Assembly (NCBI GenBank): GCA_025352145.1
Contig: JANXTY010000069.1
Span: 1-64,000, forward strand
Length of the DNA: 64,000 nucleotides
From: Oxalobacteraceae bacterium
GTDB lineage: Bacteria; Pseudomonadota; Gammaproteobacteria; Burkholderiales; Burkholderiaceae_D
Direction: 5' to 3'
A program made the translations under genes and the position numbers. Positions 1 to 64,000 of the stretch are shown here, piece after piece (within the stretch, counting starts at the first letter, position 1; the number at the start of each line of letters is the position of its first letter). The notes under the pieces were generated by a model, which had not been told where the DNA came from, ran no database searches, and saw only the letters and a list, made by a program, of their open reading frames with translations.

Positions 1-1
1 G

Positions 2-2113
2 TCAACCCATGTTTATCCTTGTTTGGCGCTCTGGAGCGATGGGATGAAATATGCACTTCTCTGCGAGAACCGTCGCGAAAGAAGCGCATTTACCAACAGG
101 ATGAATTACGGGGAGGCACATTTGGTTAGCGCTTATGGGGCCAACACCCCGATCCCCATCGGCATGCAATTTGATCGCAGCGATTGCACGATCGGCTGTG
201 TGCTGACCAAAGCTACTTTTGCCAATACCTTCTGGTCGCTGGAATTCCGGCCCATGCAGGAGAAAACAAAATTCACCAGTTATAACCCAGGTTTCGAGTT
301 CCGGCCTACCGACAAGTGGACGATCGACGGTCATGTCAATGTCACAGACAGCTCCTTCTTCCGTGACATGCCCACGGTGCTGCTGGCCACTAAATCGCCC
401 AGCTCGGTGATCAACTACGACAATACACAGCCCGGTAAGACACCCGTCTATACCTCCAACATTGATGTTAATGACCCTACCAATTTTGGCTGGTATCAAG
501 CGGGGCAGGGTCTGTCTAACTTGCGGATGAATCTCTATGACCGTACCAACTCGACGAGAGGCACACGCCTGAACGTCAAATGGGGCGACAGTGACTTCAG
601 TATCAAGGCCGGTGCGTCGTATGACGATATCGAGCGCCGTTACCGCAGCTACTCCGTGGAAAGCGCGTGGATGAACGTGGCCTGTGGCAACAACATGAAC
701 GTCCGGTTCTTCGCGCCCAACACGCAGATTCAGGGCGCGTGTGACGGACGCAGCACGTTAGGCGCGGTCTCCGCCACGGCCTACCCCGGCTATGGCACCG
801 GCTCGACCGCTGGCATGACGACGCCGTTGACTTACCAGGGATCCGTGGTGACCAACGCTTTGGTGCCGAATTACGCACATGCCTCCGATCACGGCTTCAT
901 CACTGTCGATTGGCCCAAGTTCGCCAAGGACACGGATTATCAGTATTTCCGGGATAACATCTACAAGGGTTTCAACAACGGCGACGGCGGCTATATCCGC
1001 GAGGTAGTGACCGGCCTGTATACCGAGGTCGACGGTCGTACCAAGTTGTTTGGCGGCACGCTGCGCTACAACGCTGGTGTGCGCTACGCTGAAACCGCAC
1101 AGACGATCGGTGTCGTGAAAGTGTTGGCCGATCCACGCAATACCACGTTGAGCAACGGTGGCCGCTACGACAATATTGCCGATTGGCAGTATGAGTCCAC
1201 CAAGTACAGCAATGTGCTGCCATCGGCGACCTTGGCCTACAACATCATGCCATCGTTGATTGCGCGGGTTTCCGGCTCCAAGTCGCTGACACGCGCTAAT
1301 CCGGCCGACCTGAGACAGACACAGCTGAATATCGGTGACCAAGGTGCGCGCCAGGGCAATGTGACCAACCCCAAGCTCAAGCCTTTTGAGGCCAGTAACC
1401 TTGACCTGGGGCTGGAATATTACATCACCCGCGAGGCTTATGTTGCGGTCGGTGTCTTCGGCAAAGACATCAACAGCCGCCCGGGGAACCGCGTCACCAC
1501 GTACGCGTTGTCGCAGCTGGATGCGATATATGGCACGGTTGGTCTGACGGCGGCGCAGCAACAGTCGGTGGACGCCAGTGGTGGGCGGGACAAGCATTTG
1601 ATCGAGATCACCGAACCCTACAACATCGATACCAAGCTGAAGGTGCGCGGCGTCGAACTGACCTGGCAGCAACCGCTGGACATGTTGCCGCTCAAGGGCT
1701 TTGGTTTTACGGCTAATTACACCTACACCAAGCAAACGGATGAGGCGCCAAATGCACCACCGGTAGCAGGTGTGCCGCCACGCACCAATAACTTCACGCT
1801 CTACTATGAGCAAAATGGTCTGAATTTCCGGATTGCGCGTCAGTACACCTCTGCCCTGGTCACCAATACCAGCACGGGTTTGACTGTATCGGGCGGTGCT
1901 TACGCCTACTCAACGGCGCGTTCGCAAATCGATATGTCGGCAGGCGTCAATTTGAAAAAATTGTGCAACTTCCGCTACAACACCGATGTGACCTTGAGCG
2001 TGTGGAACGCGAATAAAGCTATCAGCCAGCAGTACACGCAATTCCCTGGTGCTGTGTTTGATGAGTACAAACCTGGCGCGGCTTATACTTTGTCTCTGCG
2101 GACCTCGTTCTGA
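2..2113 (+). CDS. TonB-dependent receptor, C-terminal part (5' end outside window)
   Basis: The reading frame is open from the window edge, so the gene starts upstream; 703 residues are visible. The product is the outer-membrane barrel of a TonB-dependent receptor, which would import a large substrate, probably an oligosaccharide, using energy from TonB-ExbBD. The sequence shows long alternating aromatic/polar beta-strand segments, the typical conserved late-barrel stretch with SKSLTRANPADL and KPFEASNLDLGLEYY, and a C-terminal strand ending in Phe (SLRTSF), the usual signal for outer-membrane assembly. The plug domain and signal peptide are not in the window. It lies upstream of a beta-galactosidase remnant on the same strand, suggesting an old carbohydrate-use locus. 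Substrate is inferred from this context only. Confidence 0.88.
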   Translation, partial: STHVYPCLALWSDGMKYALLCENRRERSAFTNRMNYGEAHLVSAYGANTPIPIGMQFDRSDCTIGCVLTKATFANTFWSLEFRPMQEKTKFTSYNPGFEFRPTDKWTIDGHVNVTDSSFFRDMPTVLLATKSPSSVINYDNTQPGKTPVYTSNIDVNDPTNFGWYQAGQGLSNLRMNLYDRTNSTRGTRLNVKWGDSDFSIKAGASYDDIERRYRSYSVESAWMNVACGNNMNVRFFAPNTQIQGACDGRSTLGAVSATAYPGYGTGSTAGMTTPLTYQGSVVTNALVPNYAHASDHGFITVDWPKFAKDTDYQYFRDNIYKGFNNGDGGYIREVVTGLYTEVDGRTKLFGGTLRYNAGVRYAETAQTIGVVKVLADPRNTTLSNGGRYDNIADWQYESTKYSNVLPSATLAYNIMPSLIARVSGSKSLTRANPADLRQTQLNIGDQGARQGNVTNPKLKPFEASNLDLGLEYYITREAYVAVGVFGKDINSRPGNRVTTYALSQLDAIYGTVGLTAAQQQSVDASGGRDKHLIEITEPYNIDTKLKVRGVELTWQQPLDMLPLKGFGFTANYTYTKQTDEAPNAPPVAGVPPRTNNFTLYYEQNGLNFRIARQYTSALVTNTSTGLTVSGGAYAYSTARSQIDMSAGVNLKKLCNFRYNTDVTLSVWNANKAISQQYTQFPGAVFDEYKPGAAYTLSLRTSF

Positions 2114-2160
2114 TGTAGCGCTTTCATTTAAATCGCGATTCTCCTTTTTTCTCCCGAGTG

Positions 2161-2425
2161 AGCAAACATGTGGTTTTGGGAGAAAAGAAAGCGGTCTAAT
2201 GGAAAATTGGGGTTCAAGGTGTAGGGTTCATCACAAGTTCGCGATAGTGCGCTTCAATATCGTAGGGGCACGGCATGCCGTGCCCCTACGACGCGGAATG
2301 TTTTAAAGATGGGGGTATCGATGCCTTGAGACGGAGAGAACTTATCCGCCGCATGCCGTGCAGTTCCTTTAAACCCAAATTTTCCATTAGACCGCTTTCT
2401 TTTCTGCCAAAGTCGCATGTTTGCT
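2161..2425. repeat. Inverted-repeat element with 59/60 bp arms
   Basis: The left arm (2161-2219) and right arm (2366-2425) are near-perfect reverse complements. Both contain AGAAAAGAAAGCGGTCTAAT followed by GGAAAATT, and both begin at AGCAAACATG on the outer side. Similarity fades but continues a little further out, through a T-rich run and CNCCNG, so the true ends may be nearer 2145 and 2440. The 146 bp between the arms contain the 30 bp palindrome listed separately and no credible gene. The shape resembles a non-autonomous miniature element, but I see no target-site duplication. The element lies between a receptor gene and a decapitated GH2 gene. Confidence 0.8.
2261..2290. repeat. Perfect 30 bp GC-rich palindrome
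   Basis: CGTAGGGGCACGGCA is followed immediately by its exact reverse complement, so all 30 bases pair. It sits near the middle of the inverted-repeat element at 2161-2425. It could form a cruciform or a strong RNA hairpin. There is no T-run directly after it, so it is not a standard terminator for the receptor gene ending at 2113. Confidence 0.9.
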
Positions 2426-2494
2426 GGCGCTGGCGTAAAAATGAAGATCACGGATTTAGTGAGAGCGCTACAGGCTCGATGCGCACTTTTTGGT

Positions 2495-2711
2495 CTGTGT
2501 GGCTGCTCTTCGCTATAGGCGTGTTGGCTTGCATGCCAACACCGTTGCGCTGGCGTGCAATAGATTGCACGAATTCCCAGCTACACCGTTGATCGTCGTA
2601 GCAGAATGCAGTCTGCGTCCTCCTCTTCCTTGCAGGGCGCATGTTCGCAGATACGCGAACACCGTTACGCAGGCGAATGACATGTCATTCGAATTCCCTG
2701 CTGCACCCTTG
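2495..2711. repeat. Two tandem copies of a structured repeat, 120 bp period
   Basis: The core copies 2521-2591 and 2641-2711 are exactly 120 bp apart and align without gaps over 71 bp; weaker similarity extends upstream from about 2495 and 2613. The shared blocks are AACACCGTTRCGCWGGCG and GAATTCCCWGCTRCACC. Each copy has two hairpins whose stems differ in sequence but still pair. Hairpin 1 is GTTGGC/GCCAAC in copy 1 and GTTCGC/GCGAAC in copy 2. Hairpin 2 is CGTGCAAT/ATTGCACG in copy 1 and CGAATGAC/GTCATTCG in copy 2. A further small hairpin (GCAGA/TCTGC) lies between the copies. Imperfect outer inverted repeats near 2482-2503 and 2710-2734 bracket the pair. Function unknown. Confidence 0.8.
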
Positions 2712-2762
2712 CCACACAGCCCAAAAAATCCACACTCGAACCTGTCCAACCGAGGAATTTAG

Positions 2763-4013
2763 GATAATCCGTCGGTCGTGATTTGGAGTGGTGGCAATGA
2801 AGTCGGCGAGCAGTATTCCGGGGAAGAAGACGCTGCCATCGCAAGAAAACTGGTGGCCATCGTGCGCCAGGAGGATACGACCCGGCCAACGATGACGGCA
2901 ATGAACTGGGCCAAGGCGGATATGCCTTTGCCGACCAGCGTGGACATGATCAGCCTGAATTACCAGGGCGCCGGTATCCGCAGCGCGCCCGGCAGGTTCC
3001 CGGAATTTCGGGCGCGCTTTCCGAACAAGGTGCTCTTCAGCAGCGAGAGTGCCTCCGCGCTGAGCAGCCGGGGCGAATACCAGTTTCCCGTGGCAGGCTC
3101 CGACAGCGCGCCGGTACGGCCGAACGCCGGCGGCGACTGGACCACGCATCAGGTCAATGCCTGCGAGCTGTACGCGTCGGATTTTGGCACCTCCGCTGAT
3201 CGCTCCTGGGCCGCGCAAGATCAGAACCCCTTTGTGGGCGGCGAATTCGTCTGGTCAGGCTGGGATTATCTCGGTGAGCCGACGCCGTTCTATTCTTCGC
3301 GCAGCTCATACTCAGGCATCATCGATCTGGCCGGTTTCAAGAAGGATCGCTTTTATCTGTACCAATCCCGCTGGCGGCCCGATTTTCCGATGGCGCATAT
3401 TCTGCCGCATTGGACCTGGCCCGGTCGTGAAGGGCAAGTGACGCCCGTGCATGTATTTACTTCTGGCGACGAGGCCGAACTGTTTGTCAATGGCAAAAGT
3501 CAGGGCAGGCAAAAGAAGGCGCAGTACGCATATCGCCTGCGCTGGGACTACGTTGTATACGAACCCGGCGAGCTCAAGGTCGTCGCTTACAAGCAGGGCA
3601 AGCAATGGGCCACTTCGACCACGCGCACCGCGGGGTTCGCCGCCAAGCTCGCAGCGGTCGCCGATCGCGGCCGGATCCGGGCCGATGGACTCGACCTTGC
3701 TTTTGTAACCTTGCGCGTGACCGACAAGGAGGGCAATACGGTGCCGGCCGCGAAGAATCAGATCAAGTTCACGGTCGAAGGCCCCGGTGAGATCGTGGCC
3801 ACTGACAACGGCGACCCGACGAATTTTGTGCCATTTCCCTTGCCCGAGCGTGCAGCTTTTAATGGTCTATGTCTAGTAATCGTGCGGAGCAAAGCGGGTC
3901 AGGCGGGCAGGATCACCGTGCGTGCCGATGCTACTTCGGTGGGTGGCGTTGCAGTGACATTGCAGAGCGAGGCAGGAGCAGCCAAGCTGAGCGCGCTCCA
4001 TGCAGACCCATAG
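2763..4013 (+). pseudogene. 5'-truncated GH2 beta-galactosidase
   Basis: An in-frame stop at 2760-2762 directly precedes coding sequence that begins in the middle of a glycoside hydrolase family 2 TIM barrel (NPSVVIWSGGNEVG). The GNE glutamate (acid/base) and a later SSESAS glutamate (nucleophile) are present, followed by the C-terminal Ig-like and DUF4982-type domains. About 416 residues remain; the sugar-binding, immunoglobulin and first barrel parts expected of a roughly 800-residue enzyme are missing. There is no start codon or ribosome site at the junction. A GTG at 2778 could only start inside the barrel. The break falls right at the end of the repeat cluster, so a rearrangement probably removed the 5' half. 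An active enzyme is not expected. Confidence 0.85.
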
Positions 4014-4044
4014 CGTTGCATATGGTTTGTCTGCGGCAATGGTC

Positions 4045-5604
<1,560 letters not shown>

Positions 5605-5634
5605 TTTTATAATCGCACCTCATGAGCCCACTGG

Positions 5635-5663
5635 TTTTGTTTTGACCAAGATGCTGCTATAAT
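5635..5663 (+). promoter_or_regulatory. Likely promoter of tRNA-Ser
   Basis: A consensus TATAAT at 5658-5663 is preceded by TG at 5655-5656, forming an extended -10 element. A weak -35-like TTTTGT lies 17 bp upstream. The start point would be near 5670, about 40 bp before the tRNA. Inferred from sequence only. Confidence 0.55.
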
Positions 5664-5708
5664 CTGGCGCTTTGCGAGACCTAGCAATTTCGCAAAATGA
5701 CCGAATCA

Positions 5709-5799
5709 GGAAAGGTGGCAGAGTGGTCGAATGCGCTGGACTCGAAATCCAGTGTACATCTTTGGTGTACCGTGAGTTCGAATCTCACCCTTTCCGCCA
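5709..5799 (+). tRNA. tRNA-Ser(CGA)
   Basis: The acceptor stem GGAAAGG (5709-5715) pairs with CCTTTCC (5789-5795), followed by discriminator G and an encoded CCA. The anticodon stem-loop reads CTGGACTCGAAATCCAG, giving anticodon CGA, which reads UCG. The long variable arm (GTACATCTTTGGTGTAC) is diagnostic of a type II tRNA, and the T loop GTTCGAATC is present. It lies just downstream of serS. The 1.2 kb that follows is gene-poor. Confidence 0.97.
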
Positions 5800-6995
5800 G
5801 TGGCTTTATTTTAGAAATATCCGCATAGTCCCCATCAATTTTTAGCGTGCTTGAATGAGGTGGCATGAGATGTGGCGACGTCTTTTTTCTTGTTTTAATG
5901 CATTGTTTCAAAATTTTTTTGGGTTTGCCAGGTAACGCTGCCCGGATTCCACACGCTATTACCTGATTGAATATATCTTTCTTCCTCCCGAGTGATGCTC
6001 GTGTTCTGCAACTGGGGATAGCTGTGCTGCCAATGGGTGCTCTTTTAGTTGATTTTCCAAGCGGCGAATTTCATAAAATGGATGAATTAATTTTTGCTGT
6101 GGATTTGTCGGCTATAAATTGGCCATAGATATTTTTGGTTCTCCAGCTAGCGACCCGCTCAGCGGTTGGTAGCTTCCACCTTCAAGAGATCTTCGATCAA
6201 TTTAACGTAACGCAATAAGCGCTCTTCAGATACGCGCCGCTGCCTGCATTTGTTTTTGGGAAGATGAATTGATAGCGTTAGCCAATAAATTTGCTCGGCT
6301 ATACCTATTTTAGTAAGCCAAAGTTTGAGGAATGAGCCAGTCGAAATACATCCAGGCTCGACATGTTTTTGGCATAGCAAGAGGGGCTTTCAATTTTGGA
6401 TATTGAATTTATGTTGTGGTTGATTTATGGTGTCATCAGGTCACGTGGGGTAGCGGCCTCGTTGCAGTCGACACCTGCCCCTTCATAGTACCGTGCAAGC
6501 ACCAGATTGATATAAGCATGGATCGCGGTCAGATTTCCTCAGAGTGCTCTTTATTGATTGTGTTGCCCGCATACATTTTTGCATACGAGTACGGCGAGAT
6601 TTCTCATTCACAGCGGCTGGTCGGTACTACCACCATGTGTTATCTAGTCGCCCCTGAAATACCCCGCAAGGCCAATAAGGCGAAGGGTATACAAGATGAA
6701 TAAGGTCTAATAAATTTCCCCGGAATGAGATTTCGCATTCGTGTTCCGGCGCGAACATCAATCAGACTCTGCATGAGAAAACGTATTTTCCCATACGGTT
6801 TTTCGTTGCCAAGTTCCGAGCCCTATTTTGCAAATTCGACGAATTGGTCGGCCCTGAGTGCCTTCGTTGCAATCTCAATACTGTGCAGGATGGGGGAGAT
6901 AATTTGACGCTAGAACCGTACACCGTATTATCCCGGTCGGTTTTTTTCGTGGGCGTGCATTACATTCTTGGAAGACAGAATCCTTGAAGGGAAGG
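5800..6995. other. Gene-poor region downstream of tRNA-Ser
   Basis: About 1.2 kb without a gene I can support. Short open frames exist (minus 6159-6380, 73 codons; plus 6416-6703, 95 codons; plus 6725-6907, 60 codons), but none resembles a known family or has a convincing ribosome site. The sequence is AT-richer than its flanks. A CCCGAGTGA word at 5987-5995 also occurs at the outer edge of the repeat element near 2153, but similarity beyond it is weak. The 3' side of tRNA genes is a common integration site, so eroded foreign DNA is possible; no integrase or repeated tRNA end was seen. Confidence 0.5.
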
Positions 6996-7484
6996 CTAAA
7001 AAGCTTTGCGTAAGTTGATTAGTTTTGTCTTGGCAAGCCTGTCGTGCAGAAATTGGCGCTGAGGGTCAAGGTAGGCTGTAAGCGCCCATAGTGTTATGTT
7101 GATCAAAGGAGCGACAATGAGCATCCATGAATGTGCATGGAAAGCCCATGCAGATATTAATCCAGGAAGAAACCACAGATAGCTCAGAAAATACCTGCTG
7201 CTAGCCTGATATATATTGATTGATCGGTTGTCGTTGGTGACGAGTTTGATATGCCATGTTTTCATGGCAAGGGTTTGGCCACCATGGCTCCATACCCAAA
7301 CGAAATAAACCCACATGGCGAGAAATAGGCAGCATGGCAGAAAGAGTTGTAACGTGGCTGGATGTTTTTGGAGGAGCAAAGAAAATAGGAGTGTCACAAT
7401 AAAAGCCACGCCAAATAACAGCATTGCCTCGTAAATAATACAGATCAAACGATGTTTGATCTGAGGGGCTTTGATAGAGTCCAA
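6996..7484 (-). CDS. RDD family membrane protein
   Basis: The 162-residue protein has three hydrophobic segments (about residues 20-40, 48-68 and 108-140). It has the RDD-family layout: an early Arg (HRLICIIYEAMLL), the central GQTLAMKTWHIKLV block, and a late Asp pair spread over LDPQRQFLHDRLAKTKL. RDD proteins are small inner-membrane proteins of mostly unknown function; some have been linked to ion exchange. It is the last gene of a four-gene minus-strand operon and starts 8 bp after the DUF3106 gene ends. The specific role here is unknown. Confidence 0.88.
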   Translation of the reverse strand: MDSIKAPQIKHRLICIIYEAMLLFGVAFIVTLLFSLLLQKHPATLQLFLPCCLFLAMWVYFVWVWSHGGQTLAMKTWHIKLVTNDNRSINIYQASSRYFLSYLWFLPGLISAWAFHAHSWMLIVAPLINITLWALTAYLDPQRQFLHDRLAKTKLINLRKAF

Positions 7485-7492
7485 TAGAGTAA

Positions 7493-8146
7493 CTATTGCG
7501 TGGGAGTTTGAGGTGGTTGCGGTTGCTCGGGCTGATTTTGATTTGGGAGTACGGCAGTTTTTTTAGGAATAATTTTGGGGCCTGTCTTGATGGGCTGAAT
7601 AGTTTTCTGAGTGCTTTGCGATGAGGATGGAAGATTGGTTACTTGTTTTTTTGTGACTATGGCACCAGCTAGATTTTTCTTTTTTTCTTCGGGAAGTTGT
7701 TGGTATTGTTCCCATTTTTCAGTTTTTTGTGTGGGTGCTAATTTTTTTGCGCGAGCATAGTTTTCACGGACAGTTTGGCGCTGCTCTGGTGTCAACTTTA
7801 TCCATTCGCGCATCTTTTCTTGGGCTCGGAGTTGCTCATCGGATTTCATTGATGAAAATTTATTGGCAATTTTCAGCCATTTTTCTTTTCGAATGGGGCC
7901 CATATTTTTCCACTCGACTGCTAGTGGAGCGAGTGCAAATTGTTGAGCGGGCGTTAAATTATTCCACTGTAAATTTGCACCATTCGTTGTCGAAGTCGTC
8001 TTTGTATTGTTTGAAGTACTGAGTATCGGAGCGTTTTCAGCTACAACATGCTTCGCAATCGTCATTGCGAACAGGGTGATTAAGCAGGCTGAAATGAGGA
8101 TCGCCCGCGCTCTGCGGGCGATTAACAATTCAGGAGGGCTGGCCAC
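7493..8146 (-). CDS. DUF3106 family exported protein
   Basis: The 217-residue protein has an N-terminal hydrophobic segment (about residues 15-36) likely to be a signal peptide or anchor. A helical, Trp- and Gln-rich DUF3106 region follows, with repeated motifs of the kind W..L...Q..AL.PL and W.KLTPEQRQTVRENY. The C-terminal 40 residues are Pro/Gln-rich and low in complexity. The family is known mainly from Betaproteobacteria and has no defined activity; periplasmic location is inferred. It lies 2 bp after the DUF3619 stop, so translational coupling is likely. Confidence 0.85.
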   Translation of the reverse strand: MASPPELLIARRARAILISACLITLFAMTIAKHVVAENAPILSTSNNTKTTSTTNGANLQWNNLTPAQQFALAPLAVEWKNMGPIRKEKWLKIANKFSSMKSDEQLRAQEKMREWIKLTPEQRQTVRENYARAKKLAPTQKTEKWEQYQQLPEEKKKNLAGAIVTKKQVTNLPSSSQSTQKTIQPIKTGPKIIPKKTAVLPNQNQPEQPQPPQTPTQ

Positions 8147-8148
8147 TT

Positions 8149-8553
8149 CTATTCGTCCTTGATCGTTAAATAGGCATTAAAGCCATGATCTAAATAGGCG
8201 GAGAGTGGCAATTCATCGGATAAAACATCCGCATCAATTTCAGCAGTCTCGTTAATACGTTCTTGCTGCTCAAATTGATAAATACCAGCTAACCCGAAAA
8301 CCAAAGCGAGGAGCGGAAGTGCAACCCCCATACGATTGACCCATGAAAATTGTTCCGCAAATAAACCGCTTGCTTGACCTGTAATTGCTTTTTGGGGTGC
8401 AAAAACCCGCAGTGGCATGTCGTATTTCTTCCGTGACAGTGCGATTTTGCGTGCTAAAACCAGCCGATTCGTGGTGGTAGAAGGTAAGTTGTCCAAATTT
8501 TCGTTGAGCGCATGCCGCACTTGGTAGGCAAAGTTAATTTCTTTAGTATTCAT
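8149..8553 (-). CDS. DUF3619 family protein, candidate anti-sigma factor
   Basis: The 134-residue protein starts at the ATG at 8553 (MNTKEINFAYQV), whose ATGA overlaps the stop of the sigma factor gene. One transmembrane helix is visible (about residues 78-97, VALPLLALVFGLAGIYQF), with a cytoplasmic N-terminal region and a short acidic C-terminal region outside. A single-span protein encoded immediately after an ECF sigma factor is the usual layout for an anti-sigma factor, but DUF3619 has not been shown here to bind one; that role is inferred from position and topology. Confidence 0.8.
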   Translation of the reverse strand: MNTKEINFAYQVRHALNENLDNLPSTTTNRLVLARKIALSRKKYDMPLRVFAPQKAITGQASGLFAEQFSWVNRMGVALPLLALVFGLAGIYQFEQQERINETAEIDADVLSDELPLSAYLDHGFNAYLTIKDE

Positions 8554-9116
8554 AAACGTATTCCTCTGGCTTTCAGAGACTGAGCGAGTGAGTGGGTTGC
8601 CCTGGAACAGTGGGTTTTGACGCTCCCTTCGGAGCATCCCATTGCCGCAGCTGTTTCTGCCACATCCATATCTTCCCAGTAACGCATGAGAAAGGCTTCT
8701 CGTTGACGTGCTGGTAGTTTTTGCACCTCTTCGTCGATGATCGCAAGTACTTGCATGCGTTCAATTTTGTCCGCACTCGATTCGGCGCCGGGTGTGCCAG
8801 GTTCCGCCGTATATGAGTCTAGTATATCGAAATCATTGTCCTCTTCGACATTGCCTGTACTTGAGAATAGACTAATCCAGATGTTACGTACTTTTTCACG
8901 TCGAAAGTAATCATGTATCGTATTTTGAAGGATACGTTGAAAGAGTAAGGGGAGTTCGGCTGCAGACTTATCACCATATTTTTCGGCAAGTTTGATCATT
9001 GCATCTTGCACGATGTCGAGCGCAGATTCGTTCTTGCGAACAGCGTAGACTGCTTGTCTATATGCGCGACGTTCGACGTTTTCGAGGAAGTCGGAGAGTT
9101 CTTTGTCTGTGGCCAT
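8550..9116 (-). CDS. RNA polymerase sigma factor, ECF (sigma-70) family
   Basis: The 188-residue protein has the two ECF domains: region 2 (about residues 10-85, with SALDIVQDAMIKL and FRREKVRN) and region 4 (about 130-185, LPARQREAFLMRYWEDMDVAETAAAMGCSEG split over helix-turn-helix positions), joined by an acidic linker. I chose ATG 9116 (MATDKEL) over the earlier in-frame ATG at 9125 by resemblance to the family; there is little to separate them. It heads a tight operon with DUF3619, DUF3106 and RDD genes, an arrangement I know from Burkholderiales. Such sigma factors normally answer envelope or stress signals; the signal here is unknown. Confidence 0.92.
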   Translation of the reverse strand: MATDKELSDFLENVERRAYRQAVYAVRKNESALDIVQDAMIKLAEKYGDKSAAELPLLFQRILQNTIHDYFRREKVRNIWISLFSSTGNVEEDNDFDILDSYTAEPGTPGAESSADKIERMQVLAIIDEEVQKLPARQREAFLMRYWEDMDVAETAAAMGCSEGSVKTHCSRATHSLAQSLKARGIRL

Positions 9117-9628
9117 GCGTTGCAACGTGATATGTTACGTTGCCAAGAAAATACGATTGTTGAGTGGTTATCAATTCTAAACGGCTCGGTTCCTTAAGCT
9201 GTCCGCATCCTAGCAAAAAAGAGGAGTGTCGTGGGGAGTTTTTGCGAAAAAACCTTGATTTAAAACGGTTTTTATTGAAATGTGCTTGACCAAAATGGTA
9301 TGACGCATTAACGTATCGGACGCTTCACAATCCTGAAGTTTATGGTTTTTTTGTGGGCTACGCATAATGTGGCATATCGAAAAGACGCGCTTTAATCGTT
9401 AAGCAGTTTGTTCTAACCCGTGCCACAAGCGCGAGAGGTCGTAATAGTACTTCATTTGTTTTGGCTGAACGAGTGGCGTTTAGCGATATTTTGAATCGTA
9501 TCTATGGATACGCAACGGAGTGTCGTGACCGCACAAAAAAGGGAAGCCTCAGCGGTGTTGTTCCAAGCGATGTCGTCAGGAGAGAACATCCGATCAATTT
9601 CCAATGGACCTTGAAAGGAATAGGATAG
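9117..9628. other. Long intergenic leader between sigma operon and ilvI
   Basis: About 510 bp separate the divergent sigma-factor operon and ilvI. A weak promoter-like pair, TTGACC at 9286-9291 and TAACGT at 9309-9314 with 17 bp spacing, points toward ilvI. Downstream are a small hairpin (GTATC/GATAC near 9498-9511) and a 36-codon open frame (9504-9614) lacking a ribosome site and without a run of Val, Leu or Ile codons. The ilvI start itself has a good GAAAGGAATAGG-type ribosome site. Structured leaders ahead of ilv genes are known in Betaproteobacteria; I cannot confirm one by eye. Confidence 0.4.
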
Positions 9629-11356
9629 ATGAGTTCAGAAATAGATTTGCCAATTACTGGCGCGGAAATATTGGTGCGTTGCTTGGCTGAGGAGGGCGTA
9701 GAACACGTCTTTGGTTATCCCGGTGGAGCCGTATTGTATATTTACGATGCTATCTTCAATCAGGATAAGTTTCAGCATATTCTGGTGCGCCATGAGCAGG
9801 CTGCGGTACATGCTGCTGATGCCTATTCACGTAGCTCTAATAAAATTGGCGTGGCTCTCGTTACGTCGGGTCCTGGTGTAACCAATGCAGTAACCGGTTT
9901 GTCTACTGCTTACATGGATTCGATTCCGATGGTGGTGATATCGGGCCAAGTGCCAAGCCACGCCATTGGCCAGGATGCATTTCAGGAATGTGATGCCGTG
10001 GGTATTACACGCCCCGTTGTGAAGCATAATTTTCTTGTCAGAGATGTTAAAGATTTGGCAGAGACGATTAAAAAAGCTTTTTTTATTGCTAAGACAGGTC
10101 GACCTGGTCCTGTGCTGGTAGATATTCCTAAAGATATTACGATGCATAAATGCGTTTTCAACTATCCGAAAGAAGTTGAAATGCGCTCCTATAAGCCTGT
10201 CGATAAGGGGCATTCTGGACAAATTCGTAAAGCATTGCAATTGCTGTTGCAAGCGGAACGGCCGATGATTTATGCGGGCGGCGGCGTCATCCTTGCTGAC
10301 GCTGCCCCTGAGTTAAACAGACTTGTCGATAAGCTCGGTTTTCCTTGTACTACAACCTTGATGGGTCTCGGAGGATATAAATCTTCCAGTGATAAATTCG
10401 TCGGCATGCCCGGAATGCATGGCACGTATGAAGCCAATATGGCGATGCAGCATTGTGATGTGTTGATTTCGATTGGTGCGCGCTTTGATGATCGTGTCAT
10501 TGGTAATCCTAAACATTTCGCTTCTCATCCGCGCAAAATTATTCACGTCGATATTGATCCGTCGTCGATTTCCAAGCGGGTCAAAGTGGATATCCCCATT
10601 GTTGGCAATGTAAAAGACGTATTGGAAGATTTGTTGATGCAACTCGATGCAAGCGATGTCAAAGTCAATGCCCAGCCATTGACGCATTGGTGGAAGCAGA
10701 TTAATGAATGGCGCGAGCGCGATTGTTTGAAATATCCTACTTCGAATGAAGTCATCAAACCGCAGTCGGTGATCGAAAAAGTATGGGATATTACCCACGG
10801 CGATGCATTTATTACCTCAGATGTGGGGCAGCATCAGATGTGGGCAGCGCAATATTATCGTTTCGACAAACCCCGGCGCTGGATAAACTCTGGTGGTCTA
10901 GGAACTATGGGGGTTGGCTTGCCCTATGCAATGGGTGTGCAAATGGCCAATCCAGATGCGACGGTTGCTTGTATTACGGGAGAAGGTTCAATCCAGATGT
11001 GTATTCAGGAGTTGGCTACTTGTAAGCAGTATCACTTGACGCCGAAAATCATTCTCTTGAATAACCGTTTTTTAGGCATGGTACGGCAATGGCAGGAAAT
11101 CGATTATGGAGGACGTTATGCCGAGTCCTATATGGATTCTTTGCCGGACTTCAGTAAGCTTGCAGAGGCTTACGGCCATGTTGGCATGAAAATCGAAAAT
11201 CCCGCAGATGTCGATGGTGCATTGAAAGAAGCATTTGGCATGAAGGATCGACTGGTCTTCATGAACTTCATTACAGATCAAGCCGAAAACGTCTGGCCTA
11301 TGGTCAAAGCTGGAAAAGGTCTTACTGAAATGCTTTTAGGTTCGGAGGATCTATAA
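9629..11356 (+). CDS. ilvI: Acetolactate synthase large (catalytic) subunit
   Basis: The enzyme condenses two pyruvates (or pyruvate with 2-oxobutyrate) to acetohydroxy acids, the first common step of valine, leucine and isoleucine synthesis. It uses ThDP, Mg and FAD. The 575 residues show the three expected domains: the N-terminal ThDP pyrimidine domain with GYPGGAVLYIYD and the catalytic Glu in RHEQAAVHAADAY; a central FAD-linked domain; and a C-terminal ThDP pyrophosphate domain with a GEGSIQM...NN metal-binding motif. The small subunit follows one base after the stop. Named ilvI by pairing with an ilvH-like subunit; ilvB would be an equally fair label. Confidence 0.96.
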   Translation: MSSEIDLPITGAEILVRCLAEEGVEHVFGYPGGAVLYIYDAIFNQDKFQHILVRHEQAAVHAADAYSRSSNKIGVALVTSGPGVTNAVTGLSTAYMDSIPMVVISGQVPSHAIGQDAFQECDAVGITRPVVKHNFLVRDVKDLAETIKKAFFIAKTGRPGPVLVDIPKDITMHKCVFNYPKEVEMRSYKPVDKGHSGQIRKALQLLLQAERPMIYAGGGVILADAAPELNRLVDKLGFPCTTTLMGLGGYKSSSDKFVGMPGMHGTYEANMAMQHCDVLISIGARFDDRVIGNPKHFASHPRKIIHVDIDPSSISKRVKVDIPIVGNVKDVLEDLLMQLDASDVKVNAQPLTHWWKQINEWRERDCLKYPTSNEVIKPQSVIEKVWDITHGDAFITSDVGQHQMWAAQYYRFDKPRRWINSGGLGTMGVGLPYAMGVQMANPDATVACITGEGSIQMCIQELATCKQYHLTPKIILLNNRFLGMVRQWQEIDYGGRYAESYMDSLPDFSKLAEAYGHVGMKIENPADVDGALKEAFGMKDRLVFMNFITDQAENVWPMVKAGKGLTEMLLGSEDL

Positions 11357-11357
11357 C

Positions 11358-11849
11358 ATGCGCCACATCATTTCTGTCTTATTGGAAAACGAAGCGGGGG
11401 CCTTATCGCGTGTCGTAGGCCTATTTTCGGCGCGTGGTTATAACATTGAAACCCTGACTGTAGCGCCGACTGAAGACGCCACCCTGTCTCGCATGACCAT
11501 TGTGACCAGCGGATCAGACGATATTATTGAGCAGATTACCAAGCATCTGAATCGTTTGATCGAGGTCGTCAAAGTAGTTGACTTGACTGAAGGTGCGCAT
11601 ATTGAGCGTGAATTGATGCTTATAAAAGTGCGTGCGGTCGGGAAAGAGCGTGAGGAGATGAAACGTACTGCGGATATATTTCGCGGTCGCATCATCGATG
11701 TGACCGAGAAGACTTATACCATTGAGTTGACTGGTAACAAAGCCAAGCTCGACGCCTTCATTGATTCGATTGATCGCGCCTCCATTCTGGAAACTGTCCG
11801 TACCGGGGGGTCTGGTATCGGTCGAGGTGAACGTATTCTCAAAGCCTGA
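11358..11849 (+). CDS. ilvH: Acetolactate synthase small (regulatory) subunit
   Basis: This 163-residue partner activates the catalytic subunit and confers valine feedback inhibition. The N-terminal ACT domain is evident (MRHIISVLLENEAGALSRVV and FSARGYNIETLTVAPTED), followed by the C-terminal ferredoxin-like domain typical of IlvH. The ATG follows the ilvI stop immediately, so the two subunits are probably made in a coupled way. It ends 60 bp before ilvC and belongs to the same operon. Confidence 0.96.
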   Translation: MRHIISVLLENEAGALSRVVGLFSARGYNIETLTVAPTEDATLSRMTIVTSGSDDIIEQITKHLNRLIEVVKVVDLTEGAHIERELMLIKVRAVGKEREEMKRTADIFRGRIIDVTEKTYTIELTGNKAKLDAFIDSIDRASILETVRTGGSGIGRGERILKA

Positions 11850-11876
11850 TGCACTTCAACCATCTATTAACATTAA

Positions 11877-12926
<1,050 letters not shown>

Positions 12927-12950
12927 TACCACTATTTGTTAGAAAAATAG

Positions 12951-12983
12951 AATGGGGCGACACGGTGTGTGGCCCCATTTTTA
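12951..12983 (+). terminator. Intrinsic terminator after ilvC
   Basis: AATGGGGC (12951-12958) pairs with GCCCCATT (12972-12979) and is followed by a short T-run. It closes the ilvIHC operon. Confidence 0.8.
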
Positions 12984-13128
12984 TGAGTCGTCCTTACCGT
13001 ATAAGGTTCCACTTTTGAATAGATCGATGTACGCATCTTTCTTCGACCTTCATTCATGTATGGAATGGATGCGTTCTTTGCCAGTAATACATCTTAAAAA
13101 CGTATACCTAAGCTAAGAGGAACTTATT

Positions 13129-13320
13129 ATGGACGGAAGTAAATCACGCATCGCAAGCGTCTTTTTGGGGGTGATTTTTATTGGTTGTCAGCCTTCTGCT
13201 ACACCGCCCGATTTGCTCAAGACTCAGCGTGAATCTCTTGAGAAAGCCAAGGCAGTCGATGGTCAATTGCAGAAAAAAGCGGAAGAGGATAGAAAAGCGA
13301 TCGATGACGCACAGCGTTGA
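13129..13320 (+). CDS. Small predicted lipoprotein
   Basis: The 63-residue protein has a basic start, a short hydrophobic core and a lipobox-like sequence (VIFIGC), so Cys20 would be acylated after signal cleavage. The mature part is a short charged helix (KTQRESLEKAKAVDGQLQKKAEEDRK) probably forming a coiled coil. A ribosome site AAGAGGAA precedes the ATG. Small lipoproteins of this kind recur between ilvC and pssA in Burkholderiales. No function is known to me. Confidence 0.75.
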   Translation: MDGSKSRIASVFLGVIFIGCQPSATPPDLLKTQRESLEKAKAVDGQLQKKAEEDRKAIDDAQR

Positions 13321-13473
13321 ATGGAGGGGCATTTGATAGAAGTTTCCTGAGGAAATATTCAACTGTTCAATGCAGCCTCTTTGCCATCTGCAGCCCATCT
13401 TGTATCGTTGTTCCTCATTGCTCTATATTGCCCAATTCTGAATGTTTTATGCACCCTATTGAAACGGATTCGT

Positions 13474-14358
13474 ATGGCTACTTTCCATCGTCGTAGAGTG
13501 AAAAATAGTGTGCCTCGTGGTTCCAAAGCGTTGCGCACTACTAGACTCTCTTTTCAGCGTCCGCATTTGCCAGAGGAAGTGCGGTTACCGCACAAGACCT
13601 TGCGGAGCAGAAGTATTTATCTATTGCCCAATGCATTTACTACGGCTGCGTTATTTTGTGGGTTTTATGCCATTGTGATGGCGATGAACCAAAAATTCGA
13701 GTTTGCATCGTTGGCTATTTTTATTGCGATGGTATTGGACAGTCTCGATGGTCGTATTGCTCGATTGACTAATACGCAGAGCGAATTCGGTGCGCAATAT
13801 GACAGTTTGTCAGACATGGTTTCATTTGGTGTAGCACCAGCCTTGGTGGTGTATCAGTGGTCTTTTGTTGGTATGGGCAAGCTGGGTTGGCTTGCGGCCT
13901 TCGTATATTGCGCGGGCGCTGCGTTGCGCTTGGCGCGCTTCAATACCAATATCGAAGTGGTCGATAAGCGCTATTTCCAAGGCTTGCCTAGTCCGGCCGC
14001 CGCCGCATTGGTGGCGGGATTCATCTATCTGATGAACGATTTTGGATTTGATGGAAAAGATCTGCGATGGTTTGCTTGGATAATCACTTTGTTTGCAGGC
14101 CTGACGATGGTGACCAACGTCCCTTTTTACAGCTTTAAAGACATCAATTTTCGCAAATCGGTACCTTTTATTATGGTTTTCATTATCGTGCTGGTGATCG
14201 TCGCGTTGGCATCGGATACGCCGAAAATATTATTTGGATTGTTCGTACTATACGGATTGTCGGGCTACGGTGTTTATTTCTGGCGATTGTTTAAAGGTAA
14301 ACCCGTTAGCATGGTGCAGACCGACGAAGATGATGTGGATGTGCATGAAGACCATTAA
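13474..14358 (+). CDS. pssA: CDP-diacylglycerol--serine O-phosphatidyltransferase
   Basis: The enzyme makes phosphatidylserine from CDP-diacylglycerol and serine in the inner membrane, the precursor of phosphatidylethanolamine. The CDP-alcohol phosphotransferase signature is complete: DSLDGRIARLT...FGAQYDSLSD, i.e. DG..AR........G...D...D. The 294-residue protein has about six to seven membrane segments and an acidic C-terminal tail (DEDDVDVHEDH). The ATG at 13474 (MATFHRRRVK) gives a basic cytoplasmic N-terminus; an upstream in-frame start would add an unlikely hydrophobic extension. The ribosome site is weak. It sits between ilvC and leuA, as in related genomes. Confidence 0.93.
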   Translation: MATFHRRRVKNSVPRGSKALRTTRLSFQRPHLPEEVRLPHKTLRSRSIYLLPNAFTTAALFCGFYAIVMAMNQKFEFASLAIFIAMVLDSLDGRIARLTNTQSEFGAQYDSLSDMVSFGVAPALVVYQWSFVGMGKLGWLAAFVYCAGAALRLARFNTNIEVVDKRYFQGLPSPAAAALVAGFIYLMNDFGFDGKDLRWFAWIITLFAGLTMVTNVPFYSFKDINFRKSVPFIMVFIIVLVIVALASDTPKILFGLFVLYGLSGYGVYFWRLFKGKPVSMVQTDEDDVDVHEDH

Positions 14359-14429
14359 GGACATGCAAGTAGCTTTAAAACTGTGGTGAACTGACGCACC
14401 TATTTTGGGGTATTTCCAAGGAACCTAAC

Positions 14430-15977
14430 ATGACTTACGCATCCAATAAACTCATCATTTTTGATACCACTTTGCGGGACGGCGAACAATCGCCGGGCGC
14501 ATCGATGACCAAGGACGAGAAAATTCGTATTGCCAAGCAGCTGGAACGTATGCGGGTCGATGTGATTGAGGCTGGATTTGCCGCAGCTTCGCAAGGTGAT
14601 TTTGATGCTATTAAAGCGATTGCGGGTATCGTGAAAGATTCTACCGTTTGTTCCCTCTCCCGTGCTAACGACCGCGATATTTCTCGTGCCGCTGAAGCGT
14701 TGGCGCCAGCAGCCAGAAAACGTATCCATACCTTTCTGGCGACATCCCCATTGCACATGGAAATGAAATTACGGATGACGCCGGATCAGGTGTTCGAACA
14801 AGCCAAGCGTGCTGTCAAATTTGCCCGGCAGTTTACGGATGACATTGAATTTAGCCCTGAAGATGCCAGTCGTTCGGATATAGATTTTTTGTGTCGCGTA
14901 ATTGAGGCCGTTATTGCAGAAGGTGCCACGACCATCAATTTTCCTGATACCGTCGGCTATGCAGTTCCAGAATTGTTCGCTAACACGATCAAGACTTTGC
15001 GTGAACGCATTCCCAATTCTGACAAGGCCATCTGGTCTGTGCATTGTCACAATGATTTAGGTATGGCAGTAGCCAATTCTCTGGCGGGTGTCATGATTGG
15101 TGGTGCACGGCAAGTGGAATGCACTATCAATGGCTTGGGTGAGCGCGCCGGCAATACTGCGCTGGAAGAAATCGTAATGGCCGTCAAAACACGTAGCGCT
15201 TACTTTAATTTGGAAGTGGGTATTGATACTACTCAGATTGTGCCGACTTCCAAATTGGTATCACAGATCACGGGCTTTGCAGTACAGCCAAACAAGGCGG
15301 TGGTGGGAGCCAATGCTTTTGCGCATGCATCCGGCATTCATCAGGATGGTATTTTGAAAGCACGGGAAACCTACGAGATCATGCGCGCAGAAGATGTCGG
15401 CTGGTCCGCCAACAAGATCGTGTTAGGCAAGCTGTCGGGTCGTAATGCGTTCAAGCAGCGTTTGCAAGAGTTGGGCATTGAACTTGAGTCGGAAGCGGAG
15501 GTGAATGCGGCGTTTGCCCGGTTCAAGGAATTAGCCGATCAAAAATCCGATATTTTCGATGAGGACATCATGGCGTTGGTGTCGGGTGGGCAGCAATCCC
15601 TCGCCGATGATTATTATCAATTCGTGTCTCTGTCCCAGCGTTCCGAAACAGGTGAAAAACCTAGCGCCAAAGTGGTGTTTTCGATTGATAAGCAGGAATT
15701 CACTTGTGAAGCGCAAGGCAATGGCCCTGTCGATGCAACGGTCAATGCGATTGAAAGTCAGACCAAAAGCGGGGCGGAACTTTTATTGTTTTCGGTCAAT
15801 GCAATCACTACGGGAACACAGTCGCAAGGCGAGGTCACTATGCGCTTGTCTAAAGCCGGGCGTATTGTGAATGGTGTGGGGTCTGACCTGGATATTGTGA
15901 TGGCCTCAGCCAAGGCTTATTTGTCCGCACTTAACAAGCTGCATTCAAAAATTGAAAAACTTAACCCCCAGTTGTAG
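14430..15977 (+). CDS. leuA: 2-isopropylmalate synthase
   Basis: The enzyme condenses acetyl-CoA with 2-oxoisovalerate, the committed step of leucine synthesis. At 515 residues it is the long bacterial form. The N-terminal TIM barrel carries [15 protein letters not shown] near residue 11 and the metal-binding [13 protein letters not shown]. The C-terminal third (about residues 390-515) is the LeuA allosteric dimer domain that senses leucine. A GGAACC-type ribosome site precedes the ATG. Together with ilvIHC it covers most of the leucine route in this window. Confidence 0.97.
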
Positions 15978-16042
15978 GCCGGTTATCCTGCCCGTGTTTT
16001 ATATGGGGGGATTTTCCAGTTATTTTATTGGGTGGACAATTC

Positions 16043-17539
16043 ATGAATACCTATAAACCAATTGCGAACATGGTCGGGGCTACTTTCAGTTTATTTTCGG
16101 ATGGATGCAAACGGTTTTGCTTCATCGGGATTGGGATACTGTGCGGCATCCTGCAGCCAGTCTTTGCTTTCGACAATTCGGAGTTGCCTGCACCGGCCTC
16201 AAAAGACGATGTGCGTCATGGCTTGAGGGTCAGTGATAATCATCGTTATTTGGTAGATGCAACGACAGGGCGACCCGTGTTTATTTTAGCGGATACCGCA
16301 TGGAATCTCGGTGCGCTTACCCTGGAAGAAATCGATACTTATCTTCAGAGCCGGGCGGATCACGGTTTTAACACGGTGATGTTTGCCTTGAATTTTGCGC
16401 CGCAGGCAGAGGAGAAAAATGCCTACAGTCAGCCGGCTTATCTTGGGGCGGACAAAACGGATCTGAACCCCGCTTATTTTGAAATGTGTGATGCGATTAT
16501 CAAAAAAGCGGCTGACCGTGGTTTATACGTGATCATTTATGCTATGTGGGCAGGTGAAAAATCCGGCACGATGAACCATTACACCGCCGCTCAGCTGAAT
16601 ATTCTGGGACAAGCATTAGGTCGACGGTATCAGGGCGTTCCCAATGTTATTTTTAGTGCCGGTGGTGAGGCATCACCCCATTATATTGAACCGGAACGGG
16701 TGAATGCTTTGGGGCGTGGATTGAAAGAAGGTAGTGCGGGCCGCAATCTGGTAACGGTTCATCCTGTTTCGGGAAATTCCACTTCCAAATTTTATGCAAA
16801 TGAGACATGGTTAGATTTTTATATGAGTCAAGCCAAATCGGGGAGTGCTGCGAACAATGCCGCCTATGATGCTGCTGCGCTGGTGTTGGCTGATTGGAGC
16901 CTTCAGCCCAATCAGACGATCAAGCCTACGATGATGGGGGAACATCGCTATGAATCCGGCACGCAGGAAGATCCCCTTATTCAACGCCGCAGTCTGTACC
17001 AATGCGTTTTTGCCGGTGGGGCGGGTTACGCTTATGGACATAACGCCCTGTGGCAGATGACGCCGCACACGGCTTTACCGTGGATGCTAAAAGGCTGGAA
17101 TCCGGGCGTGAAAAACTGGACACAAGTGCTTGATACGCCCGCAGTCCGACAGCTGGCGTACATCAAGACATTACTTTATTCCTATCCGTATCTTGAGCGT
17201 ATTCCCGATCAAAGCCTGGTGCTGGCCGGACAGGATGCGGATGTCGCGACCCGCACGCAAGCCACGCGCGACGGTACGCTTGAGCATAACAATGCTACTT
17301 ACATCATGGCCTATCTGAGTGCGCCCCAATCCATCACACTTAACACCAGCGTGATGGTGGCACCTGAATTGACCGTATCATGGTTCAATCCCGCTACGGG
17401 CTTGAGCGAGATGGTTCACGACAAGCTCCCGAATCAAGGTAGTTTGAAGCTGGAAAAACGACCGCAGGGCGGTGATTGGGTAGTGGTGATTGAAGATGCT
17501 GCGAAGGGTTATTCGCGGCACATATTGACACGTCATTGA
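16043..17539 (+). CDS. Secreted DUF4038 (apiosidase-like) glycoside hydrolase
   Basis: The 498-residue protein has a long signal-like N-terminus (FCFIGIGILCGILQPVFA). A TIM-barrel DUF4038 domain of the GH140-like group follows: GRPVFILADTAWNLG, FNTVMFALNFAP, and a late GEHRYESG with the expected nucleophile Glu, then AGGAGYAYGHNALWQM. A C-terminal beta domain (about 410-498) matches the usual collagen-binding-type/DUF4038 tail. Enzymes of this clan cut apiose- or other plant-derived glycosidic bonds; the substrate here is inferred and open. I chose ATG 16043; a GTG at 16028 is in frame. It forms a pair with the next gene, 9 bp downstream. Confidence 0.85.
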   Translation: MNTYKPIANMVGATFSLFSDGCKRFCFIGIGILCGILQPVFAFDNSELPAPASKDDVRHGLRVSDNHRYLVDATTGRPVFILADTAWNLGALTLEEIDTYLQSRADHGFNTVMFALNFAPQAEEKNAYSQPAYLGADKTDLNPAYFEMCDAIIKKAADRGLYVIIYAMWAGEKSGTMNHYTAAQLNILGQALGRRYQGVPNVIFSAGGEASPHYIEPERVNALGRGLKEGSAGRNLVTVHPVSGNSTSKFYANETWLDFYMSQAKSGSAANNAAYDAAALVLADWSLQPNQTIKPTMMGEHRYESGTQEDPLIQRRSLYQCVFAGGAGYAYGHNALWQMTPHTALPWMLKGWNPGVKNWTQVLDTPAVRQLAYIKTLLYSYPYLERIPDQSLVLAGQDADVATRTQATRDGTLEHNNATYIMAYLSAPQSITLNTSVMVAPELTVSWFNPATGLSEMVHDKLPNQGSLKLEKRPQGGDWVVVIEDAAKGYSRHILTRH

Positions 17540-17548
17540 GGAGATTAA

Positions 17549-19159
17549 ATGAATAATAAAATTTTGTATCGGCACTTATTTCGTATTTATAAAACTTTTT
17601 TGTCGGTAGCAGTTGTTTTTGCTGCGTGCTTATGTGGTTATAGCAAGCTTGCTGTTGCGTCCGAGATCCAAGTACCACGTTGGGTGCCGCATGATTTCGA
17701 ATTTACGGGGCCGACGGCGTTGGCGAATCCATTCCAAGTTGCGTTTTCCGCCGATGTTACCGGGCCTGCTGGTGCGAAGCTTACGGTGCCTGGATTTTAT
17801 GATGGCAATGGTATGTGGAAGGTCCGTATTTCTGCGCCGGCTGAAGGCGCTTGGTCGCTGGTGACGCATTCCGATGTCGCGCAGCTTGACGGCAAGCGCG
17901 CCGCATTTATGGCCGTGGCTAATCCATCGCCGGGAGCCCATGGTAGCCTACGTGTCGACCCTGCCCATTCGCACCAATTCGTATTTGAGGATGGTACGCA
18001 CTTTCTCCCGGTGGGTTACGAATGTGATTGGCTTTGGGCGCTCGACGTTAACGATGTCGGCTTAAAGACGATTAATCCATTTCTCGATAAGCTCGTTGCG
18101 CACGGGTTTAATTTCATGATCCTCAATGCCTACTCGCACGATACATCGTGGCGCAAAGGCAAGACAGCCGATGATGATTTTGGCCCTCCGCCACTCTATG
18201 CGTGGGAGGGAACTAACGCGCAACCGGACTTTAGCCGGTTCAATCTGGCGTTTTGGCAGCATTACGATCGCATGATCGATGCACTGTCCCAGCGTGGTAT
18301 TTGGACGCATGTGCTGATCAAAGTTTACAATAAGCAAGTGAATTGGCCAGCCAAAGGTAGTGTGGAGGAGGATCAATATTTTCGGTGGTTGATTGCTCGG
18401 TATGCCGCTTATCCAAATATCACATGGGACTTTGCCAAGGAAGCGCAATACGAAAAGGACCTTGATTACAAGCTCGGGCGCTTAAACTTCGTTCGTGCGA
18501 ACGATCCCTATCATCGATTGCTCACAGTGCATGATGACAGCGAGGCCTACGATCACGGTGTGTTTGACAAGCTTGTCGACTATCGCTCCGACCAGCAGCA
18601 TAAGCATTGGCGCGAGAGCATGTTGGCGCACCTTGGGCAGCACGCTTGGCCGGTGATTAATACCGAGTTCGGCTACGAACACGGACCAGGCGGGCTAAAG
18701 GATAGAACCTATAACGTTGCCCAATCGCCTGAGGAAGTTGTGCGACGCGCGTGGGAAGTTTACGTCGCAGGAGGTCTTGGTGCTTACTACTATACTTATA
18801 CTGCATGGGACGTCCTCCGGCCGGAGGTTACGCCTCCAGGCTACGCGTATTTTAAGCACCTCCGCGATTTTTTCGAAACAACAGCCTATTGGCGGATGCA
18901 CCCAATGGATGGCATTAGTAGTTTGGGGTCGACTCTGGCTGAACCGGGCCGAGAATATGTCGTGTTCCTGGGAGAAGCTGCACCTTTTACATTGAAGATT
19001 GAAGGTGCTAGAAAACCATTAGTGGTTGAGTGGTATCAGCCTCTGACTGGCGCACTTAAAAATACGGGTGTTGTGGAAAATGGAAGCGTAACGTTTACAC
19101 CACCTACCGAGTGGGGTGCTGGCCCAGTTGTTTTACATGTCGGAAGCGCGAAACCTTGA
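17549..19159 (+). CDS. Secreted DUF5060/DUF4038-type glycoside hydrolase
   Basis: The 536-residue protein has a signal peptide ending near residue 37 (KLAVAS). An N-terminal DUF5060 Ig-like domain (about 40-130: [20 protein letters not shown], later [15 protein letters not shown]) precedes a TIM barrel of the apiosidase/cellulase-like clan. Candidate catalytic glutamates lie in DFAKEAQYE and in [12 protein letters not shown] short beta domain ends the protein. A strong GAGGAGAT ribosome site precedes the ATG, and the gene is coupled to the DUF4038 gene before it. The two probably act on the same plant polysaccharide outside the cytoplasm. The pair sits between leuA and rpsF, which are housekeeping genes. 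Confidence 0.83.
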
Positions 19160-19167
19160 GAATGAGC

Positions 19168-19205
19168 AGTGGGCTTGCTTGTTGGTTAGGCCCATTGCGT
19201 TTTTA
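19168..19205 (+). terminator. Likely intrinsic terminator after the glycosidase pair
   Basis: AGTGGGCTT (19168-19176) can pair with AGGCCCATT (19188-19196), using two G-U pairs, and is followed after GCG by TTTTTATTTATTT. It lies between the DUF5060 gene and rpsF. Confidence 0.6.
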
Positions 19206-19223
19206 TTTATTTCAGGTTAATAT
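19195..19223 (+). promoter_or_regulatory. Candidate promoter of the rpsF operon
   Basis: TTGCGT (19195-19200) and TAATAT (19218-19223) are separated by 17 bp, about 75 bp before the rpsF start. It overlaps the tail of the terminator above. Inferred from consensus only. Confidence 0.45.
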
Positions 19224-19299
19224 CTTCGACTTTCCTCTTCCCACACTCGTCTTGACGCCGAGGTGGGCGATTTTTCAATCCGTCCAAAAAGGAGATTAC

Positions 19300-19674
19300 A
19301 TGCGTCATTATGAAATAGTATTTATCGTCCACCCGGATCAAAGTGAGCAAGTGCCTGCGATGATCGAACGTTACAAAACCAATGTAACCGCACGTGGTGG
19401 CAAGATTCACCGCGTTGAAGATTGGGGCCGTCGTCAGATGGCTTACATGGTTCAAAAACTCGCAAAAGCCCATTATGTTTGCATGAACATTGAGTGTGAT
19501 AACGAGACGCTGGTCGAGATCGAAACCGCATTCAAATTCAATGATGCTGTGTTGCGCCACCTGACCGTTAAGCTGAAAAAAGCTGAAACAACTCCGTCGC
19601 CGATGATGAAAACGGTACAAAGAGATGACGCAGCCAAGAGTCACCGCGCTGAAGCCCCTGCTGCCGTAGCGTGA
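19300..19674 (+). CDS. rpsF: 30S ribosomal protein S6
   Basis: S6 binds S18 and 16S rRNA in the platform of the small subunit. The 124-residue protein begins [18 protein letters not shown] and contains the conserved [18 protein letters not shown] block; the C-terminal tail is variable. The ATG at 19300 follows an AAAAAGGAG ribosome site and is the family-typical start, although the frame stays open further upstream. It heads the rpsF-priB-rpsR-rplI operon. Confidence 0.97.
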
Positions 19675-19702
19675 TTCTAATCAGGGAACCTGAGCCGTTT
19701 TA

Positions 19703-19999
19703 ATGAATCAGTTTCAATTTGTGGGGAGCATCGTCGAGCGTGAACTATTGCGCTATACCCCGGCAGGTGTTCCGATTGTGTCAGCGAAATTGCTCCACAC
19801 ATCGAAGCAAATTGAAGCAAGTGTTGAACGGTTGGTTGAATTTGAAATTGCTGCGATTGCCGCAGGTGAGATTTCAGGAAAATTCAACTGTGCGCAGTTG
19901 GGGTGTGTGCATCAATTTACAGGGTTTCTGGCACGCAAAAGCCGCAATAGCAAAAGCCTAGTGTTTCACATCATTGATTTATCGCTATCGGTAGCTTAA
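19703..19999 (+). CDS. priB: Primosomal replication protein N
   Basis: PriB is a small single-stranded-DNA-binding OB-fold protein that helps PriA restart stalled replication forks. The 98-residue product (MNQFQFVGSIVERELLRYTP) has the length and the strand pattern of the family. Its place between rpsF and rpsR is the classical PriB position in Beta- and Gammaproteobacteria, which supports the call strongly. No strong ribosome site is visible, so coupling to rpsF translation is plausible. Confidence 0.93.
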   Translation: MNQFQFVGSIVERELLRYTPAGVPIVSAKLLHTSKQIEASVERLVEFEIAAIAAGEISGKFNCAQLGCVHQFTGFLARKSRNSKSLVFHIIDLSLSVA

Positions 20000-20054
20000 T
20001 TATTGAAATAATTAAAAAACTATTAGCGCATTATTTTATATACAGGAGCCTAAA

Positions 20055-20339
20055 ATGGCATTCGGTAAAAAATTCGACAAAAGTAAACTTAAAGAAAAAC
20101 GTAAACAACAAAATCCTTTGTTTAAACGTAAAAAATTCTGCCGCTTTGCAGCAGGTCATGTAGCGCAAGTTGACTATAAAGACATCGATACGCTCAAAGA
20201 TTTCGTCCAGGAAAATGGAAAAATCATGCCAGCACGTCTGACTGGTACCAAAGCGCTTTATCAACGTCAAGTCGATACCGCGATCAAGCGTGCACGCTTC
20301 CTCGCGTTGCTTCCGTACACCGATCTTCACACAGCGTAA
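20055..20339 (+). CDS. rpsR: 30S ribosomal protein S18
   Basis: S18 is the small-subunit partner of S6. The 94-residue protein carries the family hallmarks: a basic N-terminus, [14 protein letters not shown], the [12 protein letters not shown] strand-helix and the ending [13 protein letters not shown]. An AGGAG ribosome site precedes the ATG. It is transcribed with rpsF, priB and rplI. Confidence 0.97.
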
Positions 20340-20377
20340 TTGACGCAGAGTCAATTACCTCGATCCCGGAGAAAATT

Positions 20378-20830
20378 ATGCAAATTATTCTGTTAGAAAA
20401 AGTCGTTAATGTTGGTAATCTTGGCGAAGTTGTTCGTGTAAAAGATGGCTACGCCCGCAATTTCCTGATACCACAACGTTTGGCACGTCGTGCTACCACT
20501 ACCGCCGTGGCGGAGTTTGAGGCAAGGCGTGCTGAGTTGGAAAAAGCTGCAGCTGAAAAGTTGGCTACCTGCCAAACGCAAGGTGAAAAATTGAGTGGTT
20601 TGACCATTCAGATTTCCCAAAAATCAGGTGTTGACGGTCGTTTGTTTGGTTCTGTCACTAACTTTGATATTGCTGAAGCACTCACCAAGCAAGGTTTTTC
20701 TGTTGAGAAGGCGCAGATTCGTTTGCCATTAGGTCCGCTGAAAATTGCGGGCAACCATGCTGTATCTGTTGCTTTGCATACGGATGTCGTTGTGGAAGTT
20801 ACAGTTGCTGTTATCGGCGAGCATGCCTAA
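20378..20830 (+). CDS. rplI: 50S ribosomal protein L9
   Basis: L9 stretches between the large subunit and neighbouring ribosomes and helps keep the reading frame. The 150-residue protein shows the N-terminal 23S-binding domain ([29 protein letters not shown]), a long connecting helix rich in Glu/Ala/Lys (about residues 42-75) and the C-terminal domain. It is the last ribosomal gene of the operon and is followed by a strong terminator. Confidence 0.97.
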
Positions 20831-20895
20831 ACATCAATAGGTGTTGATTTAGGTAATACGCAAATAGTAAGTTTTTATTTGTAGTGATTTACTGA

Positions 20896-20926
20896 GTTAA
20901 AAAAGCCAGACTATCCTGGCTTTTTT
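20896..20926 (+). terminator. Intrinsic terminator after rplI
   Basis: AAAAAAGCCAG and CTGGCTTTTTT form a stem around ACTATC, followed by the T-run. It separates the ribosomal operon from dnaB. Confidence 0.88.
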
Positions 20927-20975
20927 ATCGTCTATTTATTTAGAACAGTAAGGCGATGAAGGTATAATTCGCGCC

Positions 20976-22361
20976 ATGAAACTCCCTTCAGATCCGCAGC
21001 TAGATGCCCTACGTATTCCACCGCACTCTATTGAAGCAGAGCAATCTGTTTTAGGGGGATTGCTACTTGATAACGCGGCTTGGGATAGAATCGCGGATTT
21101 TTTACATGGCGAAGATTTTTACCGATATGACCATCGCGTTATTTTTCAACACATCGTCAAACTGATCAACGCCTCACGCCCGGCTGATGTAATTACTGTT
21201 TTCGAGTCGTTGACCAGTACAGGCAAAGCAGAGGAAATCGGTGGTCTTTCTTACCTCAATGCGCTGGCTCAAAATACGCCGTCGGCAGCCAACATCCGGC
21301 GCTATGCGGAAATTGTGCGTGATCGCGGCGTGCTGCGTAAGTTGATCACTGTCTCCGACGAAATATCCGGCCAGGCATTTAATCCACAAGGTAAAGAAGT
21401 CAAGCAAATGCTGGATGAAGCCGAGTCCAAGATTTTTGCGATTGCGGAAGAGGGCGCACGCGGTGCGCAAGGTTTTCAGGAAATTCAGCCGTTGCTGACA
21501 CAAGTCGTTGAACGTATCGACGAACTGTATAGTCGTGACAATCAAAGTGACATCACTGGTGTACCGACCGGATTTGCCGATTTAGATCGCATGACTTCTG
21601 GCCTGCAGCCGGGTGACTTGATCATTGTGGCGGGTCGCCCGTCTATGGGAAAAACGGCTTTTTCTATCAATATTGGTGAGCACGTTGCTATTGAGAGTGG
21701 TTTGCCGGTGGCGGTTTTTTCAATGGAAATGGGGGGCACGCAGCTCGCCATGCGGATGATCGGTTCCGTAGGCCGCCTGGACCAACACCGGCTCCGCACG
21801 GGACGCTTGGCCGATGAAGATTGGCCGCGCTTGACCCACGCTATTCAGAAGATGAATGATGCGCAGCTGTATATCGATGAGACACCGGCCCTGAACTCTA
21901 TTGAGTTGCGTGCTCGTTCCAGGCGTCTATCGCGCCAATGTGGCAAGCTGGGATTGATCATCATCGATTATTTGCAATTAATGTCGGCGAATAGTTCGGG
22001 CGAAAATCGTGCGACCGAGATTTCTGAAATTTCGCGTAGCTTAAAGGGACTAGCCAAAGAATTGAATTGCCCAGTCATCGCTCTCTCTCAGCTTAATCGT
22101 TCGCTTGAACAGCGGCCTAATAAACGTCCTGTGATGTCAGATTTACGCGAGTCGGGTGCGATTGAGCAAGATGCTGATGTGATTATGTTTATTTATCGCG
22201 ATGAGGTATACAACCCTGATTCGCCCGACAAGGGCACGGCAGAAATCATTATTGGTAAGCAGCGTAACGGCCCTATTGGTGCAGTGAGACTGACCTTTCA
22301 GGGTCAATATACGAAATTCGATAATTACACTGGTGGACTGTCGATGTATGGGGCTGATTGA
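20976..22361 (+). CDS. dnaB: Replicative DNA helicase
   Basis: DnaB is the hexameric 5'-3' helicase that opens the replication fork in the cytoplasm. The 461-residue protein has the N-terminal primase-interacting helical domain (about 1-150: PPHSIEAEQSVLGGLLL) and a RecA-like C-terminal domain with the Walker A motif GRPSMGKT, Walker B LGLIIIDYLQLM, and the SQLNRSLEQRPNKRP stretch. No intein is present. It follows the rplI terminator and has its own upstream region. Confidence 0.97.
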   Translation: MKLPSDPQLDALRIPPHSIEAEQSVLGGLLLDNAAWDRIADFLHGEDFYRYDHRVIFQHIVKLINASRPADVITVFESLTSTGKAEEIGGLSYLNALAQNTPSAANIRRYAEIVRDRGVLRKLITVSDEISGQAFNPQGKEVKQMLDEAESKIFAIAEEGARGAQGFQEIQPLLTQVVERIDELYSRDNQSDITGVPTGFADLDRMTSGLQPGDLIIVAGRPSMGKTAFSINIGEHVAIESGLPVAVFSMEMGGTQLAMRMIGSVGRLDQHRLRTGRLADEDWPRLTHAIQKMNDAQLYIDETPALNSIELRARSRRLSRQCGKLGLIIIDYLQLMSANSSGENRATEISEISRSLKGLAKELNCPVIALSQLNRSLEQRPNKRPVMSDLRESGAIEQDADVIMFIYRDEVYNPDSPDKGTAEIIIGKQRNGPIGAVRLTFQGQYTKFDNYTGGLSMYGAD

Positions 22362-22470
22362 GGGGTGCGGATAGTTACTATTAAATGACATCGATCAACA
22401 AGAGATTTGTGCAGTAAGATTTTTATTTCGTTTATTTAACATTTACATTTATCAAAAAGAGAGAGCGATT

Positions 22471-23097
22471 ATGTTTGGACGCCTGATGCCCACCGAGGGG
22501 AAATTTTTTGAGCTTTTCAATCAACATGCCGATCTCTGCGTCAAAGGTGCGAAGGAAATGCTGGCCTTAATGACCAATTTCGATGACCTTGAAAATCGCG
22601 TTCATGCAATTGAAAGCATCGAGAAACAAGCGGATAAAATTACCTATGCAACGATTGATATGTTGCATAAAACGTTCATTACACCACTCGATCGCGATGA
22701 TATTCATCAGCTCATTACCCGCATGGATGATATTCTCGATTTAATGGAAGATGCAGGTCAAACGGTGTCTTTGTACGACCTCAAGGTGATTACTCCAGAG
22801 GCCAAGCGCTTAGCCGAGCTATGTCTTTCTTGTACCGAAAAAGTACAAGCCGCTGTAGCACTCTTGCATAGCATGGACAATTCGCGCCAGATACTGACCA
22901 TTTGCGAAGAGATCGATCGCATTGAATCCGATGCCGACCATGTGATGCGTGCTGCTATGTCGAAATTATTTCGGGATGAGCCGGACGTGCGCAATCTGAT
23001 CAAGCTGAAGGCCATCTATGAAATTCTGGAAACAGTGACAGACCGTTGTGAAGATGTCGCAAACATTATTCAGGGCATCGTTGTAGAAAATGCCTGA
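22471..23097 (+). CDS. DUF47 (PhoU-like) phosphate transport accessory protein
   Basis: The 208-residue, all-helical protein (MFGRLMPTEGKFFELFNQHA, with DRDDIHQLITRMDDILDLMED) belongs to the DUF47/PhoU-like family. Members are encoded next to Pit phosphate carriers and are thought to modulate them; that role is from family knowledge. Here a Pit gene follows 140 bp downstream in the same direction. The AGAGAGAG ribosome site precedes the ATG. Confidence 0.92.
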   Translation: MFGRLMPTEGKFFELFNQHADLCVKGAKEMLALMTNFDDLENRVHAIESIEKQADKITYATIDMLHKTFITPLDRDDIHQLITRMDDILDLMEDAGQTVSLYDLKVITPEAKRLAELCLSCTEKVQAAVALLHSMDNSRQILTICEEIDRIESDADHVMRAAMSKLFRDEPDVRNLIKLKAIYEILETVTDRCEDVANIIQGIVVENA

Positions 23098-23237
23098 TGG
23101 TTCTGATTGTTAAAAAATTGCAGCCGATTTTTTATCATTATTCACAGCTTGCGCTTGATCGCGTAGGTTCCTGATTCATGAGTTGCCATCGCAATTTTTA
23201 GCGCCGTCCTGATCGCCAATATAAAAAAGAATTCACA

Positions 23238-24248
23238 ATGAATAATCTCCAAATCAGTGTCTATGTTCTCGGTTTTTTGATTGCACTGGCCTTGCTGTTT
23301 GATTTCATGAACGGTTTTCATGATGCAGCCAATGCGATTGCTACAGTAGTGTCGACGGGTGTTCTTAAGCCACAAACTGCTGTGGCAATGGCGGCTGTCT
23401 GTAATTTTGTAGCGTTTTGGGTTTTTGGATTGACCGTTGCTGCGACAGTGGGAAAAGGTACCATTGAGCCAAGTGTAGTGGATCATTATGTCGTGTTTGG
23501 TGCGTTAGTTGGTGCGATTGTGTGGAATGTCTTAACTTGGTATTACGGTATTCCATCTTCTTCCTCGCACGCATTAATTGGTGGTCTGGTGGGCGCTGCT
23601 GTGGCGAAATCGGGCACGAGTGCTTTGATTTCTAGTGGGTTAATTAAAACAATTATATTTATTGTTTTGTCGCCTTTGTTGGGCTTGATTTTGGGGTCGT
23701 TGATGATGCTTGTGGTGTCGTGGATTTTTGTGCGCTCTACGCCGAAAAAAATTGATAAGTGGTTCCGACGCCTTCAACTTGTTTCTGCATCGGCTTATAG
23801 CCTTGCCCACGGGGGCAATGATGCTCAAAAAACTATTGGCATTATTTGGATGTTGTTGATTTTTTCTGGTTATTCCAATATGGCAGATAAAGGACCACCG
23901 TCGTGGGTGTGCATTAGCTGTTACACGGTGATTAGTCTGGGGACATTGTTTGGTGGTTGGCGGATTGTGAAAACGATGGGGCAAAAAATCACCAAACTGA
24001 AACCGGTGGGAGGATTTTGTGCTGAGACCGGTGGTGCAATGACAGTATTTATTGCAACTGCACTCGGGGTCCCCGTATCCACCACGCATACCATTACCGG
24101 CGCGATTGTCGGCGTAGGGTCGTCACATAAATTATCTGCCGTGCGCTGGGGTGTTGCCGGCAATATCGTATGGGCATGGATCTTGACGATTCCTGCATCT
24201 GCTTTCGTTGCGGCGATTGCATGGTGGGCAGGCAAACATATTTTGTAG
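23238..24248 (+). CDS. Low-affinity inorganic phosphate transporter (Pit)
   Basis: The product is an inner-membrane proton:phosphate (metal-phosphate) symporter of the PiT family. Both family repeats are visible: GFHDAANAIATVVSTGVL near the N-terminus and GNDAQKTIG plus VSTTHTITGAIVGVG in the second half. About ten membrane segments are predicted by eye. At 336 residues it is the short bacterial form that pairs with a DUF47 protein, rather than the longer PitA type. It ends 66 bp from the convergent LysR gene. Confidence 0.93.
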   Translation: MNNLQISVYVLGFLIALALLFDFMNGFHDAANAIATVVSTGVLKPQTAVAMAAVCNFVAFWVFGLTVAATVGKGTIEPSVVDHYVVFGALVGAIVWNVLTWYYGIPSSSSHALIGGLVGAAVAKSGTSALISSGLIKTIIFIVLSPLLGLILGSLMMLVVSWIFVRSTPKKIDKWFRRLQLVSASAYSLAHGGNDAQKTIGIIWMLLIFSGYSNMADKGPPSWVCISCYTVISLGTLFGGWRIVKTMGQKITKLKPVGGFCAETGGAMTVFIATALGVPVSTTHTITGAIVGVGSSHKLSAVRWGVAGNIVWAWILTIPASAFVAAIAWWAGKHIL

Positions 24249-24314
24249 GTAAATTGCAAATTGACGAGGCGGGTAGGGGCCCATGATTTAGCTCGCTGTG
24301 TTGGTTCATGCGTA

Positions 24315-25229
24315 TTAGCGCATAGTATTTTTGCGCCAGTAGTCGCGTTTTCCGTAGCTGATTTTCAGGAAATCGATAAAGGCACGAACCCGCAGCGGCA
24401 GGTGCCGTCGCTGCGCATATACCGCGTAAATATCGTTGCCGGGTGCGGCATACTCATCGAGTACGCTCACCAGCTTTCCGGACTCGATGGCCGCACCCAC
24501 TTCCCACATTGAACGCCAGGCCAATCCTTTGCCCGACATGGCCCAGTCATGCAAGACTTCACCGTCGTTGCAGACCATATTGCCGGCTACTTTCAAGGTG
24601 ACATTTTTCCCGTTATGCTGAAAAGTCCAGCCGCGCTGACTACCTTCGTTGCTGATCGCAAGGCAATTGTGTTTACTCAGCGCATCCAATGATTTGGGTG
24701 TGCCATAACGTTTCAGATAGATCGGCGATGCCACTACGACGCGTTTGTTGTCCGCCAGCTTCACACCAATCAAGTTGGAGTCTGAAAGTGTCGCAATGCG
24801 GATGGCAACATCGACTCCCTCGCCAATCAAGTCCACCACCCTGTCATTCAAATTGAGCGTGATGTTGACTTCGTTATGCTTGGTTAAGAACGTCGGCAGC
24901 AGGGGTGCCACATGTTGTCGCCCAAAACCGGCTGGCGCGGAGATGGTCAGATGTCCGCTGGCTTTGGCGCTGCGTTCCGATACCGCCGATTCGGCATCTT
25001 CCAGATCCGTCAGGATGCGTTGACAATCTTGGAGGAAATCTGCCCCTTCATTGGTGAGTGCGATCTTGCGCGTGGTGCGTTGCAGGAGCTTCACGCCCAG
25101 ACGATGTTCGAGCGCATCAAGGCGTCGCCCGATCATGGCAGGGGCTATGCCTTCGGTGCGCGCTGCTGCGGAAAGGCTGCCTTGGGCCGCGACATCGACA
25201 AAGGTTGAAATTTGTTTGAAATGATCCAT
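24315..25229 (-). CDS. LysR family transcriptional regulator
   Basis: The 304-residue protein has the N-terminal winged helix-turn-helix (about residues 3-60: ISTFVDVAAQGSLSAAARTE, RRLDALEHRLGVKLLQRTTR) and a periplasmic-binding-like effector domain (about 90-295). It is transcribed away from aceB with a 284 bp shared upstream region. LysR proteins often control the gene divergent from them, so regulation of malate synthase is possible but unproven. The effector is unknown. Confidence 0.92.
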   Translation of the reverse strand: MDHFKQISTFVDVAAQGSLSAAARTEGIAPAMIGRRLDALEHRLGVKLLQRTTRKIALTNEGADFLQDCQRILTDLEDAESAVSERSAKASGHLTISAPAGFGRQHVAPLLPTFLTKHNEVNITLNLNDRVVDLIGEGVDVAIRIATLSDSNLIGVKLADNKRVVVASPIYLKRYGTPKSLDALSKHNCLAISNEGSQRGWTFQHNGKNVTLKVAGNMVCNDGEVLHDWAMSGKGLAWRSMWEVGAAIESGKLVSVLDEYAAPGNDIYAVYAQRRHLPLRVRAFIDFLKISYGKRDYWRKNTMR

Positions 25230-25513
25230 AAGTCATGTCCGCCAAAAAAACGAGCCAGTAAACTCCAGTAAAAACTACGGGTTAAAACCAAAGGTGAAAA
25301 CGCGCTACATATCTTTTCACCTATGACTAAAACGCAAAAATGAAATGATAAATGATGCCGCTTATGTTTATTTATAGCGAATATACTGGATCTAACTGAA
25401 TACGTCAGCCCAAGAGTCAGGCTGCTAGTTGCGTCACCGAACCTTATTTTCATTGCCTCACATATTTTTCTTCCCCTAATTTGCTATTTTTAATTCATCG
25501 ACAGGAGTTAGCC

Positions 25514-27100
25514 ATGTACCAGCTGCAATTGCCCCAAGGAATGGAAATACAAGCTGAGATTAAATCCGGCTACGACACAATCCTCACGCCGGAAGCATTG
25601 ACTCTGGTGGCGAAGTTGACACGCACATTCGAGCCGCGTCGCCAACAATTACTGGCAGCGCGGGTTGAACGCACCAAGCGTTTGGATACGGGCGAGCGGC
25701 CCGATTTTTTACCCGAAACCAAACACATCCGCGAAGGCGACTGGACCATTGCACCGATTCCCAAAGCGCTCGAATGTCGTCGCGTCGAAATCACCGGCCC
25801 GGTTGAGCGCAAAATGGTGATCAACGCATTTAATTCCGGCGCCGACAGTTACATGACGGACTTTGAGGATTCCAATACCCCGAATTGGGATAACCAGATC
25901 ACGGGTCAGATCAATATGGTAGACGCGGTACGCCGCACCATTTCGATGGAGCAAAACGGCAAGTTCTACAAACTCAACGACACCATCGCGACGTTGGTGG
26001 TACGGCCGCGGGGCTGGCATTTGGATGAGAAACACGTTTTGGTTGATGGCAAGCGCATCTCAGGTGGCATCTTCGATTTTGCCCTGTTCATGTTCCATAA
26101 TGCCAAGGAACAACTGGAGCGCGGTGCAGGACCGTATTTCTATTTGCCGAAAATGGAATCGCATCTGGAAGCGCGTCTGTGGAACGATATTTTTGTCATG
26201 ACGCAAAATGAATTGGGGCTGCCACAAGGCACCATTAAAGCGACGGTGCTGATCGAAACCATTCTGGCCGCATTTGAAATGGATGAGATTTTGTATGAAC
26301 TGCGCGAGCATTCATCTGGCCTCAATGCCGGGCGCTGGGATTATATTTTTTCCTGCATTAAAAAATTCAAGCTTGATAAAGATTTTTGCCTGGCCGATCG
26401 CGCCAAAGTGACCATGACAGCGCCCTTCATGCGTTCTTACGCCTTGCTATTGCTTAAGACCTGCCATAAGCGCAATGCGCCGGCGATTGGAGGGATGGCC
26501 GCGCTGATTCCGATTAAGAATGATTCGGAAAAAAATGACATCGCTATGGCAGGGGTACGCGCCGACAAAGCGCGCGATGCCACCGATGGTTACGATGGTG
26601 GCTGGGTAGCGCATCCGGGTCTCGTAGAGCTTGCGATGACGGAGTTTAAAAAAGTATTAGGCGACAAATCCAATCAGATCGACAAACAACGTCTCGATAT
26701 TAATGTGAGCGCAGCTGAATTGCTTAGCTTCAAGCCAGAAACACCGATTACCGAGGCTGGTCTGCGTTATAACATCAATGTTGGGATTCATTATCTAGGC
26801 TCCTGGCTGGCGGGTAACGGCTGTGTGCCCATCCATAATTTGATGGAGGATGCAGCCACTGCCGAAATCAGTCGGTCGCAAGTGTGGCAATGGATACGGT
26901 CTGAAAAAGGTGTTCTGGAGGATGGCCGAAAAGTGATGGCAGCGATGGTGCGGGTGATGATCGAAGAGGAGTTGATCAAGGTGAAAGCAGTTGCTGGCCT
27001 CGGTCCAACTTATGATCGTGCAGCACAGATCTTTGAGGAAATGTCGACTTCGGAATCGTTCGCAGAGTTTTTGACGTTGCCACTTTACGAAGAAATTTAA
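25514..27100 (+). CDS. aceB: Malate synthase A
   Basis: The enzyme condenses glyoxylate and acetyl-CoA to malate, completing the glyoxylate bypass. The 528-residue protein matches the short A form. The family signature is present (EHSSGLNAGRWDYIFS), as are the N-terminal TGPVERKMVINAFNSGA and ESD-like DFEDSNTPNWDN segments. ATG 25514 (MYQLQLPQGM) has an ACAGGAG ribosome site; an earlier in-frame TTG is less likely. Its partner isocitrate lyase is about 17 kb away at 44320. Confidence 0.96.
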   Translation: MYQLQLPQGMEIQAEIKSGYDTILTPEALTLVAKLTRTFEPRRQQLLAARVERTKRLDTGERPDFLPETKHIREGDWTIAPIPKALECRRVEITGPVERKMVINAFNSGADSYMTDFEDSNTPNWDNQITGQINMVDAVRRTISMEQNGKFYKLNDTIATLVVRPRGWHLDEKHVLVDGKRISGGIFDFALFMFHNAKEQLERGAGPYFYLPKMESHLEARLWNDIFVMTQNELGLPQGTIKATVLIETILAAFEMDEILYELREHSSGLNAGRWDYIFSCIKKFKLDKDFCLADRAKVTMTAPFMRSYALLLLKTCHKRNAPAIGGMAALIPIKNDSEKNDIAMAGVRADKARDATDGYDGGWVAHPGLVELAMTEFKKVLGDKSNQIDKQRLDINVSAAELLSFKPETPITEAGLRYNINVGIHYLGSWLAGNGCVPIHNLMEDAATAEISRSQVWQWIRSEKGVLEDGRKVMAAMVRVMIEEELIKVKAVAGLGPTYDRAAQIFEEMSTSESFAEFLTLPLYEEI

Positions 27101-27582
27101 AATTAACTAGCTTTGTATAAATTCGGAAAATGATCGCTTTGAACTTTAGTTTGTAAAACGATTTTCTGAGGGGGTATGTATAGCCTTCCGTCAACCGGCC
27201 GAAGAGAATTTCCTGACGATTCAAAAAATAAACGAGGGCGCACGTAATTTATGCACAGCTTGGGTTAAAGTGTGAGCGAGCAATTTTCTATTTTCCTGAA
27301 AGATTAAAGCGGTTGAAACGACATAAAGCAGTAGATTTTTCAGGGCGCCCGGCGTCACTTTTATGCGTGCCTATAAAATGTCCTGATAAATCAAGCGCTT
27401 TGAGCTAATTCGAGGGGTTGGTTCACAAAGTTATCCTCAAATTGTGTGCGGAAGTTTCGTTGCCTTAGTTGGCAAGTGTCGTTTGCGAAAGTAGAGGGTA
27501 CTTGCCGACTTTTGCACAACGCGTTACATTGCGCCATCCCGCTGATTTAGCTTATCCGATAAAACAATTTAAGGAGCTCCTT
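27101..27582. other. Intergenic region between aceB and exbB with DnaA-box-like sites
   Basis: About 480 bp with no supported gene. It contains TTATGCACA at 27249-27257, an exact match to the TTATNCACA DnaA-box consensus, and TTATCCTCA at 27431-27439, one mismatch from it. An in-frame extension of exbB up to 27469 exists but looks non-coding. A T/G-rich stretch and several small imperfect hairpins are present; no terminator for aceB is obvious. Confidence 0.45.
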
Positions 27583-28191
27583 TTGCTCGCTATTATTCAG
27601 GCCGCAGGTTGGCCAATTTACCTCCTTCTGTTCGCCTCCTTGATTGCCACCACCTTAATTATTGAGCGTATTTTGTTTCTGCGCCGCCACCGTATTTTGC
27701 CGCGTCAGTTGCTCGATGAAGTGATTCGGGTTTATCACAATGGGAAGATTAATACCGAGGTGATCGAAAGGCTGGAACAAAATTCTCCATTGGGTCGTGT
27801 GCTGGCGGCGGGTCTGCGTAATGTCGATTCACCCCGGGAGATGATGAAGGAGTCGATAGAAGAAGCCGGTCGGGGCGCAGCGCATGATTTGGAGCGCTTC
27901 TTGACCACCCTCGGTACTATCGCCTCATTGGCACCTTTGATGGGCTTGTTTGGGACTGTCGTGGGGATGATTGAAATTTTCGGCGCACAAAATTCGACGG
28001 GCACTAACCCGGCGCAGCTGGCACATGGTATTTCTGTGGCCTTGTATAACACTGGTTTTGGGCTGGCGATTGCGATGCCTGCGCTGGTTTTTTATCGGCA
28101 CTTCCGCGCTTTGGTGGATAGTTTTGTCGTCGAGATGGAGCAGCAGGCAGTGAAATTTGTTGATTCTGTACACCGCGCACGTAAACTTTAA
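27583..28191 (+). CDS. exbB: ExbB/TolQ/MotA-family proton channel protein
   Basis: The 202-residue inner-membrane protein forms, with ExbD, the proton-driven motor that energises TonB or Tol. Three membrane segments are visible (about 10-32, 108-130 and 150-172), with the family core TLGTIASLAPLMGLFGTVVG and GISVALYNTGFGLAIAMP. The start is a TTG at 27583, seven bases after an AAGGAG ribosome site; this gives the family-typical N-terminus LAIIQAAGWPIYLLL. ExbD follows 14 bp downstream. Whether it serves TonB receptors such as those in this window is inference. Confidence 0.92.
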   Translation: MLAIIQAAGWPIYLLLFASLIATTLIIERILFLRRHRILPRQLLDEVIRVYHNGKINTEVIERLEQNSPLGRVLAAGLRNVDSPREMMKESIEEAGRGAAHDLERFLTTLGTIASLAPLMGLFGTVVGMIEIFGAQNSTGTNPAQLAHGISVALYNTGFGLAIAMPALVFYRHFRALVDSFVVEMEQQAVKFVDSVHRARKL

Positions 28192-28205
28192 GCGGGGAAC
28201 TGATC

Positions 28206-28649
28206 ATGAATTTTCGCAAAGGTAAGGGGCGTGAAGAACCTGAGATTAATTTGATTCCTTTTATTGACGTATTGTTGGTCATTTTAATTTTCTTGATGGT
28301 CACAACGACCTACAGCAAATTCACGGAATTACAGATCACGCTGCCCACGGCCGATGCGGATAAAGCGCTGGATCGCCCATTTGAAATTAACGTGGCTATT
28401 GACGCCGAAGGAAATTACACCATCAATAATGTGCGTGTATCGGCTCCAGATGCGATTGGGATGGCCGAAGAGTTGAAAAGTGCAGTCAAGGCAAGCCAGA
28501 TTGATCGACCGGATTCGAAAAAAGACCCTGTGGTGATCATCAGCGCGGATGCATCGACTGTTCATCAAAAAGTCATCAATGTGCTTGAAGCTGCGCGACT
28601 CGACGGTTTTGAAAAAGTGACTTTTGCGGCGCAGACCAGCACTAAATAA
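28206..28649 (+). CDS. exbD: ExbD/TolR-family biopolymer transport protein
   Basis: The 147-residue partner of ExbB has one N-terminal membrane helix with the conserved Asp (EINLIPFIDVLLVILIFLMV), which carries protons, and a periplasmic domain. It is co-transcribed with exbB. Its TAA stop overlaps an ATG (TAATG) that opens a 35-codon frame ending at the lpxK start. Strong family match. Confidence 0.94.
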   Translation: MNFRKGKGREEPEINLIPFIDVLLVILIFLMVTTTYSKFTELQITLPTADADKALDRPFEINVAIDAEGNYTINNVRVSAPDAIGMAEELKSAVKASQIDRPDSKKDPVVIISADASTVHQKVINVLEAARLDGFEKVTFAAQTSTK

Positions 28650-28756
28650 TGCGTTGGTCTGTGGCCGAAGTGGTTACCCTATTTGATCCCGTTCCCGCTG
28701 TGAAGTTATCGCCGGTTTGTCATCGTCCTTCATCACACACGGAGCGTTTCGTTTGA
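28649..28756 (+). CDS. Bridging 35-codon reading frame between exbD and lpxK
   Basis: The ATG overlaps the exbD stop (TAATG) and the TGA overlaps the lpxK TTG start (TTGA), so the frame spans the gap exactly. The predicted 35-residue peptide (starting MRWSVAEVVTLFDPVPAV) matches no family I know. It has no ribosome site of its own; translation would be by termination-reinitiation from exbD. It may only couple exbD and lpxK translation rather than make a functional peptide, or the arrangement could be chance. Confidence 0.35.
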   Translation: MRWSVAEVVTLFDPVPAVKLSPVCHRPSSHTERFV

Positions 28757-29805
28757 GTTCTGCGCTCCTTTCCCTTGAAACCATACTGATGCGCAATTGG
28801 CTGCGGCGAGGCCTGTTAGCTTGGGCTTTGTGGCCCTTGTCTCTGTTGTTTCGGATGCTCGTTGCTTTGCGGCGTGCCTTTTATACGCTTGGCCTGTTGC
28901 AATCAACCCGCTTGCCTGTACCTGTCATTGTGGTTGGCAATATATTTGTCGGTGGCACAGGCAAGACGCCCCTGACGATCTGGTTAGTGGAGGCCCTACG
29001 CAGCGCGGGGTATCATCCCGGCGTCATTTCGCGTGGTTATGGTGGAACCGATGCCGTGCCGCGTGTGGTGACAGTTGACACCTTGCCTGGCGAGGTGGGT
29101 GATGAGCCTGTGCTGATCGCGTGTCGTACGCATTGTCCGGTGATGGTTTGTTGCGACAGAGTAGCGGCTGGCATGGCACTTTTGGAGGCGCATCCAGAAG
29201 TAAATCTCATTCTATCTGACGATGGATTGCAGCACTATGCTTTGCAACGCGACGTTGAAATTGCATTGTTCGATGCGCGGGGTAGCGGCAATGGTTGGAT
29301 GTTACCGGCGGGGCCGTTGCGTGAACCCGTGGGGCGCTCTTGTGACTTTACGATTGTTAATGCCCCATCAGTGCCTGACGGCGCCCGTAATTCTGAAGAT
29401 CGCGGTGTACCGATTCAGATGCAGCTAGTCGGTGATACTGCTGAGCGTTTGTCAGATCGTTCGCAGCGTGTTTTGTTGAGTACGCTTGCTGAAAAGTCGG
29501 TGTCTTCCCGGATTATTGTCGCTGCCGGGATTGGCAATCCATCGCGATTTTTCTCAATGTTAGCGAGGATGGGAGTGGTTTTTAAAGAAATGCCTTTGCC
29601 AGATCATTACGATTTTTCTATCAATCCTTTTCGCCAAGTGCCTGCCGATACCATCCTGATTACGGAGAAGGATGCAGTAAAATGTATTCGCATTGAGGAA
29701 CTAAAAACCGATCCAAGGTTATGGGTCGTACCGGTAATAGCGTGTCTGGACCCTGCGCTGATTGAACAAATTCTGGAGAAAATTCGTGGACGCTCGATTA
29801 CTTGA
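28753..29805 (+). CDS. lpxK: Tetraacyldisaccharide 4'-kinase
   Basis: LpxK phosphorylates the lipid A disaccharide precursor at the 4' position at the inner membrane. The 350-residue protein has an N-terminal membrane anchor ([19 protein letters not shown]), the P-loop [15 protein letters not shown] and the [19 protein letters not shown] stretch typical of LpxK. I chose TTG 28753, preceded by GGAG with eight-base spacing, because it keeps an N-terminus like [16 protein letters not shown] 28789 is the alternative. It overlaps the Trm112-like gene by 20 bp. Confidence 0.93.
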
Positions 29806-29980
29806 TATCCTAGTTTGCCCGCTTTGCAAGGGGCCGCTTGAGCTTGACAAAACTGCGCAGGAATTGATTTGCCGTGCAGATAAACTGGCTTATCCGATTC
29901 GTGATGGAATACCGATCATGTGGGCTGACGAAGCACGTGCATGGAGTGCACCCTTGGAATCCGCCCCGTTTGGCAATTGA
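29786..29980 (+). CDS. Trm112 family protein
   Basis: The 64-residue protein begins at GTG 29786 after a CTGGAGAA ribosome site ([19 protein letters not shown]) and has the zinc-ribbon-like CPLC motif, the LIC residue later, and the ending [18 protein letters not shown]. Bacterial Trm112 homologues are small partners of methyltransferases, but the role here is not established. It overlaps lpxK and is followed by kdsB, a frequent order in Proteobacteria. Confidence 0.9.
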
Positions 29981-30086
29981 TTGTTTGAATGAATTTTAGC
30001 GAATTTTTGTAGCTTCATTCTCCTAACGTGCGCCATCTCATCGTTGCGTATATTGTCGACAATAGCGAAATAAATAAAACTTCCAG

Positions 30087-30836
30087 ATGTCTTTTACCGT
30101 CATTATTCCTGCCCGTCTCGCTTCTACGCGTTTGCCAAACAAGCCACTCGCCGACTTAGGGGGGAAACCTATGGTAGTGCGTACTGCCGAGCGTGCATTG
30201 TTGTCTGGTGCAGCGCAAGTTGTTGTCGCCACAGACCACCCTGAGATTTTTTCTGCTTGTCAGTTTCATGGCATTCAAGTTTGCATGACCCGTGGCGATC
30301 ATCCCTCGGGTACGGACCGGATAGCAGAAGTTGTTGCGACAATGGGCTTATCTGCCAATGCTGTGGTTGTTAATGTGCAGGGCGATGAACCTTTAATTGA
30401 GCCAGCGCTCATTGCGGCGACCGCTGCTGAGATCACTGCCGATGTGCCGATGGCGACTGCCGCCCATGCGATCATTGATGTTGCGGAAATATTTAATTCG
30501 AACGTGGTAAAGGTAGTGGTCGACAAGCGGGGAAGGGCGCTATATTTTTCACGCGCGACGATCCCGTGGCATCGAGACGGTTTTGCGCAATCGACCCACA
30601 TGCTTCCGCTTGGATATGCGCCGCTACGGCACATTGGTTTGTATGCCTATAGCAATACCTTTTTGCAGACCTATCCCACACTTGTCGCATCTCCCTTGGA
30701 GCAAATCGAAGCCCTTGAGCAGTTACGCGTGTTGTGGCATGGTTTTCCCATCGCGGTCCACATTGCGTCTGCGGCACCCGCCACTGGCGTGGATACTCCT
30801 GAAGATTTGGCACGAGTGCGTCAGTACTTTGCTTGA
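30087..30836 (+). CDS. kdsB: 3-deoxy-manno-octulosonate cytidylyltransferase
   Basis: The enzyme activates KDO as CMP-KDO for the inner core of lipopolysaccharide. The 249-residue protein shows the nucleotide-binding start [21 protein letters not shown], the VVATDHPEI strand, [11 protein letters not shown] and a late [12 protein letters not shown]. It follows lpxK and the Trm112 gene in a lipid A/KDO cluster. No canonical ribosome site is obvious directly before the ATG. Confidence 0.96.
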
Positions 30837-31084
30837 TGTCTTCGACTTCTGATGATGAGTTCGATATCTCACTAAATAGTGTGGTCGCCATGCAAAAATA
30901 GTGCGACAAGTAACACTCAAGAGTGCGCTTCACAAAATGTCCAAAATAGATGGCTGGCTATGCGTCTATTCTTCCCGATTTTGTGGTAAGTTTCGGAGCA
31001 AGTTCCAGCGTGATCGAACTAAAAATTTATTGGCGATGCATTTGAAGAATGCATCGCTGCGACAATATTAAAACTTCGTTTTAG

Positions 31085-31750
<666 letters not shown>

Positions 31751-31761
31751 AGGCAGGCATA

Positions 31762-31787
31762 GAGCGGACGTTATGTCCGCTTTTTTA
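31762..31787 (+). terminator. Intrinsic terminator after adk
   Basis: AGCGGAC and GTCCGCT form a stem around GTTAT, followed by TTTTTT. Confidence 0.88.
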
Positions 31788-31971
31788 CGTCGGTAGTGGG
31801 ATGTACGTGGTCCTAGTAATTAGTAAAGCCAGCCCAGGCCAAAATAAAAGGGCGTTCTATCTTTTGGAGGTGGCAGTTTCGCCGGTCCTTGATGCCGAAT
31901 AATGTGGTATTTGTTGTCTTGGACCTCAACAATAAAACGTTTTAATTTAATCGATTAATAAAGGAGACAAC

Positions 31972-34146
31972 ATGGCAGCAGCTTTATGGTTTGCGGTAGC
32001 TTGCGGCATCATTGCAGTTCTTTACGGACTCATTTCGCGCAATTGGATTTTGCGACAAGATGCAGGTAATGCTCGAATGCAGGAAATCGCACTCGCTATT
32101 CAAGTCGGTGCAGCAGCTTATCTTGCGCGGCAGTACCGTACCATTGCCATGGTCGGGGGTGCTTTATTCATTGCCATTGCCTTTCTTCCTGGTTTGGGAA
32201 TGGTGACAGCGGCTGGTTTTTTGATTGGTGCCGTACTGTCCGGCGCGTGCGGTTTTATCGGGATGAACGTTTCAGTGCGGGCCAACGTTCGCACCGCGCA
32301 GGCAGCGACTAAAGGCATGAATGAGGCCCTCGATGTTGCCTTCAAAGGCGGGGCGATTACCGGTATGTTGGTGGTGGGTCTGGGCCTATTGGGAGTGACC
32401 TTGTTCTATATGTTCCTTACGTATGGACATGCACCTGACCACGAGTTGATCAAGCCGTTGATTGGATTGGCTTTTGGCGCATCCTTGATTTCGATTTTTG
32501 CCCGTCTTGGCGGCGGTATTTTCACTAAAGGTGCGGATGTCGGTGCTGACTTGGTAGGCAAAGTCGAGGCCGGCATTCCTGAGGATGATCCGCGTAATCC
32601 TGCGGTGATTGCCGATAACGTTGGCGACAATGTCGGGGATTGCGCTGGTATGGCTGCCGATTTGTTTGAAACCTATGTCGTGACGTTGATTGCCACCATG
32701 CTTTTAGGTGTTTTGTTGATTACCAATGCAGCTACCGAAGCGGTTTTGTATCCATTGTTATTGGGAGCGGTATCGATTCCGGCCTCGATTTTTGGTTGCA
32801 TGATGGTTAAGTACACGCCGGGTAAAAAAATCATGTCGGCCCTATACACCGGTTTGTGGTGGGCCGCAGTGCTATCTCTGGTTGGTTTCGGCGTGGTGAC
32901 GTGGAAACTAATGCCGGAAGCCATGCAGATGCCGATGATGGGTTGTGCCGTGGTGGGCATTGTTCTTACTGGCTTGATGGTCTACATCACTGAATATTAC
33001 ACAGGCACCGACTTCAAACCGGTACAACATATTGCTGAAGCATCGACCACTGGTCATGGCACTAATATCATTGCCGGTCTAGGCGTGTCGATGAAATCGA
33101 CGGCCTTCCCTGTGCTGGCAGTATGTGCAGCGATTTTAATTGCTTATTGGCTCGGTCAAATGTGCGGCGCTGGTTTGTATGGCATCGCCATTGCTGCAAC
33201 GTCAATGTTGTCCATGGCCGGTATTATCGTTGCGCTCGATGCATACGGCCCGATTACGGACAATGCGGGTGGTATTGCAGAGATGTCTGGTATGCCGGAA
33301 TCGGTACGTGCCATTACCGATCCGCTCGACGCAGTGGGTAACACGACCAAAGCCGTGACCAAAGGTTATGCCATTGGCTCTGCCGGCTTGGCGGCACTGG
33401 TGTTGTTTGCCGATTATACGCATGCCTTATCTTCGGTTGGTTTGCAGGTTTCATTTGAATTGTCGGATCCAAAAGTGATCGTTGGATTGTTCATTGGTGG
33501 TTTGATTCCTTATTTGTTTGGTGCGATGGCGATGGAGGCGGTAGGCCGTGCAGCGGGTGCGGTCGTGATCGAAGTACGGCGCCAGTTCCGCGACATCAAA
33601 GGAATCATGGATGGGTCGGGCAAGCCGGAATACGATAAGGCCGTCGATATGTTGACTGCATCAGCGATCAAAGAAATGATTGTGCCGTCCCTGCTGCCGG
33701 TGGTGGTGCCGATTATCGTTGGCCTGGCGCTTGGCCCTGCGGCCTTGGGTGGTATGTTGATGGGAACCATCATTACCGGCTTGTTCGTAGCGATCTCAAT
33801 GACCACAGGTGGTGGAGCGTGGGATAACGCCAAAAAATATATCGAAGACGGTCATTTTGGTGGCAAGGGTTCTGAGGCACACAAAGCGGCAGTTACTGGT
33901 GACACGGTTGGTGATCCCTACAAAGACACGGCCGGTCCTGCGGTGAATCCACTGATCAAGATTATTAACATTGTAGCCTTGCTGTTGGTGCCCTTGTTTC
34001 CCTTGTTGCCGTGGACGGATACCCATGCGTCAGGATCACATGCTGCATCAGGGATGAGCAGCGCACCTGCAGTAATGATGTCGGCGTCGACTCACGTTGT
34101 TAACACGAATGAGCAGGAAAAACTTCCCTCAGCCATCGTTCGTTAA
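31972..34146 (+). CDS. hppA: Membrane-bound proton-translocating pyrophosphatase
   Basis: The enzyme hydrolyses pyrophosphate and pumps protons across the inner membrane. The 724-residue protein has some 15-16 membrane segments and the family motifs [38 protein letters not shown] and late [17 protein letters not shown]. The residue after GNTT is Lys ([18 protein letters not shown]), which in this family marks the K+-independent subclass; the rest of that motif resembles H+-pumping members. A GGAGACA ribosome site precedes the ATG, and a strong terminator follows. Confidence 0.96.
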
Positions 34147-34162
34147 AACGTCTTGGTACGCG

Positions 34163-34191
34163 TAAAAAAGGCAGCTCCGGCTGCCTTTTTT
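34163..34191 (+). terminator. Intrinsic terminator after hppA
   Basis: AAAAAAGGCAG and CTGCCTTTTTT form a stem around CTCCGG with a T-run. Confidence 0.9.
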
Positions 34192-34360
34192 AGTTTCTTG
34201 TTGGGGAAATTGGCTACACTGTTTTTTGTAGATGGATGGGGTAAAAAATAGGGATTCTAGCGGATAGAGGGTTGGATTTTTCTGGTTCTATTTTCTGTTC
34301 CTATTTTGTTGGTCTATTAGGATGAAATACGGTTTACTTTTCAGTTTTAAAGAGGTCACC

Positions 34361-35119
34361 ATGTACATTCAAAACAATGTATTTATCGTTACGGGCGGCG
34401 CGTCTGGAATGGGGGCTGCGACCGCACGTATGATTGCTGCTGGCGGAGGCAAGGTCATTTTGGCCGATATTCAGATAGATGCGGGGCAAAAACTTGCCAT
34501 CGAACTAAAGGGCAAGTTCGTTAACTGCGACGTGACCTGCGAGGCCGATGCTGTGGCGGTGATGGAAGTAGCAGTCGCTATGGGGACGCTGCGTGGATTG
34601 ATCAATTGTGCCGGTGTGGCGCACTCTGCCAAAACGGTTGGCAAAGAAGGTCCCCATCCACTTGCTATTTTCCAACAAGCCATCGATATTAATTTGATCG
34701 GTACTTTCAACATGGCACGTCTTGCGGCTGATGTGATGGCGAAAATAGCTCCATGTGAAGATGGTGAGCGGGGGATCATCATTAATACTGCCTCGATTGC
34801 TGCCTATGACGGTCAAATGGGACAAGTGGCCTATGCGGCCTCCAAAGCTGCGGTGGTTGGCTTGACGTTGCCGATGGCGCGTGATCTGGCGCAGGGTGGG
34901 ATTCGTGTGATGGCAATCGCGCCGGGAATTTTTGAAACGCCTATGTTGCTCAGCATGGCGCAAAATGTGCAGGATGTGCTTGGTAAGACAGTGCCATTTC
35001 CCCGGCGTTTGGGTAGACCAGACGAATTCGCGCATTTGGTGAAAACGATCATTGAGAACGTGATGCTTAACGGTGAAGTGATTCGATTGGATGGCGCGTT
35101 ACGCATGCCACCCAAATGA
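34361..35119 (+). CDS. SDR family dehydrogenase, HSD10-like
   Basis: The 252-residue protein is a short-chain dehydrogenase. The cofactor motif TGGASGMG is near residue 11, NCAG-type LINCAGVA follows, and the catalytic YAASK (Tyr and Lys) with an upstream Ser (NTASIAAYDG) is present. The overall sequence resembles the type-2 3-hydroxyacyl-CoA dehydrogenase (HSD17B10) group, acting in fatty acid or isoleucine breakdown with NAD; substrate is inferred from similarity. ATG 34361 follows an AAAGAGG ribosome site, which makes it preferable to the in-frame start at 34322. It is followed by a GGT gene. Confidence 0.88.
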   Translation: MYIQNNVFIVTGGASGMGAATARMIAAGGGKVILADIQIDAGQKLAIELKGKFVNCDVTCEADAVAVMEVAVAMGTLRGLINCAGVAHSAKTVGKEGPHPLAIFQQAIDINLIGTFNMARLAADVMAKIAPCEDGERGIIINTASIAAYDGQMGQVAYAASKAAVVGLTLPMARDLAQGGIRVMAIAPGIFETPMLLSMAQNVQDVLGKTVPFPRRLGRPDEFAHLVKTIIENVMLNGEVIRLDGALRMPPK

Positions 35120-35174
35120 ATTTTCTACGAACTAGCAAGTTGTGTAGGCCGAATATTTTGTTTTGGAGAGTGCT

Positions 35175-36977
35175 TTGAAGATACAGAAAATTTTCTCTCA
35201 GGCGCTAACCCTCTCGATCCTTGGTAGTGCTGCCGGCTGTGCGTTTAATCCAGTATTGCCGATTTCTTCGGTCAGTATTACAGCGCCTGTGCCGGAAGGT
35301 GCTTCCGGCTATTCCGAGAAAAGCGGATGGATGGCTAAAAAATTTATGGTAGCTACTGCCCATCCTTTAGCCACTGATGCCGGCTATCAAATACTTAAGG
35401 CAGGCGGCAGCGCAGTTGATGCCTCTGTCGCTGTCCAGATGGTGTTGGGCTTGGTGGAGCCGCAATCATCAGGTATTGGCGGCGGTGCGTTTTTGCTGCA
35501 TTTCGATGGACGGAATGTGAAGAGTTTCGATGGCCGCGAAACGGCGCCAGCTAGCGTTAACGAAAATTTATTTCGGCATCCCGATGGTAAGGCGATGGAA
35601 TTTATGGAGCGCGTGGTCGGCGGACGTTCGGTCGGTACGCCCGGTGTGTTGCGCATGTTGGAGATGGCGCACAAACGATATGGAAAGTTGCCTTGGGCCG
35701 AGTTATTTGTACCGGCAATCAGGCTAGCAGAAGACGGTTTTTCTGTTACGCCGCGCCTGCACGCCTTGCTTAAAAATGAGGTTTTTTTAAGAAAAGATCC
35801 CGCTTCTGCCGCATATTTTTACGACCAACATGGCAAGCCGTGGCCCGTCGGCCACCTTCTGAAAAACCCTGATTTGGCGAAAACATTGCGTGAAATTGCT
35901 ATGGGTGGTGCCGATACATTTTACTCGGGGCGGATTGCCACCGATATTGCGGAGAAAGTCAAAAGTCACCCAGTTAATCCGGGCGGTTTAACTGTAGCCG
36001 ATATTGGTAGTTATCAGGCTAAGTTGCGTGAGCCAATCTGTTTCGATTACAAAATCTGGTCGGTATGCGGTGTTCCACCACCATCATCGGGTGGCATCGC
36101 CATTGCGCAAATGATGGGGATATTGGAGGCCAAAGGCATCGGTTCCGTGATTTCATCGAACGGGGAATTGGATGCGCAAGCAGTACACCTGTTTTCCGAG
36201 GCAGGCCGCCTGGCATTTGCAGATCGGGATCGTTATGTTGCCGATACCGATTTCGTTCCATTGCCAGGAAATAGCGTACAGCCTTTGTTGGATAAAAATT
36301 ATCTGGCCATACGCGCGTCCCTTATTACTGAGAAATCGATGAATAAGGCATTGCCTGGCAATCTGCCAACCATGAAAGCGATGTGGGGAACTGATACCTC
36401 GCCAGAACTGCCCTCGACTTCTCATTTTTCAATCGTCGATGCGGATGGTCATGCCGTGGCGATGACGACGTCAATAGAGAGCGCCTTTGGGGCGCGTCAA
36501 ATGGTCGACGGATTTTTGTTGAATAACCAATTGACGGATTTTTCTTTTGATGCGTTTGATGCCATCGGGCCTATCGCTAATCGGGTGCAGCCAGGTAAGC
36601 GCCCACGCAGTGCCATGTCGCCAACCTTTGTCTTTGAAAAAGCCAGCAATAAATTGGTGCTGGTGATTGGTTCCCCGGGTGGTTCCGCCATTATCAATTA
36701 TGTGGGAAAAGTTTTGATTGGCATGATGAATGCGGGACTCAATGTCCAGGAGGCGATCAGTTTGCCCAATTTCGGCAGTCGTAATGGCCCTACAGAATTG
36801 GAGCAAGGGCGGGTTTCCAGTATTTTTGTTCAGGCTCTCAGGGATAGGGGACACGATGTGCGACTGATGGAGCAGACCTCTGGACTCCAAGGCATCATGC
36901 GGATGAATGTACATGGAGAACAAGTATGGTTCGGGGGCGCCGATCCACGGCGTGAGGGTAGTGCGAAGGGTGATTAG
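35175..36977 (+). CDS. ggt: Gamma-glutamyltransferase, predicted lipoprotein
   Basis: The enzyme hydrolyses or transfers the gamma-glutamyl group of glutathione and related peptides; the proenzyme cuts itself into two subunits. The 600-residue protein has GSAVDASVAVQMVLGLVEPQ, SSGIGGGAFLLHFDG and, at the large/small subunit junction, STSHFSIVDADGHAVAMTT, with the nucleophile Thr at about residue 415. The start TTG 35175 has a GGAGAG ribosome site six bases upstream and gives a signal with a lipobox-like end (SILGSAAGC), so it may be a lipoprotein rather than soluble periplasmic. An earlier TTG at 35163 is less well placed. Confidence 0.93.
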   Translation: MKIQKIFSQALTLSILGSAAGCAFNPVLPISSVSITAPVPEGASGYSEKSGWMAKKFMVATAHPLATDAGYQILKAGGSAVDASVAVQMVLGLVEPQSSGIGGGAFLLHFDGRNVKSFDGRETAPASVNENLFRHPDGKAMEFMERVVGGRSVGTPGVLRMLEMAHKRYGKLPWAELFVPAIRLAEDGFSVTPRLHALLKNEVFLRKDPASAAYFYDQHGKPWPVGHLLKNPDLAKTLREIAMGGADTFYSGRIATDIAEKVKSHPVNPGGLTVADIGSYQAKLREPICFDYKIWSVCGVPPPSSGGIAIAQMMGILEAKGIGSVISSNGELDAQAVHLFSEAGRLAFADRDRYVADTDFVPLPGNSVQPLLDKNYLAIRASLITEKSMNKALPGNLPTMKAMWGTDTSPELPSTSHFSIVDADGHAVAMTTSIESAFGARQMVDGFLLNNQLTDFSFDAFDAIGPIANRVQPGKRPRSAMSPTFVFEKASNKLVLVIGSPGGSAIINYVGKVLIGMMNAGLNVQEAISLPNFGSRNGPTELEQGRVSSIFVQALRDRGHDVRLMEQTSGLQGIMRMNVHGEQVWFGGADPRREGSAKGD

Positions 36978-37112
36978 GGCCTCCTCCTCGCCTACCTTAA
37001 CCGTGCAAAGCATCAGCGATCTCTCTGCCCTACATAAAGACGAACGCAATAGGATAGTACTTGATTGCATTTTCGCATTTGGCGCATCTGCCGTGCAATG
37101 CGAATAAAGTGA

Positions 37113-37970
37113 TTAAATGCCTGAATCAGATTTCTTCTTCCAGTTCGGTAGGAATTTTTCTAGGGTGACCAGAAGATTATTCGGGTCCACCGGTTTGCTG
37201 AGAAAAGCATCGCAGCCCGCGAGTGATCCCCGCATTCTGTCCACAATATTGCGGTTTGCGGTCAGAATAATAATCGCAGTGCGTCTTCTTTTGTCGGGAG
37301 ACTGTTTTATTAATTTGCAAAATTTGATGCCATCCTGGTCTGGTAAATCCATTTCAAGTACGATGCAGTTGTATCGGGATACTTGGATGAGTTCGGTTGC
37401 TTGCGTCACAGTGGTCGCATGATCGACGCGATAGCCGGAGCTAGCCAAGCGCGTACTAATAAATTTTGATACAACGGGATCTGGATCGACTACTAAAACA
37501 GCCGCGTCCGTTAGAAATTCTTTGGGTGGTTGGTTACGGTCATACCAAGGGTCGAGTTGTTTGATTTCCAGATCATTGACACGATTGCTGAACTCTTCAG
37601 CTTGCGGTTCCGTTAGGGAATGAGTTTCAACTATCTCACCCAGCACGGTGTCTAGCGTATGTAAAATTCCGGCCCAACGGATGGGGCGTTGTATATGGGC
37701 ATCGACATTGGCGTTTTGGTTTGTGATGGTGCCAATGGTAACAATGGGGCTGTTTTTTTTACGGACTGAAGCCAAATCCAAACGTAATTTTGCCTCCTTG
37801 TCGTCAATATCTATCAAGACGCAATCAGGACGGGATTTTTCGCTTGGCTGCCATTCACGGTAGGCGCGCGTTCGCATCTCAGAAACCTTAAACATCGACG
37901 CCAACAATACGCGTTCATTCGGTTTGAAACCGAGAATCTCAACATCCATCAATTCAGAATTGTTATCCAT
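37113..37970 (-). CDS. Response regulator with degenerate receiver domains
   Basis: The 285-residue protein has two receiver-like halves. The C-terminal one (about 155-275) keeps the acidic pocket (VLVVDPDPVV, D162/D164), Thr237 (ILTANR) and Lys259 (LSKPVD), but the residue aligned with the phosphorylated Asp is Glu206 (IVLEMDLPDQDG). The N-terminal half (about 10-112) looks like a decayed receiver: PDCVLIDIDD for strand 3, IVTIGT for strand 4 and QRPI in place of KPx. There is no output domain. Such proteins may act as phosphorylation-independent adaptors; that is inference. No kinase gene is adjacent. Confidence 0.87.
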   Translation of the reverse strand: MDNNSELMDVEILGFKPNERVLLASMFKVSEMRTRAYREWQPSEKSRPDCVLIDIDDKEAKLRLDLASVRKKNSPIVTIGTITNQNANVDAHIQRPIRWAGILHTLDTVLGEIVETHSLTEPQAEEFSNRVNDLEIKQLDPWYDRNQPPKEFLTDAAVLVVDPDPVVSKFISTRLASSGYRVDHATTVTQATELIQVSRYNCIVLEMDLPDQDGIKFCKLIKQSPDKRRRTAIIILTANRNIVDRMRGSLAGCDAFLSKPVDPNNLLVTLEKFLPNWKKKSDSGI

Positions 37971-38207
37971 ATTGGTCCGGTGGGTTAAATCAACCTAATT
38001 TTGGCGAAATGCTTGGCGTTCAGTTAGCCTCATATCGAAAATAAAACTTTCTATGATGCAAGATCCTATTTTGCTACGTTATTTGAAAAACGGCAATCTT
38101 CGAGCGCAATGAATGTCAGTAATAGCCACAATCGGGTAAGTAACCTATCCTACGGATGTTTTATTGTGGATGCCTTTTTAAGCATGAAGTATTATTTTTC
38201 TAGAAAC

Positions 38208-38921
38208 TCAAATTTTATCCGCCACAATACGAAAGTGTAGATCCAGCTGATTTCGCACCTGTAATGCTCCCCCAAGAATGGTAAAAGGTACTATGCCGAA
38301 ATCGCTTTGGTTCATACTCATCTTTCCAGTGACAATGATTCCATTGGTAGTTGCATCGACCTGTGCGGGAATGTCAAATGTGTGGGTGGTGCCGTGAAGC
38401 GTGATAGATACATGCAATAGGGATGGAGTCATATCTTTGCGGACAATATGGATAAATGCCCAGGGAAAGCGTTCTTCCTCAAGCACCTTATCGAGCATAT
38501 TGCGGCGCGTACCTTCTATCGCATCCGGTGATGGAGTGGTGGTTTGCGCTGCATCGGCGCGTAACTGGACCTCATCGACTGTAAGCCGCTTGAGTGGCAG
38601 ATAAAGATCGGCCTGCCCATCTTCTGGGATAATATATCCTTGTATGTCGCGACTGGCGATGACGTGATCGTGGCCGAGACGCGCGAGTACGCCGCCACGA
38701 TGTACCTCAATCGTGATCAACGATTGACTTCGATTAACCCGTAGCACTTCTTTCCCAAGCACTTTTGCTTGTCGATAGTACGCATCAGGAAAATTGGCGG
38801 GTATCAACCCTAGATTCGAGGACGTTTCCTCAGGTGCGCGTGGTGCGCAAGAAATGAGCAGGCTGGCGAAAAACGTCAGCAAACAAGTACGGTATGTTTT
38901 GCCTGAATCAAAAGAAATCAT
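38208..38921 (-). CDS. YceI-like domain lipoprotein
   Basis: The 237-residue protein has a signal peptide with a lipobox (FFASLLISC), so it is probably lipid-anchored in the envelope. The mature part is a lipocalin-like YceI fold: VHRGGVLARLGHDHVIASRD, a middle helix with RRNMLDKVLEEERFPW, and the late FGIVPFTILGGALQVRNQLDL. YceI proteins bind polyisoprenoid or other amphiphilic molecules; the ligand here is unknown. It stands alone on the minus strand. Confidence 0.85.
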   Translation of the reverse strand: MISFDSGKTYRTCLLTFFASLLISCAPRAPEETSSNLGLIPANFPDAYYRQAKVLGKEVLRVNRSQSLITIEVHRGGVLARLGHDHVIASRDIQGYIIPEDGQADLYLPLKRLTVDEVQLRADAAQTTTPSPDAIEGTRRNMLDKVLEEERFPWAFIHIVRKDMTPSLLHVSITLHGTTHTFDIPAQVDATTNGIIVTGKMSMNQSDFGIVPFTILGGALQVRNQLDLHFRIVADKI

Positions 38922-39311
38922 CGGGACCTTGATGGATGTTCACTACGTTTTCATTGATGAGTTCATTGTTTGATGAACTATCATGAATTATGACCGAGTG
39001 TAAAACAACTGTCCCGACAAAAAAATTGCATGGCAGATTACCACGCCACTCAGCATGGCAGAATGTGCGAGGTAAATATTAATCACTGGCCCAAAAAATC
39101 TGACGGTTGGCATATCGGATTTATTTCCGTGACTCACCCAGCGATAACAGATGCTGTCATGCCGGGGGCGCTATTTAACGTTAGTTGCAGATTGGGGCGC
39201 GTTCTATAGAAATCTGGGTTTATACAAAAACCAGTTAATCGGTGGGATACTTTTTTATTGCTGAAATGGCAGCCGGCTATTTTTTGAAGCCCTCGCTTTC
39301 GTTCTATCCCA
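38922..39311. other. Intergenic region between YceI gene and solute-binding protein gene
   Basis: 390 bp with no supported gene. A minus-strand frame (38988-39113, 41 codons) predicts one hydrophobic segment (LAHSAMLSGVVICHAIFLSG) and could be the end of a lost membrane gene; it lacks a ribosome site and a family match. Nothing else stands out. Confidence 0.4.
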
Positions 39312-40439
39312 TCAAAACGATAAGCTGCCGTCTTTTTTAAGGAGGGCGATATCGACATAACTAGACATGTTGTTATGGCTATTTGAGCTGGTGATATGCA
39401 AGCCTCCTAAGTCGATGTCACCTTTGTGCGCGATGAAATTCTGCAAACTGCCTCGGCTTGTATTTTCCATCTGAATTGCTTTGATCAAGGTTTTCCCTAC
39501 TGCGAATCCTTCTAATGTGATGGAGGAAAGGGATTCGTCGCGAAATTGCTTCATTAATTTTATGTGTTCTGATTGTAATGATGAAGCGTCGGAGGCGGGA
39601 TTGGGAACGACCTGCGAGAACACTGTCCATTCCGTGGCTTTTACTCCAGCGATTTCTGTGAGCGTGCCCAAATTAATGAGGGAAGTTCCAGCAACGATTG
39701 TCGCTGGGTCATGTTTTCTGAATGCTTTTAGAAACAACGCTGTGCTGGTCGTGTCCGCAATGGCGATCACCATCTTTGGCTTGGCGCTGCTAAGTTGCAA
39801 TGCTTCTTTTGCGATGTCGCTTGGACTGCTGTTGAGGTTGGCAGTTCCTGCCAATTTGATGCCGCGTTTGTGTAATTGACTAATGATGTAGGCGTAGGAA
39901 TTTGTATTTAATGACGACGGTTGATACGCGATGCCGACATTTTTAATACCTAGTTTATTAAAGTACGAAAAGATAAATTCAAATTCCCGTTCATAACTGG
40001 GACGCCAGAACAGGACGCGTGAGCGTGAAATATTCACGGAATCGGAAAGCGGTGCAAATAACACATGTGTGCTGTTGGCAAAGGTTGGAGAAGCGAGGAC
40101 TGCCTGCGTGATTTCTACGCCGATGCCACCTAGAAGATAATCAACGTGATCTTGCTTGATTAATTCCGCCACTAATTTGACGGCCTCGGCCGGTTCTCCG
40201 TGATCGTCTCGGACAATATACCGAATATGTTTTCCATTGATTCCCCCTTTTAGATTAACGCTGTCGATGTAGGTTGTAATACCTGCGACATAGTCGCGTC
40301 CGATACTGCCGTTTGGCCCGGACAGATCGATGGACTGGCCGATGGCGATGGCTTTATCAGCGGCTTTGACTGCACCCGAGGCCAGAATAAGAGAGGACAT
40401 GGCAAAAACGAAAAATAAATAACGCATGCGAAATTTCAC
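39312..40439 (-). CDS. ABC-type solute-binding protein, LIVBP-like, orphan
   Basis: The 375-residue protein has a clear signal peptide (FFVFAMSSLILASGAVKAA) and a type I periplasmic-binding fold of the branched-chain amino acid/amide group: AIGQSIDLSGPNGSIGRDYV near the start, GGINGKHIRYIVRDD, and VDYLLGGIGVEIT. No permease or ATPase gene lies nearby, so it may feed a distant transporter or act as a sensor. The ligand is unknown. It is read in the same direction as metR but is separated by 158 bp. Confidence 0.87.
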   Translation of the reverse strand: MKFRMRYLFFVFAMSSLILASGAVKAADKAIAIGQSIDLSGPNGSIGRDYVAGITTYIDSVNLKGGINGKHIRYIVRDDHGEPAEAVKLVAELIKQDHVDYLLGGIGVEITQAVLASPTFANSTHVLFAPLSDSVNISRSRVLFWRPSYEREFEFIFSYFNKLGIKNVGIAYQPSSLNTNSYAYIISQLHKRGIKLAGTANLNSSPSDIAKEALQLSSAKPKMVIAIADTTSTALFLKAFRKHDPATIVAGTSLINLGTLTEIAGVKATEWTVFSQVVPNPASDASSLQSEHIKLMKQFRDESLSSITLEGFAVGKTLIKAIQMENTSRGSLQNFIAHKGDIDLGGLHITSSNSHNNMSSYVDIALLKKDGSLSF

Positions 40440-40597
40440 TGGCTATTCTCCAGAGCGGAAAATTTCAGATGATGCGTGACAAATGTGACTGGGGTATGAC
40501 GTGCTGGTTGGCACAAGGATGTCCTCGGTAGGGGTTCATGGCAGGATTTTTTAGTCAATTGACGATAGGTGCTGCTTTCTCAAACAGTCCGCACCAA

Positions 40598-41518
40598 TTA
40601 AAGTAGTTCAACGTTCTTCAAATTGATGTAGCAACTTTCCCGCGTTGTATTCACAAAATCCATCAGATATGGTCTTGTGGACATTTCTGGTAGGCATGCG
40701 GCATATAGTCGTCCTGTAAGTCCATATGGAGTAATGCGTTTTGCAAGCACGTAGTCCCGATTTAAATAGTTTTGGGCGGCCCAAATCGGTAGTGTTGCAA
40801 TACCCCTTCTACTTGCTACTAATTGCAGCATCGCTACTGTCAACTCGGTAGTGCGACGATTGGTTTGAACGCCTGCAGGTTTGAGTACTTGGCGTACCAC
40901 ATCGAGCATATCGTCGGGCACCGGATAAGTGATCAGCGTGTCGTTGGAAAAATCTTCCGCCACTAGAAAATCACGCTTGGCCAAGGGGTGATCATGCGCT
41001 ATCAGGGCCACAATTTCGAAGCGAAACAAGGGGTGATAGGTGACTGTTTCATCGGGATCGATCTCCGACACGATGGCGACATCGGCACGATGGCCGTAGA
41101 GCAGGCCCACTGGGTCGGCCTGGAAGCCGGACACGATGTCGAGTTCGACTTCCGGCCAGCGCATGCGAAATACATCCATTGCAGGCATGAGCCAATCGAA
41201 GCAGGTATGACATTCGACAGCAATGCGCAACTGCCCCGCCACACCTTGCATCATCCGCACCATATCGCGTTCGGCATTGGCGATCTGCGGCAAGATTGAA
41301 TCTGCCAATTTGAGTAGTCGTTCACCGGCTGGGGTGAAACGTACCGGTATCGACTTGCGCTCGAATAAGGCGGCACCGTGATGTTCTTCTAGTTGTTTGA
41401 GTTGGTGTGACAGGGCTGACTGTGTGACATTAAGCAAGACGGCGGCGCGCAAAAGATTCCCCGCTTCACGTAAAGCCAGCAGGGTTTTCAGATGGCGCAC
41501 TTCGAGAATGGATTTCAC
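40598..41518 (-). CDS. metR: LysR-type activator of methionine synthesis, MetR
   Basis: The 306-residue protein resembles MetR closely: RHLKTLLALREAGNLLRAA, TQSALSHQLKQLEE and RKSIPVRFTPAGERLL form the winged helix-turn-helix and linker. It is divergent from metE, the standard arrangement. MetR activates metE with homocysteine as co-effector. A perfect TGAANNNNNTTCA site lies at the very start of the shared 100 bp intergenic region. Confidence 0.94.
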   Translation of the reverse strand: MKSILEVRHLKTLLALREAGNLLRAAVLLNVTQSALSHQLKQLEEHHGAALFERKSIPVRFTPAGERLLKLADSILPQIANAERDMVRMMQGVAGQLRIAVECHTCFDWLMPAMDVFRMRWPEVELDIVSGFQADPVGLLYGHRADVAIVSEIDPDETVTYHPLFRFEIVALIAHDHPLAKRDFLVAEDFSNDTLITYPVPDDMLDVVRQVLKPAGVQTNRRTTELTVAMLQLVASRRGIATLPIWAAQNYLNRDYVLAKRITPYGLTGRLYAACLPEMSTRPYLMDFVNTTRESCYINLKNVELL

Positions 41519-41520
41519 TA

Positions 41521-41533
41521 TGAATTATTTTCA
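41521..41533. promoter_or_regulatory. MetR binding site in metR-metE intergenic region
   Basis: TGAATTATTTTCA fits the MetR consensus TGAANNNNNTTCA exactly. It lies 2 bp upstream of the metR start codon and about 85 bp before metE, consistent with autorepression and metE activation. Function is inferred from the consensus. Confidence 0.75.
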
Positions 41534-41618
41534 ATGTAATTCTTAAAATATATCGTTTGAATAATAATGTGCAAGCCCGCAACATGCAAGTCTCAAATTT
41601 ATTAAAACGGAGTTATTC

Positions 41619-43895
41619 ATGGCAATCGCACACATCTTGGGTTTTCCTCGTATAGGCAAGCAGCGCGAATTGAAGTTTGCATTGGAATCATTCTGGCGTG
41701 GTGAAACGGACCAAGCAGCCTTGCAGGATACGGGACGAACATTGCGTACCCGTCATTGGGCAGTCCAGAGTCAAGCTGGATTGGATTTTGTCACGGTAGG
41801 GGATTTTGCGTGGTACGACCATGTGTTGGGAACGCTTGCTTTGTTGGGAGCGATTCCATCACGCTTTAAGTTCGACCGCCAGCATCTGAGCTTGTCGGAT
41901 TATTTCCTGTTGGCGCGAGGTAGCAGCGAACATTTTGCAATGGAAATGACAAAGTGGTTTGATACAAATTATCACTACTTAGTGCCAGAGTGGACATCGG
42001 ACGTGCAGTTTGATGGTGGGGTCGATTGGCTGTTCGATGAATTTGCCGAAGCGCAAGCGCTAGGTCATCGTGCCAAGCTGGTACTGGTGGGGCCATTGAC
42101 TTTGCTTTATATGGGTAAGATTAAATCCGGCATAAGTCATAAGCTGGATCTGTTACCTAGGGTGATTGTCGGCTATCAAAAATTGCTTGAGCGATTGAAA
42201 AAATGTGGCGTTGAATGGGTGCAGATCGATGAGCCGATATTGGCGCTAGATCTTGACGCCGCATGGCGCGATGCTTTTGTACCGACTTACGCAGCACTCA
42301 CGCCTACCGCGCCGCCGGTCTTGCTGGCAACTTATTTCGATGAAGTGATTGCACATGTGGGACTGCTGCGCGATTTGCCGGTTGCTGGCGTTCATTTGGA
42401 TTTGGTGCGTGGAGCAGGGCAGCTAGATACGTTTATCAAGGATTGGCCGCAAGACCGTATTTTGTCAGCGGGAATTGTGGATGGCCGCAATATCTGGCGT
42501 ACCGATCTTGATAAGGTACTGCCTATTCTTACATCTTTGCACAGATCGTTAGGAAACAGGCTGTGGATCGCACCGAGTTGTTCTTTGCTGCATGTGCCGG
42601 TAGATCTCTCGACTGAGACTGCATTGAATAAGGAGCTCAAAAGTTGGCTGGCTTTTGCCTGCCAAAAGCTCGACGAAATCGTTTTATTGAAGCAGGCCTT
42701 GAATGGGGAAATCAGTGTAAATGACTTGCCATTTGAAGAGGCACGCGCTGCACTTGCTTTGCGCAGAAATTCGCCCAGAATTCAAAATGGGTATGTGCAA
42801 AAGCGGCTGCAATCGATATCCCGTCAGCAGGCAGAGCGGGGTGCGGAATTCAACATCCGCATCGTCAAACAGCAGGCTAAATGGAATTTACCTGCTTTCC
42901 CCACCACCACTATTGGTTCTTTCCCGCAAACTGCAGAGATTCGCCAAGTGCGTGCCGCGTTCAAGAGCGGGGCGATTGGTCATGTAGAGTATCTGGACAA
43001 AATGCGTGAAGAAATTCGGTTTGTGGTACGCAAGCAAGAAGCACTCGGGCTGGATGTGTTAGTGCATGGCGAGCCGGAGCGTAACGACATGGTCGAATAT
43101 TTTGGCGAACAGTTGTGGGGTTATGGCTTTACTGCAAATGGATGGGTTCAGAGTTACGGGTCGCGTTGCGTCAAGCCGCCTTTCATCTATGGCGATGTTT
43201 ACCGGCCAGAAGCGATGACGGTAAGTTGGAGTGAGTTTGCACAAAGTTTGACCGGCAAGCCGATGAAAGGCATGTTGACTGGGCCGGTGACGATGCTGCA
43301 ATGGTCCTTTGTACGCGACGACCAACCGCGTGAGATAACTGCCCTACAAATCGCCTTGGCCTTGCGCGACGAGGTCTGTGATCTGGAAAAAGCAGGCATC
43401 GGGATGATCCAGATCGATGAACCTGCTTTTCGAGAGGGATTGCCCTTAAAGGCGCGAGATTGGCCGCACTACCTCGATTGGGCGGTGCATGCTTTCAAGA
43501 TCAGTGCGGCGGGGGTCAAGGATGAGACACAGATTCATACTCACATGTGCTATTCCGAATTCAATGACATCTTGCCTTGGATTGCAGCAATGGATGCGGA
43601 TGTGATCACCATCGAGACCTCACGCTCGGATATGGAATTGTTGGACGGTTTTGGCCAGTTTTCCTATCCTAATGATATTGGTCCCGGTGTGTACGATATT
43701 CATGCCCCTCGCGTGCCGCAAGTGGCGGAAATGCAGCGTTTGCTGCAAAAAGCGCGGGGCGTGATTCCCGATGCGCGCTTATGGGTCAATCCAGATTGTG
43801 GTTTGAAAACGCGGGGCTGGCCAGAAACTGAGGCAGCATTGTCCAACATGGTACTAGCGGCACGTGGATTGAGGTTGGAGGGAGGGAATAAATAA
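41619..43895 (+). CDS. metE: Cobalamin-independent methionine synthase
   Basis: MetE methylates homocysteine with 5-methyltetrahydropteroyl-triglutamate, without vitamin B12. The 758-residue protein has the two barrel halves. The C-terminal catalytic half shows the zinc ligands His642 and Cys644 ([13 protein letters not shown]) and Cys727 ([11 protein letters not shown]); the pterin-binding TTIGSFPQT is also present. A GGAGTT ribosome site lies before ATG 41619. Its regulator metR is divergent. Presence of MetE means methionine synthesis does not depend on B12 supply. Confidence 0.97.
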
Positions 43896-44319
43896 AGAAC
43901 GTTCTGCGGCTGCAACTTATAGAGATCTTGCACAACGCAATCTTGAACTTGAGATGCTCATCGTACCCTCGTATGGCCGCACTTTAGAATCACTATTTCG
44001 TCTTTTGCTATGGTTGTGCAGGGGTCTCTTATAAATGAAATATCGAAAGGTAGTGATTTGACTTGAGAATTATCTCGACATTTCATGGGGTGAATGTTGG
44101 ATTCCATTATGTGATACTTTAGGTGCGTAGCAACATTAAATTATCTCGTTTTAAGAAATTTAGTTTCATATTGCAAAATAATATATTTAACTGATTGAAT
44201 AATAAGGATTTAATTTAAATTATATGTCTTATATAAGACAATGTTGCTCCGCAAAATATAGCCTATCATCAACGTAACAAGATTTGATTGTTAACTTTGT
44301 TAATCAATAGGAGAAAGCC
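43896..44319. other. AT-rich upstream region of aceA
   Basis: 424 bp with no open frame of note. The last 200 bp are very AT-rich, with several TATA-like words and a perfect operator-like palindrome at 44225-44240 (listed separately). The AGGAGAAAG ribosome site for aceA lies just before 44320. This looks like a complex control region for isocitrate lyase. Confidence 0.6.
44225..44240. promoter_or_regulatory. Perfect 16 bp palindrome, putative operator upstream of aceA
   Basis: TGTCTTATATAAGACA is self-complementary over all 16 bases, the size and symmetry of a dimeric repressor site (GntR/FadR-like, for example). It lies 80 bp upstream of the aceA start. No second copy was noticed near aceB. 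The regulator is not identified. Confidence 0.55.
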
Positions 44320-45615
44320 ATGTTATCTCGTGAACAGCAAGTCCAAGCTCTGCAAAAAGAATGGAACACCAATCCGCGCTGGAATGGTGTTAGACGCACC
44401 TATACCGCAGAGGATGTTGTTCGTCTGCGTGGATCCCTTCAAGTGGAACATACGCTAGCCAAGCGTGGCGCAGAAAAATTGTGGGGTCTGGTCAATAACG
44501 AACCCTTCGTCAATGCCTTGGGTGCGCTGACCGGCAACCAGGCAATGCAGCAAGTTAAAGCCGGTTTGAAAGCAATTTACCTTTCCGGCTGGCAGGTTGC
44601 CGGGGATGCCAATGTGGCGGGTGAGATGTATCCAGATCAATCTTTGTATCCCGCTAACTCGGTACCGTTGGTAGTTAAGCGTATCAACAATACATTTGCG
44701 CGTGCCGATCAAATCCAATGGTCTGAAGGAAAAGACGACATCGATTATTTTGCACCCATTATTGCCGATGCCGAAGCGGGTTTTGGTGGCGTCCTGAATG
44801 CTTATGAATTGATGAAATCCATGATTGATGCCGGCGCAGCGGGCGTGCATTTTGAGGATCAATTGGCCTCCGTTAAGAAGTGCGGTCATATGGGGGGGAA
44901 AGTATTGGTGCCGACACGTGAGGCCGTGGAGAAGCTCACCGCTGCTCGTTTGGCGGCTGATGTGATGGGAGTGTCGACGCTGGTGATCGCTCGCACGGAT
45001 GCAGAAGCGGCTGATTTGTTGACCTCGGATGTCGATGATAATGACCGGGAATTTTGTACCGGCGAGCGTACTGTGGAGGGATTTTATAAAACTCGCCCAG
45101 GGATTGATCAGGCAATTTCTCGTGCATTGGCTTACTCCCCTTACGCCGATTTGGTATGGTGCGAAACGGGTAAACCGGATCTCGCATTTGCCAAAAAATT
45201 TGCCGATGCCGTGCATGCACAATTCCCCGGCAAGATGCTCGCTTACAATTGCTCGCCATCTTTTAACTGGAAAAAAAATCTCGACGACGCCACGATCGCT
45301 ACCTTTCAGCAGGAGTTAGGTGCAATGGGATACAAGTTCCAGTTCATCACGCTTGCCGGGTTCCATGCGTTGAATTACGGCATGTTCAATTTGGCGCACG
45401 GTTATGCGCGTCGTCAGATGTCCGCTTTCGTCGAGTTGCAGGAAGCCGAATTCGCTGCTGCGGACAAAGGTTTTACCGCAGTTAAACATCAGCGCGAAGT
45501 TGGCACTGGTTATTTTGATGCTGTGACTCAAGCTATTCAGCAAGGACAAAGCTCAACCACGGCACTGCATGGTTCAACTGAGAACGAACAATTTTTTGAA
45601 AAAAAAGTCGCTTGA
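44320..45615 (+). CDS. aceA: Isocitrate lyase
   Basis: The enzyme splits isocitrate to glyoxylate and succinate, the first step of the glyoxylate bypass, needed for growth on acetate or fatty acids. The 431-residue protein has the family signature [10 protein letters not shown] with the catalytic Cys near residue 188, and [18 protein letters not shown]-like N-terminus. The ribosome site AGGAG is well placed. It is monocistronic, with an AT-rich control region upstream and a strong terminator downstream. Confidence 0.97.
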
Positions 45616-46118
45616 TTTTACCCGCAGCGATTCCATCAGTGATCCGAGTTGGAAGTAACTCTTTAGAAATAGAAATAAAAAGACCGCACTCACAAGGCGA
45701 GCCGTTCAAATAAGTCGTGGAAAACTGTAAAATTCCCTAAGTTCATACTTAGGGAATTTTTTTGCCTCAAATAAATCTCGCCCCGCATTCTCGCAACTGA
45801 AAGTGGCATTCAGGTTAACCACTGTAAAAATGTGAGGTGTGCCAATTTCGGCATCCCTGCTTCTGCCACTACCACTACCTCAAGGGTCAATGGTGCCTTA
45901 AAAGATCGCCACACGGTCTCGGAGACAGGAAACATGAACTCCACCCTAAAGTGTCTCTCCTGCGGTGAGTTCATAACTATTAAACCCAGATAATCCATTT
46001 GCAGGGCGTTGAAAAAGGAGTGCACTCCTTCGGATTTTTTCGCCCGAAATGCGAATTTTTAGAGCTGGAACCCGCATTCTGCCTAAAAACCGGTTTCTGG
46101 ACTGTTTTTTAGTATTTT
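45616..46118. other. Intergenic region between aceA and the IS5-type remnant
   Basis: About 500 bp. It holds the aceA terminator at 45731-45764 and, at 46015-46030, a perfect 16 bp palindrome (AAGGAGTGCACTCCTT) just after GGGCGTTGAAAA; this may be close to the left end of the insertion sequence. Minus-strand frames here (45810-46025 and 45946-46179) match nothing I recognise. Confidence 0.5.
45731..45764 (+). terminator. Intrinsic terminator after aceA
   Basis: AATTCCCTAAG and CTTAGGGAATT form a stem around TTCATA, followed by a run of seven Ts. It is symmetric enough to work in both directions, but the T-run favours the plus strand. Confidence 0.9.
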
Positions 46119-47164
46119 TCAGCACTTCCCGCACACTCTGGATGGAGTTATCCCACCACCGCCGACAAACGTCAGCCAAAGATGCTCGTTATGCGGGTCA
46201 GGTTGTAAGCGGCGAAGGTGAGCGTGGTCCTGCGCACACACCTTGGCCAGGCCGACGAGGCGTGCCTTGCGCAGGCCGCCGATGGTTTTGCTCCAGCCAA
46301 AGATCTCCTCGACCAGCTTGCGTTTCTTGATATTGACTGTGTAGCCAGCGTGGCGCGTGGTGCGCCCATCGATGGCGCTGTGTTTTTTCTGCGCCACGTG
46401 CGGCGGTGCCGCTCGCCAGTGTGGTGGTGGCATCGACCACCAGGCCGTTACGGTTCCCCATCAGCGCGTGGCCCAGGTAGCACAGCCTGGACTTGTCGCC
46501 GTCGCCTTTTTTGTACAGCCGCGCGTCTGGATCGGTCGTCGATTGATGTGTTTCGTTGGAGCGTTTCTCTCCCTTGAAATCGACTGTGGCGTTGCGCCCC
46601 TCGTCGCTCGGCGGAGCCCCGCTGCCATCCTTCTTGGTGAAGCTCTTCACTGAGGCCCGCGCCTCGATCATGGTGCCATCGACGGTGAAATGCTCGTCCG
46701 AAATCAGGTTTTGCCATTCGGCTATGCGCAGCACCTGGGCAAAGAAGCGCGGCGTCATCGCCTCGCTCAACAAGCGCTCGCGGTTGGCACTGAAGGTCGA
46801 GTGGTTCCACACCGGCTCGTCGAGGTTCATGCTGACGAACCAGCGGTACAGCAGGTTGTATTCAATGTGCTGCACCAGTTGCCGCTCGGAGCGGATCGAG
46901 AACAGCGTCTGAATCAGGCTGGCGCGCAGCAGGCGCTCAGGAGCGATGGAGCGAATACAGCGCCTGGAAATCGTCGTTCATGTTGGCCAGGATGGCGTCG
47001 ACCAGCACCCGTAGCTTGCGCAGTGGATGCGCATCAGGGATGCGTTCCTCCAAAGTGCGGTAACTGTACAGCGAGTGCTGGGTGACGTCGGTCTTGCGCA
47101 TGATGGCGGTCGAACGTGGGGTTGATGGGACAACGTTTACCGGCTCGGGTCGGGTGACGGGCAC
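46119..47164 (-). pseudogene. Degraded IS5-type (DDE) transposase
   Basis: Read on the minus strand, the frame starts MRKTDVTQHSLYSYRTLEER (from 47109), breaks near 46945, resumes with PERLLRASLIQTLFSIRSER and MNLDEPVWNHSTFSANRERL, runs through HFTVDGTMIEARASVKSF and TTDPDARLYKKGDGDKSRL, then shows an internal deletion after about 46440. The tail resumes in another frame with HVAQKKHSAIDGRTTRHAGY and, after further frameshifts, TLTFAAYNLTRITSIFG. The first catalytic Asp (TVDGT) remains; the central part expected to hold the second is gone. It cannot make active transposase. Exact element ends were not found. Confidence 0.85.
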
Positions 47165-47187
47165 GGCGATTAAATCAACACCCTGTT

Positions 47188-47217
47188 AAGCTCACCTGAC
47201 GGTGGGCTTTTTTTCTT
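47188..47217 (+). terminator. Terminator-like hairpin between IS remnant and receptor gene
   Basis: AAGCTCACC pairs with GGTGGGCTT (one G-U pair) around TGAC, followed by TTTTTTT on the plus strand. No intact plus-strand gene lies directly upstream; aceA ends 1.6 kb earlier. Confidence 0.6.
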
Positions 47218-47224
47218 TGTCTAT

Positions 47225-49372
47225 TTACTCATAATTAAAATCGGTGTCCCTGGCTTTTTTCGATCCCCCGAAGGTGTAAGAAAGTCCCATATAGGCAACT
47301 TGCCCGGTCTGATGACGGCGATATGTGCCATTGAAAGTGGGGGTTTGGTAGACGCGCCGTTCGCGCTGGCTATTGAACATGTCCGACACGGTCGCGACGA
47401 GCGCAACATCGCTATTCCACTGGTGACGATAGCCGATATTCATTGTCGCTACGGGAAGGTTGTAACCTTGCGGTGTGAGGCGCTTGCCCCGATAATTGGC
47501 GCTGACCTGGCATTTGTCCGTAGCCGTCTGCTGCCAGTTCAGCGTAGCCTTGGTGTTGACCGCGACATTGGATCTGGTTCCATCCGCCACGCCTAGCGAT
47601 TGTGCCTTGATCTGGTTATAGAAAGCGTTGCCACTCACATTGTAGCCAAGCTTGGGTAGCAGTTTGCCGGACGTGGTGAACTCAACGCCACCCGATTGAT
47701 TCGCTGGCAGGTTGGCCTTGGTAATCAGTACAACATCGCCGCTGATTTGCGTCAGCACTTCGGTGTCACCGTTGTAGCTTTTGCGATAGTAGCCAGTCAG
47801 CGAAGTAGATTGTCCGTTGGTATCGTGCCGATAACCGACTTCAAACGAATTGGTGATTTGCGGTTTCAGGTTTGGATTGCCCTGGCGCAAATTATTGGGA
47901 TCGGAGGCATTGATGTAGGGATTGAGGTCGTCGGGATCGGGCTTGCGTACACGTTTGCTGAAACCGGCTGTCAGCGTATCGGTCTCGGAAAGTGTGTAAA
48001 GCGCGTTCAGCGTCGGATAAAGTTTGCCGTAACTTTGCATGCTGGTGTCGCCCGAGACATTCTGGCGAGTATGGATATCCACTTGCTCGAATCGTAGTCC
48101 TCCCAGTAACTCAAGTTTGTCTGACTTCTTGCCATAAGTCGTATACACGGCATTGACATTCTGGCGGTAGCGAAAACGGTTATCGAAAGCGTGATCGACA
48201 ATCAAGGGAGCGAAAGCGGCGCTGGCATTGGATCTTGTGTCGTTAAATCCGGTCCTGTCCAATTGGATGTCGTAACCGAGTTTCAGCTTCGCTCCTGAAT
48301 CGAACGGGCGGACATAGGCTGTCGTGAATTTGGACACGTTGAAAATTTCCTCGCCGAAATCTTGCTCCAAAGACGATACGACACCCGACCTTGGATCGAG
48401 CGTGGTGATGTCGAATACATTCGTTTCATTAGAATCGCTGCTCTGCAGATAGAACGATACGGATTCTCCCTTGTGGCCAAGCTTTTGCTCAAAACTTAAA
48501 GCAACGTTGGCTTCGGTGTGCGGTCCGCCGCCGTGAGTAAAACGATTGTAAATATTTGCTGCGGATGAGCCCAACGTGTATTCGCTGTTTGAACGCCGCT
48601 CCTCCCTGTTTGAATAATCGACCGACAGTCCCACGGTCTGTTTATCGTCTGGCGTGTATTTCAGGCCGGTCCTGGCAGCTTTACGATTCTTGGTCTCGCT
48701 TTCAGTCTGGTGGGAACTCGCCGTGCTGGCGGTGCCCGATCCGACCGAGCTCGTCTCATTGTCACGGATGCGTTCTCGACTATCGGCACGCAGGTCAAAG
48801 CCGCCGTCCAGGTTGAAATGATCCGTGTTGTAACTGCTGCTGACGTTCATGTTGCGCCGACCGTCGTTACCAATATTGGCCAGGAATATGGCGGAGTGAC
48901 CTGTCTTGCGATTTTTCCTGGTGACGATATTGATGATACCGCCAGAGCCGTCCGGCTTAAATTCTGCGGAAGGTGACGTGATGATCTCGACCTGCTGGAT
49001 ATCGGCTGCGGAAAAGCTTTGCAGCGCAGCACCACGGCTCTTACCCTGCATCTGGCCGGAAGGTTTGCCGTCCACCAGCACAGTGACGCCGGGGTCGCCG
49101 CGCAAACTGACATTGCCGTCCATATCGACTTCGACAGAGGGAATGTTGCCCAGAATATCGGCGGCGCTCCCCGTCGTTGCCTGCAAGTCGGCACTGGTGC
49201 GATACACCTTACGGTCAACCTCATTGATGACATCGGTGCGCTTGCCAGAGACCACGACGATGTTCGTATTGGCTGAATTCGACCCTGGGATGGTCGGTGT
49301 ATCGGCGTACGCAACAGAGGTGATGGCAAGTAAAACGAGTGGGCTGGAAGCGGTCAGGCGTTGTGTAAACAT
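47225..49372 (-). CDS. TonB-dependent receptor / outer-membrane beta-barrel protein
   Basis: The 715-residue protein starts at ATG 49372 and has a signal peptide (LVLLAITSVAYA). A plug domain follows (about 35-160: SGKRTDVINEVDRKVYRTSA, ADILGNIPSVEVDMDGNVSL, VTVLVDGKPSGQM, IIRS-like VEIITSPSAEFKPDGSGGII), then a large barrel with a late SFEVGYRHDTNGQSTSLTGY stretch. This is the OMP_b-brl_3 type, related to CirA/FepA-like receptors without a full TonB-box signature that I can see. The C-terminus (DFNYE) lacks the usual terminal Phe; the nearest aromatic strand is MGLSYTFGG. Substrate unknown. It ends next to the IS remnant. Confidence 0.87.
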   Translation of the reverse strand: MFTQRLTASSPLVLLAITSVAYADTPTIPGSNSANTNIVVVSGKRTDVINEVDRKVYRTSADLQATTGSAADILGNIPSVEVDMDGNVSLRGDPGVTVLVDGKPSGQMQGKSRGAALQSFSAADIQQVEIITSPSAEFKPDGSGGIINIVTRKNRKTGHSAIFLANIGNDGRRNMNVSSSYNTDHFNLDGGFDLRADSRERIRDNETSSVGSGTASTASSHQTESETKNRKAARTGLKYTPDDKQTVGLSVDYSNREERRSNSEYTLGSSAANIYNRFTHGGGPHTEANVALSFEQKLGHKGESVSFYLQSSDSNETNVFDITTLDPRSGVVSSLEQDFGEEIFNVSKFTTAYVRPFDSGAKLKLGYDIQLDRTGFNDTRSNASAAFAPLIVDHAFDNRFRYRQNVNAVYTTYGKKSDKLELLGGLRFEQVDIHTRQNVSGDTSMQSYGKLYPTLNALYTLSETDTLTAGFSKRVRKPDPDDLNPYINASDPNNLRQGNPNLKPQITNSFEVGYRHDTNGQSTSLTGYYRKSYNGDTEVLTQISGDVVLITKANLPANQSGGVEFTTSGKLLPKLGYNVSGNAFYNQIKAQSLGVADGTRSNVAVNTKATLNWQQTATDKCQVSANYRGKRLTPQGYNLPVATMNIGYRHQWNSDVALVATVSDMFNSQRERRVYQTPTFNGTYRRHQTGQVAYMGLSYTFGGSKKARDTDFNYE

Positions 49373-49698
49373 GGAATCGGAATGTAAGTTCAGAAAAGAA
49401 ATAATAGGAAGGGCGAAAGGAATTTGAATGTTTTGATAAGGAGCCTGACTGCCTGAAACTTGTAAATATTGACGACCTGTCTTGATGTCGCGTTTGATTG
49501 TGGCGATCACGTCTGTTCTCTTAAGCCGTTACGATATCGCGCAATAATTAGCACTGCATTAGGGAGTGAGGCCATTGAGGGTTAAAATCACGCCTGTCCA
49601 CGAATTGCTTAAGCCGCGTTATTTCATACGACCCGTCTCGGATTTTCGCACATTGAACTGTCTCTGAATATTATCTTTCTTATGAAATTTCTCACCCT

Positions 49699-50616
49699 AT
49701 GCTGAGTTACCGCCATGCCTTCCACGCAGGCAATCATGCCGACGTACTTAAACACCTGGTAACTATTCATCTACTCGATTATCTGGGTCAAAAAGACACG
49801 CCTTACACTTACATCGACACGCATGCCGGTGCTGGCGTATATGCCCTCGATGGGGGTTATGCTTCTAAAAATGCCGAGTATGAAACTGGCATTGCACGCC
49901 TTTGGGATCGTAAAGATTTGCCCAAGCCGCTGGCAGAATACGTCAAATTGATCAAAGTACTTAACCCCAGCGGGAAACTACGCTATTACCCAGGCTCGCC
50001 CTATTGTGCCGATAAAAGCATGCGCGAGCAGGACAGGCTTCGTTTGTTCGAGTTGCACCCGGCCGACGCTAAGATTTTGCTGGATAATTTTAGAAAATTG
50101 GAGGCGCATGCGGCAGAACAAGGTATCCGGCCCAGCACGCGCGGTAAGCGCATCATGATCCAGAAGGCAGACGGTTTTCTCGGTCTGAAGGCATTGCTGC
50201 CGCCGCCCTCACGTCGAGGTTTGGTGCTGATGGACCCACCTTATGAAGATAAGGCTGATTATCGTAAGGTCAAGGAGGCGTTGACGGATGCGCTTACACG
50301 CTTTGCTACTGGTACATACGCTGTTTGGTATCCCGTGCTGCACCGTATGGAATCGCGTCAGTTGCCTGACAAACTCAAATGTTTGCCTGGTAATGGCTGG
50401 CTTAATGTGACTTTGTCGATTAGTACTCCATCGCCTGATGGATTCGGACTGCACAGCAGCGGCATGTTTGTGATTAACCCTCCATACACTTTAGAGCCGA
50501 TGCTGAAAGAAATTATGCCCTACCTAGTTACTACCCTCGGGAAAGATGCTGGCGCTGGTTTTATTCTGGAAAGTGGTGCCACCAAGCCGGTGTTTACTGG
50601 CAAGCGCCGCGTTTAG
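49699..50616 (+). CDS. rlmJ: 23S rRNA (adenine2030-N6)-methyltransferase
   Basis: RlmJ methylates A2030 of 23S rRNA using SAM. The 305-residue protein opens with the family-typical MLSYRHAFHAGNHADVLKH, contains YIDTHAGAGVYAL (SAM-binding loop), and has the catalytic DPPYE motif (LVLMDPPYEDKADY). It is somewhat longer than the E. coli enzyme because of extra residues at the end and in loops. It lies between the receptor gene (divergent) and iscR. Confidence 0.95.
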   Translation: MLSYRHAFHAGNHADVLKHLVTIHLLDYLGQKDTPYTYIDTHAGAGVYALDGGYASKNAEYETGIARLWDRKDLPKPLAEYVKLIKVLNPSGKLRYYPGSPYCADKSMREQDRLRLFELHPADAKILLDNFRKLEAHAAEQGIRPSTRGKRIMIQKADGFLGLKALLPPPSRRGLVLMDPPYEDKADYRKVKEALTDALTRFATGTYAVWYPVLHRMESRQLPDKLKCLPGNGWLNVTLSISTPSPDGFGLHSSGMFVINPPYTLEPMLKEIMPYLVTTLGKDAGAGFILESGATKPVFTGKRRV

Positions 50617-50628
50617 AGTTGGCGTTCG

Positions 50629-50657
50629 CTGACAAACTGCATCAGCTTTGCTATACT
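50629..50657 (+). promoter_or_regulatory. Predicted iscR promoter
   Basis: CTGACA (50629-50634) and TATACT (50652-50657) are separated by 17 bp; each hexamer has five of six consensus bases. The start point would be near 50664, about 70 bp before iscR. Confidence 0.7.
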
Positions 50658-50677
50658 TGACTAAATTATTCAACTAA
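50653..50677. promoter_or_regulatory. IscR type 1 binding site over the iscR promoter
   Basis: By my base-by-base comparison, this 25 bp stretch matches 23 positions of the type 1 IscR consensus, with half-sites ATACTTGACT and TTCAACTAA around AAATTA. It overlaps the predicted -10 element and start point, so [2Fe-2S]-IscR bound here would repress its own operon, as in E. coli. Repression is inferred from position. Confidence 0.8.
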
Positions 50678-50732
50678 TTGAAATCGATAGATTGGTTAAG
50701 TGATATTTGGATAACGTCTAGCCGAGGTTCTG

Positions 50733-51206
50733 ATGCGTTTGACCACAAAAGGCCGCTTTGCGGTGACTGCGATGATTGATTTGGCTCTGCGCCAAGGCAC
50801 GGGCCCCGTCACGTTGTCTGGCATTAGTCAGCGACAGGACATTTCACTTTCTTATTTGGAGCAGCTTTTTGGCAAGTTGCGCCGTCATCAAATCGTGGCA
50901 TCCGTACGTGGCCCTGGTGGCGGATACAGCCTGGCGCGCAAGGCTGACGCAGTGAGCGTCGCTGACATCGTTATAGCGGTGGATGAGCCGCTCGATGCGA
51001 CCCAATGTGGTGGAAAAGAAAATTGTCTCGGTGGAGAGCATAATGCCGGGTCGCGTTGTATGACACATGAACTGTGGTCGACCCTGAGTGAAAAAATGGT
51101 CGATTATCTCGACTCGGTTTCATTGCAAGATCTGGTGGATCAACAAAATCAAAAGTGCGCGGAAAAAAATGTGGTGGTGCTTCATCGCGCCCACATTGCC
51201 GCTTGA
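50733..51206 (+). CDS. iscR: Fe-S cluster assembly transcription factor IscR
   Basis: IscR is an Rrf2-family winged helix-turn-helix regulator that carries a [2Fe-2S] cluster and controls Isc genes. The 157-residue protein starts [20 protein letters not shown] and has the cluster ligands Cys92, Cys98, Cys109 and His112 (RCMTHELW). Spacing between the second and third Cys is ten residues rather than the five of E. coli because of an inserted GEHNAGS loop. The start of iscS lies 22 bp downstream. Confidence 0.95.
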
Positions 51207-51228
51207 ATCAACTGGAGTAAAACTACAC

Positions 51229-52494
51229 ATGAACGCCCCACTGGAAAAAAATTTCGAAGCTGATTTGATGGATACGCTGAAAGCAGAGCATTTTCCGATT
51301 TACATGGACTATTCCGCGACCACACCGGTTGATCCGCGCGTGGCTGACAAAATGATTCCATTTTTGCGTGAGCAGTTTGGCAATCCCGCTTCGCGCAGTC
51401 ACATGTACGGCTGGACTGCTGAAAAAGCGGTTGAGGAGGCGCGCGAACAGGTTGCTGCATTAGTCAATGCTGACTCGCGTGAAATCATCTGGACCTCCGG
51501 TGCGACTGAGAGCAACAACCTTGCATTGAAAGGCGCTGCGCAGTTTTACAAAGCCAAAGGCAAGCACATCGTCACTTTAAAGACTGAGCATAAATCAGTA
51601 TTGGATACGGTGCGTGAATTGGAGCGTCAAGGTTTTGATGCGACTTATCTAGAGCCACAAGCTAACGGCTTGATCACACTCGATCAGCTAAAAGCAGCGC
51701 TGCGTCCTGATACTATTTTAGTGTCTGTGATGCTGGTCAATAATGAAATCGGCGTGATTCAACCGATAGCGGAAATCGGCGAATTGTGTCGTGAAAAAGG
51801 AATTGTTTTCCACTGTGACGCGGCACAAGCGACGGGCAAAGTGCATATTGATTTGGCTTTGACCAAGGTCGATCTGATGACATTTACTGCACACAAAACT
51901 TACGGCCCAAAAGGTGTTGGCGCTTTGTATGTCCGGCGCAAACCACGGGTGCGTATCGAAGCGCAAATGCACGGTGGCGGACATGAACGTGGTCTGCGTT
52001 CCGGCACTTTGCCCACACATCAAGTCGCTGGCATGGGGGAGGCATTTCGGATCGCTAAAGAAGAGATGGATAGCGAAATCGTTCGCATCAAATTTTTGCG
52101 TGATCGTCTCGCTCAGGGATTGCAGGAAATCGAAGAAGTCTACGTCAATGGCGACATGGAACAGCGCGTGCCGCACAACCTGAATGTCAGTTTTAATTAT
52201 GTCGAAGGCGAATCCCTGATCATGGCAATTAAAGGCCTGGCAGTATCGTCGGGGTCGGCGTGTACCTCAGCCAGCCTGGAGCCATCATATGTATTACGCG
52301 CATTGGGTCGCAGCGACGAGCTAGCGCATAGCTCGATCCGTTTCACCATCGGCCGCTTTACGACGGAAGAGGACATTGATTTCGCCGTCGATTTGTTGAA
52401 ATCGAAAGTACAGAAATTGCGCGATTTGTCGCCCCTGTGGGATATGTTTAAGGACGGAATCGATATGGCATCGATTCAATGGGCGGCACATTAA
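51229..52494 (+). CDS. iscS: Cysteine desulfurase IscS
   Basis: IscS is the PLP enzyme that takes sulfur from cysteine for Fe-S clusters and tRNA thiolation. The 421-residue protein has [14 protein letters not shown], the PLP lysine Lys223 ([10 protein letters not shown]) and the active-site loop Cys345 ([20 protein letters not shown]). ATG 51229 follows an ACTGGAG ribosome site. A short N-terminal extension ([19 protein letters not shown]) before the usual start is seen in Burkholderiales. It is the first enzyme gene after iscR. Confidence 0.96.
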
Positions 52495-52542
52495 ATTTAT
52501 TGCTTCTCTGCTTGAAGAGAAATGTTTTAAAAGGAGTTACAA

Positions 52543-52944
52543 ATGGCTTACTCAGAAAAAGTGTTGGACCACTACGAAAATCCACGCAATGTCGGCGCTT
52601 TCGACAAAGGCGATGACAGCATCGGTACTGGTATGGTGGGAGCACCCGCTTGCGGCGATGTAATGAAATTGCAGATCAAGGTGGGCGCAGATGGCTTGAT
52701 CGAAGATGCAAAATTTAAGACCTACGGCTGTGGTTCTGCAATTGCATCGAGTTCCCTGGTCACTGAATGGGTCAAGGGTAAGACGCTGGATCAAGCGTTG
52801 TCGATCAAGAACACGCAAATAGCGGAGGAGTTAGCTTTGCCCCCCGTGAAAATTCATTGCTCAATTTTGGCAGAAGACGCGATCAAGGCTGCCGTGTTGG
52901 ACTATAAAACCAAGCACGCGGACGTTTCTAAAGAAATAGCGTAA
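52543..52944 (+). CDS. iscU: Fe-S cluster scaffold protein IscU
   Basis: IscU is the scaffold on which clusters are built before transfer. The 133-residue protein has the three conserved cysteines: GAPACGDVM (Cys37), TYGCGSAIASSSLVTEW (Cys63) and KIHCSILAEDAIKAA (Cys106), plus the HscA-recognition LPPVK. An AAAGGAG ribosome site precedes the ATG. It is located between iscS and iscA. Confidence 0.96.
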   Translation: MAYSEKVLDHYENPRNVGAFDKGDDSIGTGMVGAPACGDVMKLQIKVGADGLIEDAKFKTYGCGSAIASSSLVTEWVKGKTLDQALSIKNTQIAEELALPPVKIHCSILAEDAIKAAVLDYKTKHADVSKEIA

Positions 52945-52989
52945 ATCGTGCTCGCAAGGTGGGTATAACGGCGGGACAGGGAGGGTAAG

Positions 52990-53313
52990 ATGACGATCAC
53001 ATTGACCGAAAAAGCGGCGAAGCATATCAACCGTTACATTGAACGGCGTGGCAAAGGCGTTGGACTGCGTTTTGGCGTACGTACTACCGGCTGTTCCGGT
53101 TTGGCTTACAAGCTTGAATATGTAGATGAAGTTGCTCCAGAAGATGCGGTATTTGAATCGCATGGCGTCAAAGTTTTTGTCGATCCAAAGAGCCTGCCTT
53201 ATATCGATGGTACCGAACTCGATTTCGCCCGTGAAGGGTTGAACGAAGGTTTTAAGTTCCATAATCCGAATGAAAAAGATGCTTGTGGTTGCGGTGAAAG
53301 TTTTCGTATCTGA
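52990..53313 (+). CDS. iscA: Iron-sulfur cluster assembly protein IscA
   Basis: IscA is an A-type carrier/alternative scaffold protein. The 107-residue protein has the three conserved cysteines in [15 protein letters not shown] and [19 protein letters not shown] ribosome site lies close to the ATG. A terminator-like hairpin follows before hscB. Confidence 0.95.
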
Positions 53314-53369
53314 TTTTTAGAGTCGTTCTCGGGTGCATTTTCAGTTTTAATTTTGTGCCTGTGATTTTG

Positions 53370-53396
53370 AGCCTGTTATCGACAGGCTTTTATTTT
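53370..53396 (+). terminator. Intrinsic terminator between iscA and hscB
   Basis: AGCCTGT and ACAGGCT pair around TATCG, followed by TTTATTTT. It could reduce transcription of hscB onward relative to iscRSUA. Confidence 0.75.
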
Positions 53397-53404
53397 GAGT
53401 ATTC

Positions 53405-53920
53405 ATGCAAAACCATTTTGACTTGTTCCACTTACCGCAAAAATTTTCCATCGATATGAACACGTTGGAGGGGACTTATCGTGAGGTGCAAGGTCAAGTC
53501 CATCCAGACAAATTTGTTGGTGCTAGTGATACAGAAAAGCGTGTTGCGATGCAATGGGCAACGCGTACCAATGAAGCTTATCAAATCCTGAAAAATCCAC
53601 TTAAACGTGCGACTTATTTATGTCAGTTGAATGGCGTCGATTTGCAGACGGAATCAAACACCGCAATGCCGGTGCCGTTTCTGATGCAGCAGATGGAATG
53701 GCGTGAGGCATTGGAAGACGCGCGTGCCGTTAAAAATACGGATGCGCTGGAAGCACTGGATACAGAATTGCAGTCGATGCGACAACTGAAAATAGAAAAA
53801 ATTGCTGCGTACCTGGATGCGCATGATTTTGTGGCGGCGGCACAAGAGGTGCGTGCATTGATGTTTGTAGAAAAATTTGGGGAAGAAGTGCATTTCGCTT
53901 TTGATGAATTGGAGCTGTAA
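53405..53920 (+). CDS. hscB: Co-chaperone HscB
   Basis: HscB is the J-domain protein that brings IscU to HscA and stimulates its ATPase. The 171-residue protein has an N-terminal J domain with the HPD motif (GQVHPDKFVGA) and a C-terminal helical IscU-binding domain (about 90-171). It follows the iscA terminator by nine bases and precedes hscA. Confidence 0.94.
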   Translation: MQNHFDLFHLPQKFSIDMNTLEGTYREVQGQVHPDKFVGASDTEKRVAMQWATRTNEAYQILKNPLKRATYLCQLNGVDLQTESNTAMPVPFLMQQMEWREALEDARAVKNTDALEALDTELQSMRQLKIEKIAAYLDAHDFVAAAQEVRALMFVEKFGEEVHFAFDELEL

Positions 53921-54048
53921 TTCGGAAATCCATGAGGTCTATTCGGCCCCTTTTGCACTATTCATTTCTAAGACTGCTGTTTATTATTCTGCAGTTCTCA
54001 GCCTGCTGTATTGTTAATGAATTTTTTATGTAGTTAAGTATATAGACG

Positions 54049-55926
54049 ATGGCACTTCTTCAAATAGCCGAGCCCGGCATGTCCACGGCACCGCACCAGC
54101 ATCGGCTGGCAATCGGAATTGATCTAGGTACGACCAATTCTCTTGTAGCGACGGTACGTAATAGTATCCCCGAAGTACTGAACGATGAGGAAGGACGGCC
54201 TTTGTTGCCCTCCATCGTCCGGTATCTACCCGATGGTCATGCCACCATCGGCTACAAGGCGCAAAAGGCGCAAACCACTGACCCTAAAAACACCATCGTA
54301 TCAGTCAAGCGCTTCATGGGACGCGGTCTCAAGGACATTGCCTACGCCGAAAATTTACCCTACGATTTTCAGGACACGCCCGGCATGGTTCAGCTCAAGA
54401 CCGTCGCAGGTGTAAAGAGCCCGGTGGAAATCTCCGCGCAAATTTTGGCCACTTTGCGGCAGCGTGCGGAAGATGCTTTAGGGGATGAGCTAGTAGGTGC
54501 CGTGATCACGGTACCTGCCTATTTTGACGATGCACAGCGGCAAGCGACCAAGGATGCTGCGCAGCTCGCCGGCCTCAATGTATTGCGCTTGTTGAGCGAA
54601 CCTACTGCAGCAGCGATTGCCTACGGCCTCGATAATGCATCTGAAGGAATTTACGCCGTGTACGATCTGGGTGGTGGTACTTTCGATATTTCGATATTGA
54701 AATTGACCAAGGGCGTATTTGAAGTTTTAGCGACTGGCGGCGATTCGGCACTGGGCGGCGACGATTTCGACCACCGACTTTTTTGCTGGATGATCGAACA
54801 GGCAAAGTTGGCCCCCTTGTCGGACCAAGACACCCGTTTGTTGATGGTGAAGTCGCGCGAAGCCAAAGAGTTGTTATCGACCAATGAAGAAGTCCAGGTA
54901 GACGCGGCGCTAAAATCCGGCGAGTCGGTACATCTGACGTTGAGCGTAGAGATTTTTTCCGGGATTACGCAAAATTTGGTTGGAAAAACCATGACTTCGA
55001 TCAAAAAAGCCTTGCGCGACGCTAGCTTGTCAGTGGATGACATCGATGGCGTCGTGCTGGTCGGTGGGGCGACGCGGATGCCTCATGTACGCAAAGCCGT
55101 CAGCGAGTATTTTCAGACGATTCCGCACGCTAATATAGACCCCGATAAAGTCGTTGCGTTAGGTGCTGCGATACAGGCAAACATGCTGGCTGGCAACCGG
55201 GCAGCGGGTGATGACTGGCTGTTACTGGATGTGATTCCACTGTCACTCGGTATCGAGACTATGGGCGGTTTGGTTGAAAAAATTATCCCGCGTAATTCGA
55301 CCATTCCATGTGCGCGCGCACAGGAATTTACTACCTTCAAAGATGGACAAACTGCATTGGCAGTCCACGTTTTGCAGGGAGAGCGTGAGTTGGTATCCGA
55401 TTGCCGTTCGCTGGCCCGATTTGAACTGCGTGGTATCCCGCCAATGGTGGCGGGTGCGGCACGCATTCGGATTACTTATCAGGTTGATGCGGATGGTTTG
55501 CTGTCAGTTTCCGCGCGCGAATTACGCTCCGGTGTGGAAGCCTCGATCACGGTAAAACCATCTTATGGTTTAGGCGATGATGAGGTGGCGCGAATGCTGC
55601 AGGATTCTTTCCAGTCCGCTGATGGTGACATGCGCTTGCGCGCGTTGCGTGAAGAGCAGGTAGATGCAGAGCGTATCCTTTTAGCGACCCGGTCGGCATT
55701 GGAATCTGATGGATATTTGTTGTCCGACGAGGAAAAAATTGCGTTAATGGTACTGATGAACAAGGTAAGCGAGGCGGTAGAAAAATCGGCACAAAGCCAA
55801 GATCAGCTTCATCTTAAATTAGCCGTAGATGCCTTGTCACAGGGCACCGAAGAATTTGCGTCGCGGCGCATGGATAGAAGCGTGCGGAATGCCTTGGCCG
55901 GGAAAACATTGGACGAGATATCCTGA
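54049..55926 (+). CDS. hscA: Fe-S protein assembly chaperone HscA
   Basis: HscA is a specialised Hsp70 that helps release clusters from IscU. The 625-residue protein has the ATPase domain ([46 protein letters not shown]) and a substrate-binding domain (about 395-540) with a C-terminal helical lid. I accept ATG 54049, which gives a slightly long N-terminus ([13 protein letters not shown]); the second ATG at 54079 is possible. It is transcribed with hscB and fdx. Confidence 0.95.
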
Positions 55927-55989
55927 TCACGGTGCATTTATTCAATTTATCGTCACAAGTTTTAACATCCTTTATCCGAGGTAAATATC

Positions 55990-56328
55990 GTGCCCCAAAT
56001 CGTTGTTCTCCCTCATGCTGTTTTATGCCCGGAAGGCGCGGTAATTGACGCGCCTTCCGGCAAATCCGTATGCGACATTTTGCTTGAAAGCGACATAGAC
56101 ATCGAACATGCTTGTGAAAAATCGTGTGCTTGCACTACTTGTCACATCCTTATTCGCGAAGGTTTTTCTTCTTTGACAGAAGCCGACGAAAAAGAAGAAG
56201 ATTTGCTGGATCGCGCTTGGGGATTAGAATCGACTTCCCGCCTGTCCTGCCAAGCCATCCTACAAGGGGCGGATCTAGTCGTGGAAATTCCTAAATATAC
56301 GATTAATCAGGTCAGTGAAAGCCACTAA
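55990..56328 (+). CDS. fdx: ISC-type [2Fe-2S] ferredoxin
   Basis: Fdx supplies electrons during cluster assembly. The 112-residue protein has the adrenodoxin-type cluster ligands in ACEKSCACTTCHILI and a later SRLSCQAIL, i.e. four cysteines with C-X5-C-X2-C spacing. The acidic helix (EADEKEEDLLDRAWGL) is typical. The start is GTG 55990 (PQIVVLPHAV) after a CGAGGTAAA ribosome site. It follows hscA and precedes iscX. Confidence 0.94.
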   Translation: MPQIVVLPHAVLCPEGAVIDAPSGKSVCDILLESDIDIEHACEKSCACTTCHILIREGFSSLTEADEKEEDLLDRAWGLESTSRLSCQAILQGADLVVEIPKYTINQVSESH

Positions 56329-56424
56329 AAGACGGAGCCGATTTTATTTTCTAAGCAGAGGTCTCAACCAGATAAATTCAACCACTGATTGTTTTGAACG
56401 TTTTTAGTTTCTAAGGAGTCCGGC

Positions 56425-56619
56425 ATGAAATGGACCGACACGCAGCGTATTGCCGAGGAGCTTTATGATAAGTATCCTGACATCGATCCCCTAACAGTAC
56501 GTTTTACCGATTTGCATCAGTGGGTGTGCGAACTGGAAGATTTTCAAGATGATCCTGCTCGTTCCGGAGAAAAAATTCTTGAGGCTATCCAGATGGCATG
56601 GATTGCTGAGATGGACTAG
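56425..56619 (+). CDS. iscX: Fe-S assembly protein IscX
   Basis: IscX binds IscS and is thought to modulate cysteine desulfuration and iron supply. The 64-residue acidic protein has the family sequence [20 protein letters not shown] and ends WIAEMD. A TAAGGAG ribosome site precedes the ATG. It closes the Isc locus. Confidence 0.94.
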
Positions 56620-56718
56620 TAGACCATTGGGTTTAACACCTTTGACTGATTTTGCAGCCCGGCGTTTTTAAATTCGATAGGCTACGAGATAGTCAAATGG
56701 ATCAGGGGAGCATGCGGA

Positions 56719-59166
56719 ATGAATGAAAATAACGACGCTTCAAGTAGATGCATACCACGACCAACGATCGATCAAATCGTCGGGTGCATGTACACCGATC
56801 CGAACCTGGCTATCGCGTTATGCGAACAAGCTATTATGCAGGCCAAGGCAGCTCATGATGCGCTCGGTCACGTGCGGACTGTCCAGTGCTATGCCAACAT
56901 CATGAATCATCAGGGACGGGCGCTGGAGTCTCGCAATCAATTATTTGAAGCATTGCAAGTGGCTGAGTCGATGCATTGGTTCGAACACGAAGCGCGTTTG
57001 CAGGAATTGATCGCGCGAAATTTTTATATCTCCGGTGAACACAGAACGGCTATTCAGCACTGGGTTAAGTGCATAGAAATTGCAGATGGCGAAGGAAAAG
57101 ATCCCAGTGCCTGGATGTTGGCGCATGTCGGTTTTGGGCAGATTTACGATGCACTAGGTGATAACGTGTCTGCGATCAGGCTCCATTGCATGGCACTCAA
57201 TCGCATGCAAGAAGTCAGCGATTCATTTCTGGAAGTAACAATCCAAATTAATCTGGGTCGCAATCTGATGGAGTTGGGATATCTTTCCAGCGCGGCGCAA
57301 TTTTTTACGGAGTCTTTGGAGACTTGCCTGGAACATCATTTCCTCGGCTATGCGGCAGAGATCAACAATCACCTTGCCGAAGTTGACATGGGGAAGAATG
57401 CACTTGATAGTGCCGCCAAACATGTGGTCGCGGGATTGGCACAAGCCCAGCAGGTCCAACATGGGGAGACGGAGGCTAATATTCTCTCGAATATGGCAGA
57501 AATTCATGCCCGATGTGGTGATCATCAAGAAGCGCTCAAGATGATCAGGACTGCCAAGGCGGTTGCGACACAATATGGACTCGTACACCTATTAGCGCGA
57601 CAGCATTTTGCGGCAGCGCGTTATGCGGAAGGCAGTGGCGATATTGCCCATTCCCTAGCGGAGCTTAAGGCAGCACGCCTGTGCGAAATAAAAATACAGG
57701 CAAGCACCGCAGCCGATGATCGTAAAGACCTTGAATATTTAGCGGCACTACGTCCGACGGCATCCCGTTTGTTAGCAGAACTGTCGAATAACCCTTTGCT
57801 GGAAACAGGGCGCTCGGAGAAAGCACTTCGCTTAATTGCAGTCGAAAGTTGCAAAATTCTGGAGGTCGCACGTGCGTCGATTTGGTCTTTTGATGCAGCA
57901 TCAGAAAAATTAAGCTGCATTTATCAATACTCTGCCAAATCAAATAGTTTTGGTGAGCAGATCGCGCTTTCCCCCTCGGACTGTCCTTCTTATTTTGAAT
58001 GGCTGGCTGCTCCGACGCCCTTGGTCGCACATGATGCCCAACATCATCGCTGCACGTGGGAATTGGCTACTTGCTACCTGGATCAGCAGGGCGTTAAATC
58101 CTTGCTGTCCTTCGTTATTCGAGTGCCGGGCCGCATTGCCGGGATCATTAGTTTTGAGCATGTGGGGGACCAGAGAAATTGGACTCCTGACGAGGTGGCA
58201 CTTGGCAGTCAGTTAGCCGATTTGGCTGCACGCGCGTTGTCGAATCATGAGCGTGGCCAATATCAGCAGCAGATCAATAGTTTGAATATGCGTCTGATGG
58301 AGACCAATGAAATACTGGAAGTGCGCGTTATCGAGCGAACTTCTCTGTTGGAGACTGCCAATGCAGAGCTGCGCCAGGTGATGGATAAACTGGTGCAGTC
58401 GGAAAAATTGGCCTCCTTGGGGAATCTGGTTGCGGGCATTGCCCATGAAATGAACACGCCTCTGAGCAGTGTTCTTCTCAGTGCATCGACTTTGGCAGAG
58501 GTGTCTGCGAGTTTCAGAAAAAACTTTCAGCAAGGGCGCATTCTCAAGTCTGAGTTGGAAAAATTTATTGAAGACTGCAATACAGGCGCAGCCTTGATTG
58601 AGCGTAATGCTGCCCGTGCTGGCGACCTGATTAGCAATTTCAAACAGGTCGCGGTGGATACCTCCAGCACGCGACGGCGTAAATTTGACTTGAAACAGAC
58701 CATGAATGAAGTGATGGCGATGTTGGGTCCGCAGCTTCGATCGACAGGCCACAAAATTACGCTGTCGATACCTGAAAATATTGAGATGGAAAGCTACCCA
58801 GGGCCACTCACCCAGATTTTTACCAACTTAGTCACCAATTCCTTGTTGCACGGATTTGAAGGGCGTAAGGATGGCCAAATTACGATAACGGCCCATCGTG
58901 AATATGCCGGAAAAATCAGATTGACTTACAAAGACAATGGACATGGCATTCCTGAGTCTTTGCATAAACGCGTGTTTGATCCTTTTTTTACGACACGACT
59001 TGGTACAGGCGGCAGCGGTTTGGGACTATATATCGTCTTTAATCTTGTTACCGGCATACTGGAAGGAGAGTTGACTCTCACGAGTGTACAAAATGAGTTC
59101 ACCCGTTTCGTTATTACTTTGCCGCTTCATTGTGGTGGAGCTGACGTTACCTCGGCAGGATCTTAA
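56719..59166 (+). CDS. Cytoplasmic TPR-GAF sensor histidine kinase
   Basis: The 815-residue protein lacks a signal peptide and membrane segments. From N to C it shows a TPR-type helical repeat region (about 20-335, many A..Y...G....A..), a GAF-like domain (about 365-515), a coiled coil (about 520-565), a HisKA dimerisation domain with phospho-acceptor His576 (AGIAHEMNTPLSSV) and a HATPase domain (about 670-805) with N box NLVTNSLLHG, DNGHGIP and GTGGSGLGLY. It probably senses a cytoplasmic signal via TPR/GAF. No response regulator is adjacent, and the gene is not in the Isc operon. Ligand and partner unknown. Confidence 0.92.
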   Translation: MNENNDASSRCIPRPTIDQIVGCMYTDPNLAIALCEQAIMQAKAAHDALGHVRTVQCYANIMNHQGRALESRNQLFEALQVAESMHWFEHEARLQELIARNFYISGEHRTAIQHWVKCIEIADGEGKDPSAWMLAHVGFGQIYDALGDNVSAIRLHCMALNRMQEVSDSFLEVTIQINLGRNLMELGYLSSAAQFFTESLETCLEHHFLGYAAEINNHLAEVDMGKNALDSAAKHVVAGLAQAQQVQHGETEANILSNMAEIHARCGDHQEALKMIRTAKAVATQYGLVHLLARQHFAAARYAEGSGDIAHSLAELKAARLCEIKIQASTAADDRKDLEYLAALRPTASRLLAELSNNPLLETGRSEKALRLIAVESCKILEVARASIWSFDAASEKLSCIYQYSAKSNSFGEQIALSPSDCPSYFEWLAAPTPLVAHDAQHHRCTWELATCYLDQQGVKSLLSFVIRVPGRIAGIISFEHVGDQRNWTPDEVALGSQLADLAARALSNHERGQYQQQINSLNMRLMETNEILEVRVIERTSLLETANAELRQVMDKLVQSEKLASLGNLVAGIAHEMNTPLSSVLLSASTLAEVSASFRKNFQQGRILKSELEKFIEDCNTGAALIERNAARAGDLISNFKQVAVDTSSTRRRKFDLKQTMNEVMAMLGPQLRSTGHKITLSIPENIEMESYPGPLTQIFTNLVTNSLLHGFEGRKDGQITITAHREYAGKIRLTYKDNGHGIPESLHKRVFDPFFTTRLGTGGSGLGLYIVFNLVTGILEGELTLTSVQNEFTRFVITLPLHCGGADVTSAGS

Positions 59167-59335
59167 CTCGACTAAATTACTGTCTGCTCCATTTTGATTT
59201 GCAATGCTCGTTGTACCGTCGAGACGGTGCTTCTCAATGCAAACTCAAGGGCAAAATTTTTTAACTCCAGTCCATTGAGAAGTTTTTTACCCAAGTCAAT
59301 TTCCCGATTTCCCCCCTTTTTTCTAAAGATTTTTT

Positions 59336-60163
59336 ATGCACGATATCCGACCAGGCCAGTCCATAGAGCTCCTCAAAGAACTGCATATCCTTACCCGCGA
59401 CGGCAAGATGAATCAAGATAGCCGCCGTAAGCTCAAGCAGGTATATCACCTCTATCAGTTTATCGAGCCGTTGTTGAGTGAGGTGTTGCAGGGTCATCCC
59501 AACCTATGTTTAGTTGATCACGGAGCGGGGAAATCCTATCTTGGCTTCATTCTTTACGATCTCTTTTTTAAAACTTTAGGCGCGGGGCCGTGGATTTATG
59601 GCATAGAAACCCGTGACGAGCTGGTCAGAAAATCACGAGAGCTGGCCCAGCGGCTGGGATTTACGGGAATGTCTTTTCTGAATTTATCCGTGGCAGAATC
59701 GACTGAATCGGAATTGTTTCCACAAAAAATCGACATTGTCACAGCCTTACATGCCTGCAATACCGCGACCGATGATGCGATTCATTTTGCGCTAAAAAAA
59801 CAGGCGAAATTTATTGTACTGGTGCCTTGTTGTCAGGCTGAAGTGGCCTCTGTGTTGAAGAAAAATAAGGGTAAAGAATTGGCTAAAAATGCGTTGACAG
59901 AAATTTGGCGCCACCCCTTGCATACGCGTGAATTCGGTAGCCAGGTGACTAATGTTCTGCGCTGTCTTCAGCTCGAGGCGCATGGTTACCAAGTCAATGT
60001 GACCGAGTTGGTAGGATGGGAGCATTCCATGAAAAATGAACTCATCCTAGCCAGTTATAAGAACTTGCCGCGTCAACGTCCGGCTGAACGTTTAAAGGAA
60101 GTGCTACAGACGTTAGGACTGGAGGAAATGGGTGAACGGTTTTATGCTACATCTCATTCTTGA
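59336..60163 (+). CDS. SAM-dependent methyltransferase
   Basis: The 275-residue protein carries a class I SAM-binding core: LCLVDHGAGKSYLGFILYD (motif I), IETRDELVRKSRELA, IDIVTALHACNTATDDAI and FIVLVPCCQAE. This resembles the Methyltransf_32/METTL25-like group, which includes proteins without assigned substrates. The N-terminal 50 residues are helical, and the C-terminal part (about 200-275) contains ELVGWEHSMKNELILA. No specific target can be given. It stands alone between the histidine kinase and the convergent NHL gene. Confidence 0.8.
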   Translation: MHDIRPGQSIELLKELHILTRDGKMNQDSRRKLKQVYHLYQFIEPLLSEVLQGHPNLCLVDHGAGKSYLGFILYDLFFKTLGAGPWIYGIETRDELVRKSRELAQRLGFTGMSFLNLSVAESTESELFPQKIDIVTALHACNTATDDAIHFALKKQAKFIVLVPCCQAEVASVLKKNKGKELAKNALTEIWRHPLHTREFGSQVTNVLRCLQLEAHGYQVNVTELVGWEHSMKNELILASYKNLPRQRPAERLKEVLQTLGLEEMGERFYATSHS

Positions 60164-60234
60164 GGGTGGCCATAGTGCGACCACAGGAGAGAGATAACGC
60201 AATCCATGATCTGGAACACATCCTCGCACGTCGC

Positions 60235-61899
60235 TCACTCCTTGACGGTGATGAGCCGATCCTCTTTTGGGAAGGCTTCGATCACGACATTTTTGTAGAC
60301 GACTTCTTGAGGCGGGGTGTGGCCGTGCAATTGCAAGCCGATGGGGCCGTCTTTGAGCAGGCTCGGGTCAGGTTCGCGCCAATCGAGTACCTGCTGTCCA
60401 TTATAGGCGACGCGAATGCGGTTACCTTGCGCCAGAATCTCGACCTTGATCCAATCGTGTTGCCCGGCGATTTTTCTTGCGAGGGCTTTTCCCACGGGAT
60501 CGACCGGGATGTTTTTGTTCGTGCGGTAATCCCAAAGGCCCAGACCGGGAAACATCAGGAGCGGGCCTTTGTATGACCATTTGTTTCGGCCATTGCGAGT
60601 CACGGTTTGCTCGCCCCATAGAACGATGCCCGCATGGTTCTCGGACTCGACCATTTTCGAGGAAAGTGTGAGGCGGAAATCAGAGTAATTTTTTTTCGTG
60701 AGCAGAAACGTCGAGGGGACTTTCTCCCCTCTTGCAGTAAACATGCCGTCTTTCACTGTCCAATAGGTTGGATCGGCATCCCACCCATCGAAGTTCTGCG
60801 CATGCGAGTAATCGATGCGCTCCGTTTGACCTGCGCGAGGTGGGAGGATCGGCGCGGCGCCAGGGGCTGCGGATGCGGCGAACAGTCCGGGTCCCGCCGC
60901 AGCAACAGTCGTTACAACGCCCTCCGGCGTCACACGGCGAATCGCTGCGTTACCACCGTCGGCTACATAAACATTGCCTGCAGTGTCCACTGCGATGCCT
61001 CGAGGGTCGTTGAATCGCGCGTCACTCCCCATTCCATCTACCTTGCCGGCTTGGCCTGCTTTGCCAGCGAGGGTCGTGACTATGCCATCGGAAGTAATTT
61101 TGCGGATGCAGCTATTTTCTGTGTCTGCGACATACACTGTGCCTTTGGCATCCACCGCCAGCGCACGTGGCGCGGCGAAGCTTGCAGCGATACCGGTGCC
61201 ATCGACGCTGCCCGATTGTCCCGCCATCCCCGCCAAGGTGGACACAACACCAGCGGGAGTGATTTTGCGGATATTGGAGTTGTCTTTGTCTGCCACGTAA
61301 AGATTACCCTTGGCATCGAGCGCGACGGCCAGTGGCGTGTTGAAACGCGCGTCACCGCCCATGCCGTCGGTGCTGCCGCTTGCACCGGTTTTTCCGGCAA
61401 AAACGGAAGCGCCGCCTTTCGGCGAGATTTTCAGGATGGTATTCGCGAGATTATTCGCAACAAATACATTGCCTGCAGCATCCACAGCCACGTTAGTGGG
61501 CGAATTGAAACCCGCCTCGCCATCCGAATTTGGCAGCGCAGTCACCCCACCGCTAGAAGCAATCCAGTAAATCGCACTGCCTTCTGCGTCGGCTACAAAT
61601 ACCTTGCCGTCGGGGGCAATAGCAATGCCGATGGGAGTCTTGATCCCCGGCCCTACCAGCGGGTGGACCTCGCCTGCGGGTGAAATCGTATACATCGTCC
61701 CCGCATCGACATCGGCGATATAGAGATTGCCGCTGCGATCCACGGCGAGACCACGTGGATTGCTGAAGGCAACCACGGCAAGCGGTCGGGACACCGATTC
61801 GGAGGAGATGGGTGAAAACGGAGTGTTGTCGGTAGCCCCCACGAAGGGGGCACAGGTGAGTGACAAAAGAAGCAGGCTGGCGGGGAGGAGGAGATTCAT
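60235..61899 (-). CDS. Secreted NHL-repeat protein with DUF1080 lectin-like domain
   Basis: The 554-residue protein has a signal peptide (LLLPASLLLLSLTCAPFVGA). Residues about 40-330 hold five or six NHL-type beta-propeller blades, each with a consensus like PRGLAVDRSGNLYIADVDAG followed by IRKITPAGVVSTLAG. Residues about 365-554 form a DUF1080 (3-keto-disaccharide hydrolase-like) domain: FDGWDADPTYWTVKDGMFTA, WGEQTVTRNGRNKWSYKGPL and GPIGLQLHGHTPPQEVVYKN. DUF1080 domains are linked to sugar processing. The joined architecture is uncommon to me. Periplasmic or secreted location follows from the signal. Substrate unknown. Confidence 0.87.
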   Translation of the reverse strand: MNLLLPASLLLLSLTCAPFVGATDNTPFSPISSESVSRPLAVVAFSNPRGLAVDRSGNLYIADVDAGTMYTISPAGEVHPLVGPGIKTPIGIAIAPDGKVFVADAEGSAIYWIASSGGVTALPNSDGEAGFNSPTNVAVDAAGNVFVANNLANTILKISPKGGASVFAGKTGASGSTDGMGGDARFNTPLAVALDAKGNLYVADKDNSNIRKITPAGVVSTLAGMAGQSGSVDGTGIAASFAAPRALAVDAKGTVYVADTENSCIRKITSDGIVTTLAGKAGQAGKVDGMGSDARFNDPRGIAVDTAGNVYVADGGNAAIRRVTPEGVVTTVAAAGPGLFAASAAPGAAPILPPRAGQTERIDYSHAQNFDGWDADPTYWTVKDGMFTARGEKVPSTFLLTKKNYSDFRLTLSSKMVESENHAGIVLWGEQTVTRNGRNKWSYKGPLLMFPGLGLWDYRTNKNIPVDPVGKALARKIAGQHDWIKVEILAQGNRIRVAYNGQQVLDWREPDPSLLKDGPIGLQLHGHTPPQEVVYKNVVIEAFPKEDRLITVKE

Positions 61900-62173
61900 G
61901 GTGGGGTAGGAGTTCTTCGTAGAAGTGGATAAAGAAAATATCCATAATATTCTACATTGGCCCTATCGAACTACACAGTCATTTACATCGAGAAGATCAT
62001 AGTCGACGGTGAGAAAAATCCGTCTTATGGTCATGTGCTTAGGTAGCGGGTAATTCACCCTACCTAAGCAAGTAGGTGGAGAAAATTTTCTGCAACGTAG
62101 CATTCGCGTATTTTTTAAATCCATACTCGTTTTAAAAACAGGATATTAATTTTTTTTTCGTTGCGCAGAAGTT

Positions 62174-62359
62174 CTATTTCTTCCGTGTCGTTTTCTTGCC
62201 GGCCGCGACACCGGGCAGCAGGGCATCGGTCCAGGCTTTCGTCATGTGTCTTGCGCTTGCTACCGCTTCACGTTTGATAGCAGCCGTTGCCTGTGCTCTT
62301 GCTGATCCGGCGATTTTGTTCGCGCTGCTCAGAAATATACTCATAAAAGGATTTTTCAT
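62174..62359 (-). CDS. Small basic protein, phasin-like tail
   Basis: The 61-residue protein (start MKNPFMSIFLSSANKIAGSA) is Ala/Arg/Lys-rich, ends in AAGKKTTRKK, and has a helical middle with TAAIKREAVASARHMTKAW. An AGGTG ribosome-site-like sequence lies before the ATG on the minus strand. The composition resembles phasin or granule-associated/DNA-binding tails in related bacteria, but no function is assigned. It might be a real conserved small protein; confidence is moderate. Confidence 0.5.
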   Translation of the reverse strand: MKNPFMSIFLSSANKIAGSARAQATAAIKREAVASARHMTKAWTDALLPGVAAGKKTTRKK

Positions 62360-62599
62360 ATCAGCACCTAGCTTTCGGCAATAGTGGGGAATGACAGAAA
62401 TTTATGTATGCATGATAATGCACGGGATACCACTTATCTGTGCGACGCCCCACTTATCGAAAGAAGTTCGGCCTCATGTTACGAAAAAATTCCTCGGGTT
62501 AAGAATACGCATGAATGCGAGGGCGGATTAAAAGATTTTAGCAATCCTATTTATTTTGGATTGCTAAAATGTCGAATAAAAATGTGCCGGATCAATGGC

Positions 62600-62920
62600 C
62601 TACTGAACGTAAAACTTCACTGCATCCTGTCCGCAAGAAGAAATGACGAGAAGGCTGTGCCATCCAGTCGGTAGTTTGTGCGCGAAATGAACACCTGCGG
62701 TATCGTAAAAAGTTCCATTGCCGATAAGCGTACTGTCCAGGTACCACTTGACCGAATACGCACCACCGGGACAGGTGGTCGTGAAGCTGGAATAAAAATA
62801 ATTGGTGACCAATGCGCCGTTTATCGGGTAGGCGATATTGACTGGTGCATTGGCCGCATTGGCTCCACTGGTCAACGAAAATAGGCTCATCAGGGTAATA
62901 AGAAGTATCGATTTTTTCAT
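62600..62920 (-). CDS. Small secreted Ig-like protein
   Basis: The 106-residue protein starts at ATG 62920 with a clear signal peptide (LLITLMSLFSLTSGANA). The mature 80 residues have a beta-sandwich pattern (VNIAYPINGALVTNYFYSSF, YSVKWYLDSTLIGNGTFYD, WHSLLVISSCGQDAVKFYV) with two Cys that could pair (TTCPGG and SSCGQ). An AAGGAAT ribosome site is present. It resembles short Big/Ig-like domains found alone or in cell-surface proteins. Function unknown. Confidence 0.75.
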   Translation of the reverse strand: MKKSILLITLMSLFSLTSGANAANAPVNIAYPINGALVTNYFYSSFTTTCPGGAYSVKWYLDSTLIGNGTFYDTAGVHFAHKLPTGWHSLLVISSCGQDAVKFYVQ

Positions 62921-63294
62921 GAAATATTCCTTCGAGAAATGCTGCGATAGAATGGCGTCCCGATCTTTTTTGTTGCTCTCGTTGTTAACAATACGCTTTA
63001 TTTTTTGAGAAAATCCGAGACTAGCGCGTAAGCGCCAAATCATATCTCACCGTACTCGACGTTTTTGTAAGAACATGATGGATACGATCAGATCGGTGCG
63101 GTGAACTTACTGTTACGAGTGAAGCGAGACTAATGCTAGCCTTGATCCGTGAAGTGTGCAGCTGCAAGAAGTAATAGGCGCCGTATTTATTACCGGGATT
63201 TTTCCATGTGAAAAACGCGAATTCCTAACAGAAGAATTTAATTTTTCGTTGTAGATCTCTGCCGGATATAAGGCAATTTCCCAGGAAAATAGTG
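62921..63294. other. Intergenic region between secreted protein gene and ycgR
   Basis: About 370 bp with no supported gene. A minus-strand frame (63113-63397) overlaps the end of ycgR in another frame and looks like a shadow. No terminator or operator was recognised. Confidence 0.4.
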
Positions 63295-64000
63295 CTAACC
63301 AAGCCCAGTAATTTTTGCGTTCCGTTCTCTCTCGAGCTTCATGATGTAACGCTGAACATGTGACAGCATTGGTTTGGGGATGTCCACGAATATACACCCT
63401 AACCTGCGTGTTTTTTTATTGTTGAATAAGGTAAGAATACGCGAGTTCCGCACCTGCAAGGTCATGAGGATAATGCCGACGTCGGGTAGCTCAATGCGGC
63501 AGGCTTTATAGTTGCGGCCGATGGCATCATCGAGCAGCATGTTGTCGTCCAAAATACCCGCGCCACCACCGCTGATATCGACGAGGGGGAAAGTGGTGAG
63601 ATATCCCCCTAAGTCGTCGGGCAGGGGCAGGACGCAGCGCACGGGATTATTGAGAGGGGTGTTGATGCGATAGAATTCCCGTCTTTGAAGGCGGAGCATG
63701 CTTTCAGGGATATGGATAGTGAGCGCGGGAAGATTGTCGTGCATACAGGTTTCCACTTTATCAGTTGAAAACAGGATGCGTATCTGATCAAGCGTCGTTT
63801 CAAAAGAAACGCCCTTTGCTGCAACGATGCGCCGGTTTTGATCTTCCTGCATCGAACAGTCGATGATGACGGTATCGTTTTCTGCATCTACTTCCAGAAT
63901 TGAAGTGACGACCACATCGGCATTGTCGTTAATAAACAGGCTGATTAACTGTTTTTTCTCCGAGATCGAACGCAAAAAAGAGACGATTTCCCGGCGCGAG
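63295..64000 (-). CDS. ycgR: Flagellar brake protein YcgR, partial (5' end outside window)
   Basis: YcgR binds cyclic-di-GMP and slows the flagellar motor. The visible part is about 234 residues; the frame runs to the window edge as ...RREIVSFLRSISEKKQLISL, so the N-terminus lies beyond. An N-terminal YcgR domain is followed by a PilZ domain starting at RLQRREFYRINTP (the RxxxR c-di-GMP motif, here RREFYR), with VDISGGGAGIL matching the (D/N)xSxxG motif. Strong family match. Confidence 0.93.
   Translation of the reverse strand, partial: SRREIVSFLRSISEKKQLISLFINDNADVVVTSILEVDAENDTVIIDCSMQEDQNRRIVAAKGVSFETTLDQIRILFSTDKVETCMHDNLPALTIHIPESMLRLQRREFYRINTPLNNPVRCVLPLPDDLGGYLTTFPLVDISGGGAGILDDNMLLDDAIGRNYKACRIELPDVGIILMTLQVRNSRILTLFNNKKTRRLGCIFVDIPKPMLSHVQRYIMKLERERNAKITGLG

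Follow-up and report, generated by a model that had tools for sequence, protein, structure and literature searches.

What can a receiver domain do for a bacterium when glutamate stands where the phosphorylated aspartate is expected? The question is raised by a gene in the window, a stretch of 64,000 nucleotides (contig JANXTY010000069.1 of an Oxalobacteraceae bacterium, positions 1 to 64,000). The original prediction saw here a double-receiver protein with Glu206 at the acceptor position of its C-terminal domain. The open reading frame that it placed at 37113-37970 holds in coordinates and length (285 amino acids), but its strand has to be corrected to minus: the frame runs from 37970 to 37113, and the plus strand at the same coordinates has many stops. 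Neither a DNA-binding domain nor any other kind of output domain was found in the 285 amino acid protein. A scan of the region gave two promoter-like sites (2.1 expected) and three terminator-like sites (1.2 expected).

Residues were counted in ten members of one clade from the same family as the host (nine orthologues, the window's included, and a second copy in genome G066), in two clade members from another family, in 27 intact paralogues from the same family and in six intact relatives linked to gene clusters (see below). The last two sets together make up the 33 intact relatives. Three divergent relatives (L123_1, L020 and L063_1) were left out of the counts of 12 and 33, and neither the second of the tandem copies in L053 nor several other same-family matches were added. 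The same-family clade members are 33-59% identical to the window protein. The gene and its parts are as follows.

37113..37970, minus strand: whole gene, 285 amino acids plus stop; open-frame orthologues in 8 other genomes of the family
37623..37949, minus strand: N-terminal domain, residues 8-116, probable decayed receiver (profile comparison with controls, PDB profile search, residue table)
37509..37622, minus strand: linker, residues 117-154, carrying a WYDR motif (alignment)
37143..37505, minus strand: C-terminal receiver, residues 156-276 (PF00072 at 158-269, E 2.3e-23; PDB receivers)
37485..37487, minus strand: Asp162, DD1 position, kept; Asn in 3/10 same-family clade members (alignment)
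37482..37484, minus strand: Pro163 at the DD2 position; Pro in 10/10 same-family clade members, Asp in 33/33 intact relatives counted
37353..37355, minus strand: Glu206 at the phospho-acceptor position; Glu in 9/10 same-family clade members (alignments to PDB chains and to relatives)
37260..37262, minus strand: Thr237, conserved T position; T or S in 10/10 same-family clade members
37194..37196, minus strand: Lys259, conserved K position; Lys in 8/10 same-family clade members

The C-terminal half is a receiver, as predicted, and gives the only Pfam receiver match above cut-off (PF00072, 82.9 bits against a curated cut-off of 30.2); Thr237 and Lys259 are present as well. Alignments to PDB chains and to relatives run without a gap from beta1 to the LPxxDG motif, which places Glu206 at the acceptor position and Asp208 at D+2. 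Asp208 is thereby ruled out as the acceptor; its position varies among D, E, L, H and F. The claim that the domain keeps the acidic pocket stood only in part: Asp162 is kept at DD1, but DD2 is Pro163. The pocket motif reads VVDDS in intact relatives and VVDPD in the window protein, so that Asp164 comes one residue too late. Set against the residues of a canonical phosphorylatable receiver (DD1, DD2, Asp, Thr/Ser, Lys), the domain has proline at DD2 and glutamate at the acceptor. Passages of a 2025 review (PMC12632262) describe pseudo-receivers as domains identified as receivers that nevertheless lack key catalytic residues, and by its sequence the window protein belongs among such pseudo-receivers, or aspartate-less receivers, matching PF00072 with key catalytic residues missing. 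According to the same source, DD2 binds the metal directly and is non-acidic in about 80% of pseudo-receivers. Given Pro163 and Glu206, the usual metal-dependent phosphotransfer would hardly be possible in this domain, and we consider it likely that the domain works without Asp phosphotransfer. Loss of the DD2 acid also speaks against phosphorylation by the kinase of a chemosensory cluster, as far as can be predicted from residues.

Is the glutamate a chance event in one genome? It is found in nine of the ten same-family clade members, the tenth (L010) having Asp, and this rules out a lone mutation; kept at 33-59% identity, the substitution must be old and retained. Glu206 is among the slower-evolving sites (15th percentile of rates). 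The alignment of orthologues, which the original prediction had proposed as a check, thus bears out its reading of the site, with Asp in three clade members, namely L010 and both members from the other family. Asp also occupies the acceptor position in all 27 paralogues and all six cluster-linked relatives. DD2 follows a different pattern: it is Pro in the ten same-family members, Gly in the two from the other family and Asp in the paralogues (27/27) and cluster-linked relatives (6/6). Hence it is non-acidic in all 12 clade members, Asp-bearing ones included.

A glutamate can act as a mimic of the phosphorylated state, and Glu206, touching Thr237 and Lys259, could keep the receiver active, so that activity would be set by the amount of protein. 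Several observations suit such a lock: Glu itself (9/10), the Thr or Ser (10/10), the Lys (8/10) and Ile or Val at K+2 (9/10), together with statements in PMC12632262 that partial activation of many response regulators can be achieved with Glu and that CheY moves toward active forms when K+2 is Ile or Val. However, DD1 is Asp in only seven of the ten; the other three have Asn, all three carry Glu, and two of them have Thr or Ala in place of Lys with Glu retained. L010 has Asp alongside the same Pro163, and Val at K+2 is found in 33 of the 33 intact relatives counted and so is not specific to the clade. Moreover, a glutamate at the acceptor need not be what gives activity (PMC4395418, PMC12632262): in ChxR, the reported counter-case, changing Glu to Asp or Ala does not abolish activity (PMC4395418). 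Of the two options originally offered, constitutive activity through Glu is weakened because the pocket is not intact (DD2 non-acidic in 12/12, Asn at DD1 in three Glu members, two without Lys), and control in another way is the better supported. We regard a locked, constitutively active receiver as rather unlikely.

How widely is the gene spread? In the window's own genome there is one other full-length match, 33% identical, with an intact pocket (Asp-Asp, Asp, Ser, Lys). The host's intact paralogue is encoded at L118:7654-8589. A profile search detected a close orthologue in at least nine of 392 genomes of the family, the host included (E <= 2.7e-110); the remaining matches are of the paralogue type (best E 3.7e-51), except the divergent second copy in G066 (1.3e-73). 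Since these searches score a limited number of candidates per genome (as few as six), absences are uncertain. That second copy (L108:2482-3384) is of the Glu type and lies in a genome that also holds an orthologue. Among 74 genomes of another family there are two clade members (G779, G349) and one far relative (G823, locus L123). A pattern search of contigs gave 34 matches, one of them a weak relative covering residues 112-155 only, and plasmids yielded five matching records, all from Pseudoalteromonas, covering 34% of the query and the receiver part only. A literature search returned no title on this two-domain family among the matches listed, which is not proof of absence.

The patchy distribution, down to two of six genomes in one genus, and the long branches in our first tree are what one would expect of a dispensable paralogue that is losing its function. 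Such ordinary decay sits poorly with the open frames and 36 invariant columns across the nine orthologues and with the slow evolution of the switch positions (T, which is Thr or Ser, and K-3, which is Tyr or Phe, each in 10/10), and we think it very improbable.

The trees bear on the order in which residues were lost. Support for the same-family clade is 99/97, 98/98 and 97/94 in the first, second and third trees, and support for the 12-row clade is 89/52 in the first and 100/100 in the other two; L020 and L063_1 were included in the first tree and L123_1 in the third only. In the second tree the acceptor needs two changes, with L010 placed in an unresolved fork, so that a single change is enough if L010 is basal. 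DD2 is lost in all 12 members and Glu is confined to the same-family part, which makes it most likely that the metal site was lost first. Judged by these alignments and trees, loss of the metal site probably preceded the glutamate and is common to the Asp-bearing members.

Outside the clade, DD2 is not always Asp once the three divergent relatives are included, none of which has an acid there. L020, which stands beside the clade on a very long branch in the first tree, is the protein encoded at L110:2768-3595 (G025); its DD2, acceptor and T positions hold Lys, Asn and Val, which makes it another pseudo-receiver of the two-domain family. L063_1 has Thr at DD2 and Asp at the acceptor. The far relative from the other family, L123_1 (L123:71-1039, minus strand of its locus, G823), carries Pro at DD2 and Glu at the acceptor and keeps Thr and Lys. 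It falls outside the clade in the best tree on a very long branch, but a tree that groups it with the clade is not rejected either (p-AU 0.334), and its place is unsure. The Pro and Glu pair may have arisen twice, in the clade and in L123_1.

What is the N-terminal half? The original prediction took it for a second, decayed receiver, and profile comparisons suggest that it probably is one, with moderate support. A 47-row profile of residues 8-116, compared with 39 receivers, scored 26.7 (probability 43.6%), in register from beta3 to alpha5, and 28.3 (56.3%) with a paralogue as master row, against 9.4-15.4 for controls (ten column shuffles and one reversal). In a PDB search with a 19-row profile, the receivers 8svz (E 0.00086) and DivK (E 0.02) were matched in register. 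Designed TIM barrels outrank the receivers in that search, none with an individually significant stretch, and were set aside as internal repeats. Less favorable to the claim are the comparison with the family's own C-terminal receiver, which gave just 19.1 (4.5%), and Pfam, where no family matched the window protein's N-terminal part at E up to 1; across 19 N-terminal domains, five Pfam families were matched, each in one member. The best PHROGs match for this part has E 0.26, and a single-sequence structure model (mean pLDDT 32.7) is unusable for the fold.

The five catalytic positions of this half are Gly14, Phe15, Asp54, Gly80 and Arg95. Asp54 aligns with the acceptor, and the residue is Asp in 9/10 same-family clade members and 2/2 from the other family, compared with Asn in 27/27 same-family paralogues. 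This invites the idea that phosphorylation has moved to another acid, either Asp54 or, in the C-terminal domain, Asp164 or Asp208. Yet the other four N-terminal positions are Gly, Phe or Val, Gly or Phe, and Arg across the clade, while Asp164 is replaced by Asn in three of ten members and position 208 varies. A relocated phosphorylation site has, in our opinion, very little probability.

We now turn to the genomic neighborhood. On one side of the window gene is a YceI-domain gene and on the other a gamma-glutamyltranspeptidase gene of opposite strand; the chemosensory cluster with CheA, CheW and MCP that marks a Chp-type output regulator is absent from the locus. Across the nine same-family carriers, the flanking genes vary from one to another. 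Inspection by eye and clustering showed no chemosensory or kinase gene next to any of the nine same-family orthologues, and inspection by eye showed none next to the intact same-family paralogue in nine loci. In four genomes of two families (L046, L048, L117 and L121) the gene adjoins smpB, and in L046 and L121 an SPFH-domain gene lies on the opposite side; the position beside smpB is probably the older location. In G024 the gene is found among flagellar genes. Among 11 carriers, fliG was detected in nine and not found in two, and the PilJ N-terminal family was detected in ten and not found in G031. All 11 have pilT; it also occurs in 50 of 60 relatives, the host included, so its presence in carriers says little, and co-occurrence with pili was discarded as evidence. 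At L119 the host carries another set of genes, for two receivers, CheW and PilJ; going by gene order, the receivers are presumably PilG-like and PilH-like.

Intact relatives from five further families of the order sit in Chp-like chemosensory gene clusters. At each of six loci a single receiver comes after the intact two-domain relative, with a second tandem copy in between at one of them. Genes from part of these clusters were checked for domains, which confirmed CheW in 4/4 genes tested, MCP signalling domains in 4/4 and kinases with Hpt, ATPase, CheW and receiver domains in 3/3. By gene order, the cluster genes would correspond to PilG, PilH, PilI and ChpA. At L116:5720-7542 (G671), two tandem intact two-domain regulators lie ahead of a cluster of receiver, CheW, MCP and kinase genes. 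As no chemosensory neighbors were seen beside the same-family orthologues and paralogue, the link to the pathway rests on more distant relatives. Because the intact members lie in such clusters, the best guess is that the partner belongs to a Chp-like pathway, of the kind that controls type IV pili, and we assign the window protein to a Chp or pilus pathway tentatively, leaning somewhat toward doubt.

It is useful to compare the protein with known systems. PilG of the Pseudomonas aeruginosa Chp system is a single-domain protein. The intact two-domain relatives resemble it in lying beside a single receiver in Chp-like clusters. PilG is controlled through phosphorylation by ChpA (PMC10519157); unlike PilG, the window protein lacks the DD2 acid and the acceptor Asp and is outside any chemosensory cluster. 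Glutamate is reported as the commonest replacement of the acceptor (26%; PMC4395418). With aspartate-less receivers of this kind, such as ChxR, the window protein shares a receiver fold by sequence, Glu for Asp and a non-acidic DD2, but it has two receiver-like domains and no output domain was found in it. It keeps both the Thr/Ser and the Tyr/Phe, as do 47% of pseudo-receivers according to PMC12632262. FrzS of Myxococcus xanthus likewise has a receiver without a phosphorylation site and is tied to pilus-driven social motility; it fails to bind Mg, and a C-terminal coiled coil is predicted to mediate its dimerization (PMC1974792, PMC12632262). The likeness drawn here concerns the receiver of FrzS.

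Taken together, these observations lead us to propose, with confidence that reaches about halfway, that the window protein is a stand-alone, phosphorylation-independent two-domain pseudo-receiver adaptor whose partner would best be sought in a Chp-like pathway. The retained Thr/Ser and Tyr/Phe positions would link the pocket to the alpha4-beta5-alpha5 face, and through this face the C-terminal receiver most likely engages a partner, with binding either fixed or set by dose. The protein may compete with, or stand in for, the intact two-domain paralogue. It is tempting to hypothesize a fuller history, although we find it doubtful as a whole: a Chp-type two-domain regulator might have lost its metal site while still Asp-bearing and later gained Glu, becoming a phosphorylation-blind rival on the partner surface of the intact paralogue.

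The window protein is a further case of a known kind, the pseudo-receiver, and brings with it a useful set of natural variants. In related bacteria, one family spans versions of the two-domain protein that are intact, that bear Asp but lack the metal site, that bear Glu, and that have decayed further; with these one could test in which order the residues were lost and what Glu contributes. If the proposed order of losses is true, the glutamate would not count as just a phosphomimic placed in a pocket that still worked.
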